A stretch of DNA of 44,269 bases, from assembly GCF_001434255.1 (NCBI RefSeq), contig NZ_AZEY01000034.1, positions 1 to 44,269 of the forward strand. Reading direction: 5' to 3'. The translations under genes and the position numbers were made by a program. Shown piece after piece: positions 1 to 44,269 of this stretch (the first letter of the stretch is position 1; each line of letters starts with the position of its first letter). Origin of the DNA: Lentilactobacillus diolivorans DSM 14421 (GTDB lineage Bacteria; Bacillota; Bacilli; Lactobacillales; Lactobacillaceae). The notes beneath the pieces are model-generated. The model saw only the letters and a program-made list of their open reading frames with translations, searched no databases and had not been told where the DNA came from.

Positions 1-22
1 TATGCCCTGTGATACCAAGGGA

Positions 23-757
23 TCAGTCTGTCTTCATACTTTCAAGTTTCAGATAACTGATGTCACTCTTGTTGGTTTTATTGAACTTGAGCCTCTTATA
101 AACATTAATTTGGGGCACAATTACCTCATATAAGCTCAAAGCAGTAGTTTGATAGTAGTTAGGCTGTGTTTTGACAATTGAATTAGTTTTGATTCCCGAC
201 AGGGACCCGTCAAAATCATAACTGGCATCCACATGTAATCCCCTAAAGTTATCGGTATACTGCCAGGCATTAGCATTATCAATGCCTGGTTGGTTAACCC
301 CATACGCTGCTACCCAAATTCGCTGATCAACTAAAGCTACACGATTAATCCGACCGTACTTAAACCAGGAACCACTTCCATAGGTAATCACATTAGAATA
401 CCCTTGAGATTTTAAATACTTTAAAAAGATATTTACTTGGGACGTCGTACTGGCCGGTAAATCTTGAGCTTCCACATCGATCGCTAACACCGTTGATTTA
501 TCCAGCCCGTACTTTTTAACCCAAGCCAAAAAGTACTTAGCCTCGGCCAACCCATTTCCGTGAAAGAAATGATAAGCGCCCACGGTGCCAAATACTTGAT
601 AAGCATTTGATACCTGTTCACCAGCACTGGCATTCACATAAATCGTTCCTTCGGTTAGCTTAACCATAACTGAATCAATTCCATATCGTTTGAGGTTCTC
701 AAAAAAAGCTTTTGACTTGCTTTGATAAACAGCCACATCGGCAACTAATTTAGGCAT
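23..757 (-). CDS. Endolysin, GH25 muramidase family
   Basis: Predicted phage lysozyme that cleaves the glycan strands of peptidoglycan at the end of the lytic cycle. The GH25 fold is recognised from the N-terminal ADVAVYQ strand, the central AIDVEAQD acidic motif that carries the catalytic Asp/Glu pair, and the WQYTDN segment near residue 165. No signal peptide is seen, so release probably depends on the holin just upstream. ATG at 757 is preferred to the upstream GTG because AAGGG lies 8 bases before it; it overlaps the holin stop by 8 bases. After about residue 195 the tail resembles the beginning of a cell-wall-binding domain but stops abruptly, so the C-terminus may be shortened. Confidence 0.88.
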   Translation of the reverse strand: MPKLVADVAVYQSKSKAFFENLKRYGIDSVMVKLTEGTIYVNASAGEQVSNAYQVFGTVGAYHFFHGNGLAEAKYFLAWVKKYGLDKSTVLAIDVEAQDLPASTTSQVNIFLKYLKSQGYSNVITYGSGSWFKYGRINRVALVDQRIWVAAYGVNQPGIDNANAWQYTDNFRGLHVDASYDFDGSLSGIKTNSIVKTQPNYYQTTALSLYEVIVPQINVYKRLKFNKTNKSDISYLKLESMKTD

Positions 758-1238
758 TTGCACCACCCTTTTCTGTTGATTGCGACGTTTGAGAAACGTT
801 TTCTACGTTAGTGTTCACCAAATTAGGTGATTGAGTATTCATTACAGATTCTGTGGGAGCTGGTGTTACAGGGGCAAAATGATTATCAGCTCCTGTCGCT
901 TTGTAAGCTTGATAAGCTTTTTCGACTAAACCGGCAATCACTTGGTAATCAAGGTCAAGGCCGTTGGCTTTTAGCTGGTCGTTAACAAAACGCATAGCCT
1001 CTTTCTTCCGATCAGATTTACTCAAGGCTGCCAAAACGGCTAATTCTGGCACAATCACATTAGCCAGTTTCAATCCCAATTCTAACGCTTGCTGGGCATG
1101 AACGTTTTTTTCAGTCGCAATCTTTTTTTGCAAGTACGGATTAATAAGCTTGTAAACTACAGGAATGACGGCAACAAAAAAGGCAACCACGCCGGTTGCC
1201 TTCAAAGAATTAAAAACATCTAAAATATGTGTAAACAT
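750..1238 (-). CDS. Holin, LLH-type
   Basis: 162-residue membrane protein expected to permeabilise the cytoplasmic membrane and time lysis. One hydrophobic helix (residues about 15-33, TGVVAFFVAVIPVVYKLI) is followed by a charged amphipathic segment and a polar Thr/Ser/Asn-rich tail. This is typical of the LLH holins found beside endolysins in Lactobacillus phages. AGGAGG lies just upstream of the ATG. The stop codon is embedded in the start region of the endolysin, so the two are translationally coupled. Its promoter is probably in the small-RNA array upstream or reached by readthrough from the late operon. Confidence 0.8.
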   Translation of the reverse strand: MFTHILDVFNSLKATGVVAFFVAVIPVVYKLINPYLQKKIATEKNVHAQQALELGLKLANVIVPELAVLAALSKSDRKKEAMRFVNDQLKANGLDLDYQVIAGLVEKAYQAYKATGADNHFAPVTPAPTESVMNTQSPNLVNTNVENVSQTSQSTEKGGANA

Positions 1239-1266
1239 AATGGTTCCTCCTTAATTTTGAGTAAAG

Positions 1267-1377
1267 AAAAAGCACCTACCCTTGTTGGTAGATGCTTAAA
1301 CCCTGTATTGGATGCATAACTTGTACAAAATGTCCAAGTGAGAATACCAAGACTAACAGCGCTAACGATTAGCCTTG
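1267..1377 (-). ncRNA. Small RNA unit A (last unit of array)
   Basis: Predicted ~111-nt transcript. A -10 TATAAT lies at 1383-1388 with no clear -35. A hairpin starts at the predicted +1 (1348-1377; arms CAAGGCTAA and TTAGTCTTG, 9 bp with one G-U). A second hairpin has arms ACTTG/CAAGT. The end is a 10-bp terminator stem (1271-1296, AGCATCTACC/GGTAGGTGCT) followed by five T. It lacks the CCCC loop found in other units. It sits directly upstream of the holin gene, so its terminator could also limit readthrough into lysis genes. Called from sequence pattern only. Confidence 0.6.
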
Positions 1378-1483
1378 ATGTGATTATACACCATTTTTTA
1401 TTAGTAGATTCAATTTAGTAACAAATTCACCACTTATTATTAAAATAACAATGTGGATGTTGGTTCTTAATTATAAGCAAAAT

Positions 1484-1596
1484 AAAAACTTACCACCAGT
1501 TATAATAGTGTTTAGCATCTAAATGCGTAAACACCGTAACTAATAATAAGTTGTTTTGAAAATCATGAAAACTTAATCAGCAATCCAACTGATCAA
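1484..1596 (-). ncRNA. Small RNA unit K
   Basis: Predicted ~110-nt transcript from the -10 TATAAT at 1601-1606. A start-proximal hairpin (1573-1596, TTGATCAG/CTGATTAA, 8 bp with one G-U) is followed by a strong two-part hairpin at 1508-1534 (GTGTTTA/TAAACAC enclosing GCAT/ATGC). The 3' end has only a weak 4-bp stem (AACT/AGTT) before five T, so its terminator is the poorest of the array along with that of unit H. No C-rich loop. It is included because it repeats the promoter, start hairpin, internal hairpin and T-run order of its neighbours. Confidence 0.45.
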
Positions 1597-1651
1597 AATA
1601 ATTATAACCTATTTTAGGTTAAATTAGAATAATCATTTTTGATTGCATGAT

Positions 1652-1787
1652 AAAAACACCTGCTATTACTAACAGATGCTTAAGATGCTTAGATCATGCA
1701 CGGGGATACATAATCATTATGAAATTGATCTCGAATGCATCAACCAATGTCTTCCAGGGGGGGTCAAATTAAAAAAGTTTGACCTCG
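1652..1787 (-). ncRNA. Small RNA unit B, with two C-rich segments
   Basis: Predicted ~136-nt transcript. Promoter TTAACA (1816-1821), 16-bp spacer, TATAAT (1794-1799). The start hairpin at 1762-1784 (GGTCAAA/TTTGACC) is followed by a run of seven C (1757-1763). An 8-bp hairpin at about 1692-1715 shows TCCCCG in its loop. The terminator at 1652-1681 (AAGCATCTG/CAGGTGTTT, 9 bp with G-U pairs) ends in five T. The C-loop hairpin sits in the same place, before the terminator, as in units G and I. Confidence 0.65.
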
Positions 1788-1822
1788 ATAAATATTATAC
1801 CTCATTTTTTTAATTTGTTAAT

Positions 1823-1937
1823 AAAAACATCTACTCATTGGTCAGAGACGAGTAGATGTTTAATCGGTGCTTACTAAGTCCCGTGAATGGAGAGGTTTAG
1901 AATAAGCTAGTTGTCTAACATAAATCACACCGATTAA
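1823..1937 (-). ncRNA. Small RNA unit C, long-range stem
   Basis: Predicted ~113-nt transcript. Promoter TTTATA (1964-1969), 16-bp spacer, TAAGAT (1942-1947). The 5' end (TTAATCGGTG, 1928-1937) pairs over 10 bp with CACCGATTAA at 1860-1869 and closes the whole body of the RNA, a different plan from units with a local 5' hairpin. The terminator is a perfect 10-bp stem (ACATCTACTC/GAGTAGATGT) followed by five T. A short CTCTCC lies in the enclosed loop, but there is no CCCC. Confidence 0.62.
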
Positions 1938-1970
1938 GTTAATCTTACAGCAAAATTATTAAATATAAAC

Positions 1971-2049
1971 AAAAAGCACTCGCCCTTCAGCAAGTACTTC
2001 TGTATTAGTGTTTATAATAATCTAAGAGATCATAGTTTATGAGCTCTTA
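1971..2049 (-). ncRNA. Small RNA unit D (shortest unit)
   Basis: Predicted ~79-nt transcript. It has one of the best promoters of the array: TTTACA (2077-2082), 16-bp spacer, TATAAT (2055-2060). A start hairpin at 2023-2049 pairs TAAGAG with CTCTTA and has an inner CATA/TATG stem. The terminator at 1975-1999 (AGTACTTGC/GCGAGTGCT, 9 bp) is followed by five T. It has no C-rich middle hairpin, so it may be a deletion derivative of the longer units. Confidence 0.62.
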
Positions 2050-2097
2050 ACTGCATTATAGCCACTATTTTCAATTTGTAAACTTCCTAAGTGAAAT

Positions 2098-2224
2098 AAA
2101 AACACCCATCATTGATGGATGTCTTTATCGTATCGAGGTATACAAATTACGGAATAAACATGAAATGCCCGGGAGCAAATCATCTATCCCATTAAATGAG
2201 ATTAGCTGTGTAAAGACTAACCTA
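2098..2224 (-). ncRNA. Small RNA unit E
   Basis: Predicted ~127-nt transcript. Promoter TTTACA (2253-2258), 16-bp spacer, TAAAAT (2231-2236); the -35 begins a few bases past the end of unit F. The start hairpin pairs GGTTAG with CTAATC. A middle hairpin (ATGA...TCAT closing TTGC/GCA) exposes UCCC in its loop. The terminator at 2102-2122 is a 9-bp stem (ACATCCATC/GATGGGTGT) with a 3-nt loop, followed by T5A. Confidence 0.62.
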
Positions 2225-2257
2225 CATCTTATTTTAACCTAACTTCCTGATTTGTAA

Positions 2258-2365
2258 ACCAAAGACACCTAATTATAACTAGGTGTCTTTGGTTGATTCC
2301 TATTTATTGAGGAATACTTCTTGAGGAGCTATGGTTAGGTAAGTATAGGGGGTTACACTAACCAT
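2258..2365 (-). ncRNA. Small RNA unit F, CCCCC in 5' hairpin loop
   Basis: Predicted ~108-nt transcript from an extended -10 (TGCTATACT, -10 hexamer 2372-2377) with no good -35. The first hairpin starts at the predicted +1 (2331-2365, ATGGTTAG/CTAACCAT) and displays ACCCCC (C run 2348-2352) in its loop. A second hairpin pairs ATTCCT with AGGAAT. The terminator at 2261-2290 is a perfect 11-bp stem (AAAGACACCTA/TAGGTGTCTTT), although the T run is short. Here the C-rich loop is in the first hairpin rather than the third. Confidence 0.62.
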
Positions 2366-2432
2366 ATGGAAAGTATAGCACGTTTTTTGAGTATGGAATC
2401 TAATTTTTTGAAAAATTCTTGACGACTGGAAT

Positions 2433-2568
2433 AAAAAGTACCCATCTACAAGATGAGTACTAAATTCACATATGGGGGTATATGAATCACAAAACGATAG
2501 ATCAATACTCTAATGAAAGAGTTACTATCAGGGGTATGAATAGTATCATGAAGAGTACTATTCATACC
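2433..2568 (-). ncRNA. Small RNA unit G, CCCCC-loop hairpin
   Basis: Predicted ~135-nt transcript with a perfect extended -10 (TGCTATAAT, hexamer 2572-2577). The 5' hairpin (2533-2568) has a perfect 13-bp stem, GGTATGAATAGTA pairing with TACTATTCATACC. A small ACTCT/AGAGT hairpin follows, then a hairpin at 2464-2487 with ATTCATAT-type arms around CCCCC (2474-2478). That hairpin is nearly identical to one in unit I. The terminator (2437-2461, AGTACTCATCT/AGATGGGTACT, 11 bp) ends in five T. Confidence 0.68.
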
Positions 2569-2584
2569 TGAATTATAGCACAAT

Positions 2585-2618
2585 AAAAAACAGAGCCCAC
2601 TGGATTGAAGTCAATATT
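2585..2618 (-). ncRNA. 3' remnant of small RNA unit J, cut by the IS
   Basis: Short stretch between the IS end and unit G. On the minus strand it ends in GGGCTCTG followed by six T, as expected for the 3' arm and T run of an intrinsic terminator. The matching 5' arm is not present on either side of the IS. The IS event therefore probably removed sequence, or this is an unrelated terminator fragment. It lies exactly where the end of unit J should be. Confidence 0.4.
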
Positions 2619-2638
2619 TGAGACAGGTTTTAAGAGAC
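2619..2638 (+). repeat. IS terminal inverted repeat, left end
   Basis: TGAGACAGGTTTTAAGAGAC matches the right end read on the opposite strand (TGAGACAACTTTTAAGAGAG) at 17 of 20 positions. The outermost TG/CA dinucleotides are those usual for IS3 elements. Confidence 0.85.
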
Positions 2639-2722
2639 ATTCAGAACCGCGTTTACCTGCCACAGCTCAAATAAATCATTAATCGTGATTAATAACTTAT
2701 TTGAACCATGGAAAGCATTAAA

Positions 2723-3565
2723 TCAGGCGGCCATTTGGCTCGTAAGTGTTGCGACTTCAACTTGTAAGGGGGTCTGGTAGCCCAGTGAACTATGAATTCT
2801 CTTCCTATTGTAGAAAGCATGCACATATTCAAAAAGGACAGCAGCGGCAGTTTCATAATTCTCAAAGACCGGCACTGGATAAACACATTCCTTTTTGAGG
2901 GAAGCATGAAAAGATTCCATTGGTGCATTATCGTATGGACACCCCTTACGGCTGTAAGAGTGGCGGATATGTAGTTCTGTTAACCGTTGGTTGTAATCAT
3001 CGCTGGTGTACTGTGATCCTAAGTCTGTGTGGATAATCAGGTCCCCAGTAATGGTTCGATTTTTAACCGCGCTTTCCAGGGTCTTTAAGCCTAAATCAGT
3101 AGCCATCTTTTTTGAGAATGAATAGCCGATAATTCGTCTTGAGTGCAGATCCATGATGGTTGATAAGTAACACCAGCCATTACGCTTCGTTTGAATATAG
3201 GTCATATCAGCGGTCCATTTTTGATTTAAACCAGTGGTCGAGAAATCCTGCTTAAGCAAGTTGGGACGCTGTTCAACCTTGGTTTTGGAAGCCGAAGCCG
3301 CTTTCCATTTATTGACGGTAACGGAGTGGATATCCAGTTCCTTCATGAGCCGGGAAATCCGTCTTGGGCTGCACCGACGCTGCAGTGGTTGAAGTTCCAG
3401 ATTCAATTCATGGTGGATCTTCATAACACCGTATCGCTGCTTGAATTCCGCAAAGATCCGCAGAATCCGTTGTTTTAAGTCCGCATCTTCGGCCCGGCGT
3501 TTTGAAGGCTTTGGGGATCGATAACGATAATACTGAGCTCTGGAAACACCGAGGATTCGGCACAT
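2723..3565 (-). CDS. IS3-family transposase OrfB (DDE integrase domain)
   Basis: Catalytic part of the transposase. An HTH_21-like segment (residues about 20-50, GVMKIHHELN) precedes the rve integrase core with all three acidic residues: D in WTADMTY, D in IIHTDLGSQY, E in APMESFHASLK. The open frame runs upstream of the ATG to an A7 slippery run at 3646-3652 inside orfA. The functional product is therefore probably the OrfAB fusion made by -1 frameshifting; the separate ATG at 3565 has no convincing ribosome-binding site. The gene looks intact. Confidence 0.92.
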   Translation of the reverse strand: MCRILGVSRAQYYRYRSPKPSKRRAEDADLKQRILRIFAEFKQRYGVMKIHHELNLELQPLQRRCSPRRISRLMKELDIHSVTVNKWKAASASKTKVEQRPNLLKQDFSTTGLNQKWTADMTYIQTKRNGWCYLSTIMDLHSRRIIGYSFSKKMATDLGLKTLESAVKNRTITGDLIIHTDLGSQYTSDDYNQRLTELHIRHSYSRKGCPYDNAPMESFHASLKKECVYPVPVFENYETAAAVLFEYVHAFYNRKRIHSSLGYQTPLQVEVATLTSQMAA

Positions 3566-3618
3566 CTTAGTTACCTGGTGGTGATGGCTTTCTTGGTGAA
3601 TGTAATCAAAAATATTGG

Positions 3619-3870
3619 TTACTTCTGCGCAAGGAAGCCCAGGGCTTTTTTTAGGATTTCGTTCTCCTCAGACAGGGAAGCCAGCCGCTTTTCCATCGCT
3701 TTAATTTCGTCTGGCGATTTACCGGATTGAGTTTTGGCTTGGCCCTGGATCCACTTATGAACGGTTGAATAGCCAATGCCATATTCTCTGGCCAGTTGGG
3801 CGGCTGATTCGCCTTGTTTATATAGGTTGATGATGTTTTGTTTGAATTCTTTGTCGTAACGAGTTGGCAT
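3619..3870 (-). CDS. IS3-family transposase OrfA (HTH, leucine zipper)
   Basis: 83-residue DNA-binding half of the IS3 transposase. It has an HTH_Tnp_1-type helix-turn-helix (residues about 8-45, KQNIINLYKQGESAAQLAREYG) and a C-terminal heptad region (MEKRLASLSEENEILKKAL) that mediates oligomerisation. The codons CTA AAA AAA GCC contain an A7 run; a -1 slip there opens the OrfB frame (reading S-P-G-L-P... through to M-C-R-I), giving one polypeptide that ends at 2723. Confidence 0.9.
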   Translation of the reverse strand: MPTRYDKEFKQNIINLYKQGESAAQLAREYGIGYSTVHKWIQGQAKTQSGKSPDEIKAMEKRLASLSEENEILKKALGFLAQK

Positions 3871-3913
3871 GTAAAAATTCCTTCCTTTTGAGAGACGATT
3901 TATTCATTATACG

Positions 3914-3933
3914 CTCTCTTAAAAGTTGTCTCA
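3914..3933 (-). repeat. IS terminal inverted repeat, right end
   Basis: Read on the minus strand this is TGAGACAACTTTTAAGAGAG, the partner of the left repeat at 2619-2638 with three mismatches. The element's promoter for orfA is expected between this repeat and the ATG at 3870. Confidence 0.85.
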
Positions 3934-3989
3934 GGAATCAGCTTACATCCAAATTTTGACAAGTAGTTTTTCCGCACCACTTATCAAAA
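3934..3989 (-). ncRNA. 5' half of small RNA unit J, interrupted by the IS
   Basis: Promoter TTTCAA (4015-4020), 16-bp spacer, TATAAT (3993-3998). The predicted transcript opens with a perfect 11-bp hairpin at 3954-3989 (TTTTGATAAGT pairing with ACTTGTCAAAA, one G-U). About 20 bases later the sequence runs into the IS. This matches the 5' domain of the other units, so the IS has split a formerly complete RNA gene. Transcription from this promoter would now enter the IS and read in the same direction as the transposase genes. Confidence 0.6.
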
Positions 3990-4039
3990 TTAATTATAGT
4001 TCATTCTAAATAAATTGAAAGCCGTTTTTTATGGACATA

Positions 4040-4168
4040 ATAAGCACCTACTTTTCAGTAGGTGCTAAGAATCAGTACCAGTTAACTAGCTGTAAATAAG
4101 GTAATATCAAAAAGGGGGTACCATCTTCAAATACTATGGTTTAGTTAACCTAATCAATACTGATTATA
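4040..4168 (-). ncRNA. Small RNA unit H, long-range stem and CCCCC
   Basis: Predicted ~125-nt transcript. Promoter TTTACA (4197-4202), 16-bp spacer, TAGAAT (4175-4180); the -35 lies one base beyond the T run of unit I. The 5' end AATCAGTA pairs with TACTGATT and GTTAACT with AGTTAAC near the 3' end, so the body is closed by a two-step long-range stem as in unit C. Inside, an ACCAT/ATGGT hairpin is followed by single-stranded ACCCCC (C run 4114-4118). The terminal 9-bp stem (4043-4066, AGCACCTAC/GTAGGTGCT) has only a poor T run. Confidence 0.6.
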
Positions 4169-4203
4169 GAAATCATTCTACAACAATTTTAATAAATGTA
4201 AAC

Positions 4204-4347
4204 AAAAAGCACCTATTCTGAGGAAATAGGTGCCCAATTCATATATGGGGTATATGAATAATCATAATTGGGGGAAATATACCTCGAACGAAATATATCT
4301 CGCAATGCATTTGGTGGGTAGCAGTATTTAGAAACTATTACCCACAC
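4204..4347 (-). ncRNA. Small RNA unit I (first unit), CCCC-loop hairpin
   Basis: Predicted ~144-nt transcript starting just after the tail-fibre stop. An extended -10 (TGTTACAAT, hexamer 4354-4359) is present but the -35 is weak. The 5' hairpin at 4314-4345 pairs GTGGGTA with TACCCAC and continues past one mismatch. A weak AU-rich stem is followed by CCCCC, then a hairpin at 4237-4259 with ATTCATAT/ATATGAAT arms and CCCC in the loop. The terminator (4209-4233, GCACCTATT...AATAGGTGC) ends in five T and may also end the late structural operon. Confidence 0.66.
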
Positions 4348-4385
4348 AAATGAATTGTAACACCATCTCGGAAATGTGACACAAA

Positions 4386-6032
4386 TTACTTCTCATGAAT
4401 TGGAATTGTTAAATTAATACCTATGACATCATCTACACCAGCTCCAAATCCCACGGTAATTTCTTCACTATAAGAATTATTAAAATCTAAATAGTATTCA
4501 CTACCGTTAGAGTTCTGATAATTTTGATGATATTGAATATCATTAGAAAGAGAATTGTAGCCCCTATAACTAATAATTGATTGCACGTTTATTATTTTTT
4601 CCGTAGTACCATTAGTGTTTTTAGGTTCAGCAGTCCCCATTGTGTAAAGGACACCATTGAATATTTTGTAGTAAGCATTCAGATATAAATTTGAATTGCT
4701 AGGAAAGGCTACCCAACCACTATCATCAGCAACCGGCAACTGATTAACAGTAGCGACATCAATTCCAGACTTTTGAAGCTTACCGGTGAAGTTAGTATCT
4801 TGCCCCGTTCGTGCAAGATCAGATGGCAGACTATTCGCAAGTAGCAATGGGTTCTTATCAACAGTTGGAACAGTTTCGAAGTTGTTTGCACCGGATAGAT
4901 GGGCAACTTTTAAATCATCAGCTAAGGATTTATAAGCCACAACTCCTTGTACTGCAGTGACCGTATATGCAATTCCGTCCTCATCAATCAACGTCCCACC
5001 ACCGACATTGTGCCCAGCGGATCCATACCAAGTAATATGGATAAATCCTCGTAATGCTTTAATGCTGGGACTATTGATTACGGCAGTTGCACAATACAAT
5101 GTATAGAATCCAATAGTTAAATTACTGATAACATTCGATAGATCACCCGAAGGGACATTCACTAGAACACTCCCATCATCTGCTGTTATTTTCTGTTTTT
5201 GCCAGTTGACAGTATCATTAACATTTACTTTTTTATCTAGTTGCTGATTAACATCGATTGTCTTGGCGTAAGCATTCCACTCACTCCAAACATTGGTTGT
5301 AGAATTGAAATAGCGAGTTGATCGAATGTTGTTAATTGTGTCATCTAAAGTTTGCATGATTGGCACCGTCTTATCTCCACTACCAATCGTGGTCAAATAA
5401 CCAATTCCCGAAAAACCACTTGGAGCATTTACCACTGTGGTATCGTTGATAATTCTGGTAATGCTGATATCTAAAATGGCATTGAAATCAGTACCTATCG
5501 AAGCTGTCTCATTTGGATAATTTAACGCATTTCCTATCGACTCAGAAATCATCTGTTGAACATCTTCACGGGACAGGGTACCACTGTTTGAAACCATAAT
5601 GGTTACTTGGGTACCACGAACGATGTCAGTATATAGATCCAGATAAATCGAAGCTGTTGTCGCATTATTTTCTTTAGCAATCATTGTCGCTCCGGCAGTT
5701 AATGGAATAACACTGAATAATACCTCTTGATTGGTTGAATTTTGTTTGGCATAGAGGCCGACACCATAGTAAATATAGTCTTCATTCACATCACTGTTAT
5801 CAATGGTCACTCCTAGCCGAGACTTGTTGTCTTGTGTTGCAATGGCTTTAGGTGTTCGCGATTGCTTATAGTTAACACTAGTTAATGCTTGTAATTGTGA
5901 AACCGAATCACCGGTAATATCATCGGTAATCGTCACTGCTTTAGTAAAGGTAATTGCGCTGATTCCTAAAGCTTGGTTCATCATGGTTAATGCTTGATTG
6001 GTTAATGTATTTTTACCCCAAGTTGCTGGCAT
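4386..6032 (-). CDS. Tail fibre / receptor-binding protein
   Basis: 548-residue protein at the end of the baseplate genes, the usual place for the host-recognition fibre. The N-terminal ~180 residues look like a baseplate-attachment module (ATWGKNTLTNQALTMMNQAL, then beta-rich sequence). The middle has the ARTGQDTNFTGKLQ and INQLDKK-type linkers common in fibre shafts. The C-terminal ~120 residues are Tyr/Asn/Gly-rich beta structure, likely the binding tip. ATG overlaps the stop of the upstream tail protein by one base. The specific receptor cannot be told from sequence. Confidence 0.72.
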   Translation of the reverse strand: MPATWGKNTLTNQALTMMNQALGISAITFTKAVTITDDITGDSVSQLQALTSVNYKQSRTPKAIATQDNKSRLGVTIDNSDVNEDYIYYGVGLYAKQNSTNQEVLFSVIPLTAGATMIAKENNATTASIYLDLYTDIVRGTQVTIMVSNSGTLSREDVQQMISESIGNALNYPNETASIGTDFNAILDISITRIINDTTVVNAPSGFSGIGYLTTIGSGDKTVPIMQTLDDTINNIRSTRYFNSTTNVWSEWNAYAKTIDVNQQLDKKVNVNDTVNWQKQKITADDGSVLVNVPSGDLSNVISNLTIGFYTLYCATAVINSPSIKALRGFIHITWYGSAGHNVGGGTLIDEDGIAYTVTAVQGVVAYKSLADDLKVAHLSGANNFETVPTVDKNPLLLANSLPSDLARTGQDTNFTGKLQKSGIDVATVNQLPVADDSGWVAFPSNSNLYLNAYYKIFNGVLYTMGTAEPKNTNGTTEKIINVQSIISYRGYNSLSNDIQYHQNYQNSNGSEYYLDFNNSYSEEITVGFGAGVDDVIGINLTIPIHEK

Positions 6033-6649
6033 TAGTTAATCCCTCGATTCTGTATAATAAAACGGCTTTGAGTCACTGCCACATTTCCAACATATAGGCT
6101 TTGTTCATCAATTTGACTAAATTCAGTTCCATTAATTCGAATTGTCGCTTCCACTGACCTTGCCAGTTGCTCTGTCAGGAACCGAACGGCATCCGGATCA
6201 CTGGCGTATTGAAATGGTAATCCTGTAATGGTAATTGTTCGCGCTTCACCACCAGTTTGCCATGGTTGAATAATTCGAACATCCGAATACTGACAATCTA
6301 AGATATAAGCAACTGCTTTAATGATAGAATCTGTCGTTCCGTCAGCCGTCGCCGCTACCATTGCTGCTCGAATTTTAAATTTGTAGAAGTCATCGTTCGC
6401 CCCAGCTCGGTAAACATTAAACTGTTCGCCAAAATAGTCTAATGATTTACCCGTCAAATACTCCAACGAATGAAAGATATTCATTTTTTCCAACGCGGTA
6501 TCGAAATCATTCGAGCGCTGCAGAATTGCATTCATAATTTTATAGAATCGACTATCATATTGTTGATTGGTCAGACGACTCATTTTGCTCATTAATGTTG
6601 GTGTATCGTCCATTTCAATCAGGTTATCATCATGTTTGATATCAGCCAT
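6032..6649 (-). CDS. Baseplate wedge / tail protein I-like (YmfQ, DUF2313-like)
   Basis: 205 residues. The order baseplate J - this gene - tail fibre is that of Mu gp47/gp48 and P2 J/I. The protein has the expected helical N-terminal half (ILQRSNDFDTALEKM, YLTGKSLDYFGEQFNVYR) and a beta-rich C-terminal half (ITITGLPFQYASDPDAVRF). It probably links baseplate wedges to the fibre. ATG overlaps the upstream gene by 8 bases. The family call rests on position and fold impression more than on catalytic motifs, as it is structural. Confidence 0.6.
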   Translation of the reverse strand: MADIKHDDNLIEMDDTPTLMSKMSRLTNQQYDSRFYKIMNAILQRSNDFDTALEKMNIFHSLEYLTGKSLDYFGEQFNVYRAGANDDFYKFKIRAAMVAATADGTTDSIIKAVAYILDCQYSDVRIIQPWQTGGEARTITITGLPFQYASDPDAVRFLTEQLARSVEATIRINGTEFSQIDEQSLYVGNVAVTQSRFIIQNRGIN

Positions 6650-7826
6650 TGGTTGTCGTCACCTCAATCTCATCAGCATTAACCACTGGTGCTTGTGTGA
6701 TGCCTAAAGTGACATCAGTAGCTGCTAACTTGGTTTTATCCAAGCCCATTTGAACAACAAATGAATCAATGCCTTGAACTTGAGCTAGTGCGCCGTATAC
6801 TGCACTGATGTAAACTGGCCGTCCCATGTGTAGGTTATTGACATAATTCTGTAAGGCATTTAGTACATCGTCGGTACCACTATCGGCATTCCAGTTACTA
6901 TTCGCCTTAACGGTAATTGCGAAGTAAATCGGAACTTCTGTTGCTCGATTAAAATAGATCGTTTCGGGTGTGCCCGCAATATCGTAGGCAACTGCTGATA
7001 AGCTGCCGAATGTTTGAGTACCGGCGCCTTTGGCTTTCCGCACTGCATTGGCAATGTCCTGATCAGTTCCACCATAGACAACAATTTGAAGGGCATGTGC
7101 TGGTGTCCCATTAGCATCTGTCACGCCGCTAGTATTATTATCAATGTACTTGTCTCGAATCCCGTTCACACTATCCAAAGCGGTATAGATACCGTCAATT
7201 GTTGAGCCAATGTTAGCAACGTTGGTTTCTAGAATCCGTTGGCGTAGTGAATCATCCGTTTCTTCATCTGCACCCCCCACAGCCGGTTGTGGATTATCTA
7301 CGGTATCAACGCCATCAACCGGCGTCGCAAACTCGGTTATCGTATGGGCTTGCACATTGGTATCACTCGAATAATCTTCTGAAACCACCGATGCGGTAGC
7401 TGTAAACGTGCCATCGCCATCATCATCAGAAAGTACAGTATCTTCAACTAGCACAAAATAAGTGCCATCGTCAGTCATGAATTCGGTAGTCCCACCTTCA
7501 AGTAAAACCGCACTTGTACCCGTAATATTTACCGTTGCATTCGCCTGTTGGGACTGGTTACGAAAAATCCCCCGATTATAAGCTAGATAATCGAGGGAAA
7601 CACCGCTGGCAAACTGCACGTAGGCATTTAGCCAAACTTGTTGCTGTTTTTGGTTCTCTTTCCAATTATTATAAGCAATCGACCTAATCAGTCGTCCATA
7701 GGTGGATTGCGGTTCATCATTGATGTCATCACCTAAAAATTTCTTGAAAATGGTGGTTTGCTTATCAACTTCTTCATTGTAGCTCTCGACATAGTAGCCG
7801 GTATCATCAAATGCCACTGCTATCAC
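6642..7826 (-). CDS. Baseplate J-like protein
   Basis: 394-residue wedge protein of contractile-tail baseplates (Mu gp47 / P2 gpJ family). Typical segments are the early GVSLDYLAYNRGI region, the central GGADEETDDSLRQRIL motif (a strong hallmark of the family) and the ALDSVNGIRDKYI segment that follows it. It overlaps the gp25-like gene upstream by 20 bases, as expected for coupled translation. Supports a myovirus assignment. Confidence 0.9.
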   Translation of the reverse strand: MIAVAFDDTGYYVESYNEEVDKQTTIFKKFLGDDINDEPQSTYGRLIRSIAYNNWKENQKQQQVWLNAYVQFASGVSLDYLAYNRGIFRNQSQQANATVNITGTSAVLLEGGTTEFMTDDGTYFVLVEDTVLSDDDGDGTFTATASVVSEDYSSDTNVQAHTITEFATPVDGVDTVDNPQPAVGGADEETDDSLRQRILETNVANIGSTIDGIYTALDSVNGIRDKYIDNNTSGVTDANGTPAHALQIVVYGGTDQDIANAVRKAKGAGTQTFGSLSAVAYDIAGTPETIYFNRATEVPIYFAITVKANSNWNADSGTDDVLNALQNYVNNLHMGRPVYISAVYGALAQVQGIDSFVVQMGLDKTKLAATDVTLGITQAPVVNADEIEVTTTNG

Positions 7827-8214
7827 CTACCGTTAACTTTAAATTTCCCTGATCATCATACTGGTTGCCAGAATTTTGAATATCGGAAGAATGGATATTA
7901 GCGAAAATTTCACTGGTTCGTTTAGCCAGATCGTGTGTAATATCAACACCGTCAACCGCATCAACCCGTGGTTCCTGATTCATTAAAGTATCAGAAATAT
8001 CCTGAGCCGCGTAATTATCATCATAGGCTTTTCCTAGAATGTTATCCAAAGGTAGCCCACAATCCGGTGCCAACTCGTCCATTTCGCCCTGTTCAATGCC
8101 TAGAACTTCGCCACAGGATTGCATGAGTTCGTCAGTACCAGAAACTTCTACTAAATCGTGAGAAAGCTCATCTTGAACAACATCGCCGTCGGGTTCAATC
8201 ATTAAATCTCGCAT
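7807..8214 (-). CDS. gp25-like / DUF2634-type baseplate wedge protein
   Basis: 135 residues, placed between the spike and baseplate J exactly where the gp25/W homologue lies in contractile phages. Recognisable features are the N-terminal DLMIEPDGDVVQDE opening and the C-terminal helix plus beta hairpin. It is acidic, as usual for these proteins. The start ATG overlaps the upstream stop by one base. Confidence 0.65.
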   Translation of the reverse strand: MRDLMIEPDGDVVQDELSHDLVEVSGTDELMQSCGEVLGIEQGEMDELAPDCGLPLDNILGKAYDDNYAAQDISDTLMNQEPRVDAVDGVDITHDLAKRTSEIFANIHSSDIQNSGNQYDDQGNLKLTVGDSSGI

Positions 8215-8669
8215 CAGCTCACCTCCGAATTAATCGCGACAACAATCGCATCATTTAAATCGTGTTCCCGTGGATCTTCTTCACGACCAAAATACCCCTT
8301 ACCAACTTCATAGCCATCTAAACAATAATCATGAACCACCATCGTCACTTCTGTGCCCGGTACCAGCCGTTTAGGCGGTGGCGTAATCTTCATTGTGCCA
8401 GCTCCATCTCTCGGACAAATTGGGGTTAAATAATCCGCCATGTGGTCCCACATCTCATCAATCCAGTAAACGCTAAATGGAACTTCAACATTATTAATAA
8501 TTCCCATTTTGTCACCAGAAAGGTCTTCGGGAAGCGGTTGGATGTCAGCAATGTGCTTGGCCTTGTCATACTTAACGATTTTGCCGACTAAGCAATTGTG
8601 ATTATCACGGGAAGCCGCTTCGGCAATTGCTTGAGCAGCTTTTTTATAAGGATTTGTAATCTTTGCCAA
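8214..8669 (-). CDS. Gp138-like membrane-puncturing spike protein
   Basis: Baseplate spike that tips the tail tube. An OB-fold domain follows a short helix (VGKIVKYDKAKHIADIQPLPEDL, then PICPRDGAGTMK), the usual plan of the Gp138 N-terminal domain; the protein ends soon after (about 150 residues). The start is probably TTG at 8669, because GAGGTG lies 8 bases upstream and overlaps the stop of the preceding gene. An in-frame ATG at 8702 exists but lies inside the preceding gene without a ribosome-binding site. Confidence 0.68.
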   Translation of the reverse strand: MAKITNPYKKAAQAIAEAASRDNHNCLVGKIVKYDKAKHIADIQPLPEDLSGDKMGIINNVEVPFSVYWIDEMWDHMADYLTPICPRDGAGTMKITPPPKRLVPGTEVTMVVHDYCLDGYEVGKGYFGREEDPREHDLNDAIVVAINSEVS

Positions 8670-8679
8670 CTTAAACACC

Positions 8680-9726
8680 TCATTTAGCAACAGCGCCATC
8701 AACCGTCATTGTCGGCTGTGTGCCGTCAAAACTATACGTTCCACTTTGAGCAACCAGCGTCTTCTTAATGAAATCGCCACGAACCTCGTACGTACTGTGT
8801 ACGGAGATTTGTGGCAATAAATAAGACGATGATTCATATAGCTCTTCGCCTGAGTCGGAATCATCTGAATAGGATGGTTCACTTAATAATCCAGACGAGT
8901 AGTCCAAAATAATATGAGTTTTTTTGCTCTCTTTAAGATCATCAATCTTAAGCTGATCACGATCGTAAAACATCTTACTTTTGCATCGTTTGACCAATTT
9001 ATTAATCGCGTCTAATGGCTTACCGGAAACGGTGTAGCCTTTTTTAAACGGTTTATTCTCAGCTAACTTCGTGGATGAAATCTTTATGCCTGATTCCTTA
9101 GCAATCTTCTTAATCGCAACCGAAGGCTTAACGCCCTTTTTGAAAGACAAGTTACTGTAAAACTTTTTCTTAACGGTATAACGGGTCCGTTTAATTTTGG
9201 TTTTACCAGCAATGTGAACATGGCCTTCCTTGTAATGGCCCACTCTTTTACCATCTTCATCGGAATAGTAATGAATTCGTCGCTTAACCGTTTTGCCTTT
9301 TACATTGACCTTAACCCTTTTATAGTGACCGACTTTCTTAGTCTTTTCCTTTTGGATTGACTTGGCAGAAATGTTACTAAAGTCCTGACCGGCGGAGAAA
9401 GTAATTGGCACGGTCGTTGTTACACCATCGTACTGAATCGGGTCAACTGACTTAATTTTGCCAGAACCAATCAGCATTTTTCCGAAAGCTTCGTAAGAAA
9501 TAAAAAAAGCGATTTGATTTTTTGCTTTTAAATAGTTCCTCATATTCTGACTGGTGTTAATAAACGATGCGTCTGATTCCGGCGGTGTGGCATCCATATT
9601 AAAGTTAATATCAAACGTAAACAATAGGTCTGAACCGGGACGCAAATTGTTTTCTAATTCTAGCGTTTTGCCATCAGTTGTTTTTATTGTGCAGTACAGT
9701 ACCGGAAAACGTAGTAAGTTACTCAT
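8680..9726 (-). CDS. Baseplate hub protein (gp27-like)
   Basis: 348 residues, between the plug protein and the spike, the place of the hub that carries the spike. Beta-rich ends flank a very Lys-rich centre (about residues 125-215) in which a K-V-G-H-Y-K motif occurs twice, followed by a LysM-like region (GVKPSVAIKKIAKESGI...KPFKKGYTVSGK). The hub role is inferred from order and fold impression. ATG at 9726 overlaps the upstream stop by 8 bases. Confidence 0.55.
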   Translation of the reverse strand: MSNLLRFPVLYCTIKTTDGKTLELENNLRPGSDLLFTFDINFNMDATPPESDASFINTSQNMRNYLKAKNQIAFFISYEAFGKMLIGSGKIKSVDPIQYDGVTTTVPITFSAGQDFSNISAKSIQKEKTKKVGHYKRVKVNVKGKTVKRRIHYYSDEDGKRVGHYKEGHVHIAGKTKIKRTRYTVKKKFYSNLSFKKGVKPSVAIKKIAKESGIKISSTKLAENKPFKKGYTVSGKPLDAINKLVKRCKSKMFYDRDQLKIDDLKESKKTHIILDYSSGLLSEPSYSDDSDSGEELYESSSYLLPQISVHSTYEVRGDFIKKTLVAQSGTYSFDGTQPTMTVDGAVAK

Positions 9727-10147
9727 CACTATCACTCTCTAAATCAATATCGGTATCGTCGTCTGTGTCAGTATTACTTGTTTCGTTAGTCTCAGCAACC
9801 GGCGTATCAAATCCAGCACCGTTAGCTGGTCGATCATCAAATGTTAGTTTAACCGTATCGCCAAAATTATCACCGTTAACCTCTGTCTCTTGCCCCGATT
9901 CGTCCATTGGTACCAGGTCTTCAATCGGATAGTCGTTGGAATTAAGAGAAGCAAACAAGCGCTGATTAATTACGAGCTTCTCACCATTAACTAAGGCGTT
10001 GCCCTCAGCATCCCACAAACTGGCTGTCAAAAAGTTGGCAAACTTGTTTAAATCTATCTCCATGCGATAGGCACGTCCGCCAAGAACAACATCAAACAGA
10101 TTGCCATAATCATCCTCACCAACATCTAAGGTATCTAATAACGCCAT
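9719..10147 (-). CDS. Baseplate plug / small tail protein
   Basis: 142 residues. The first ~90 are a compact beta domain (GRAYRMEIDLNKFANFLTASLWD) typical of small plug proteins found between the LysM tail protein and the hub in Firmicutes myophages. The last ~45 are a disordered acidic tail rich in Asp, Glu, Thr and Asn (TDDDTDIDLESDSDE). AGGAGG precedes the ATG. The function is by position. Confidence 0.5.
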   Translation of the reverse strand: MALLDTLDVGEDDYGNLFDVVLGGRAYRMEIDLNKFANFLTASLWDAEGNALVNGEKLVINQRLFASLNSNDYPIEDLVPMDESGQETEVNGDNFGDTVKLTFDDRPANGAGFDTPVAETNETSNTDTDDDTDIDLESDSDE

Positions 10148-10158
10148 CTAACCACCTC

Positions 10159-11094
10159 CTAGGAAACTCTAATTTTTACACCGTACGGTAATATATTAAC
10201 TGCCGATTTATAAGAATCCATCGAAATCAGTTTAGCGATTGTTGTGTTGTAATCATCTGCCAAACTAGCATAAGTTGTCCCAAGTTTAGTCGTGACATAC
10301 TTCTTAGCTGTCGACTTGTTATGCGTCTTGCTCTTAGTGCCACTGCTGGCACTTTTACCACTGGTTTTTAACTCAGACCAGTCAATAAACTGCAAGCCAA
10401 ACGTAATGGTTAGAGCCGTCTCATCCTTGTTGTACTCACGGTGAAGCGCTGTAAACAAGCAATGCTTGTAGTAGATGCGTCCTTTATAGGTCATTTCACA
10501 GCCTTCAGCTTTCCACTTCAATAGTTGGTTAAAAGCCGTTCGTTGCTGTGCGTCTGTCCCCATAATTCGGGCAGTAATCGAGATATCTTTCTCGGTTTGC
10601 TGTGAATGGGTGGCAGTCGGTTCACCTTTGGGTAAGGCGTTCGGTGTAACTTGCACTGTATTATCTTCGGATTCTGGCACTGACGACATGAACACAATCG
10701 CACTACTATGGCCATCGGTACGATAAAGCATCATATGGCCTGTATTAAATTTTGGCTTGTTGTTAGCAATCTTACCAGCTATCTTGTTCTTATTTGCCTG
10801 AACTTTGGCAGCAGTAGAACGTTTCGCCAGAGTTGCTTTTTCAGCTTTAACTTTGGCAGCATATTTTTTATGCGCCGCAATATGAGCTTTCTGTGAACCT
10901 TTATAGGTCTCAATCATCCGCCCCAGTGTCGCTTTATCGCTACCGGAAGCCTTATCATACTTAGCTTGTAGAACTTTGGTCTGTACGCCAATGAGATAGG
11001 AACGATTCCCCTCATGTTGAGCGCGCAGACTATTGCTTTTAATTGCACTCTTTAATTGTTTGGTATTCAAATACGTGGTTTTAGCAACCATCAT
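10159..11094 (-). CDS. Tail protein with C-terminal LysM-like domain
   Basis: 311 residues immediately after the tape measure gene. A Lys/Ala-rich helical N-terminal region (to about 115) is followed by a beta domain with VFMSSVPESEDN and a final LysM-like domain (last ~45 residues, LGTTYASLADDYNTTIAKLI...GVKIRVS). Proteins of this plan (similar to DUF6046 and XkdP/gp53-type tail proteins) connect tube and baseplate in contractile phages. The start overlaps the tape measure stop (AATGATG); ATG at 11091 is an equally good choice. Confidence 0.58.
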   Translation of the reverse strand: MMVAKTTYLNTKQLKSAIKSNSLRAQHEGNRSYLIGVQTKVLQAKYDKASGSDKATLGRMIETYKGSQKAHIAAHKKYAAKVKAEKATLAKRSTAAKVQANKNKIAGKIANNKPKFNTGHMMLYRTDGHSSAIVFMSSVPESEDNTVQVTPNALPKGEPTATHSQQTEKDISITARIMGTDAQQRTAFNQLLKWKAEGCEMTYKGRIYYKHCLFTALHREYNKDETALTITFGLQFIDWSELKTSGKSASSGTKSKTHNKSTAKKYVTTKLGTTYASLADDYNTTIAKLISMDSYKSAVNILPYGVKIRVS

Positions 11095-14000
11095 TTAGTA
11101 CCTCCAAACTGTTCGATAATTTGGCGAGCCATATTCTGTCGTTCGCCTTTGAGAGCCTGTTTAATCATCTTGTCGATTGTTCTTTGATTTAATTCAACAC
11201 CACTACCAATATTAAACTCAAATTTATCATGCGTTTCAATATGGACAGTTGGTTCAGTTTTAGCAACGTGACGATAACTAGAAGCCGAAACAGCCGGCTT
11301 CTTGATAACTCGTTCGAGTTCTCTCAGCATTTTGCCAACGCTTAAAGAAGCCTTCATCATGTTAGTTGCCATCACCGCAGTATCTTTGGCTGTAAATACT
11401 CTACCAGAAACGTTCGGCAAGAAGAGTTCGGCACCTTTTTCGCCAACAATTGAAGCTTGGTTAGTTTTAGGGAGACCGCCTTTAGCGTACCAGCCAACAT
11501 TTGTCTCATGACTCCAGGCATTTTTGGCATTACCATAACGACCTTTGATATATCCTTTCATCCAACGCAGTTGGGTAATTGGGTTTGATCGCCAATCTGA
11601 ACCAGATGACGCCATTTTGGTACCTGGGAGTGCTTGCGGAATTCCATAAGCTCCGGTACTAGAGTTAGCAATTTTAGGATCCCAATGAGATTCTCGATTA
11701 ATAACCTTAATAATATCGGGATACCAGGATTTAGGAATTCCGGCTTGTTCTAACCAATGAAGGTGCGATCCTGTTGCTTTAGCGCTCCCACCGGCGGCAC
11801 TACCTCCAGTTGATTCTTGCAAATGATTACCAACCCATTTAAGTTGTGGTGCGAGCTCTTTGGCAACTAGCTTTGATAATGCACTGCTATGCTTGGTGTT
11901 AGTTTTCTTATTTCCTTTGGAACTTCCACCCCGTAGCTTGGTAATATCAAACCAGCCATGAGTTGAATCCGGATTGTTTGAAAATGGATTACTCTTAGAA
12001 ACACCAATATGGACATGAGTACCGGAAGAACCAAGTGCAGCAATTTTCTGACCAGTTTGAACATTTTGACCCATCTTGGCATACAGAGGGGCGCCAGAAT
12101 TGTTTTTACCATTAAATTCCTGGTAAATAACATAGTAGCCATCACTTGATCTGGTAACTAAACTTTCACCAATACCGTTAACTCCACCCCAACCCGATGG
12201 AGCACCACCTTCTCGAATGACTTTACCACCATGAACAGCATGAACAACGCGTCCGCCGGAGAAATCGACACCATCATGAATTGCAAGGCCGCCAGGAGTA
12301 GCACCACGATAGCCAAATCCAGACGTTACAGAGAATCCAGAACCGGGATTATGTGCCCAGTTACCACCGGCACCGCTTCCACCACCATTACGAGCATCTT
12401 TCATTTGTTTCCAAACTTCATCAGCCCATGGGTTACCATATTTTCCATACGCACCCTTAGTCGTGTTGGTAGCGCCCTTTGATAAGTCTGTCCCATGCAG
12501 CTTAATGTTAACGGTCATGTTTTTCTTGAGCCAACCGCTAGGGTCTTTGGCACTTGAGTTAATCAGCTTCTTAAGGAATGCATTAGATACGCCTGAACCT
12601 TTGGCATAGTGAGTGATACCACGAGCCTGCGATAGACGTTGCATTTGTGTACCATTCAGAACAGCATCCCCACGCTGTAGCCCAATCACACGATTCTTAC
12701 CCTGCGGTGCGTATAGACTATTACCACGAATGATACCTTCTTGACGTGGTCCAGACTCGGCATCGTTAACCATAGCAATTTGATCTTCGCTTAATTGGCC
12801 GTTCGAGCCCTGAGCATAATGAATCGGATTGATAACGGAATTATTGCCACCGAATTGTCCCAGTGACTTATCGATACCTTTAATCCCGTTATTCAATTGA
12901 TTAATCGTGTCGGACATTGCTTTATGCGCATAATTGTCCATGCGACCAAGGGCATGACCGAATCCGGTTGCTGTATCGTCAGCCGCATTGGTTACACCCT
13001 TGCGAACTTGATTCATCTGACCTTGAACGCCCTTTTGCATGCTGTCAAAGTCTTTAACTGAACTCTTACGAATGTTGTCCGTGTAGTCGCCAGTCTTGTT
13101 ATAGATGTTTGACCATTGAGATCGGTTCTGTTTGGAAAATTGCGACAACTGAATAACGCTACCCTTCTGAGTAGCGTCATAATCATCAATCGTATTTTTC
13201 TTGATCTTCTTGGTTGATTTAGATGTGTCGGAATAGGTTTTCTCCCAGGCGCTCTTGGATTTTTTACTTAGCTTGTCCAATGAGCCAGTTGCACCAGAAG
13301 TACCCAGTTTATTCGTACCATTAGCATATCCCGGTAATGATTGTCCATAATCGCCAGCCAAAACCCGTTTAGTAGCTTGGGCGTTCAAAATATGCTCTCC
13401 AGGCTTTAAATGAGCCAGTTGTGGTCCATTAACACCTAATAAGCGAGCTTTTCGACCACGAACCGTGTAAGCAAGTTCTAGTCCACCTTCACCAACCAGA
13501 GCAGTTTGGGCACGGTTAATCTTGCCACCAAGTGCATGGCCGGGTAAGGTTTGAATGCCAACCGAATTGGCTCGTCTTTGGACCTTCCGATCCGCCGCAG
13601 TTAAATGTCGGCTATTAGTTATAGCCCCTGGACTATAAGTTGGCAGTCCAGGTAGTGTTGCTTCATTGGCTGTCTTTGCATTACGATTACCACGATTATT
13701 ACGAGCAATGGTATTGGTTAATCCATTCTTTTTTTGCTTAGTTGATGGAGTTACTATCCCAGCGAGTGCATTTTCAGAAAGGATCCGGCCGAGTTGACCG
13801 CCCAACTTACCAGTTGCGGTTAGTAATGAGTTAGCAACTTCTGTCGCTTGTAACTTAGCCTGATTTACAACCTTTTTGCGTTGCTGTTCAGCCCAGTGTT
13901 TTGTCCCTTCATACTGTTTTTCAGCAGCAGTGGTTGCCTTATCATACTGACGTTGAGCAAATTTCTTAACTGACTGATATTCGCTTGAGTGAACACCATA

Positions 14001-16943
14001 GACTTGTTTAGCAGACTTTAATGTATACCGATAAGTTGCTTCAGCAGTTGAAACTTGTCCGTTGTACGACTTCCGTGCTGATGCGAGTGTCGCTCTTTCC
14101 GCTCGATTACTATACTTAAGAACCGATCGATACTGACCATAAGAAAGATTGCTTGTGCTATTTTGCAGTTTCTGGTAAATTTGTCGCTGCTTGTTGGAGC
14201 CTTTGCTTGTGATCTTTACAATATCTGAGTCCAATCGGGCGACTAAGGCTGCTCGATTACGGCCACCGTTTTGTTCATCAGTCTTAATAGCTTGTAAATC
14301 ATGATTAATTACTTGCTTTCGGCTGTTTCCCCAATGGGCTTCTTCGTTATAAGACTTTTGAGCTGTCGCAGCATGAATAGCTCCAATCTTTTGTAAATAA
14401 CTAATCGACTTATTACTACTTGACTGTTGCCGATTTACAAAGCGATCAAGATTCTTTCCAAGTTTATCGTAAATCAGATTTTGGCTTTGATAGTCAGCAG
14501 ATAAGTGTTTGGATTTTGCCCAAGTATCGTAATTAGTCTTAATCCATCCCTTATTCGCTTTCTCGACATATCCGAGGGCTTTTTTGGTAGTTAACTGAGC
14601 ATCCTTAGGCAAACTGTTAAGTGGATTATATGCACGACGATTAGTCCGTTTTGGAGATTCACTAGCACGATTGGTTTGAGGCGAAAGGCTCTTCTGAATT
14701 TGTTTTCCAGTTTTGGAGCCTAACCACGAACCAGCGGCCGCTCCTAAGCTTCCGCCTATAAAGGTACCGGCAGGTCCTAAGAAACTACCTAATGCGGCAC
14801 CACCTTCCATACCGACCAATGTGCCGCCAAAATTTCCGATTTTAGATCCAGCATTGTGCTTATTCATTCCCATTAAGGTTGTTGAAGTTAGTGCGACATC
14901 CAACCAAGGTATTTTAGATCCAACCATTTTAGCTCCAGAAAGTAGCTTAGACATTCGACCGCCCTCAGCTATTTTAGGAGCTGATTTTTCTACATTAGAC
15001 GCCGCATTGCCAAATAAACCACTTCGAAAAAGTCCCTTAAGCGAATGTCGCGATTTAGTACCCTTTTCTGAAGGCATGTTCATCGAATTCATTGCAACAT
15101 CTTCGGCAACATTAGCCTTGGAATTTCCCATTTTCATGTTGCCCATGCCATGACTATCGCTAAGTGCAGCGGCGGCTTTGCCTAACATCTTATAGCTAAC
15201 ATAGGCAGTACCGGCAGCTGCGGCGATAGCAGTTGCATAACCAGCGACCGTTTTAAGCGGCTTCGGCATGGCAATTAAATCGCCAAGTATCTTGTTGCCA
15301 ATCTTAAGAACTTGAGTAATACCAGGCAGAACGGTCTTCGTGAAATCTAACCCCATGACGTTCAAATGCTGCTTAAAAACGTCAATTTGATTTTGCCAGG
15401 AAGACATATTCTTCTTGGCCAGATCAGCAATGTAACCATTTTTGCCGTACTTGGGTGCTTGGGCAACTTGCTTATTCAACGACTCCATCTGATCAACGTT
15501 TTTAGACAAAATCAAAGCCGACTCTTGCCCAGTTGCCCCAAACAACCCATGGAAAACAGCCGCTTTCTGAGTATCCGTCATACCTCTCATATGCCGATTT
15601 AACAGCTGAAAAATATTGTCCAAAGACATTAAATTGTTTTTTGAATCTCGCAGATCTTTATCATGCAAACCAATCGAATTAAGTGCGGCTTCGCCTTGAC
15701 CCATCGGCCCCTTGCTTGGAGACAATAAAGAGTTAATATCTTTACGTAAACCAGTCCCGGCAACAGATCCGTCCATACCATTGTTAGAAAGCACACCGAT
15801 ATCAGCAATCGTTCCGGATAAAGATTGGTTACCACTATGAGCAGTTGCACCGGCATACCGTAATGCATTACCAATGCCACTAAAATCAGTGGCCGATAGG
15901 TCAGCCCCGTAGGCCATTTGATTAAGCACGAGTTTCGAATAGTTGGCCATTTTCTTTCGAGAACTGCCGGCGGCTTTTTTGTAGCCAAACTGTTCGAGGG
16001 CCGGTGCACCATAGCCAACTACCGCACTGTACGGATCACCAGAAGCTCGGGCGGCTTGAAGAAAGTATTTATGCGAAGCTAATTCTTGATTCCCCGAATA
16101 GCCACGCCGAATGAGTTCTTCGCCACCTTTGGCCATTGCCGTCGGTGAAACCCCATATTGCAAAGCAAATTGGTTGTTTTCTTTTTCCATTGCCCGAGTT
16201 TGAGCTTTGGAAGCAGAAGCCGACTCACCACCGGTATGCAGCAAGTTTTGAATGGTCTTGTATCGGTTCTCTAGTTCGGTTGCTTCGTCCGCCGATTTCT
16301 TGAAGGCTGCCGCAACGGGAATCATTGCCATTGCAATCGTGTTACCCATATTGGTGAGCCGACTACCAGCGTCCTTTAAACGCCCAAAACTGGTTGTGGT
16401 TTTGTCGGTTTCACTGCGCGTGCGTCGTTGGGATTCTGAAACTTTATTCCCTGACTTGTTAGCTGAATTGCCAACCCGTGACAGATGTTCATCAACCTTA
16501 TTAAGGTTGTCATTCGTCTTTTGAGTAGCTTCGCTATTAGTCGCTCTATTCCACATGCCGGACACTTTTTCCTTGGTTGAATCAGCGGCCCGACCTAAAA
16601 GCTTGGTGTGTTTAGCAGCAATGTTCAGAGAGTTACTCCCCTCGTTGCCGGTGCGCTTGGTAGCATCACCAAGCCGGTTCACCGAATCAATGCTTTGATT
16701 GATCGAACGATTCATTTGGCTGTAATTACGATCAGCTAAATCACCGGTGCGCTTGATCTCGGTATTAGCTTGAGCCATTCCACGGCTTAAACCGGTAGTA
16801 TCTCCAGTTTTAGCAAGCTGTTTATTGACAATCGCCCATTTATCAACCAGCTTATCGGTTAGTTCATTAGCTTTAATTAAAGGTGCAAGATCAGCTTCAA
16901 AACGAACGCCAATACCTTCATCACGCATTAAATCTCCAGCCAT
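11091..16943 (-). CDS. Tape measure protein with two peptidoglycan-hydrolase domains
   Basis: 1950-residue protein that sets tail length and probably helps DNA cross the cell wall. The N-terminal ~700 residues are a phage-minor-tail type helical region with a small hydrophobic stretch near residue 570 (GYATAIAAAAGTAYVSYKML). A long Lys/Gln/Ala coiled-coil region follows, containing two GGLELAYTVRG/GEKGAELFLPN-type repeats. Near residue 1556 an M23 metallopeptidase domain has HDGVDFS and HVHIG (zinc ligands). Near residue 1750 a lytic-transglycosylase-like domain has INRESHWDP with the catalytic Glu. Its length predicts a tail near 300 nm at 1.5 A per residue. Confidence 0.93.
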   Translation of the reverse strand: MAGDLMRDEGIGVRFEADLAPLIKANELTDKLVDKWAIVNKQLAKTGDTTGLSRGMAQANTEIKRTGDLADRNYSQMNRSINQSIDSVNRLGDATKRTGNEGSNSLNIAAKHTKLLGRAADSTKEKVSGMWNRATNSEATQKTNDNLNKVDEHLSRVGNSANKSGNKVSESQRRTRSETDKTTTSFGRLKDAGSRLTNMGNTIAMAMIPVAAAFKKSADEATELENRYKTIQNLLHTGGESASASKAQTRAMEKENNQFALQYGVSPTAMAKGGEELIRRGYSGNQELASHKYFLQAARASGDPYSAVVGYGAPALEQFGYKKAAGSSRKKMANYSKLVLNQMAYGADLSATDFSGIGNALRYAGATAHSGNQSLSGTIADIGVLSNNGMDGSVAGTGLRKDINSLLSPSKGPMGQGEAALNSIGLHDKDLRDSKNNLMSLDNIFQLLNRHMRGMTDTQKAAVFHGLFGATGQESALILSKNVDQMESLNKQVAQAPKYGKNGYIADLAKKNMSSWQNQIDVFKQHLNVMGLDFTKTVLPGITQVLKIGNKILGDLIAMPKPLKTVAGYATAIAAAAGTAYVSYKMLGKAAAALSDSHGMGNMKMGNSKANVAEDVAMNSMNMPSEKGTKSRHSLKGLFRSGLFGNAASNVEKSAPKIAEGGRMSKLLSGAKMVGSKIPWLDVALTSTTLMGMNKHNAGSKIGNFGGTLVGMEGGAALGSFLGPAGTFIGGSLGAAAGSWLGSKTGKQIQKSLSPQTNRASESPKRTNRRAYNPLNSLPKDAQLTTKKALGYVEKANKGWIKTNYDTWAKSKHLSADYQSQNLIYDKLGKNLDRFVNRQQSSSNKSISYLQKIGAIHAATAQKSYNEEAHWGNSRKQVINHDLQAIKTDEQNGGRNRAALVARLDSDIVKITSKGSNKQRQIYQKLQNSTSNLSYGQYRSVLKYSNRAERATLASARKSYNGQVSTAEATYRYTLKSAKQVYGVHSSEYQSVKKFAQRQYDKATTAAEKQYEGTKHWAEQQRKKVVNQAKLQATEVANSLLTATGKLGGQLGRILSENALAGIVTPSTKQKKNGLTNTIARNNRGNRNAKTANEATLPGLPTYSPGAITNSRHLTAADRKVQRRANSVGIQTLPGHALGGKINRAQTALVGEGGLELAYTVRGRKARLLGVNGPQLAHLKPGEHILNAQATKRVLAGDYGQSLPGYANGTNKLGTSGATGSLDKLSKKSKSAWEKTYSDTSKSTKKIKKNTIDDYDATQKGSVIQLSQFSKQNRSQWSNIYNKTGDYTDNIRKSSVKDFDSMQKGVQGQMNQVRKGVTNAADDTATGFGHALGRMDNYAHKAMSDTINQLNNGIKGIDKSLGQFGGNNSVINPIHYAQGSNGQLSEDQIAMVNDAESGPRQEGIIRGNSLYAPQGKNRVIGLQRGDAVLNGTQMQRLSQARGITHYAKGSGVSNAFLKKLINSSAKDPSGWLKKNMTVNIKLHGTDLSKGATNTTKGAYGKYGNPWADEVWKQMKDARNGGGSGAGGNWAHNPGSGFSVTSGFGYRGATPGGLAIHDGVDFSGGRVVHAVHGGKVIREGGAPSGWGGVNGIGESLVTRSSDGYYVIYQEFNGKNNSGAPLYAKMGQNVQTGQKIAALGSSGTHVHIGVSKSNPFSNNPDSTHGWFDITKLRGGSSKGNKKTNTKHSSALSKLVAKELAPQLKWVGNHLQESTGGSAAGGSAKATGSHLHWLEQAGIPKSWYPDIIKVINRESHWDPKIANSSTGAYGIPQALPGTKMASSGSDWRSNPITQLRWMKGYIKGRYGNAKNAWSHETNVGWYAKGGLPKTNQASIVGEKGAELFLPNVSGRVFTAKDTAVMATNMMKASLSVGKMLRELERVIKKPAVSASSYRHVAKTEPTVHIETHDKFEFNIGSGVELNQRTIDKMIKQALKGERQNMARQIIEQFGGTK

Positions 16944-16958
16944 TTTATCTCACACCCC

Positions 16959-17138
16959 TTATTTACCAAAAAGGCCAGTGTTCACACCACCGGCAGTTAC
17001 GTTTTGCAATCGCTTGTAATGCAAATCGGCCAGTTTAATGTAGTACTCCAGCTCCGTTGCGGTTGCTTCTTTTAATTCATTGATATCGACACCCAGCGCC
17101 TCGTTAATGTACCAGTATGTCTCGTCTTCTTGCGCCAT
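16959..17138 (-). CDS. Tail assembly chaperone, frameshift extension
   Basis: Second half of the chaperone, in the +1 (equivalently -2) frame relative to the gene upstream. The frame is open through the upstream stop and reads F-F-K-T-S-F-G-E-A-N-T-F-L-A-E-K before the ATG at 17138, and the product ends in GVNTGLFGK. Sequences such as MAQEDETYWYINEALGVD are typical of the helical T half of G/GT chaperones. There is no good ribosome-binding site, so it is most likely made only as a fusion with the 17173-17523 product. Confidence 0.7.
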   Translation of the reverse strand: MAQEDETYWYINEALGVDINELKEATATELEYYIKLADLHYKRLQNVTAGGVNTGLFGK

Positions 17139-17172
17139 CTTCTCAGCTAGAAAAGTATTTGCTTCACCAAAA

Positions 17173-17523
17173 CTAGTTTTGAAGAAAAGAAATTGTTTCT
17201 AGATAGAAGTCTTCTAAACCAGTATGCGTATCGAAGTAAGCCCAGTTCAAAGTTTGCGGTGAAATCAAAATGTTGCTTTTCTTGTTAAAGACCGCATCCA
17301 AAAAATTACTTTCCCGAATCATACCAGCAGAACCGCGTGAATCATCAAGGATTGCAATTGCCTGGCGACGACCTGGAAATTGTTCTGTGACGGAAATCTC
17401 TTTCTCATTTTCTTGATCTACGGTGCCATCTGGTTTCAGTGGCGCACTCTTAAAAGTGAATTTATGTTGTCGTAAACGAACCTTTACATCATTAGTTGCC
17501 GTTTTCTTTGTAGTCTCAGTCAT
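17173..17523 (-). CDS. Tail assembly chaperone (G protein)
   Basis: 116 residues between the tail tube and the tape measure, the fixed position of the chaperone that coats the tape measure before tube polymerisation. The sequence (LRQHKFTFKSAPLKP, FLDAVFNKKSNILISPQTLNW) fits the XkdN-like group of contractile phages. It ends at TAG in TTCTTCAAAACTAG, where a +1 or -2 slip leads into the downstream frame. Confidence 0.72.
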   Translation of the reverse strand: MTETTKKTATNDVKVRLRQHKFTFKSAPLKPDGTVDQENEKEISVTEQFPGRRQAIAILDDSRGSAGMIRESNFLDAVFNKKSNILISPQTLNWAYFDTHTGLEDFYLETISFLQN

Positions 17524-17604
17524 GATAAAAATCCTCCATTTATTTTTAATATTTGTATGTACCCAAAAGGGTAACTACCAAAGTAGCAACCCTTTTTGAG
17601 TAAC

Positions 17605-18021
17605 TTAGATTACCGAATAGCCAAGGTTAACACATGTTAATCCCCAATCACGGGCAGTTAAAGTGTTTGAGAATGAACCATCAGGCGCTTTAGTTACCCA
17701 ACTATGCTTTGATTCAATCATTTCATTGTCTGATTTAGCAGTAAATGAGAAGTACTTGGATGCTGCCAACAAGTCGTTTAGATCTTTCATTTTTGGAGAA
17801 GCTTGTGACAAATGCACCGTCACAGTACCATGCTTGTCATTGGACTCAGAACCTGTACCGGTTCCTTGAGCATCAATAACCAAGTTGACGTTATCCTCAG
17901 CTTGAGTCCAGCCAACCATATCACCTGATTGAAAGCCAAAAAGGGAAATACCATCGACAATAATCGACACATTCTTGGCATTATAAATACTCATCAAACC
18001 GCTGTTATCACTGTTATCCAT
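17605..18021 (-). CDS. Tail tube protein (DUF3277-like)
   Basis: 138-residue beta-rich protein directly after the sheath. The pattern (SIIVDGISLFGFQSGDMV, then LSQASPKMKDLNDLLAA) is that of contractile-tail tube subunits of the DUF3277 group, which stack as hexamers inside the sheath. AGGAGG precedes the ATG. An 81-base gap to the next gene contains a GGGTTGCTAC...GGTAACTACC-like inverted pair that may reduce downstream transcription, a usual device after highly expressed tube genes. Confidence 0.78.
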   Translation of the reverse strand: MDNSDNSGLMSIYNAKNVSIIVDGISLFGFQSGDMVGWTQAEDNVNLVIDAQGTGTGSESNDKHGTVTVHLSQASPKMKDLNDLLAASKYFSFTAKSDNEMIESKHSWVTKAPDGSFSNTLTARDWGLTCVNLGYSVI

Positions 18022-18034
18022 GTTGTATCCCTCC

Positions 18035-19090
18035 TTAGTTCATTACCGAGCCGTTGATTGTGACATTATGAATAGCACCGGAACGGGTATACGAGAATGT
18101 TCCACCGTTATAAGCACGTGCCAAAATATCGGTTTGTGACTGTTGCTCACGAGTACTGAAATCAGTATCATAAGCGCCTTTACCATCAGCACCGGTTAAG
18201 ATAATGCCGTTATTCCAGGCATCATTAAGCACGTCCCGAACAATCTGTTCCAGTGTATCAATACCCACTTTGTCATAGGAAACTTTGCCGCTCTTAGGGT
18301 CTTGTAAGCGGGCCTGAATCCGATTACGCATCTCAACCTTTACCCAGATTTCGCCATGCAGGTTATCGATATACTCACCGGATAATGTGAAGCCTTCGGA
18401 AGTCTCACCAACGGAGCTGCCAGTGGTGGTAAAGTACACAATCACATGCGCTTTTTTCATTGCTGTAAATTGTGTATTGTTATACTGCTGAGGTGTGATG
18501 CCGGCCACATTTTTGAACTTCCAAGTTTGAGAACCAACAGTAAGGGAGGCAACCGCACCAACTAGACCAGCATCCAATGGTTCATTTGCCGGATGCTGAA
18601 GGCCAATCGTGTAATTTTGGGAACCCAAAGTAGCTAACGTGGTGTAATCCTCAACTTGTAGAAGTAGGAATTTACCGGCATTAGTTTCGAACATGTTAGT
18701 TAACTCAGTTGCCGTATTAGCGTCGAATTTATCCAGAACAGCAAAATACCAGCCATTCCAGAAAAAATCAGCCAAGGTATCAGATGCTTTGCCTGTTGGA
18801 TATGAAACAATCATGAGGTAATTGCCGTGTTCAGTTTGATCAAAATAACCCTTGGCCTTGGCATATGGGGCTGATGATTCATCATAATCAGTCGCTACCT
18901 CGTCAAGCGATGTATATTCTTTATAATTGCCACCCGTAACTGATGCAATTGCCCCAGTGGGTGCGGTATATCCCGTAGCGGCTTGCTCAGTCATAATTAG
19001 CAGATTTCCATAACCAACATTGGGTACGGGAATGATTTCTTGAATATTGATAACAACATCAGCGATTTGTGGCACTAACGTAGTTGCCAT
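18035..19090 (-). CDS. Tail sheath protein (DUF3383)
   Basis: 351 residues. The opening VPQIADVVINIQEI, the NLLIMTEQAA strand and the C-terminal SYDKVGIDTLEQIVRDVLNDAWNNG and REQQSQTDILARAYNGG segments are typical of DUF3383 contractile sheath proteins. Its presence with a DUF3277 tube makes this a myovirus. It is shorter than T4-type sheaths, as usual for the family. Good RBS (GGAGC) upstream, 2 bases from the preceding stop. Confidence 0.88.
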   Translation of the reverse strand: MATTLVPQIADVVINIQEIIPVPNVGYGNLLIMTEQAATGYTAPTGAIASVTGGNYKEYTSLDEVATDYDESSAPYAKAKGYFDQTEHGNYLMIVSYPTGKASDTLADFFWNGWYFAVLDKFDANTATELTNMFETNAGKFLLLQVEDYTTLATLGSQNYTIGLQHPANEPLDAGLVGAVASLTVGSQTWKFKNVAGITPQQYNNTQFTAMKKAHVIVYFTTTGSSVGETSEGFTLSGEYIDNLHGEIWVKVEMRNRIQARLQDPKSGKVSYDKVGIDTLEQIVRDVLNDAWNNGIILTGADGKGAYDTDFSTREQQSQTDILARAYNGGTFSYTRSGAIHNVTINGSVMN

Positions 19091-19092
19091 TA

Positions 19093-19575
19093 TTAATCAC
19101 GCTCCTTGTTTTCTTTGATATTTGTTTGAGTAATTTGCGGCTTATATTGATCGGCAACCGTGTAGTCGTCGCGAACGATGTAAGTCACTGTAAATAGAAA
19201 ATTGTAATCTTGGGTTTGATTCGCTAGAACTGTGTTGTCTACCACCGAATCCAGTTTGTAGGGACGCATGTTGGCTTTACTAAACTCAATTAATACGTCA
19301 GGACGATAAATCGCCTTACGAACAGCTTCAAGATTGTCTTGAGCTTCATAAGGCGATTGGGCGTGCGATTCAATTTGGACTCCAGTGAAGAACAGTTCGT
19401 TTTCAACCACGTCAATGGTGGCTAACTGATGTGAGTTAAACGGGACAATGGCAAAGTACGGAAACGGCGGTCGTTTATCATTGCTATTGCCATAGGTGGT
19501 TTCTAATCCAGTCGCATCTTTAATGACCGCTATAATGCGATTCATAAAATCCAGATGGCTAAATGTTTGGCTCAT
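19093..19575 (-). CDS. Phage neck terminator / tail completion protein
   Basis: 160 residues, last gene before the sheath. The fold impression (HLDFMNRIIAVIKDATGL..., PPFPYFAIVPFNS, then repeated beta strands) and position match neck terminator proteins (LIC_12616-like) that cap the tail and join it to the head. ATG at 19575 overlaps the upstream gene by 17 bases; a GTG three codons earlier is an alternative. Confidence 0.68.
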   Translation of the reverse strand: MSQTFSHLDFMNRIIAVIKDATGLETTYGNSNDKRPPFPYFAIVPFNSHQLATIDVVENELFFTGVQIESHAQSPYEAQDNLEAVRKAIYRPDVLIEFSKANMRPYKLDSVVDNTVLANQTQDYNFLFTVTYIVRDDYTVADQYKPQITQTNIKENKERD

Positions 19576-19939
19576 CTTTATCACTTACCTTCAATTCATA
19601 AATCACGATATCGGAATATCCCTGAAAATCTGTAATTGATTTAATGAGATATTTCATTCCCGTTCGGACATCCACAACCACAGAATCTTTAGGGGAAAAC
19701 TTGGTACCGACTAGTTCCATGTCAAAATCCAAATCAGTACCAGTATTTCGTTGGCAAGTCATAGCAGCAAAAGTCCCAACTGGTACGAGTGCCCATTTGG
19801 CTTCAAGGTCAGGCGTTCTATCAGTAATTAACTGATGCGTTTTAAAGCCGCCGCTAGACGCACCCTTATCACTGTCAGCACTATAAATTTGAATTGGCAC
19901 ACCCATTTTCTTGACGATGCTACCCATTTTTAAACGCAT
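19559..19939 (-). CDS. Head closure / stopper protein
   Basis: 126 residues in the connector cluster. The sequence is beta-rich (VPIQIYSADS, DSVVVDVRTGMKYLIKSI), as in head-tail stopper proteins of the gp16/XkdI neighbourhood. AAGGAAG lies 7 bases before the ATG. The assignment is from order (adaptor - tail completion - stopper - terminator) and general composition. Confidence 0.5.
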   Translation of the reverse strand: MRLKMGSIVKKMGVPIQIYSADSDKGASSGGFKTHQLITDRTPDLEAKWALVPVGTFAAMTCQRNTGTDLDFDMELVGTKFSPKDSVVVDVRTGMKYLIKSITDFQGYSDIVIYELKVSDKDEPNI

Positions 19940-19940
19940 A

Positions 19941-20531
19941 TTAGAACTTCCTTACTTCATAGATAATTGATTGAGCTAACCGGCCAGTATCGACCAGGGG
20001 ATTATCAACACCATGCTTGCGAGCCTTTGTGGCTGGCGCATTGTGAGGCGTTTTCCATCCTATGATTGCTTTTCGAATGTCTGCTACAACGATGTTGCCC
20101 ATATGATGCATACAACCCTCAGCCGTTTGGCGACTCATGACAATCTCATGGATTTGGTTGCGATATTCTTTAGTCCAAGCATTAAACCGTTTGTCATAAG
20201 TCTCAGTAAAGTAATGTCGAGGTGGAATTATGACTTCCTTGACCAAATAGAACATTACTTGCCCCGAATCATCGACCAGAATACCTTTACCATTGCCCCT
20301 TGTCCTAAGATGTAAGTTGTCATAATCCTTAGCGCTTTTGCCACGTGGCACGTGTTCACTCGGGATAGTCAGATACTTACTGTTAATCGGCTTGATATGT
20401 GCACCAAATTCCAGCACATGCGCAATCATTGCCAAATTGCCGCCTTCCTCTGACAGAACACCTACGAACAACTCCCGATGCATCAGCTTCTTTAGTTCAG
20501 GAATGCCTCTTTCCAGATGGTTATAACTCAT
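19941..20531 (-). CDS. Neck / head-tail joining protein (gp10-like or Mu gpG-like)
   Basis: 196 residues, basic. Contains AHVLEFGAHIKP and the C-terminal PLVDTGRLAQSIIYEV, a motif characteristic of HK97 gp10/Mu gpG-type tail completion proteins (L-x-D-T-G-R-L). The insert ILVDDSGQVMFYLVKEVIIPPRHYF is the PPRPF-like segment of the same group. Overlaps the upstream adaptor gene by 4 bases. Confidence 0.7.
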   Translation of the reverse strand: MSYNHLERGIPELKKLMHRELFVGVLSEEGGNLAMIAHVLEFGAHIKPINSKYLTIPSEHVPRGKSAKDYDNLHLRTRGNGKGILVDDSGQVMFYLVKEVIIPPRHYFTETYDKRFNAWTKEYRNQIHEIVMSRQTAEGCMHHMGNIVVADIRKAIIGWKTPHNAPATKARKHGVDNPLVDTGRLAQSIIYEVRKF

Positions 20532-20908
20532 TGTGGTAACACCGCCAAACTGATACGTGGCATACCGTTGTCACCATATAGCGACCATAAGCGATAATAA
20601 TCAGCTCCCCAGGTCGTTAGTTGCAGCCACTTTAACCAGTCCTGTGAACCAGCCTTAAAGTAAGTAACCTGAATTGGCCCAACTTTTTCAGCAGAAACTA
20701 ACGTTGAGGACGTGCCAACAATGTACTTATGGATGGTTAGGTAACGTTCTGCCATCTCCAGAATGTCAGTATCGGTAGTTGAGAAGCCATCATGAGTCAC
20801 TTTGATATGCGCATCAGAGATGTATTGCTGAATGGTGGCTTCGGCAACATCCTCAAACGTATCAGGAGCCGAGTTTTTAACGGCATCAATCGTTGTGTAA
20901 TTTGCCAT
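20528..20908 (-). CDS. Head-tail adaptor (DUF4054)
   Basis: 126 residues, largely helical, with FEDVAEATIQQYISDAHIKV and the ILEMAERYLTIHKYIV helix typical of DUF4054/gp6-type adaptors that bind beneath the portal. It follows the capsid gene and one small unknown gene, the normal place. AGGGG lies upstream of the ATG. Confidence 0.72.
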   Translation of the reverse strand: MANYTTIDAVKNSAPDTFEDVAEATIQQYISDAHIKVTHDGFSTTDTDILEMAERYLTIHKYIVGTSSTLVSAEKVGPIQVTYFKAGSQDWLKWLQLTTWGADYYRLWSLYGDNGMPRISLAVLPQ

Positions 20909-20921
20909 TCAGCTCATCCCC

Positions 20922-21302
20922 TTACTTTAGTTTTGCTTTGATAACATCTACAACGCCTTTACGATTTGCACTGGTGGTTTCGGATTTTAATAGTGCTTCT
21001 AAAACACTTTCATCTGAAATCGTTCTAATTGCATTAGTAGCATCCGCAACATTCATGTTTGCCACATCTGGCGTTTCAATTGGTGCGTAGGTCGTCGCAC
21101 TGGTTGCTGGTGTATCCTTAGCAATTTGTGAAACGTCCTCAACGATTAATTGTCCGTCAGCTACCAATGGCTTAATGAGCGGATCGGCAAGGGCCTTTTT
21201 AACCTTGTTAACTTCTTTTTGAAGCAGGTTATTCAAGCCTCGTTTTATCATCACACCATTAATTACACGGTTAAATTGAGTTCTGTTTTCAACTTTGACC
21301 AA
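20922..21302 (-). CDS. Unknown structural-cluster protein
   Basis: 126 residues between the capsid and adaptor genes. A basic helical N-terminus (VIMKRGLNNLLQKEVNKVKKAL) leads to a Thr/Pro/Ala linker and a C-terminal helical pair (ADATNAIRTISDESVLEALLKSE...GVVDVIKAKLK). The last ~40 residues resemble a small helix-hairpin module seen at the end of similarly placed phage head proteins. No function can be assigned. GGAGG precedes the ATG. Confidence 0.55.
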   Translation of the reverse strand: MVKVENRTQFNRVINGVMIKRGLNNLLQKEVNKVKKALADPLIKPLVADGQLIVEDVSQIAKDTPATSATTYAPIETPDVANMNVADATNAIRTISDESVLEALLKSETTSANRKGVVDVIKAKLK

Positions 21303-21313
21303 AGTAGCACCTC

Positions 21314-22201
21314 CTAAACGTTATCGACACGGTTTACCAAATAAGGGCGACGCAAGATAATGCCGCCTAATCGTTCGTACAAAGCAATCCGGTGAGTCCA
21401 GAAGTTGACAATCTCTTCTTGTGAGCGACTCATTGGGTCAGCAATCGCGATTTGAACGGTATCGGGTTGGTTATCAAAGATAATTAATGAATCCTTGCCA
21501 TCAGTTCCGGCACCTTTGAGTTCAGGGATTGAAACAATGCTTGAGAACCAGCCATTTGCTTGAACAACTGCCATGATTGAACGTGAGTCGTAATCACTGT
21601 AACGACGATTGAGTTCTTCATAAGCATCAGGAGCCAAGCCCAGAACCGGTTTAATATTGGAGAAACCATTTACTAACGTTAAAGTCTTACGTGCCTTACG
21701 GAGAACTTCAACGATGGCTGCTGAATCAGTGATTGCTGAAAACGGACCAGCGGTATTTGTGGTAACCGTACTATCTGGTGAGTTAAACAATCCGTTAATA
21801 CCCTTGGTTTGATCACCAACAAAGCAGATTGAATTTTCTTTCTCAGCGATTGCTCGTGCAGCAGTTGCAATTTTGGTGACATTGGGGGTTAACCCAGCCA
21901 AATGAGCTTGCTTAAGTTCCTCGTCCGTCCAAGTTGCGCCCACTTCAATTCGGAAAATAGAACTATCAACTGGCGTTAAGTCAGTATCAACCATCGGGAT
22001 ATCATTAGAACGTTCATCAGCAAGCTTGGCTTTACCAAAACTTCTAGATACGTAGTAACGATAAGATGTTGCGCCTTGAGGGATATCCGTATAAGGCTTA
22101 ATTAAACTTCGAGCTAGAAGTGATTGTTGAGGCGCTTGATAAATAGTCTTATCAATGGCTTTCAAATCTCTGGCTTCCAGCATTACATGTGAATTTGCCA
22201 T
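21314..22201 (-). CDS. Major capsid protein (DUF2184, HK97-fold)
   Basis: 295 residues. Family-typical stretches are ARDLKAIDKTIYQAPQQSLLARSL, YYVSRSFGKAK, FRIEVGATWTDEELKQA and the C-terminal RSQEEIVNFWTHRIALYERLGG(I). These belong to the encapsulin-like/DUF2184 group of HK97-fold shell proteins. It lies after protease/scaffold and cement genes, the standard order. No N-terminal delta domain is seen, consistent with a separate scaffold. Confidence 0.88.
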   Translation of the reverse strand: MANSHVMLEARDLKAIDKTIYQAPQQSLLARSLIKPYTDIPQGATSYRYYVSRSFGKAKLADERSNDIPMVDTDLTPVDSSIFRIEVGATWTDEELKQAHLAGLTPNVTKIATAARAIAEKENSICFVGDQTKGINGLFNSPDSTVTTNTAGPFSAITDSAAIVEVLRKARKTLTLVNGFSNIKPVLGLAPDAYEELNRRYSDYDSRSIMAVVQANGWFSSIVSIPELKGAGTDGKDSLIIFDNQPDTVQIAIADPMSRSQEEIVNFWTHRIALYERLGGIILRRPYLVNRVDNV

Positions 22202-22220
22202 TTTTTAAACTCAGACCTTT

Positions 22221-22727
22221 CTATGATCCATGTGCAATAGTGTAAGGTGCTCCAAGATTAAGTTGCACCGGTGCCGTGGAAACTTGTCCAAAATCAGTAT
22301 CAGAAACTGACGAAGTGTTAAATTTACCATTGTCTAGGAATTGTCCTATCACCGTATCACCAGCTACAGCAGTCTTGAAAATACCATTTGATCCAACTGT
22401 TGCTGGGTCGCCAACTTTTACATCTGCACTAATTTGAACAGTAACCGCACCAGAACGCATTACCGGAATCTCATCCTTGGCATCCCATTGTTCAACGTCT
22501 CGGGAATCCCAGCTCTGAATGTAGTAACGATTAAGCACTACCCCGTAAACACCGGTACCGTTAGCGGCAGGTGCAATGACGTTATTAGTCTTAGTTACCG
22601 CAATGCCGAATGGAACGACATCGGCTGCATGGTCAGTATTCACAACATAAGGTTGGTTACTGGCAATTGTTCCGGCACCTAATGGACCGGAGACATAACC
22701 AGTTCCTTGGGGAATATAATTAGGCAT
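22221..22727 (-). CDS. Head structural cement protein (Gp24-like)
   Basis: 168 residues, beta-rich and Gly/Ala-rich, ending in LNLGAPYTIAHGS. Motifs such as FGIAVTKTNN, VYGVVLNRYYIQSWDSRD and VKVGDPATVGSNGIFKTA are typical of the cement proteins that sit on the capsid surface of phages with DUF2213 proteases. ATG overlaps the stop of the protease gene by one base. Confidence 0.75.
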   Translation of the reverse strand: MPNYIPQGTGYVSGPLGAGTIASNQPYVVNTDHAADVVPFGIAVTKTNNVIAPAANGTGVYGVVLNRYYIQSWDSRDVEQWDAKDEIPVMRSGAVTVQISADVKVGDPATVGSNGIFKTAVAGDTVIGQFLDNGKFNTSSVSDTDFGQVSTAPVQLNLGAPYTIAHGS

Positions 22728-23890
22728 TACTTTTCACCTCCAAATTTCTTATCATACAAATCGAGATTGTTTCCGAGCTTGGTTTCGTTGGCACTATCTT
22801 TATGGAATTCGCCACCAGCGTTATCAAAACCGGTATTTTTTGCGACATCTTGCATAGCATCAAAATAAGTATTGATGTAAATATCATCCTTATCTTTCTC
22901 ATCGAAGCTGTCGTTCAACTTCTTGATCGCATCCACCTTAATCTGTTTATCATCTTTGCTCTCAAACTCGTATGAGTCGCCTAGAACCTTCTTAGCTTTC
23001 TTTTCGAGTGCTAAACGATTCTTTACGGCTTCTTGAATACTGTCGGCAGCATCTTGCTTGGCTTTCTCAGCCTTAGCTTTTTCAGCATCCTTTTCAGCCT
23101 TAGCTTTAGTAGCATCACTTTCAGCCTTCTCTTTATCGTCTTTAGCAGACTTAAGCTTCTTTTCAGTTTCTTCAGCGGTTTCTTTGCTCTGCTTGGCTTG
23201 CTCTTTAGCATCAGTAATCTGTTGCTTATAAGCCTTAATTTGAGCTTGAATTTTGTCCGCTGCATCTGATTCAAGTTCAACAGTATCGCCTGAATCCAGC
23301 ATTAACTTGGTCATTTGATTCCCTCCATTCGATTTATGTTTATCTAGAACCATTTCGGCAGAATCACCAAACAAATTAACATCATGTCCGGCTCTGCCAT
23401 GGTCAACAATCGCAATATGGTTAATTTTGATGTTCTTTTGTGCGGCATCATATCGAGTTCCTTGGTATTCACCTGGGTTTTCATCAACGTTGGCTAGAAA
23501 ACCAATGGATAGCTCATGTTTACCATCTCGAATCTGATCAAGTGTTTTCTGATCAGCCACCGTCATCGATACTTTCAAATGCCTGCCATCACTCTGCGCA
23601 TCATTGTGTGTCATCCCTACGGCATACCTCTTATAATTTGATGGCTTAACCGTTTCATTAGGATGATCGTTCGTAATTGGCTTAGAATTAGCCGATTGAA
23701 CTGTCTCAGGTGAGAAAATGTCATCAGGGAGCTTAGCTTCCATCAATTCAGACCCATCAGAAAAGCGATATGGGAACACACCTGGCTTAGCAATTGGACA
23801 AGCGGTGATATTCAAAAAACCGTCGTCGTCAATCGTCGAATCCATGATTGCCATTCGGTCATATCTGGTAACAGTTTTCAAATCTGCCAC
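22727..23890 (-). CDS. Prohead protease fused to scaffold (DUF2213)
   Basis: 387 residues. Residues 1-~170 are a DUF2213 (S78-like) serine protease, with the family segments PITNDHPNE and ELSIGFLANVDE and the KINHIAIVDHGRAG motif. Residues ~190-300 are a long Lys/Glu/Ala coiled coil rich in KAEKDAEKAKAEKAK-type repeats, the scaffolding part that is removed during maturation. The fusion of protease and scaffold is normal in this family. The C-terminal ~70 residues probably bind the capsid protein. Confidence 0.88.
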   Translation of the reverse strand: MADLKTVTRYDRMAIMDSTIDDDGFLNITACPIAKPGVFPYRFSDGSELMEAKLPDDIFSPETVQSANSKPITNDHPNETVKPSNYKRYAVGMTHNDAQSDGRHLKVSMTVADQKTLDQIRDGKHELSIGFLANVDENPGEYQGTRYDAAQKNIKINHIAIVDHGRAGHDVNLFGDSAEMVLDKHKSNGGNQMTKLMLDSGDTVELESDAADKIQAQIKAYKQQITDAKEQAKQSKETAEETEKKLKSAKDDKEKAESDATKAKAEKDAEKAKAEKAKQDAADSIQEAVKNRLALEKKAKKVLGDSYEFESKDDKQIKVDAIKKLNDSFDEKDKDDIYINTYFDAMQDVAKNTGFDNAGGEFHKDSANETKLGNNLDLYDKKFGGEK

Positions 23891-23893
23891 CTT

Positions 23894-24394
23894 CTATTCG
23901 CCGAGTGGAACCATGAAGTAACGGTCTGGTGAATAGATGATTTGCCCGACTTGAACCTTGCGATACTTGCGAATGCCGTTGTACCAACGTAACTGTTCAG
24001 ATCCACGCTTGAAATGATTGGCAACATCGGCAATTGACTCGCCTTCTTGAACTTGGTAAGTTGCATCTTCATAATAAGTGCAGTCGTTGGGATAATTAAC
24101 CCAGAAATTCTTCTGCTGATTAGTCAATCTCAAATTGCCATAGTGAGAGGCTACTTGCTGCGCACGTACCGTTGGATCTTCGGAGTATACCTCATCAACT
24201 GGAGAAACAGCTGATGAACTAGCCGGTGCTGAATTAGTAGGCGCATCACTTTTAGCTAGAGTACTTGATGCAGAGCTGCTTGGATAAGTGGAAGCAGCGT
24301 ATGAAGCACTGGAACTGGTTGGTGCTGAACTACTTGATGCAGAACTAACTGAGCTAGTTGTTGCATCACTGCTTGAACTACTGTCTTGTGCCAT
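23894..24394 (-). CDS. Ser-rich protein with LysM domain, in head cluster
   Basis: 166 residues. The first ~70 are almost only Ser, Ala, Thr and Pro (SSVSSASSSSAPTSSSAS-type), probably disordered. Residues ~115-158 form a LysM fold (YQVQEGESIADVANHF...GNGIRKYRKVQVGQIIY-like), ending RYFMVPLGE. LysM binds N-acetylglucosamine glycans, which is surprising among head genes; it may be a head decoration that touches the wall or has lost that role. No signal peptide. RBS AGGAGA. Confidence 0.7.
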   Translation of the reverse strand: MAQDSSSSSDATTSSVSSASSSSAPTSSSASYAASTYPSSSASSTLAKSDAPTNSAPASSSAVSPVDEVYSEDPTVRAQQVASHYGNLRLTNQQKNFWVNYPNDCTYYEDATYQVQEGESIADVANHFKRGSEQLRWYNGIRKYRKVQVGQIIYSPDRYFMVPLGE

Positions 24395-24429
24395 AATAGA
24401 ATCTCCTTTTCCTAATTTTGCTAGGCATC

Positions 24430-24455
24430 AAAAAAGACGTCCATTTCTGAACGCC
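24430..24455 (-). terminator. Intrinsic terminator inside the head operon
   Basis: On the minus strand a 7-bp stem (GGCGTTC/GGACGTC with two G-U pairs) and 6-nt loop is followed by six T. An ATGTGG/CCACAT hairpin lies about 40 bases upstream. This would give partial termination after the minor head gene, lowering expression of the downstream genes, or process the message; another promoter for the capsid genes is not obvious. Confidence 0.55.
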
Positions 24456-24516
24456 TCATCCCTAGTAATGTGACTATGTGGGCTTGCACCACATCATGTC
24501 TTTGCACTAGCCACTA

Positions 24517-25359
24517 TTAAATTAATCCTTGTGCTTGATATTCATGAAGTTGGTCAGCAAACACTGGCAACGCAACGCATCGGCATTGGATCGGTTCACC
24601 TGGCACCATCCCATTATCACCGCCAGCAGGATTACCATACCTTTGTAAGCTTTGGTCAAGTAATTGATGCAAGTCACGCACACGGGCGTCTTCCATTGAC
24701 TGCCAGATATAATAATCGGCACCAGCTTCTTGCTGACGATGCGCATTGATTTGACCGAGAATGCTGCCAGTCTGATCACGAGCAATTAGATGAGCGTGCG
24801 CACTGGTTACATTGTCAATTTTGGCAATTTCCTTAGCAATTTCGCCCGTTCCTTGACCTTTGGTAACGCCATTAAAAACGGTTGATTCGACTTGTTGGGC
24901 ATATTGATCATGTAAGGTCGTAATGCGACTAACATTCTCCGCAATCTTGCTTTGGGTATACTGCCTTAAAAACCTGTCTGATGATATTGGGTCGATGGGC
25001 TGCGGTCCCATTTGAACTTTCAGCCCGTTATAACTCCACTTATCAACATCTTTAATAAACTCGCTAACCCAGGCTTCTAAAGTAATGTCATTGAGTCCGG
25101 ACTCTAATTGGTTCTCTAAGTACTGCATGGCTGCCCTGAGCTGGTCAGCCACACTGTCGTTAGCGTCGTCGTCTTGATAAATGGCTGATTGTTTGTAAAT
25201 CGGGACAATCGTGTATCGCCACAATTGGTCGGCTCGTTGAAACCAATGCTTCAACAAGCTGTCCATGTACTTGTGATAGCGTGTCTCTAATCCAAAGCAG
25301 AACCGTGTTGGCACAATGTGCGGTAACAATTCCTTGGGTACTTTGATCAACTTTGCCAT
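24517..25359 (-). CDS. Minor head protein (Mu gpF-like, PF04233)
   Basis: 280 residues. The C-terminal half holds the SPP1 gp7/Mu gpF domain: GTGEIAKEIAKIDNVTSAHAHLIARDQTG, WQSMEDARVRDLHQLLD and the Cys-containing end PIQCRCVALPVF. It is injected or placed at the portal vertex. It follows the portal gene by 8 bases. RBS GGTGACGG is modest. Confidence 0.88.
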   Translation of the reverse strand: MAKLIKVPKELLPHIVPTRFCFGLETRYHKYMDSLLKHWFQRADQLWRYTIVPIYKQSAIYQDDDANDSVADQLRAAMQYLENQLESGLNDITLEAWVSEFIKDVDKWSYNGLKVQMGPQPIDPISSDRFLRQYTQSKIAENVSRITTLHDQYAQQVESTVFNGVTKGQGTGEIAKEIAKIDNVTSAHAHLIARDQTGSILGQINAHRQQEAGADYYIWQSMEDARVRDLHQLLDQSLQRYGNPAGGDNGMVPGEPIQCRCVALPVFADQLHEYQAQGLI

Positions 25360-25367
25360 GCCGTCAC

Positions 25368-26813
25368 CTACTTAAACAGCTTCTTAAACCAGTTTTTATG
25401 CTTAGCGGTCTCACCGTTGTACTTTTTAACTAGGTCATTCTTCTCACTATCGGTTAATTGCTCAAACGGCTTAATAGCGTCTGCTGAATCACCTGTGAAT
25501 GCATTAGTAGCATTGTTCTTATCCGTATCAAGGAAGGCATCATGTGCCTCCTCAGGGCTTAATGCGCCACATTGAACCAAGTAGGATAATCCCTGTGCTT
25601 TTGCAAGGGATGTCTGTGCGTTTGTTAGTGAATCCTGTTCCCAAAGTGGGTTGAAGTTCAGCTGCCAGTCGATGCTGTCCGGGTCAATATTGCCAACGTT
25701 CTTAGCTTTCAGTAGCAAGCGAACTAAACGCTCCAGATATGGTCTTAGAATGTTTTCTTGTTGTGATTTGATATAAGAATAATAGTTCTGCACATCAGTC
25801 TGTGTGCCAGATACCTTTCCCGATTGCTGACCTAATAAAACGGTTTTAGGAATGTTAGTGGCTGCCGATAAGTTGTCCCACATGAAGCTAATTAATGAAT
25901 CAACACCGGTTAATTGTGTGCCAACCTTAGCAACCTCATCATTCTGACCAATTAACGCCAGTGATTCAGTCGTAAATTGATAATTCATCATGCCGGATAG
26001 TTTCGCTAATTGTTTGGGATCTGCACTGGCAGTATCAATACTATTAGATGAATAGGTTTTAAACGAAAGATCGTTCATGATTTGCCCCACCGACCAGTTA
26101 GCAATATCAACTAGCTTTAGAGCATCAAAGATTGTTTCGTAAATTGAATGTCCCTGATCATCGCCCTCATCACGCCCGTATTCCGCATGCATATATCGTG
26201 AAGCGTCAATGGTCTTCATCAGACCATTCTCGGTCTGTGTGTTGTTTTCAAGATCATAGGCTGAATTGCCTACTGAAACTTGAATATTGGCTTCTTTGCC
26301 ATACGTTAGACTAAACGGCCATAGGTTAGTAATGATGTTACCCACAATCCGTCTATCGAACGGTTGAATGTACAGAATATCTAATAAGGCGTCAGGATCC
26401 AGTGGTTTAGATGAATCATCATCTTTTTGGTTCTCAATGCCACCGATCGCAATAAACGAATCGCCCCACTTGAGGCGATCACTTAGAAATTGGGCAAAAA
26501 CATTCTGGCTATTTAAATCTTTGAGTTTTTGGTTAATCAAATCGTCCAGGTCTTCATTGTCAGACGTGAACTCCCAGCCATTTCGCGTCATATCGGTTGC
26601 TGGCATTGTAATCACCATATGAGCGACGTGGTTATCATGGTCAAGTTGCTGTATTTGGTTATCATCTAACTGGCGATAATTGCCGTGTGGCACAAGATTG
26701 CTGTAACTCTTAGCCGAAGCACTATGATCATCGGCCATACTGTCAACGATTTTTACTTTTTCATCCAGCGAATCCTTAGGTGCTTGCTTCCGTTTGATGC
26801 GTTTGTTTGCCAC
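25368..26813 (-). CDS. Portal protein (DUF1073-like)
   Basis: 481 residues. Typical portal segments are DHDNHVAHMVITMPATDMTRNGWEF near the N-terminus, the RLKWGDSFIAIGG core, SFMWDNLSAATNIPKTVLLGQQSGKVSG and the helical tail YYSYIKSQQENILRPYLERLVRLLL. This belongs to the DUF1073 portal family. Position between large terminase and gpF-like protein is standard. Confidence 0.9.
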   Translation of the reverse strand: MANKRIKRKQAPKDSLDEKVKIVDSMADDHSASAKSYSNLVPHGNYRQLDDNQIQQLDHDNHVAHMVITMPATDMTRNGWEFTSDNEDLDDLINQKLKDLNSQNVFAQFLSDRLKWGDSFIAIGGIENQKDDDSSKPLDPDALLDILYIQPFDRRIVGNIITNLWPFSLTYGKEANIQVSVGNSAYDLENNTQTENGLMKTIDASRYMHAEYGRDEGDDQGHSIYETIFDALKLVDIANWSVGQIMNDLSFKTYSSNSIDTASADPKQLAKLSGMMNYQFTTESLALIGQNDEVAKVGTQLTGVDSLISFMWDNLSAATNIPKTVLLGQQSGKVSGTQTDVQNYYSYIKSQQENILRPYLERLVRLLLKAKNVGNIDPDSIDWQLNFNPLWEQDSLTNAQTSLAKAQGLSYLVQCGALSPEEAHDAFLDTDKNNATNAFTGDSADAIKPFEQLTDSEKNDLVKKYNGETAKHKNWFKKLFK

Positions 26814-26824
26814 ACTGTGTCACC

Positions 26825-28276
26825 TCACATTCCATATCGTGCAAATAGGTTATTAGACTTTTCCATGTAGGTTAGTCCTTGCGTCGTACTATCAACTTCA
26901 TCGTCGTGGGCTGCGGTTGGGAAGCTCGTTAGCTCAGTAATATAATCGTCAATCTCAGGTCGCCAAGCCGGATGAGGGATGTAGATATTACCAGCCTCGA
27001 ACTGTGCAGTAACGGCATATGCTCGCACTTCCTTGCCACCTTGCGGTTCAACCGGAATAATGCCACCAATCTCATGCTGAAGCGTGTTAATGATGGCTGG
27101 CCCGTTGGCTTTGTCTTCAATAAACTTCCGTGAAGCTTTCGGGTACATCTTGGTTACTCGTCGAATAGCATTCAGCGTTTGCGTAAAGTCCATACGAGCA
27201 TGTTCACGATGTAGTAGATAACGATCAGCACCCCGGGCACCCCATACTTGACCAGCTACATAATCATCATTTTCTTTACTTTTAAACGTGGCATCCCAAG
27301 ACTGAATTTGAGTATCTAAAAAGCGTGGCAAAATCGCCACGCTATCGTCTAATCCTAATTGGTGTTTAATTTGTTCGTTAGGCACGTAGTAACGAAGCCA
27401 ATCCGGTTTGAATACGCCACCACCTTCAGGGATGGGATTTTGTTGATATAATGCCGCCCATGTTCGAGCACCAACACTCTTCTTTGTTTGTTCAGCCCAG
27501 GCTTTGTCATAGCTTAACGGCTTCTGTGGTGCGAGTGTGTCGCCAATTTCACGACCTAATAAATCATCCGATTCAGTACATACTGCTGGCAACTTTAACT
27601 CAATCCACGGTCGTGCTTTCTGCTTAAGCAAACGGCCAATTAGATCATCGTCGCTCCACCTAGTCATAATGACAATGCAAGAAGAATCAGCATGTAGACG
27701 AGTTGAAAAGGTTGATTGCCATTCTTCCCATATCTTGTCACGGATTGTCTTGGACATTGCTTCTTGGGCGTTCTTAATCGGATCATCAATGATTAACAGA
27801 TCAGCACCACGACCAGTTGCACCAGATAGAATTGAAGTTGAGTACATCCCACCGGAATGCCCTTTAATTCCCCAGTCTGAAACGGAACTTGTCTGTTGTG
27901 AAAGCTGTAGGCTAAACATTTGCGGGGCGTAAACCATGAATTTATCACGATTCTTACGGCCAAACTTAGTATATAAATCTTCCGAATAGGCCGCCATCAT
28001 AACTTCCTTATCAGGATTCTTCATCAAGTAGTAGCTCGGAAATGTTTCAGTAATGCTGGCTGACTTGCCGTGACGTGGTGGCATCTCCACACACAGGAAC
28101 AGTTTTTCACCGTTAATAATGCGCTGCAGGTATGAACAGATTAGTTTAACGTGCGGATAGAGTTTATAACGATTTTCATGCGATAAAGTAAAGTAATACT
28201 CATACTTTCGTCGAGCTAATGCCAACTCAATACCATATTCTGCCTGTTCTTTAGGATTATTTAGGTTCCAAGCCAT
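26825..28276 (-). CDS. terL: Terminase large subunit
   Basis: 483-residue DNA-packaging motor. The ATPase domain has Walker A (EMPPRHGKSAS, near residue 65), Walker B (LLIIDDPIKN) and IVIMTRWSDDDL. The nuclease domain has acidic residues in QSWDATFKSKE, KFIEDKANGP and AHDDEVDSTTQ. ATG at 28276 is chosen because GAAGGTGATAAAG precedes it; it overlaps terS by 20 bases. Confidence 0.95.
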   Translation of the reverse strand: MAWNLNNPKEQAEYGIELALARRKYEYYFTLSHENRYKLYPHVKLICSYLQRIINGEKLFLCVEMPPRHGKSASITETFPSYYLMKNPDKEVMMAAYSEDLYTKFGRKNRDKFMVYAPQMFSLQLSQQTSSVSDWGIKGHSGGMYSTSILSGATGRGADLLIIDDPIKNAQEAMSKTIRDKIWEEWQSTFSTRLHADSSCIVIMTRWSDDDLIGRLLKQKARPWIELKLPAVCTESDDLLGREIGDTLAPQKPLSYDKAWAEQTKKSVGARTWAALYQQNPIPEGGGVFKPDWLRYYVPNEQIKHQLGLDDSVAILPRFLDTQIQSWDATFKSKENDDYVAGQVWGARGADRYLLHREHARMDFTQTLNAIRRVTKMYPKASRKFIEDKANGPAIINTLQHEIGGIIPVEPQGGKEVRAYAVTAQFEAGNIYIPHPAWRPEIDDYITELTSFPTAAHDDEVDSTTQGLTYMEKSNNLFARYGM

Positions 28277-28865
28277 CTTTATCACCTTCTAGCTTTTCTA
28301 AATGCTTGATTAACTCGTCTGTGCCCAAGTTATCGAATGAGGAATCAACGCGACCAGACAAGCCAATTTCACGTTTATCACGCCACTCATTCGGTTTCCG
28401 ATTCTTAAGCCAAAAAATGACCGCCGTGCTATCTGGTGGAACAGTATGCTCGTTTTGATAAAGCTCAATTCGTTCACGAGTGGGTACATGCTCATACACA
28501 TATTCTTTGATATCGTCATCAGTTGCTTCAGGGTGACTAAGCTTAAACTCATTCTTCGCCTTATTTCGGCGTGCCCACAATACATTATCGTCAAGGTCAA
28601 CCACTTTGTACTGATGGTCAGTGGTGACATAACCAGTAGCACGTTTAAACAACGCATTTTCAACTTGTCGGTCAACAACTTCTTTCCCCTTTTTTAGGGT
28701 GTCGGAAATGTCGGAATATTTTTTCTTCCACGCATATAATGTTGTGCGGTTAATTCCTGCATTCCTTGCTATTTGATCATCAGTCAGGCCATCACGTGCC
28801 CAGCCTTCCAGCTTGAGCAAGCCTTCTTTTGTTAACCATTTAGTATACTTAGCCAACTTGCTCAC
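28257..28865 (-). CDS. terS: Terminase small subunit
   Basis: 202 residues. An N-terminal helix-turn-helix (LEGWARDGLTDDQIARNAGINRTTLYAW, residues ~20-50) binds the packaging site. The middle is helical and oligomerising (GKEVVDRQVENALFKRATGY), and the end with VIFWLKNRKPNEWRDKRE is a common C-terminal motif of this family. It starts the packaging operon; GAGGTGAG precedes the ATG. Confidence 0.92.
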   Translation of the reverse strand: MSKLAKYTKWLTKEGLLKLEGWARDGLTDDQIARNAGINRTTLYAWKKKYSDISDTLKKGKEVVDRQVENALFKRATGYVTTDHQYKVVDLDDNVLWARRNKAKNEFKLSHPEATDDDIKEYVYEHVPTRERIELYQNEHTVPPDSTAVIFWLKNRKPNEWRDKREIGLSGRVDSSFDNLGTDELIKHLEKLEGDKDGLEPK

Positions 28866-28871
28866 CTCTAA

Positions 28872-29174
28872 TTATTTTATAAAATTATCTGAGCCGTATG
28901 GGATAGGGATGTCTCCCCAAACCTCTTTTAGCATGATAAAGATCAGGTAATCATAATTACTACCAATCAATGGCACATTTGAGAAATTGTCATATGCTTT
29001 GGTCATAATTTCCGCATGGTTGCGAATTTCTTGGTCAATATCCCCATCTTTTAACTCTTGCTGAATGGCGGAATTAGTAACCTTATCGCTCATAATCATC
29101 TTAGATACTTCAGGCTTTAGTTTTGATAGTTCGTCAACAATCTTATTAAAATCTGCATTCTCCCGATTAGTCAT
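28872..29174 (-). CDS. Unknown protein upstream of terS
   Basis: 100 residues from ATG at 29174, chosen for AGGAGAGAAATAATG. It is acidic and helical (FNKIVDELSKLKPEVSKMIMSD, then EIRNHAEIMTKAYDNF) and ends IPYGSDNFIK. No family is recognised. It sits at the head of the packaging operon and could be its first gene or an early/late boundary gene. Confidence 0.6.
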   Translation of the reverse strand: MTNRENADFNKIVDELSKLKPEVSKMIMSDKVTNSAIQQELKDGDIDQEIRNHAEIMTKAYDNFSNVPLIGSNYDYLIFIMLKEVWGDIPIPYGSDNFIK

Positions 29175-29204
29175 TATTTCTCTCCTTCGTGATACAATTA
29201 AATT

Positions 29205-29304
29205 ACAGGTATTTAGTACCGGTTGTGCATATAGCATGATCTAGTAAATAGATAGGCTTTAAGGCCTGAGGCTCTTAGCTAGAAATTAGTTAAGAGTCTC
29301 TTTT
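29205..29304 (+). ncRNA. Possible plus-strand small RNA opposite the packaging operon
   Basis: A 13-bp hairpin at 29269-29299 (AGGCTCTTAGCTA/TAGTTAAGAGTCT) is followed on the plus strand by CTCTTTTGTTTTG. An extended -10 (TGATACAAT, hexamer 29193-29198) lies about 75 bases upstream. Together these could make a ~100-nt RNA that diverges from the 28872-29174 gene. The -35 and the T run are weak. It could instead be a bidirectional terminator insulating two operons. Confidence 0.35.
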
Positions 29305-29315
29305 GTTTTGGCCTT

Positions 29316-29843
29316 TTAGTTCCAAAATTCATCCTCAATATGAGCAACACCGTGCATTGACGGGATACTAAACAAACGAATTTCCGAGCCGTCAAACATC
29401 TTAATAACAGTGATGTTTTTTTCATGCTTTTTAATTGATTTGATATACCCACGATCAAGATTCTTAATTGTCACGTACTTGCGTTTAATGTCCTGGTCTG
29501 TGATAATCCGTCCTAATTCCGAACCGTTTTTACCACCAGCGATGTTCAATTCCTCAACTAGGTACCGCTGATGATTATTTAAATGAATCTGCACGGCATT
29601 AGGTTGATAGTCATTATTGCCGTCAATTATTGGATCATAGAACGTCTCATTATCGCTGTTTACATCTTGTAAATATAAACCATTGTTAAATTCATAGACC
29701 CTTGAATTTTTCCACTGCTCATCATTGTGATAAGTAACGATATTTTGATAATATCGTGGTAGTTTAACATGTGCATTCCCATGATTGATTACTTCTAGCA
29801 ATCCATTTGCTTCGGTTTTCGTAACAGAATTAACATATGTCAT
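29316..29843 (-). CDS. Unknown protein
   Basis: 175 residues, beta-rich with charged loops (VYEFNNGLYLQDVNSDNETFYDP, KYVTIKNLDRGYIKSIKKHEKN, ITVIKMFDGSEIRLF). No signal peptide, membrane segment or known motif. AAGGAG lies upstream, and the start overlaps a tiny basic gene by 14 bases. The two probably form a unit between the accessory island and the packaging genes. Confidence 0.6.
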   Translation of the reverse strand: MTYVNSVTKTEANGLLEVINHGNAHVKLPRYYQNIVTYHNDEQWKNSRVYEFNNGLYLQDVNSDNETFYDPIIDGNNDYQPNAVQIHLNNHQRYLVEELNIAGGKNGSELGRIITDQDIKRKYVTIKNLDRGYIKSIKKHEKNITVIKMFDGSEIRLFSIPSMHGVAHIEDEFWN

Positions 29844-29961
29844 TAAGCTTTTTCTCCTTCAATTCAAGTTTATTCAGGCGTCTAGCTGCTAGAACTTTCC
29901 GCTTACGATCTTTAATCTTTGACTTCTTGTGATTCTTCGTATGTTTGTTATGTTTACTCAT
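29830..29961 (-). CDS. Tiny basic protein
   Basis: 43 residues with very high Lys/Arg/His content (MSKHNKHTKNHKKSKIKDRK at the start, then RKVLAARRLNK). GAGGCG lies 7 bases before the ATG. The gene provides the AAGGAG ribosome-binding site of the next gene within its own coding end. It may bind nucleic acid, but nothing specific can be said. Confidence 0.5.
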   Translation of the reverse strand: MSKHNKHTKNHKKSKIKDRKRKVLAARRLNKLELKEKKLNDIC

Positions 29962-30082
29962 AAATTGACGCCTCATCATTCTTTAGTTGTCATATTTCAA
30001 AAAAACAGTTTAACGTGGGATAATATGGATAGATGTTTTGGTATGTTTGTTTGTCGTGCAATTGCTTAAGGAGGCATCTGTC

Positions 30083-30367
30083 ATGACCATACTTAATAAT
30101 AATAAAATTTACCAGTTACTTAGTGAACGAGGATTGGGAAACGTTAGTCCAGAAACTGCCGAAGCCGTTGAGTCAATTTTAGGGGAACTAGATCGAAAAA
30201 ATATTTTAAGGCAAAATAATAGCAAAAATTATTTTATTGATCGGACCACGTTGGAAACAACTGGTCTTTTAAGAGCATTAGTTGAACAAAACTGGATAAT
30301 AATTGCACAAAACGATGAAATCATTAAAAAGCTAAGCCAAATTTTTGCTGCCCAAAAGGAATTGTAA
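30083..30367 (+). CDS. Unknown protein, accessory island
   Basis: 94 residues from ATG at 30083, chosen for AAGGAGGCATCTGTC. It is helical with an N-terminal NNNKIYQLLSERGLGNVSPETAEAVESIL and a C-terminal EIIKKLSQIFAAQKEL helix, possibly a small winged-helix or dimeric regulator. It is on the opposite strand to the late genes, with a GATAAT -10 about 65 bases upstream of the ATG, so it is likely expressed on its own. Confidence 0.6.
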   Translation: MTILNNNKIYQLLSERGLGNVSPETAEAVESILGELDRKNILRQNNSKNYFIDRTTLETTGLLRALVEQNWIIIAQNDEIIKKLSQIFAAQKEL

Positions 30368-30430
30368 AAATAACTAATAGATCATTACTATGAATTTGTG
30401 TTCATGTTAACTTATTAGCAATCAAATCAA

Positions 30431-30459
30431 TTGCATTATTTGAATATTAGAAAGATAAT
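30431..30459 (+). promoter_or_regulatory. Promoter of the CsbD-like gene
   Basis: TTGCAT (30431-30436), 17-bp spacer, GATAAT (30454-30459), 31 bases before the start codon with AAGGAGG in between. It looks like a sigma-A promoter. Confidence 0.5.
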
Positions 30460-30490
30460 AATCGTAGTAACTAATAAGGAGGTTATTTAT

Positions 30491-30697
30491 ATGAGTTTAA
30501 AAGATAAAGCAGATAGCACTAAGGATAAAGTTAGTGGTAAAGCTAAAGAAACTGAGGGTAAAATTACCGGTGACAAAGCTCGTGAAGCTGAAGGTAAGGG
30601 ACAGGGCCTTATTGGCAAGGCTAAAGAGAAGCTCTCTGATGCTAAAGAAACTGTTAAAGATACTGTCAATGATCTTAAAAAGAAGACTGACAAATAG
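30491..30697 (+). CDS. CsbD-like stress protein
   Basis: 68 residues, Lys/Asp/Gly/Ala-rich and almost free of aromatic residues, with the repeated KDKVSGKAKETEGKITGD pattern and K-A-K-E-K-L-S-D-A-K that define CsbD-like proteins (general stress proteins of bacteria). It has a strong RBS (AAGGAGG), its own promoter and its own terminator, so it is an independent cargo gene. Function in the family is not settled; expression in the lysogen is an inference. Confidence 0.85.
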   Translation: MSLKDKADSTKDKVSGKAKETEGKITGDKAREAEGKGQGLIGKAKEKLSDAKETVKDTVNDLKKKTDK

Positions 30698-30710
30698 TTT
30701 TGAATTTTTA

Positions 30711-30735
30711 GACAAGCCGATAGCTTGTCTTTTTT
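30711..30735 (+). terminator. Terminator of the CsbD-like gene
   Basis: GACAAGC-CGATA-GCTTGTC stem of 7 bp followed by six T, 13 bases after the stop codon. Confidence 0.85.
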
Positions 30736-30878
30736 CTAAACTGATAAGTCGATCTTTGCCTCGATAATATTCAGTAAAATGGTTGGTAGCATATGATAAA
30801 TATTAAATAATCAATGTGACCATATTTATGCCCTCTTTGCACATTTGAAAGCGTTAACTTTAATGGTATAATAGGATT

Positions 30879-30930
30879 GGGGGACGAATAAAGTTCCAGC
30901 TGCAGGTGACTTAAATACCTGCAGCTTTTT
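30879..30930 (+). ncRNA. Possible tiny plus-strand RNA starting with GGGGG
   Basis: A near-consensus promoter (TTGAAA at 30845-30850, 16-bp spacer, TGGTATAAT with hexamer 30867-30872) fires toward a strong terminator at 30898-30930 (AGCTGCAGGT/ACCTGCAGCT then five T). No ORF lies between. The predicted start is at or in GGGGGAC (30879-30885). The product would be only about 50 nt, with a weak GGGAC/GTTCC fold and the terminator hairpin. Its G5 end could pair with the C-rich loops of the RNA array. Confidence 0.5.
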
Positions 30931-30934
30931 GTAC

Positions 30935-30964
30935 AAAAAAGTCCATGCTTTCCACGCATGGACT
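30935..30964 (-). terminator. Terminator after the tRNA-like RNA
   Basis: On the minus strand a 9-bp stem, AGTCCATGC/GCATGGACT with a 7-nt loop, is followed by six T. It ends the tRNA-like transcript or the early operon. Confidence 0.85.
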
Positions 30965-31107
30965 ACTTACTTACGATGTGTGATTAGACACAAACACGGA
31001 TTTAAATTTTATTTATCGTAAGCAACGTGACTGGCAAGGAATCGAACCCCACAACGGCAGTTTCATACCGTACCATTTCGCATTGTTGCGTACTCAGCCA
31101 CACATTT
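30938..31107 (-). ncRNA. Structured RNA with a tRNA-like 5' domain
   Basis: Predicted ~165-nt transcript. Two promoter options lie just upstream (TTGTGG-N17-TACAAT and TTGTAA-N16-TAATAT). The 5' 75 nt fold as a tRNA-like element. After it, CTTACGAT pairs with ATCGTAAG some 40 bases on, closing a GTGTT...CACAC inner region. The terminator at 30935-30964 follows. A plain tRNA gene would not need this 60-nt 3' body, so the whole may be one functional RNA, or a tRNA with a long trailer. Confidence 0.45.
31027..31101 (-). tRNA. tRNA-like element, degenerate or atypical
   Basis: 75-nt fold with a 7-bp acceptor (GTGGCTG/CAGTCAC, one G-U), a T-arm with the canonical GGTTCGATTCC, and an anticodon-like stem ACGGT/GCCGT. 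It departs from a standard tRNA in three ways: the loop ATGAAACT has 8 nt, the D-arm has no G18-G19 pair, and the T-arm is offset by one base. CCA is not encoded. If U33 is the T in this loop the anticodon would be GAA (Phe), but this is uncertain. Confidence 0.45.
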
Positions 31108-31182
31108 TATATTAGTATTGTAAAACTCTCTTACAAATTCCACAATACCAATATACCTCATAAATTCGTATAAACAGTCCGA

Positions 31183-31671
31183 TCATAGTCCACTTTGAGT
31201 CTGATTTAAGTCTGATTTATAAATATGTAAATCATCCAAAAGATACGTATCGGCAAATTGTAGCAACGCGCTGGGCTTGATGTGGTCAAAGTAGTGTGAT
31301 CGGGAATAACCAATAGTCATATAGCACATTGTATCCGTATAGTTATCTAAATATCGCATGCTTAGAAGCTCTTTGCTAACATTATCGCATCTATCAATTG
31401 CTTCAACCGTTCTTTTGACGATTTGTTGGGCGTAGACTCTTCGAACAATTGTGGCATCAGCATTATTCAGTTTGGTTGGTGATTTGGGCATTCCGTCCAT
31501 CGCTGGCGATTTCAACCTTGCAATCATTGCATCATAGTTAGCTGAGGTCAGGCCACTTGCCCTTAGCATCCTTGGAAATAAGCTCCCCAAAAAGTGTTTG
31601 CAATTCTCAACCGTTCTGTCTCTATCCACCTGTGGAAATAAGCTGTCCATTTGATTGTCCAAGTCTGGCAC
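31183..31671 (-). CDS. ArpU-family late transcription regulator
   Basis: 162 residues. The sequence LSMRYLDNYTDTMCYMTIGYSRSHYFDHIKPSALLQFADTY is characteristic of the ArpU/RinA group, which has a sigma-70 region-4-like helix-turn-helix and switches on late genes of Gram-positive phages. It is the last protein gene of the early operon, as usual. It probably activates the promoter of the packaging operon downstream. GAAGGGG precedes the ATG. Confidence 0.85.
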   Translation of the reverse strand: MPDLDNQMDSLFPQVDRDRTVENCKHFLGSLFPRMLRASGLTSANYDAMIARLKSPAMDGMPKSPTKLNNADATIVRRVYAQQIVKRTVEAIDRCDNVSKELLSMRYLDNYTDTMCYMTIGYSRSHYFDHIKPSALLQFADTYLLDDLHIYKSDLNQTQSGL

Positions 31672-31697
31672 CCCTTCTAATAAGCTTTAGTTAATGT

Positions 31698-31755
31698 TAT
31701 AATTAATCTGCCATTAATTGCATCACTTCGGCTTCCGGAAACGGAAGCCTTTTTT
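31698..31755 (+). ncRNA. Possible tiny plus-strand RNA or plus-strand terminator
   Basis: A perfect 8-bp hairpin GGCTTCCG-GAAA-CGGAAGCC (31730-31749) with six T follows an extended -10 (TGTTATAAT, hexamer 31698-31703) on the plus strand. The interval holds no ORF, giving an RNA of about 45 nt antisense to the region between ArpU and the gene before it. No good -35. It may merely be a terminator for antisense transcripts. Confidence 0.4.
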
Positions 31756-31772
31756 GTTTATTAATTCTTGAT

Positions 31773-32096
31773 CTACCATTCATCAGTAGGCGGCAAACTA
31801 TCCAAAATACCGCCCTGGTTCATGATTAAATAAATCATTGGCAAATCTTGTTTAAATTGCTGCTTGCTTTTAGATAGTGTTAAATTATAGACATCAATTT
31901 CACCGTCATGATAGCTAATAATACAAATTAGCGATGAATCACAATAATTATGAAAAGAAAGTGCATGGCGAGATTTGTCATGCTCTATTTTGAAATTCTT
32001 ATGAATAATATCATATCCTGAATAAAGATGAACATATGAAGGTAGCGACTTAATTAGGCTATTAATAAGAGTATCTTTAAGCAATGTGTGGTTCAT
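31773..32096 (-). CDS. Unknown early protein
   Basis: 107 residues with strong GGAGGAG before the ATG. Mixed alpha/beta sequence with Tyr, Ser and His (SYVHLYSGYDIIHKNFKIEHD, CIISYHDGEIDVYNLTLSKSK). No motif is recognised. It overlaps the small gene upstream by 20 bases. Confidence 0.6.
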   Translation of the reverse strand: MNHTLLKDTLINSLIKSLPSYVHLYSGYDIIHKNFKIEHDKSRHALSFHNYCDSSLICIISYHDGEIDVYNLTLSKSKQQFKQDLPMIYLIMNQGGILDSLPPTDEW

Positions 32097-32259
32097 TTAC
32101 TCTCCTCCATAGATCTGGATTTTGGGGGTATTTCCCAAAACCTTGCAGGCCAATAAGTAAAATTACAACCTCCAACTGACGTATTAGAACTAATTGTTGC
32201 AAATCAAAATATTCATGAGTTTTTTTACCCCGCGCTCTAAATTTGATTTTTGGGTGCAT
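32077..32259 (-). CDS. Small unknown protein, start resembles YopX
   Basis: 60 residues with AAAGGGG before the ATG. The opening HPKIKFRARGKKTHEYFDLQ recalls the N-terminus of YopX-family phage proteins (IKFRAWD...), but the normal ~130-residue family length is not reached and W is replaced. It may be a truncated YopX gene or an unrelated peptide. Confidence 0.45.
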   Translation of the reverse strand: MHPKIKFRARGKKTHEYFDLQQLVLIRQLEVVILLIGLQGFGKYPQNPDLWRRVNEPHIA

Positions 32260-32327
32260 TTTTATTTCCCCTTTGTTGCAAAAACAGCTGTTTTTGGATT
32301 TATACGTGAATTGCTTTTCACGCTTTC

Positions 32328-32498
32328 TTATTTTTTCTCCTCAATTAATTTCCAACCAAACAACTTACGATGTTTGGCGATAGCGTCTTTAACCATCCAA
32401 GTACTAACTAATGGGTGATTGTCATTTCGAATAATTTCCACAACTTTCACCGGACTGTTAATCATATGAAATTGACCATCTTTAATTGCCAGAATCAT
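32328..32498 (-). CDS. Small unknown early protein
   Basis: 56 residues (MILAIKDGQFHMINSPVKVV at the start). ATG overlaps the upstream stop (ATGA) and AAGGTG lies 5 bases before it, inside the upstream gene. Likely a single alpha/beta domain. The sequence WMVKDAIAKHRKLFGWKLIEEKK is helical and basic. No family known. Confidence 0.6.
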   Translation of the reverse strand: MILAIKDGQFHMINSPVKVVEIIRNDNHPLVSTWMVKDAIAKHRKLFGWKLIEEKK

Positions 32499-32896
32499 GA
32501 GTTCACCTTCTTATTATCACGATTAATTTGATTTTGATATTCATAAATAATGTTACGACAAATCTGTGTTTTGAGTCCCAAAATGTGTCCAATCGTGGCA
32601 CTATCATAGCCACGGTAATAAAGTTCAACTGCTTCTTGATGAACTTCTAGAGCTTCCCACTGTGGTAAATCACTGATCGTCCGTTCCGGAAAATGCAATT
32701 CCGGTGGTTGGGCTCGTCTGCGCTGAAGGGCTAACATTTCTGGTGAATTGTCCGGTGCTTTTCTGATTGATTGATAACGATCATCACAACAATGAACTAA
32801 AGCTAATATTTCATGATAATAATTCTTATTGGCCTGCTTATGCTGCTTAACTACCCACAGATAGTGAGCAATTTTATTTTCAAGTAACCGACTCAT
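32495..32896 (-). CDS. Unknown early protein with C-terminal HTH
   Basis: 133 residues. The C-terminal part (EVHQEAVELYYRGYDSATIGHILGLKTQICRNIIYEYQNQ) reads as a helix-turn-helix of the kind used by small phage DNA-binding proteins. The N-terminal half is helical with a CCDD motif. The gene follows the HNH nuclease by 3 bases and precedes small genes before ArpU, so a regulatory or replication role is possible. Confidence 0.6.
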   Translation of the reverse strand: MSRLLENKIAHYLWVVKQHKQANKNYYHEILALVHCCDDRYQSIRKAPDNSPEMLALQRRRAQPPELHFPERTISDLPQWEALEVHQEAVELYYRGYDSATIGHILGLKTQICRNIIYEYQNQINRDNKKVNS

Positions 32897-32899
32897 TAC

Positions 32900-33595
32900 T
32901 TAACCTCCCCGATTATCTATTTTATCCATCTGCTGTCGCGTCATCACACCTAACTCAATCAAGGTTACCTCATCGAGCTTAATAGGTTGGACGTAGTATT
33001 TATTAATGAAAGCTTGTTCACCGATTTGATGGAATTCCGCATGATGCTTGCGACATAAAGCCATAAATCGGTGTTCGCGATGATCAACCAGTACTCTTGT
33101 TTCAGTACCCACAGCGTCCCAGTGGTGAATATCTGCATGCGCTTTCCCACAAATCGCACACACTCGATGACGACAGCATTCATATTGATAATACTCCTCA
33201 TTCTTTGGTATGAGTTTATAACCTTTTCTTAAGGGCACATGCCATTCAAACACAAAGTCAACCACTAAGTCGAGCAATTGATTAGCATCGCTGACTGACG
33301 ATGTAGTGGCGTCTGACAGGCTAATGGACTTACCGGCAGTGTAAAACTCATATTGAGTATAAAACAGTTCCTTCAAAAATTCTTGTGGCACAATGAAGTG
33401 CTCCGAAATATCATTCAGCAAGGCAAAGAACAACCGCCGTTGTCGCGGTCTAGCTTTGCGAGGATCGGCAAACGTTAGATCCACCCAGACTTGATTCGTT
33501 TGGCCGTTAACCGTCTCCAGATGATCCAGGCTTGGCTCGTGATCTAAGTGAATAATCAGGTCCATTCCTTGACGTTTAGCTATCAAACGGGTCAT
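32900..33595 (-). CDS. HNH-type nuclease (HNHc_6-like)
   Basis: 231 residues from ATG at 33595, which overlaps the upstream stop (ATGA) with GAAGG before it. The C-terminal domain has a CAICG zinc motif, DIHHWDAVG with two His, and RFMALCRKHHAEFHQIG, the HNH arrangement of the putative HNHc nucleases found beside phage single-strand annealing or Sak4 systems. It probably processes recombination or replication intermediates. The N-terminal ~120 residues are a family-specific beta domain. Confidence 0.8.
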   Translation of the reverse strand: MTRLIAKRQGMDLIIHLDHEPSLDHLETVNGQTNQVWVDLTFADPRKARPRQRRLFFALLNDISEHFIVPQEFLKELFYTQYEFYTAGKSISLSDATTSSVSDANQLLDLVVDFVFEWHVPLRKGYKLIPKNEEYYQYECCRHRVCAICGKAHADIHHWDAVGTETRVLVDHREHRFMALCRKHHAEFHQIGEQAFINKYYVQPIKLDEVTLIELGVMTRQQMDKIDNRGG

Positions 33596-33888
33596 CTGTC
33601 TGTAACCTTCTTTTTCTGCTTGGCAATAGCGGCTTTGAAGTCTAAATAATCTTCCGCTTCCAAGTCGGGATTCCATTCAAAACCACTGATAAAGCCTTCA
33701 TGGTATTGGTTTAAAAGTACCATCATGGCAAATCGCCGATAAATTTCTCGACAGTCATCGTCATACTGATTACCGCCATGAGCAATTACTACCCGCATCT
33801 GATTTTTATAACACTCTAATAACCAATCAGGATGAACTTCGCTGGCTGCTAATCTAAGCATTTGATTGGCCCAGGCAATGTTTGTCAT
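33592..33888 (-). CDS. Unknown early protein
   Basis: 98 residues, mostly helical (NIAWANQMLRLAASEVHPDWL, REIYRRFAMMVLLNQYHEGF, EDYLDFKAAIAKQKKK). ATG at 33888 has GAGGAGG at 7-base spacing, overlapping the stop of the initiator gene. It may be a small partner of the replication initiator or the nuclease, but no family is known. Confidence 0.6.
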   Translation of the reverse strand: MTNIAWANQMLRLAASEVHPDWLLECYKNQMRVVIAHGGNQYDDDCREIYRRFAMMVLLNQYHEGFISGFEWNPDLEAEDYLDFKAAIAKQKKKVTDR

Positions 33889-33890
33889 CA

Positions 33891-34799
33891 TCAAGCCTCC
33901 TCAGTCGGGGCAGTCTGTCTAAACTGCGCTAACTTTTCTTGAACTGCCCGTTTTTCCGCCTCGGAAACTTTCCTCTTCGGTTGCTTAGCTGGCGCACTCC
34001 TAGACTCATCCTGGGCCCAGTCCGGCAATTTTTCTTTAATGTGCGCTTGTTTTTGCTTATATTCACGATTGGCTTGTCCTGTTAGAACGTCATATTTTTC
34101 ACGCAGTTTCTTGGTTGATAAAATATTAGCCCGCCAGAAATCGTTATCTTGGGTCCAATCAACCAGCTTGGCAAATTTGTCATATGCCCGTTTGTCACGC
34201 TCATGAGCTAGGCGAACTTCATCTGCCCACTTTTGTAGATCCGGTTTTTTTAGGTCTGGTTGATGTTCACGAATCCGCTTATAAAGATGCTCAGCAATTT
34301 GATACGGCCGCTCAGTCGGCGCATAGGTCCGCGATGTTTTAGATCGGGGACGTTTGTTTTTATTAGTCTGGTTAGAGTCTGTATTAGTAAGTCTTTTATG
34401 AGCTACTGTCTGAGCTACCGTTTGGGGTACTGTCTGAGCTACTTTATCGGTACCTTCTAAGCTACTTTTTGGGCTATTTTTTGGGCTTGTAGTAGCTCTG
34501 ATAGTATCCTTATAAAGTTTTATGATGCGATATTTTGGTGCAAATGAATTTTTTCGCCCACGTACGTATCCAATCAATCCGTCTTGGACAAGTTCATTAC
34601 GTGCTTTCTTGATTCCAGCTTCAGATAAACCGGTAAGACTGAGCAGTGCAGAATTCTTCATGGGAAATGTGTCATCCAACTTGCCTTGGTCGTTCGCGTA
34701 GTCTAATAGTTCGCGATACAGATTATTTTGGCCGTTACTGATACTCATTTCATACATCTTCAAATTACGGTACGCTCGTCGTTGCTTAAAGTAATCCAA
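33891..34799 (-). CDS. Replication initiator-like protein (winged helix, DnaD-type)
   Basis: 302 residues. The N-terminal winged helix (YRELLDYANDQGKLDDTFPMKNSALLSLTGLSEAGIKKARNELVQDGLIGY) is typical of phage DnaD-like initiators. A Gln/Thr/Val linker (VAQTVPQTVAQTVAHKRLT, about residues 125-145) encoded by short tandem repeats follows, then a basic helical C-terminal half. TTG at 34799 is preferred because GGAGG lies 7 bases upstream; the ATG at 34817 would put that site inside the gene. The origin may lie in this gene. Confidence 0.75.
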   Translation of the reverse strand: MDYFKQRRAYRNLKMYEMSISNGQNNLYRELLDYANDQGKLDDTFPMKNSALLSLTGLSEAGIKKARNELVQDGLIGYVRGRKNSFAPKYRIIKLYKDTIRATTSPKNSPKSSLEGTDKVAQTVPQTVAQTVAHKRLTNTDSNQTNKNKRPRSKTSRTYAPTERPYQIAEHLYKRIREHQPDLKKPDLQKWADEVRLAHERDKRAYDKFAKLVDWTQDNDFWRANILSTKKLREKYDVLTGQANREYKQKQAHIKEKLPDWAQDESRSAPAKQPKRKVSEAEKRAVQEKLAQFRQTAPTEEA

Positions 34800-34851
34800 A
34801 CTGGAACCTCCTTTCATTTATTCCTCCCACCCACCACTTGTTGTGACTAAT

Positions 34852-35421
34852 CTAGAACGGTAAATCCGAATCTGAAATATTAATGCCGTCATCCTTACCA
34901 AAAGAGTCAGTTGAATGATTTATTTCCTGGTTTGAAGTGTTATTTGAAATTGATCGACTAGGATTTTGACCAGCATTGGGACGCTTAACGCCATTTGGCT
35001 GACTACCATCCGGATTAAGTGGATGGTATCCACGGACCTGTAAATAAACTTGACCACTATTATTAGGTTCACCCCATTCAGTTTCAACAGATAACTGACT
35101 ATTTTGGGCTGCTTTAGCAATTTGGCCAATACTATCAACCCGTGCACCATCTTTAACTCTCAAAGCAACCAAGAAGGTGTTAAACCGTTTGATCGACGTC
35201 TCTAAGTGTTCCTCATCACTGCTGTCCCAAACGAGGTTTTGATAACGAATTTGACCACCCTTATACTTGCCATCTATTACTTCAACATCCAAGGTTAACA
35301 TTGGTAAACCTCGTCCCTTGGTCGTGGTTGTTTGAACCTTAACCACTTTAACATTGTAAGTGCCAGCCTCTTGGACACTCATTCCAAAAACATTATTTGA
35401 ATCAACTGTGAACAATGACAT
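34852..35421 (-). CDS. DUF669 single-strand DNA-binding-like protein
   Basis: 189 residues. The DUF669 domain covers residues 1-130 (VQEAGTYNVKVVKVQTTTTKGRGLPMLTLDVEVIDG...), followed by a disordered Asn/Ser linker and an acidic tip GINISDSDLPF, like the C-terminal tail of SSB. It is adjacent to the Sak4-type ATPase, the usual pair. ATG at 35421 follows GAGGAG within the end of the ATPase gene. Confidence 0.85.
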   Translation of the reverse strand: MSLFTVDSNNVFGMSVQEAGTYNVKVVKVQTTTTKGRGLPMLTLDVEVIDGKYKGGQIRYQNLVWDSSDEEHLETSIKRFNTFLVALRVKDGARVDSIGQIAKAAQNSQLSVETEWGEPNNSGQVYLQVRGYHPLNPDGSQPNGVKRPNAGQNPSRSISNNTSNQEINHSTDSFGKDDGINISDSDLPF

Positions 35422-36106
35422 TTCTTTCAATCTCCTCTTCAGTTAGCTTGTTAGGCTGAATTAGTTCTTCAGCATGAATTAATTTCCGATTATCTAGCCG
35501 GTTCTTAGCATGATTCCCCTGCTCTGGATCTAAATCAATCATCCGTTGACCATCTTTAACGTAGATTCGGCCCACCACATCAAACATGCTGGTAAATGCG
35601 TTAAACGTCTTCTCATTCATATCAGCTGCATAACGACCATCGCCAGTAATGCCAGCCGTCCCATTATCAATTTGATGGGCGGTCGCATAAACAGTCTTAC
35701 CACTCTCCTTTAAAATTGTCCCCAGTTGCCGAAACCAAAGCTGCAACTTCTGATAGTTCTGGCGATTATCCTTTGAAGCATTATCAATATTCTCCAGAAC
35801 AAAGTTTTGAAGTGCTGAGACATTGTCGAGTGCAATCACCTGATACTTACTGTTAGCAATGACACGATTAACCATTTTAAAAACATAGTCTTGAATTCGT
35901 GGCATATCCTGTTTTTGAAAGATCAGGACATCGGTATCTTTTTCACCGATTAAAACATTACTTGATAGGTCAAAACTGAAAAGTAATTTATGTCCATTAA
36001 ACTGTTTCAATAAACTTGTTTTTCCGGTCCCACCATCACCATAAATAAAATACATGCTGGGAATACGGGGGATATTTCCATCCTGATAAAACTTCATGGT
36101 TGACAC
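35402..36106 (-). CDS. Sak4-type RecA-like ATPase (AAA_24)
   Basis: 234 residues. Walker A GDGGTGKTSLLKQF lies at residue ~24, Walker B region YQVIALDNVSAL at ~88, and the YATAHQIDNGTAGITGDGRYA segment is the usual RecA-core sensor/loop of phage NTP-binding Sak4 proteins. It anneals ssDNA with DUF669 and replaces ERF/RecT in this phage. Ends in LTEEEIERNVIVHS, with the DUF669 start inside. Confidence 0.88.
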   Translation of the reverse strand: MSTMKFYQDGNIPRIPSMYFIYGDGGTGKTSLLKQFNGHKLLFSFDLSSNVLIGEKDTDVLIFQKQDMPRIQDYVFKMVNRVIANSKYQVIALDNVSALQNFVLENIDNASKDNRQNYQKLQLWFRQLGTILKESGKTVYATAHQIDNGTAGITGDGRYAADMNEKTFNAFTSMFDVVGRIYVKDGQRMIDLDPEQGNHAKNRLDNRKLIHAEELIQPNKLTEEEIERNVIVHS

Positions 36107-36112
36107 ACCCCC

Positions 36113-36655
36113 TTATTCATTAAATTTAAACATTGTCGTTTCACTGGCTGGTTTAATCGTTGGACCATCGAGAATCATGCCGTCATTACTGATGAAGTGA
36201 TCACCAACAAAATGAAAATCCTTTTTAATGGCAGTTTTATCTGGCTTGGGATTTGGCTTAAGATACTGGGTTAATCCCTGATCACTTAAACTTTGTACCA
36301 ACTTCTTATCATTCGGCCAGTTGACACCTTCACGTTGCTTACGAGTGGAAACCGTACCGTATGGTGTTGAAATACGGGCCTTAGGGTCCGTTTGACGCAT
36401 ATCATGTAAATAGTCGGACAATAGTCCTTCCATGTATTCCCGGCTGCTCTCGTTCTTTTCTAATTCCTTCTGTTGCCACTTTTGAATCGCTACAATTTGT
36501 TCTTGGGCAACCCGTTTAACCTCGGTATCCTGATTATTAAAATCACACAGTTTACGCATCACCCAGGTAGCTGAACTCAAATCATGAACTTCAAATTTGG
36601 GCTTTTCGACTTCCGTTGATTCGTTTTCTAAATCTAGTTTTGGTAACGCACTCAT
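36113..36655 (-). CDS. Gam-like host-nuclease inhibitor
   Basis: 180 residues. The N-terminal half is a coiled coil (VKRVAQEQIVAIQKWQQKELEKNESS). The segment ARISTPYGTVSTRKQREGVNWPND and the ending FVGDHFISNDGMILDGPTIKPASE are typical of phage Gam-like proteins, which bind DNA ends and protect them from RecBCD/AddAB. Position before the Sak4 ATPase fits a recombination module. RBS GAGGAA. Confidence 0.8.
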   Translation of the reverse strand: MSALPKLDLENESTEVEKPKFEVHDLSSATWVMRKLCDFNNQDTEVKRVAQEQIVAIQKWQQKELEKNESSREYMEGLLSDYLHDMRQTDPKARISTPYGTVSTRKQREGVNWPNDKKLVQSLSDQGLTQYLKPNPKPDKTAIKKDFHFVGDHFISNDGMILDGPTIKPASETTMFKFNE

Positions 36656-36657
36656 TG

Positions 36658-36834
36658 CTATTCCTCCTCATAAATTCCGGTCATTGCATAATCGCTCAAA
36701 TGATCTTCCTCACGGCGCAAACAGGTCAGCATAGCTGCTTTAACATCCGCGCTTGGTTCATCATCAATGGCTCGTTTTAAACCAGCCACTCGTAGCTTGG
36801 CCAATTCAACGGCTTTAGTCGTTGTGTTTTCCAT
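36658..36834 (-). CDS. Small unknown early protein
   Basis: 58 residues from the ATG at 36834, with GGAGGG at 8-base spacing. It is helical and acidic (KAVELAKLRVAGLKRAIDDEPSADVKAAM, ending GIYEEE). An in-frame ATG at 36909 would add 25 residues, but its RBS is absent and it runs over the small ORF upstream. Common kind of phage gene, function unknown. Confidence 0.6.
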   Translation of the reverse strand: MENTTTKAVELAKLRVAGLKRAIDDEPSADVKAAMLTCLRREEDHLSDYAMTGIYEEE

Positions 36835-36878
36835 AACCCAATCCCTCCATAATTCGTTGCATCCAGCTTCGTTGTGGA

Positions 36879-36989
36879 CTATACTATAACGTATAGAATG
36901 TTTTGACATACAAACAATCTCTTTTTCGTTGCGTTGGACAATTGCCGTTGTTCAGCGCTTTTTCTTTGCTCATTTTTCATAGTTCTCAT
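36879..36989 (-). CDS. Tiny basic ORF
   Basis: 36 residues (MRTMKNEQRKSAEQRQLSNA start), Lys/Arg/Gln-rich, ending in a hydrophobic CQNILYVIV. GAAGGG precedes the ATG, which starts 5 bases after the previous stop. It is kept as a possible gene because the spacing fits the operon, but nothing else supports it. Confidence 0.4.
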   Translation of the reverse strand: MRTMKNEQRKSAEQRQLSNATKKRLFVCQNILYVIV

Positions 36990-36994
36990 CCCTT

Positions 36995-37120
36995 CTAACT
37001 GAACCAATCTTTTAGCCATGCTTTTGGATCTTCACAAAACTTACAAAACTGATATCCGATACCAAATGCAATCGCACCAAACAATACATAAACTGTCCAT
37101 GTTGGCAAAGTTGCAACCAC
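36995..37120 (-). CDS. Small membrane protein with CxxC motif
   Basis: 41 residues starting with GTG. AGGAGGTGATTA gives a strong ribosome-binding site at 8-base spacing, inside the end of the HTH gene upstream. The first ~22 residues form a hydrophobic helix (ATLPTWTVYVLFGAIAFGIG) and the C-terminal part has FCKFCEDPKAWLKDWFS. Two Cys three residues apart could bind metal or form a disulphide. No family recognised. Confidence 0.65.
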   Translation of the reverse strand: MVATLPTWTVYVLFGAIAFGIGYQFCKFCEDPKAWLKDWFS

Positions 37121-37125
37121 ACTAA

Positions 37126-37359
37126 TCACCTCCTCAATTCAATTGGTTTCAGCAATTCATACGGCTCGCATTCCAATACCTCAGAAATTCGACTTAGTGA
37201 TGAAAATCTAATTGTCTCCAAGTGACCGCTGCGAATATACCAAAGAGCATTCCTAGAAAGACCGGTTTTCTGGACTAGGTCACTTAAACCTAATCCTAAT
37301 CGCTGACTACGAAGCAAAATATTTTCAGCAAGAACTTCGCCTAAACTACTCGCTTTCAT
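37126..37359 (-). CDS. XRE-type HTH protein
   Basis: 77 residues with one HTH (LRSQRLGLGLSDLVQKTGLSRNALWYIRSGH) followed by SLSRISEVLECEPYELL. Probable small early regulator. The stop (TGA) lies inside the RBS of the next gene (AGG AGG TGA), so translation is coupled. Confidence 0.8.
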   Translation of the reverse strand: MKASSLGEVLAENILLRSQRLGLGLSDLVQKTGLSRNALWYIRSGHLETIRFSSLSRISEVLECEPYELLKPIELRR

Positions 37360-37682
37360 TAACCAAACTCCTTTCTAAGAGATGTTGGCAACCGTTGTGT
37401 ACCAGGCTTGCCATGTTTAGCAACATAAGACTCCCATGCCTCAGATACCTTTTTAACGTCCCACAGTCGCTTATTTCCTAAATCATGTTCAGCAGCTAAA
37501 AATTCAGGCGTATCAATAACCGACTTATAAAGAAATGATTTTGACATATGGGTCATTGCTACCAGTCCCTTTAAATCAACCGTTACCGTTTTAACCTCTA
37601 AACTTCTTTTAACAGAAGTTTCGATCTGTTCATCAATTCGGGACAAAATATATTGACTAAGTTGGGCTGAAAAATCATTCAT
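37359..37682 (-). CDS. Excisionase-like / DUF771-type DNA-binding protein
   Basis: 107 residues from the ATG at 37682, chosen for GGAGGTTAGGCAA. The C-terminal half (TVDLKGLVAMTHMSKSFLYKSVIDTPEFLAAEHDL, KRLWDVKKVSEAWESYV) reads as a winged-helix/MerR-like DNA-binding domain, as in DUF771 and excisionase-like phage proteins. The N-terminal part is helical. It may aid excision or early regulation. Stop overlaps the next ATG. Confidence 0.6.
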   Translation of the reverse strand: MNDFSAQLSQYILSRIDEQIETSVKRSLEVKTVTVDLKGLVAMTHMSKSFLYKSVIDTPEFLAAEHDLGNKRLWDVKKVSEAWESYVAKHGKPGTQRLPTSLRKEFG

Positions 37683-37686
37683 TTGC

Positions 37687-38223
37687 CTAACCTCCATACT
37701 TTTGATTATATTCATCAACCAATTCTTTAATCTCTTCGTCTGATAACTTGGCAAAAATCATTTTGGCGTAAGTGTATTTTAATTCGGATCCAATCTCTTC
37801 AAAAGAATCCTTAAAATGCTTAAGCAAAAAATCTGACTGCGCAGGAGTTCGCTGACACGGGTCCATGGCAATAATGTAATCTGCCTCGTCTTCAGACGCT
37901 TGCCGTTCATGTTCTTCCTTTTTCTGAGAAACCTCATCAGCGTACAAATCCTGCTGTAAAACTGGATTATTCATCATTGATGGAATGCCAAACTCACTTC
38001 GCGAAGCACTGAATGCTAATGGTAACGACCACAGCCTTTGGACAAGTGTTTTCTTGACATCTCGGGGTGCGTTTCTTCGCCCAGCTCGGATGTTGCTTAA
38101 CTGACTTCCGGAAATATGAGCTTGTTCCGCAATCTCAGATCGATCGAACGTTTTTCTTAGTTTGCCTAAATCGAGTGTTAATTGTTTAGCAAATTTTGAA
38201 TCTCTCAATCTAATCATCTCCAT
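37687..38223 (-). CDS. HTH regulator with acidic C-terminal region
   Basis: 178 residues. N-terminal HTH at residues ~20-58 (LGKLRKTFDRSEIAEQAHISGSQLSNIRAGRRNAPRDV), then a helical region with many Glu and Lys (YADEVSQKKEEHERQASEDEAD) and a helical end. It may act as an early activator or CII-like regulator. ATG at 38223; ATG at 38217 is an alternative. No second recognised domain. Confidence 0.65.
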   Translation of the reverse strand: MEMIRLRDSKFAKQLTLDLGKLRKTFDRSEIAEQAHISGSQLSNIRAGRRNAPRDVKKTLVQRLWSLPLAFSASRSEFGIPSMMNNPVLQQDLYADEVSQKKEEHERQASEDEADYIIAMDPCQRTPAQSDFLLKHFKDSFEEIGSELKYTYAKMIFAKLSDEEIKELVDEYNQKYGG

Positions 38224-38280
38224 TTTGAAAAAAGATTAATCGTCCTTTTCCATCTAATTTGGTAAATTGAACTTAAGGAG

Positions 38281-38442
38281 TTAGGAAAATAGTAATTGCT
38301 CCTCACTGTCACAAAGTGATTGATACATGGCTTTAAGAAAATCATCACCGTGCCGATCAATCATTTCTTTAATCGTTTCTACTCCTCTGGATTTAGCCGT
38401 TGGACTGTTGAGAATTTGGTGAATCATCTCTTGACGTGTCAT
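38281..38442 (-). CDS. Small early protein
   Basis: 53 residues (MTRQEMIHQILNSPTAKSRG at the start) with GGAGG at 7-base spacing. It is all-helical, with a middle KEMIDRHGDDFLKAMYQSLCDSEEQ. It lies between the amber-interrupted ORF and the HTH regulator. Function unknown. Confidence 0.65.
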   Translation of the reverse strand: MTRQEMIHQILNSPTAKSRGVETIKEMIDRHGDDFLKAMYQSLCDSEEQLLFS

Positions 38443-38476
38443 GGAATCGCCTCCTTTCGTTTCTTTAGTGGGATAA

Positions 38477-38752
38477 TTAAGTTATTCCATCAAAGGTGGT
38501 GAAAAAACAGGAAACTTGATCATCAGTCAATTTGCGAATGTCTTTCAAGTTGAGCTTCAATTTAATTGCAACATTGACGGAATTTAAATCTTGCAACTAG
38601 CTAAAACCAACCTTGCCGTACTTTTCATAAGCCCAATCATGAATCTCTTGTTTCAGCGCTATAGACTTCGAGTTCTTTTGATTAGTTAGAGTCTTGTGCA
38701 CCCCTGATTGGTCCTCCTCCGGGAATGCTTTTTGTTCCTCTGTTACTTGCAT
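38477..38752 (-). pseudogene. Early-region ORF split by an in-frame amber codon
   Basis: The frame begins at ATG 38752 with GAGGTG upstream, overlaps the Cro-like stop (TAATG) and reads 51 codons to KYGKVGFS, then TAG at 38597-38599. The same frame continues open for 39 more codons (LQDLNSVNVAIKLKLNLKDI...TTFDGIT) to TAA at 38477. The join GKVGFS-stop-LQDL resembles the GF-x-DLQ stretch in Rha/ORF6C-type phage proteins, so a single ~91-residue protein was likely split by a point mutation. Readthrough, or a separate TTG start directly after TAG, is possible. Confidence 0.55.
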
Positions 38753-39000
38753 TATTTGATCACCTCTTTATCATTGCTATACACGTCCGTATCGGATGTG
38801 CTAGAATTAAATAGTGTAGTAGGTGGCACATTTAAAATACTTGAAATTTCAAAAGCAACTGGTAACTGTGGTAATCGCGTTCCGGATTCATAACGTTGGT
38901 ATGAGCTCGGCTGAATTCCAAGCTTATCTGCCATTTGACGTTGCGTATACCCAGCTCGTTTACGTGCTTTTTGAAGATCTTTGTTATGCTTGTTACTCAT
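38752..39000 (-). CDS. Cro-like XRE repressor
   Basis: 82 residues with a full XRE HTH (KARKRAGYTQRQMADKLGIQPSSYQRYESG, residues ~9-38). It is the first gene of the early minus-strand operon and diverges from the CI-like gene at 39092. Its HTH shares SYQRYE(N/S)G with the CI-like protein, so both may bind the same operators in the 91-base gap between them. Confidence 0.85.
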   Translation of the reverse strand: MSNKHNKDLQKARKRAGYTQRQMADKLGIQPSSYQRYESGTRLPQLPVAFEISSILNVPPTTLFNSSTSDTDVYSNDKEVIK

Positions 39001-39091
39001 TTAAATTCATCTCTTTTCCTTTTTGGATACATCCGATATGTTTATAATAACATCCATTTTGGAAAAATCAACCCAAAAACGGAGGCTATTT
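39001..39091 (+). promoter_or_regulatory. Divergent Cro/CI control region
   Basis: The 91-bp gap between the two repressors contains GGATACATCC (palindrome-like with GGATGTATCC on the other strand) and ACATCC...TGGA half-sites repeated twice. A plus-strand TATAAT at about 39045 serves the CI-like gene, and TTGATT with a TTATAA-like -10 serves the minus operon. Operators appear to overlap both -10 regions. Exact boundaries are not certain. Confidence 0.6.
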
Positions 39092-39469
39092 ATGTTTAAG
39101 GAGAAATTATTTATTGCAAGGTTGAAAGAGCTTCGTAATGAAGCAGGATACACACAAAAAGATATTGCCCAAATTCTTGAAATTGGTGGGCCTTCTTATC
39201 AGCGATATGAGAACGGATCTCGGGAACCCAATTTAAGCTCTTTATGTTTACTAGCAGATACCTATTCGGTTACAACTGATTACCTATTAGGTAGAAGCGA
39301 CACTCGAATCGAAACCATCTCGAAGACCAAAGATTCTAAACCAAACATTTCATTTAACGATCAGGATTGGGTTAAATTAGGGAAGCTTCTATCAAATGAG
39401 GACAAGAAACGTATCTTTGAGATTCTAACCGGTCATGATTTCCTTCCGTACAACGAGGCGGAAAAATGA
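39092..39469 (+). CDS. CI-like repressor (XRE HTH)
   Basis: 125 residues from the ATG at 39092, chosen for GGAGG at 6-base spacing. HTH at residues ~10-60 (LKELRNEAGYTQKDIAQILEIGGPSYQRYENGS). The C-terminal half has ITSVTTDYLLGRSDT, a dimer helix usual in short repressors, and no LexA-like peptidase. Induction must therefore use another route. It is the first plus-strand gene and overlaps the next by 4 bases. Confidence 0.82.
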   Translation: MFKEKLFIARLKELRNEAGYTQKDIAQILEIGGPSYQRYENGSREPNLSSLCLLADTYSVTTDYLLGRSDTRIETISKTKDSKPNISFNDQDWVKLGKLLSNEDKKRIFEILTGHDFLPYNEAEK

Positions 39470-39744
39470 AATCAACTACTAATATTGAAAACATCGTCTT
39501 AGATACATTAGTCCATCTTCATATGGATGGTTACGACTCCTACGCTTGTGCAAGGACAATTCTTCCTACGTTGGAAAAAACTGGATATCAAGAATCTGAT
39601 ATTTTTGCAGCTATTCAAAACCTTTCTAGTAAGAATTTAATTAACATTGAATCAGTTTCTCAAACCCCTGCTTCCAAATTTAAATGTGTTAATTTGGTAC
39701 CGTTTACTAAACAGGGCTTTGCTTATTGGAAAAAGTATTGCTAG
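39466..39744 (+). CDS. Unknown protein, likely winged helix
   Basis: 92 residues, start ATGA overlapping the repressor stop. Sequence SDIFAAIQNLSSKNLINIESVSQ...FKCVNLVPFTKQGFAYWKKYC reads like a small winged-helix domain. Translational coupling to the repressor suggests a role as an antirepressor or partner. No family known. Confidence 0.6.
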   Translation: MKSTTNIENIVLDTLVHLHMDGYDSYACARTILPTLEKTGYQESDIFAAIQNLSSKNLINIESVSQTPASKFKCVNLVPFTKQGFAYWKKYC

Positions 39745-39816
39745 GACATTTTATTTGTTCGTTGCCACTATCTCATAAAGTAATGACGACATCTCAATTA
39801 ATCGAGGTGAAGGTAT

Positions 39817-40068
39817 ATGAAGATAAAGGTTGCTCATTTTAAAGCATCAAGCACTGACTTTTCGGTCATCCTCTTGGCTTCTAATTCTGAGTTGACGGCT
39901 GAAGCAATGAAAAGTGTTGGTTCAAAGCTTCCCAAAACTATCCAAAGACCAATTGTAATTGCCGCAAAGTCAACTTCTGGTTTGGCGTTTTATGGTCAAG
40001 ATGATCTAGTTAATCTTATAGACGAGGTCAAAATGGCCCAATTTCCTTGGAAGGTATTGAATATTTAA
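39817..40068 (+). CDS. Unknown protein
   Basis: 83 residues with AGGTGAAGG before the ATG. Alpha/beta sequence (KASSTDFSVILLASNSELTAEAM, IQRPIVIAAKSTSGLAFYGQDD). It may form a small operon with the two genes before it. Nothing identifies a function. Confidence 0.55.
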   Translation: MKIKVAHFKASSTDFSVILLASNSELTAEAMKSVGSKLPKTIQRPIVIAAKSTSGLAFYGQDDLVNLIDEVKMAQFPWKVLNI

Positions 40069-40083
40069 GGATATTTCTGTCTT

Positions 40084-40224
40084 TCATTTGATCATCTTGC
40101 TCAATTGATTGGCTAAAGCTGTTAGTTTTGCAGCTCCATCAAAAAGTGCCTCTTTAGCTTCCTTTTTCTTAGAGATGTCTATGCCGTTTAAAAATATCAG
40201 AATCTCAACCAGTTCCTGTTCCAT
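40084..40224 (-). CDS. Tiny helical protein on the minus strand
   Basis: 46 residues (MEQELVEILIFLNGIDISKK start; then KEAKEALFDGAAKLTALANQ). GGGAGG lies 7 bases before the ATG. Its stop lies 16 bases from the convergent gene at 40068, with no terminator in between. Amphipathic helices suggest a small protein that binds a partner. Unknown. Confidence 0.6.
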   Translation of the reverse strand: MEQELVEILIFLNGIDISKKKEAKEALFDGAAKLTALANQLSKMIK

Positions 40225-40381
40225 GCTTTGCCTCCCTTCAACAAACTTCTCGGCTTGTGCCACCTTTGATATAGGATAATGTAATTATTCCAAAATATTG
40301 GCTAACCTCTAAAGGACAAGAACTAGCCGGTTATCTTCATTATTTCAAAACATTTTTCACAAGAAAGGTTGTACCGTGATA

Positions 40382-40591
40382 TCATGCGTACACCTTTTTT
40401 CCTAATGCCATGGGACAAGCGGTGATACTCATAACTATGGGGAGAGAAATAATTGCCTGCTTTGTAAGTTGATAACGGAATTTTGTCTCCCGACTCGTTG
40501 TAGTAAAACAGCAGAATATCATTCTCAGAATGTTAAATGTAATTTTGCCATCACCTTTAAAAACAATGGATTTAATTTCAAATATTTTCAT
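40382..40591 (-). CDS. Doubtful ORF downstream of the XRE gene
   Basis: 69 residues that begin 5 bases after the XRE stop, without a visible ribosome-binding site. It is basic and partly hydrophobic with several Cys and Thr (ILRMIFCCFTTTS). It might be the second gene of an XRE/partner pair or a remnant. The 160 bases downstream, up to the tiny gene's start at 40224, hold no other ORF. Kept at low confidence. Confidence 0.3.
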   Translation of the reverse strand: MKIFEIKSIVFKGDGKITFNILRMIFCCFTTTSRETKFRYQLTKQAIISLPIVMSITACPMALGKKVYA

Positions 40592-40596
40592 AATTG

Positions 40597-40821
40597 TTAA
40601 ATCAGCTCTTTAAATTCATCGCAAAAGAAACTAATTTTTACGTTCAAAGCTTTTGAGGCGGCAAAAACATGTTCTAAGGTTAAACGGTTCTTTTGATTTT
40701 CAAGATTCCAATAATGTTGAGTGGTTTTCAATCCCATTCGCCTTGCAGTCTCTGCTTCGGTAAGCCCCAACTGCTTTCGACGCTGCTTCAATAGTTCATT
40801 TGCATTGGGTTTAATATTCAT
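40597..40821 (-). CDS. XRE repressor, second divergent pair
   Basis: 74 residues: one HTH (LKQRRKQLGLTEAETARRMGLKTTQHYWNLENQ) and a short C-terminal helix. It diverges from the 40970-41368 repressor. GGAGGG precedes the ATG. Its promoter carries two related operators, one between -35 and -10 and one just beyond the start, suggesting tight autoregulation. Together with the opposite gene and ImmA it forms a complete second switch. Confidence 0.8.
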   Translation of the reverse strand: MNIKPNANELLKQRRKQLGLTEAETARRMGLKTTQHYWNLENQKNRLTLEHVFAASKALNVKISFFCDEFKELI

Positions 40822-40834
40822 TCAATCCCTCCTT

Positions 40835-40892
40835 GCTAAACGAATCGTTTAACTTATGATCATATTATAGCTAAACAAAAGATTTAACACAA
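40835..40892 (-). promoter_or_regulatory. Promoter and two operators of the second switch
   Basis: TTGTGT (40887-40892), 17-bp spacer, TATAAT (40864-40869) drive the XRE gene at 40821. O2 at 40870-40888 (GCTAAACAAAAGATTTAAC) fills the spacer and O1 at 40835-40853 (GCTAAACGAATCGTTTAAC, a near-perfect dyad TAAACGA-A-TCGTTTA) lies just after the start point. Both are 19 bp with the same outer sequences. No sharing of these sites with the first switch was seen. Confidence 0.72.
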
Positions 40893-40969
40893 GTTATTTT
40901 TTAAATTTTTTGTTTATAAATGTAAATAGATCATTTAATAAAACTATAATTATTAATAGGAGTGATGAG

Positions 40970-41368
40970 ATGGACGAAAAAGGAAATACTGGGCTGCCTA
41001 TGCGTCTTATTAATTTACGTGAAGAACGCAATTGGTCTAAAACAGAAGTTGCACGCAAACTCGGTTTCAGTAGTATGCAGAGATATGCAAATTATGAATA
41101 CGGAACTAACGAGCCAGATGCAACAATGTTAAAAAGAATAGCTAATCTCTATGCTGTTTCAGTTGACTTCCTTGTAGGAAATAGTGTTGACCGTCATGGT
41201 CACGTTCCTTCTTGGGCAACTGAAAGGGATAAAAATGACCTAAAAAAATATCTCAGTGAAAACTGGGATTCAATGACTTATGGGGGTGATGAATTAACCA
41301 ATGAAGAAAAACAACAGTTACGGGTGGCCATGGAAACCATCTTCTGGAAACGGCATAAACATCAGTAG
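40970..41368 (+). CDS. XRE repressor partnered with ImmA
   Basis: 132 residues from the ATG at 40970, chosen for AGGAG upstream and the TATAAT 30 bases before. HTH at residues ~13-60 (LINLREERNWSKTEVARKLGFSSMQRYANYEYG). The C-terminal part has NLYAVSVDFLVG and a long helix. Such repressors are cleaved by ImmA-type proteases encoded next, here overlapping by 68 bases. This is the second repressor in the window. Confidence 0.82.
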   Translation: MDEKGNTGLPMRLINLREERNWSKTEVARKLGFSSMQRYANYEYGTNEPDATMLKRIANLYAVSVDFLVGNSVDRHGHVPSWATERDKNDLKKYLSENWDSMTYGGDELTNEEKQQLRVAMETIFWKRHKHQ

Positions 41369-41777
41369 TTTGGCAAAAATAACTGTCAAGACCGTTGTTT
41401 CCCGATATGGCACTGCCGATCCGTTCACGATTGCAGATAAACTAAATGTTGAATATTTTTATATGCCACTTGGAAAACATCCTTTAGGCGATACCAGTTA
41501 TGACCATCACGACCCGATCGTTATTCTTAACGAATCCATTCGAGAATCACCACAGCGATACTACACATTAGCCCACGAACTGGGGCATGTTATTATGCAC
41601 GCCGATCTAACTGGTTATCATTCAGGAATCTGGACTTATGGAAAGTATGAGCAACAGGCCAATCAGTTTGCAACTGGATTAATGGGGTTACTGTTTGTTG
41701 AAGAGAATGGATATGAACCAGATAATTATTATAATTTAGTAAATTGCTATGGGTCACCGGTAGATTTTTTTGGTTAA
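41301..41777 (+). CDS. ImmA/IrrE-type metallopeptidase
   Basis: 158 residues. The zinc motif is in YYTLAHELGHVIMHAD (HELGH, near residue 95), and the distal Glu is probably in YEQQANQFATGLM. Proteins of this type cleave or inactivate the upstream repressor after DNA damage or other signals. The ATG at 41301 lies inside the repressor gene; TTG at 41370, just after its stop, is an alternative start. Ends a little short of the usual family length. Confidence 0.82.
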   Translation: MKKNNSYGWPWKPSSGNGINISSLAKITVKTVVSRYGTADPFTIADKLNVEYFYMPLGKHPLGDTSYDHHDPIVILNESIRESPQRYYTLAHELGHVIMHADLTGYHSGIWTYGKYEQQANQFATGLMGLLFVEENGYEPDNYYNLVNCYGSPVDFFG

Positions 41778-41791
41778 AGAGGGGAAACATT

Positions 41792-41896
41792 ATAATAAAG
41801 TTCAAACAATTTTTAAATCTAGAAATGTGGATACTAGTTATAGTTGCTGTAATTCTAGTTACAATGTCCTTAGTTAACCAACAATCATTTTATTGA
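41792..41896 (+). CDS. Possible membrane peptide with a non-ATG start
   Basis: 34-residue frame with a hydrophobic helix (MWILVIVAVILVTMSLV) and a polar end QQSFY. A strong SD (GAGGGG) lies 7 bases before ATA at 41792; no ATG, GTG or TTG is nearby, so either an AUA start is used, an internal ATG at 41825 makes a 23-residue peptide, or an ATG was lost. It follows ImmA closely. Confidence 0.35.
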   Translation: MIKFKQFLNLEMWILVIVAVILVTMSLVNQQSFY

Positions 41897-41927
41897 ACCA
41901 AATGCCGTTATTTTAAATTTTAAGGAT

Positions 41928-42329
41928 ATGATTACAGTGACTAACTTTGTATTAAAAATCAAAAATCGAACAACTCCTAAGGTTGTAATGATTTCTTACC
42001 AGGCAATGACCGAAAGTGATCATAATATATTGATCACTGGAGATATAAAACTCATGAGGAATCAAGTTGATCTTACATATTTGTCTAATAAAAATTTTTT
42101 ATTGAATTTGGTTCAGGATATAATTAAACATCTTAAGACGGATTATATCCTAACTAAAATTGAAATTGAACAGTCAGTCAATCGATTTCAAATATGTATT
42201 CCTACTGGACAAGATCTTGATGTTTATATAAAAACTTATGAACTTACTAACCGCGTTAGCACAAGTATTGGAAAGCTCGATAAGGTGGTAATTACAGTTC
42301 CAATCATAGAATTATTTAGAATAGGTTAA
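41928..42329 (+). CDS. Unknown protein
   Basis: 133 residues with alternating beta and helix segments (VTNFVLKIKNRTTPKVVMISYQ, KHLKTDYILTKIEIEQSVNRF). The ATG at 41928 is only 2 bases after AAGGA; GTG at 41937 would have better spacing. It is the first of three accessory genes before mscL. Function unknown. Confidence 0.55.
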   Translation: MITVTNFVLKIKNRTTPKVVMISYQAMTESDHNILITGDIKLMRNQVDLTYLSNKNFLLNLVQDIIKHLKTDYILTKIEIEQSVNRFQICIPTGQDLDVYIKTYELTNRVSTSIGKLDKVVITVPIIELFRIG

Positions 42330-42366
42330 ATAAATTGATACTTTCAAGAATAGGAGAGATGTTTTA

Positions 42367-42600
42367 ATGATTTACACAGATATATTTAATATTAAACATG
42401 AGAATGCTAAGGTCGTTGATACTCATAACTCTTTTAATCGCATCTTTGTTATCGAAGATACCAATGGTGTTCGGTACACTTGTTTAAGAGAAAATGCACC
42501 GGTTATGCCAAAATCTGCTACTCATTTTAAAACTTTGCGTTCTAAAAATGCACCACTGAATTATCTGTCTCCTTACTTTACTGGTAAGCGAGTTAAATGA
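42367..42600 (+). CDS. Unknown protein
   Basis: 77 residues with GGAGAG 8 bases before the ATG. It is a small beta-rich domain (IFVIEDTNGVRYTCLRENAPV) with a basic end. No similarity is recognised. Probably co-transcribed with the preceding gene. Confidence 0.55.
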   Translation: MIYTDIFNIKHENAKVVDTHNSFNRIFVIEDTNGVRYTCLRENAPVMPKSATHFKTLRSKNAPLNYLSPYFTGKRVK

Positions 42601-42657
42601 CGGTTGTTTCTTAAAAATCTAAAATACAATTTATTATCTATTTAAGAGGAGATTATT

Positions 42658-43026
42658 ATGTTAAAAGAATTTAAAGAATTTATTGCTCGCGGTAATGTTA
42701 TGGATCTAGCCGTTGGTGTCATTATTGGTGCCGCTTTTACATCAATTGTTAAATCATTAGTTGACAACTTAATTAATCCATTAATTGGTATTTTTCTTGG
42801 ACAAATTGATTTTTCAAATTTGGTTTTCAAAATTGGTGATGCAACATTTAAATATGGTGCCTTCATTAATTCAATTATCAATTTCTTGATTATTGCCTTC
42901 GTTGTATTCTTATTGGTCAAGCGTGTTAATAAGCTAATGCCTAAAAAAGAGGAACAACCAATCGTACCAACTAAAGAGGAACAATATTTACAAGAAATCG
43001 TGGACATTTTGAAGAAGAAAGCCTAG
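42658..43026 (+). CDS. mscL: Large-conductance mechanosensitive channel MscL
   Basis: 122 residues, full length for MscL. The N-terminal amphipathic helix and TM1 ([34 protein letters not shown], residues ~12-45) carry the pore pattern, a loop follows, TM2 is [23 protein letters not shown] and the C-terminal bundle ends in [12 protein letters not shown]. It opens under membrane tension to release solutes on osmotic downshift. GAGGAGA precedes the ATG. It lies among repressor-side genes of the phage, so it looks like cargo rather than a core host locus. Confidence 0.92.
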
Positions 43027-43062
43027 TTTTCACCAACAATACTGGGATGGGAGGATTAATTC

Positions 43063-43278
43063 ATGGATATCATTGTAATCGCTATCGGACTAGTATTTGC
43101 ATTAATTGGTATTATCGTTATTAAACAAAGTAATAAGTTATCTTCCCAGGATCCTTTCAAACTTTTTGGTACATTCATAGGTATATCATTTATCTTTTTA
43201 GGGGGATGTTTGATAATATCGGGCACATATCCACTCTTGTTAAAACACTTCCCGCTTATAATAACGCTTCTTTACTAA
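43063..43278 (+). CDS. Small membrane protein
   Basis: 71 residues with two strong hydrophobic helices (DIIVIAIGLVFALIGIIVI and TFIGISFIFLGGCLIISG) and a basic loop between them. GGGAGG precedes the ATG. It follows mscL by 36 bases and could be co-transcribed with it. Confidence 0.65.
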   Translation: MDIIVIAIGLVFALIGIIVIKQSNKLSSQDPFKLFGTFIGISFIFLGGCLIISGTYPLLLKHFPLIITLLY

Positions 43279-43342
43279 CATACGATTATTATTTTAGAAG
43301 TTTGTAATTTGAATACATTTGATTTTAAAGGAGAAATAATTC

Positions 43343-44176
43343 ATGAAGGCTATTACATATCAGGGAATAACTTTCACTACTTATCAACAGGCAGCTGACT
43401 TTATTGGTATTAGCAAAGTTGGCTTCTCAAAGCGCTTTCAAAAATATAAAGCTGGTATTTATTCACTAGACAATTTGTTTAAAAGTTGTCACCCAAACAA
43501 AAAAGAAATTTCATATCATGGAAAAAAATTTAACAGTTATGTAGAAGCCGCAAAATATATTGGTTCAACGCCAGAAACATTTGGTCGCCGTCATAAGCAG
43601 TATGAAAACGGGGAAATTTCTTTAGATAAATTATTTCGAAGAACCAAATATACTCCCTATGAACTGCCAGCTTATCATGGGAGAAAATTCACTATCAAAA
43701 AAGAGGCTGCTAGCTTTTTGAAAATTAGCCAAACGGCACTTACAAGACGTTTGAAATATTATCACTCTGGAAAATATGATTTGGACGATTTGTTTTCAAA
43801 AACTCCGAACGAAATAAGAAACCGACATGCTAAAAAAACGCCATTACAATTTGCTGATCAAACATTTGATACTTATCAACAGGCAGCTGACTACGTCGGT
43901 ATTTCTCAACCTGCTTTCTCCAATCGTATGAAGAAATACTACTTGGGAAGCTACGCCTTTAATCAAGTTTTTGAAGCCCCTAAGCATACACATGGAAATG
44001 TGATTAAGTACAAGGATCATACTTTCTATACCTATAAAGCAGCCTCTGAATTTATTGGCATCAGCTATAATTCCTTCTCTAAACGATTAAAAAAATATAA
44101 GTCTGATGCAATCACTCTGGATGAATTATTTGCTAAACCAGATGTTTTTCGAACTAATCAAAATAAATTTGGTTAA
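43343..44176 (+). CDS. Five-repeat putative DNA-binding protein
   Basis: 277 residues made of five ~50-residue repeats (starting near 1, 54, 106, 168 and 223). Each has an aromatic/basic strand (Y-x-G-x-x-F-x-[ST]-Y), a helix with Q-A-A-D/E-F-I-G-I-S, a recognition-like helix F-S-x-R-x-K-x-Y and a closing S-L-D-x-L-F. This matches the small helix-turn-helix repeats found next to GIY-YIG/HNH nucleases (IENR1/NUMOD-like), but no nuclease domain is present. AAGGAGA precedes the ATG. Its DNA target or role is unknown. Confidence 0.72.
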   Translation: MKAITYQGITFTTYQQAADFIGISKVGFSKRFQKYKAGIYSLDNLFKSCHPNKKEISYHGKKFNSYVEAAKYIGSTPETFGRRHKQYENGEISLDKLFRRTKYTPYELPAYHGRKFTIKKEAASFLKISQTALTRRLKYYHSGKYDLDDLFSKTPNEIRNRHAKKTPLQFADQTFDTYQQAADYVGISQPAFSNRMKKYYLGSYAFNQVFEAPKHTHGNVIKYKDHTFYTYKAASEFIGISYNSFSKRLKKYKSDAITLDELFAKPDVFRTNQNKFG

Positions 44177-44269
44177 CCTTATATTTTAAAATCTGCTCTT
44201 AAAAGGAATTTATGGCTTGAATTGTCAAATTAAGTGCAACACTACATTAAAGAATATTTCATAAGGCGT
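44177..44269. other. Right edge, possible start of another element
   Basis: 93 AT-rich bases without a gene. The last half (from about 44219, TTGAATTGTCAAATTAAGTGCAACAC) looks like the terminal repeat and leader of an IS30-type element, but this is from memory of such ends and cannot be confirmed because the window stops. Confidence 0.2.

Follow-up and report, generated by a model that had tools for sequence, protein, structure and literature searches.

A tandem array of predicted small RNA (sRNA) genes was found on the minus strand, from position 4360 down to 1266, between a tail-fibre-like gene and the holin gene of a prophage of Lentilactobacillus diolivorans DSM 14421 (the window, i.e., the whole 44,269-nt stretch that was analyzed: NZ_AZEY01000034.1, positions 1-44,269, assembly GCF_001434255.1). 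The array comprises ten units that run from promoter to terminator and lie head to tail, together with one unit cut by an insertion sequence (IS; unit B) and one without a clear terminator (unit I1), confirming the minus-strand tandem array that the initial annotation had placed between tail fibre and holin. It is probable that the locus represents a set of phage-borne sRNA ‘morons’, that its so-called type-1 units are related to, or imitate, an sRNA of the host, and that their C-rich loops block Shine-Dalgarno (SD) sites.

Arrangement of the units and their neighbours

Upstream of the array, a 548-residue ORF (4386..6032, minus strand) is named tail-fibre-like by position; a Pfam search with it gave no family match, and matches to it, mostly partial, occur in 16 of 24 genus genomes including its own. 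Directly 3' of the array lies a Holin_LLH-like holin gene (750..1238, minus strand; PF09682, E 2.1e-4, with 22.1 bits being under the curated cut-off of 24.9), a homologue of which (68%) is annotated as a holin in Lactobacillus phage Lb (NC_047983), followed by an endolysin gene of glycosyl hydrolase family 25 (23..766, minus strand; PF01183, E 1e-32). Related holins were found both with and without an sRNA insert, and the locus displays the hallmarks of a phage moron, i.e., a predicted promoter and terminator of its own, a position between phage genes and variation among relatives.

For each unit, a sigma-A-type promoter of its own is predicted, followed by a hairpin situated at the 5' end or close to it, with an intrinsic terminator closing the unit. 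The ten of twelve units that could be delimited are 88-156 nt long when measured from the first base past the -10 box; all lie on the minus strand. Unit A (4198..4359, -10 box 4359-4354) is a type-1 sRNA for which folding predicts four hairpins, with the C motif present in the loop of the third (H3, CCCCA) and in the terminator loop (CCUCA). Unit K (4036..4180, -10 box 4180-4175 or 4168-4163) consists of a long closing stem that encloses a hairpin, and a terminator, while the truncated unit B (3952..3998, -10 box 3998-3993) retains a 5' hairpin, a similar one being recognizable by eye in the G004 array described below. The other type-1 sRNA, unit C (2428..2577, -10 box 2577-2572), carries the C motif in H3 only (CCCCCA). 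It is followed by unit D (2249..2377, -10 box 2377-2372), with a CCCCC loop in its 5' hairpin and a palindromic terminator; unit E (2094..2236, -10 box 2236-2231), with a terminator; unit F (1967..2060, -10 box 2060-2055), with a 5' hairpin and terminator; and unit G (1820..1947, -10 box 1947-1942), with a long closing stem and terminator. Unit J (1649..1799, -10 box 1799-1794) presents a 5' hairpin, then an unpaired C run and a terminator, and unit H (1478..1606, -10 box 1606-1601) a long terminator stem. The doubtful unit I1 (1395..1475, its end being arbitrary; -10 box 1475-1470) has a weak hairpin, and unit I2 (1266..1388, -10 box 1388-1383), the last before the holin gene, a 5' hairpin and terminator.

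The interrupting element (about 2601..3951, minus strand) belongs to the IS3 family, as indicated by inverted repeats and by the Pfam domains rve and HTH_Tnp_1, and was found as a single copy in its own (draft) genome. No target duplication was seen at its edges, where the outer six bases are GCCCAC and AATTTT; the sequence shows that the 3' half of a terminator survives at the edge distant from the unit B hairpin (2584..2600).

Seven of the twelve -10 boxes (A, K, C, E, F, J and I2) passed our promoter score, the remaining five (B, D, G, H and I1) having been located by eye; the score was also passed by a further two sites, one within unit A (4281) and one within the IS (3911). Using our own promoter and terminator scoring and 40 shuffles, the array minus the IS (two pieces totalling 1808 nt) contains seven promoters on the transcribed strand, as opposed to one on the other strand and 1.9 +/- 1.2 (maximum 5) in shuffles, and eleven terminators, as opposed to two and 1.2 +/- 1.0 (maximum 4), respectively. 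Of these eleven terminators, nine close a unit and the remaining two are hairpins inside A and E; unit H ends in a long terminator stem that scores under the cut-off. In a broader scan of both strands of positions 1-9000, promoters were at chance level (30 vs 27.7 +/- 6.5) and terminators numbered 14 vs 6.1 +/- 2.5. Furthermore, the folding energy summed over the ten units deviates from dinucleotide shuffles by z = -18.8 and -18.4 in two runs. The repeated promoter/hairpin/terminator unit of the initial annotation is thus borne out, and its view that the units are separate (predicted) sRNA genes is well supported by the terminator and promoter excess, by structure and by the covariation and homologous arrays described below. 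Units that could not be delimited were omitted from the statistics (2 of 12 in the window, about 4 of 20 and about 2 of 15 in the L. hilgardii and G004 arrays below).

Type-1 RNAs and related arrays

Type-1 units form a four-hairpin RNA with C-rich loops and strong covariation. When 12 units were aligned with MAFFT, without any fitting to structure, both sides had changed in 20 of 37 pairs, compared to 8.8 +/- 1.8 in shuffles. Paired cells amount to 91.7% of this alignment and to 27-47% when it is slid, the unslid alignment being favoured because the structure was taken from one of the 12 units. The C fraction is 0.37-0.55 in loops and 0.14 in stems, and in 29 rows, not all independent and with eight rows of allele L045 left out, the C motif occurs 14 times in H1, 21 in H2, 23 in H3 and 6 in H4 (the terminator). 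Type-1 RNAs thus carry the motif in several loops including that of the terminator, as does the LhrC family.

A search with a model trained on phage type-1 units only (R2) scored units A and C, both part of the training set, at 100 and 95.9 bits, respectively. Unit E was matched weakly (28.7 bits, E 0.021), and the matches of D (24.1 bits) and I2 (21.6 bits) are at chance level because wrong-strand matches there (24.1 and 20.1 bits) score no lower. Clear membership of type-1 is therefore limited, within the window, to A and C. The single family initially proposed is too simple a view: it holds for the structure shared by A, C and, weakly, E, and several of the other units represent separate families. 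As a negative control, 80 loci (763 kb) from at least 120 viral-contig stretches matching a loose hairpin pattern were searched; R2 picked out a real unit in L192 (85.6 bits) and gave a doubtful hit in L188 (E 0.09), and a generic array detector flagged one gap, also in L188, that by eye is not array-like. Across an order-level sample of 295 genomes, under strict filters, R2 matched the own genome only.

Homologous arrays are located at the tail/holin junction of other Lentilactobacillus prophages, which is where the initial annotation had suggested that family members be sought. The largest, in L. hilgardii DSM 20176, spans 3.19 kb with about 20 units, and a 97% allele of it also exists; another (G004, contig 101) holds about 15 units in 2.67 kb, both counts being made by eye. 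Arrays of five (L048) and four units (L129, where the downstream gene differs) were also found, as were two-unit and single-unit versions. Several units outside type-1 belong to families of their own that reappear from one array to another; unit H, for example, has a relative in the G004 array (78% over 77 nt, E 3.6e-11). A coding role was considered for the L. hilgardii array and appears unlikely: the only listed ORF of at least 70 residues (76 aa) overlaps unit ends, and the SD-like AAAGGAGGG inside it is, by eye, altered in the 97% allele.

Rfam, which contains an LhrC model, gave no match in the window at gathering thresholds, and four related loci were matched by nothing other than two tRNAs and one DUF3800-I RNA. 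Permissive scans of locus L090 (1300-1750) and of the window (1240-4400) yielded nothing credible and no LhrC, and Rfam scans matched neither the phage array RNAs nor the chromosomal sRNA described below. The portions of the literature that our searches reached contained no account of such arrays or of Lentilactobacillus sRNAs.

C-rich loops and a chromosomal sRNA of the genus

R2 also matched chromosomal sRNA copies with similar loops, including in the own host, at 30.9-49.1 bits. A second model (R3), built from nine chromosomal copies, detected this sRNA at E <= 1e-3 in 23 of 24 genus genomes (own host included) and in 0 of 373 others, mostly as two to three neighbouring copies with terminators; judging by these searches, it would constitute a core sRNA family of the genus without an Rfam match. 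An 18-mer, ATATTCCCCTCAGAATAT, which forms a hairpin, is identical in host copies and in phage type-1 units such as those of L043, L037 and L129, and is absent from window units A and C. Applied to 13 phage loci, R3 gave a best match of 31 bits (E 0.0019, L129), and in the window no match at E <= 1. Relatedness as measured by these models is modest, and host and phage RNAs could have converged on C-rich hairpins.

Pairing of loops with sampled host SD windows was compared to pairing with coding windows, using 12 shuffles. The bias toward SD windows was beyond shuffles for 16 L. hilgardii units (-1.25 vs -0.56 +/- 0.18 kcal); it likewise exceeded shuffles in a set made up of two T2 units and five type-1 units from other loci (-2.04 vs -0.93 +/- 0.22 kcal); and for the ten units of the window it was not beyond shuffles (-0.65 vs -0.47 +/- 0.15). 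Similarly, the number of units with an unpaired C motif stays within the range of shuffles, being five of ten in the window (shuffles 4.3 +/- 1.1), 7 of 13 in G004 (5.0 +/- 1.0, maximum 7) and two of five in L048 (2.0 +/- 0.6). C-rich apical loops, by contrast, are in excess in the window, at 7 of 33 vs 1.9-2.0 in shuffles, the top shuffle reaching 8 and 5 in two runs. Among the 146 host SD windows sampled, GGGG occurs in only 12 and GGAGG in 54, counts that are biased upward because starts were picked partly by their SD.

Proposed function and comparison with known systems

The control of host or phage mRNAs, one of the roles initially suggested, is favoured, though not established, because the loops are C-rich and type-1 resembles the host chromosomal sRNA. 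The array RNAs would be made in the lysogen, where their C-rich loops would pair with G-rich SD sequences and block translation; the phage would in this way add copies of a host-like regulator that are uncoupled from host promoter control, presumably to the benefit of phage or lysogen. Since some units resemble a host regulatory RNA present in tandem copies, the phage may imitate part of host RNA control. A more far-reaching version, which we advance tentatively and regard as somewhat doubtful, is that Lentilactobacillus phages carry up to ~20 sRNA genes in cassette arrays that recombine, and that these genes, having originated by copying or imitating a core tandem sRNA of the host, escaped its regulated promoter and diversified into an RNA-based takeover of host translation control; if true, this would be a riboregulatory counterpart to phage mimicry of host proteins.

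It is less likely that the units have individual, unrelated targets (e.g., superinfecting phages or host defence mRNAs), with the C-rich loops as entry points and specificity residing in the variable 5' parts. These 5' parts do differ strongly between units, several unit families recur across arrays, and array size ranges from one to about 20, as a repertoire would predict; yet conservation in type-1 is greater in loops than in stems, and when both pieces of the array were compared by blastn with 50,697 phage records (own-genome records possibly excluded) at E 0.01, neither strand gave a match, and hence no long antisense match was seen. Two further explanations appear improbable. The repeated loops could bind a protein rather than mRNAs, in the manner of CsrB/RsmY, for which several similar loops per RNA are typical; LhrC has been likewise compared (PMC4132741), and a short conserved stretch of csRNAs has been proposed to bind an unknown factor (PMC3091779), but the motif is the complement of the SD sequence, and LhrC, of the same layout, pairs with mRNA (PMC4132741). 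For a sponge with C-rich loops, the SD complementarity aside, we know of no candidate protein. To a similarly small degree, the locus may be a hot spot at which promoter-terminator units pile up and decay without any function in trans. Degraded-looking units (I1 and several L. hilgardii units, the latter not delimitable), the tolerated IS and probable deletion, and the 9 of 21 paired-position substitutions between L. hilgardii alleles that break a pair are in keeping with this, whereas covariation, loop conservation across species and the lower number of substitutions at paired (21/1209) than at unpaired positions (31/836) argue against it. Finally, it is highly improbable that the phage RNAs titrate the host C-loop sRNA: phage anti-sRNAs are known in E. 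coli prophages (PMC4104026) and phage loops pair with own-host sRNA loops at <= -7 kcal at a frequency of 0.024 vs 0.011 in shuffles, but the loops are C-rich like those of the host, not complementary to them, and the mean best duplex is -2.25 vs -2.51 +/- 0.16 (15 shuffles).

Known prophage sRNAs are few per phage and derive mostly from Hfq-using enterobacteria. Lactobacilli have been reported to lack hfq (PMC3091779), and an array of 10-20 sRNAs in such a group, with a matching host family, would lend itself naturally to studying the reasons for which a phage should hold a host-like regulator in many copies. The anti-sRNAs of EHEC lambdoid prophages are similarly encoded by extra sRNA genes that occupy a fixed insertion site of the phage (moron sites), but are 51-60 nt long and convergently paired; host sRNAs are antagonised by two members that have been tested, and no tandem array is described in the sections of that report consulted (PMC4104026). 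The Pas sRNA genes of E. coli prophages likewise adjoin the holin/lysozyme operon, yet are lambdoid, did not multiply by tandem duplication and likely have Hfq-binding terminators (PMC13192938). The csRNAs of the streptococcal CiaRH regulon resemble the array in comprising several related sRNAs per genome (two to six, of anti-SD type), one being plasmid-borne and limited similarity extending to streptococcal phages, but their anti-SD stretch is unpaired between two stem-loops and their promoters carry a CiaR box (PMC3091779); this box (NTTAAG-N5-TTTAAG) was found neither in five array pieces (transcribed strand) nor in nine host sRNA loci (both strands). LhrC1-5 of Listeria monocytogenes are also multicopy, with CU-rich UCCC motifs that bind the target SD region, as in loop A, linker and terminator loop with lapB (PMC4132741), but are chromosomal, number five and form no phage array, and the window has no Rfam match at gathering. 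The chromosomal sRNA of Lentilactobacillus shares C-rich loops, neighbouring copies, terminators and, with some phage units, the 18-base hairpin; it differs in being chromosomal and in the TTCACA-N5-TTCACA repeats upstream of some copies (6 of 14 checked), none of which occur in five phage array pieces. On the best reading, the array RNAs would in part be mimics of a core chromosomal sRNA of csRNA/LhrC-like character.

Organization of the array in the window

The window represents an entire contig of its own genome (G000:C79), the match positions being the same as those of IMG/VR contig UViG_2657245078_000001, and its late genes are carried on the minus strand. On this strand, ~3.1 kb separate a tail-fibre-like gene (4386-6032; 548 aa), the upstream border of the array, from the holin gene (750-1238), which forms the downstream border and is followed by a GH25 lysin gene; outside an IS3-family element, this interval contains no listed ORF of at least 60 aa. 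Twelve -10 boxes are located on the minus strand of the array, seven of which exceed our own promoter score, the other five having been placed by eye. At ten of the twelve, a predicted small-RNA unit begins that is closed by a terminator, the remaining two belonging to unit B, which is cut by the IS, and to unit I1, which is without a clear terminator. The IS3-family element (2601-3951), of which a single copy was found in the draft genome of the host, retains half a terminator at one edge and shows no visible target duplication at its borders, and because of this lack of a flanking duplication a stretch of B and of one further terminator was probably lost together with it.

By our own scoring, the IS-free array holds 11 terminators on the transcribed strand and 2 on the other (shuffles 1.2 +/- 1.0), as well as 7 promoters on the transcribed strand and 1 on the other (shuffles 1.9 +/- 1.2). 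A consensus scan of both strands of positions 1-9000 returned an excess of terminators (14 versus 6.1 expected) and no excess of promoters (30 versus 27.7). The unit boundaries are predictions, and statistics were restricted to delimited units, ten of which have a summed folding energy z of about -18. Of note, at the far end of the window an ORF on the plus strand (43343-44176), with NUMOD1 and helix-turn-helix matches of which no single stretch passes alone, is possibly a regulatory or homing-endonuclease-like gene.

Related arrays and the type-1 family

Arrays of homologous units occupy the same tail/holin junction in other Lentilactobacillus prophages. The array of L. hilgardii DSM 20176 (L034, L046, L047 and L057) comprises about 20 units in 3.19 kb and has a 97% allele in L045; a second hilgardii prophage (L048/L058) carries a 5-unit array, that of genome G004 (L099) comprises about 15 units in 2.67 kb, the beginning of an array is present in G014 (L100), two-unit versions occur in L018/L023/L043, and a 4-unit array in L129 precedes a different gene. 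Matching units are not collinear from one array to the next and leave gaps, which gives the arrays the appearance of recombining cassettes. Furthermore, a diverged two-unit pair of C-loop sRNAs, designated T2, precedes a different holin in phages of the genus (L022, about 7083-7310; also L020, L028, L032, L033 and L121-L124). No array precedes the more distant holin (62-68% identical) of eight viral contigs (L049-L056), two of which are named (L049, Levilactobacillus mulengensis; L052, Lactobacillus phage Lb of L. brevis), where only 150-257 nt and one terminator are present.

Twelve units of the so-called type-1 family, which in the window is clear in units A and C, have four hairpins in common (H1 to H4, the last being the terminator) in a MAFFT alignment. 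With a structure that came from one of the twelve members, both sides had changed in 20 of 37 pairs, versus 8.8 in shuffles, and the pairing was lost once the partner was slid. A model-fitted alignment of 37 matches, in which the fitting biases towards structure, gave changes on both sides in 28 of 36 pairs. The C content is 0.37-0.55 in the loops versus 0.14 in the stems, and CCC, CUCC or CCUC was found in 14/29 H1, 21/29 H2, 23/29 H3 and 6/29 terminator loops. Across the window and hilgardii units, the C motif occurs in 24 of 89 apical loops (100 shuffles: mean 5.1, maximum 10) and on the reverse strand in 1 of 81, equal to its shuffles.

Lone type-1 units were also found in other phages. 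Among 397 family genomes, a strict H3-hairpin pattern is present in four, and R2, a type-1 model whose training set includes window units A and C, matched eight at E 1e-4; all are Lentilactobacillus, with the host of the window included in both sets. One phage contig with a type-1 unit also carries a DUF3800-I RNA (L037 280-399, minus strand; Rfam RF02969, 56.1 bits). Downstream of the lone unit in L192 (2856-3009, minus strand) lies an extra ORF whose product resembles, on visual inspection, a pyridoxamine-oxidase-type protein, and a gene in L019 and L031 begins similarly, as if the gap beside the unit were a moron site. No published description of these RNAs was found in literature searches; one may nevertheless exist in print, the 2017 Weinberg survey reportedly covering candidate structured RNAs.

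A chromosomal counterpart in the host

Weak R2 matches in the genus search were traced to a predicted sRNA of the chromosome that contains several stretches rich in C. Of the 24 genomes of the genus, 23 were matched by a model built from nine copies of this sRNA (R3; E 1e-3, strict filters), as against none of the 373 others in the family; two or three matches were present in 20 of the 23 and one in the other three, and 19 had at least two on one contig within about 1 kb. The chromosome of the window's own host (G000 contig 20) has three copies (L250 4877-5029, 5287-5437 and 5735-5899), the second of which scores 33.6 bits. Six of nine loci (L250, L251, L254, L255, L257 and L258), and possibly also L256 (E 0.03), have such a weaker copy flanked by two others. 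A gene of 281-290 aa lies near the sRNA in the nine loci read, and encodes an alpha/beta hydrolase by Pfam in both loci scanned (L250 and L254). An Rfam search with the host RNA gave no credible match. Outside the genus, looser relatives (34.5 and 35.3 bits) with the stretches CCCCCC and UUCCCCUCAG are present in two genomes of genus g35 (L279 1437-1559 and L280 1414-1560).

Direct repeats TTCACA-N5-TTCACA are located upstream of six of 14 host copies checked (L250 4830-4857 and 5242-5258; also in L251, L253, L254 and L256), and none was found in five phage array pieces. These repeats are possibly a regulator site, similar repeats being, we presume, response-regulator sites.

The hairpin ATATTCCCCTCAGAATAT is identical between host copies and phage units such as those of L043, L037 and L129, and is absent from the window. 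Its 16-mer core occurs in 21 of 397 genomes (19 Lentilactobacillus and two g35), some matches being prophage, and its reversed control is absent among the matches listed. Loops with a 6-mer in common with own-host sRNA loops number 7/33 in the window (shuffles 1.9, maximum 4), 12/56 in hilgardii (3.0, maximum 7), 7/37 in G004 (2.7, maximum 8) and 15/20 in five type-1 units of other loci (1.9, maximum 6). The relation between the host and phage RNAs may reflect descent or convergence.

Predicted mode of action

GGAGG, GGGG and GAGGG occur in 54, 12 and 14, respectively, of 146 host Shine-Dalgarno (SD) windows and in 0, 4 and 0 of the coding control, in a sample of 146 predicted genes (158 kb; 9 of 20 contig stretches) with starts picked partly by SD. 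The loops of the hilgardii units show better predicted pairing with SD than with coding windows, beyond shuffles, as do those of five type-1 and two T2 units of other loci; for the window's ten units this bias is within shuffles.

It could be envisaged that the phage RNAs act as a sponge of the host sRNA, yet phage loops pair on average no better with host sRNA loops, which counts against this explanation. Taken with the SD pairing, the 6-mers in common with host loops and the LhrC and csRNA precedents, this lack of better average pairing tilts the balance moderately towards type-1 units that would mimic the host sRNA and repress translation. The proposal is confined to type-1 and assigns no specific role to the remaining families, among them the long-stem units K and G. 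The chance-level matches of units D and I2 to the type-1 model do not affect the odds of translational repression by mimicry, because that reading is based on A, C and their relatives. As regards the precedents, Listeria LhrC uses UCCC in a loop, a linker and the terminator loop to bind an SD region (PMC4132741), and anti-SD stretches are present in streptococcal csRNAs (PMC3091779).
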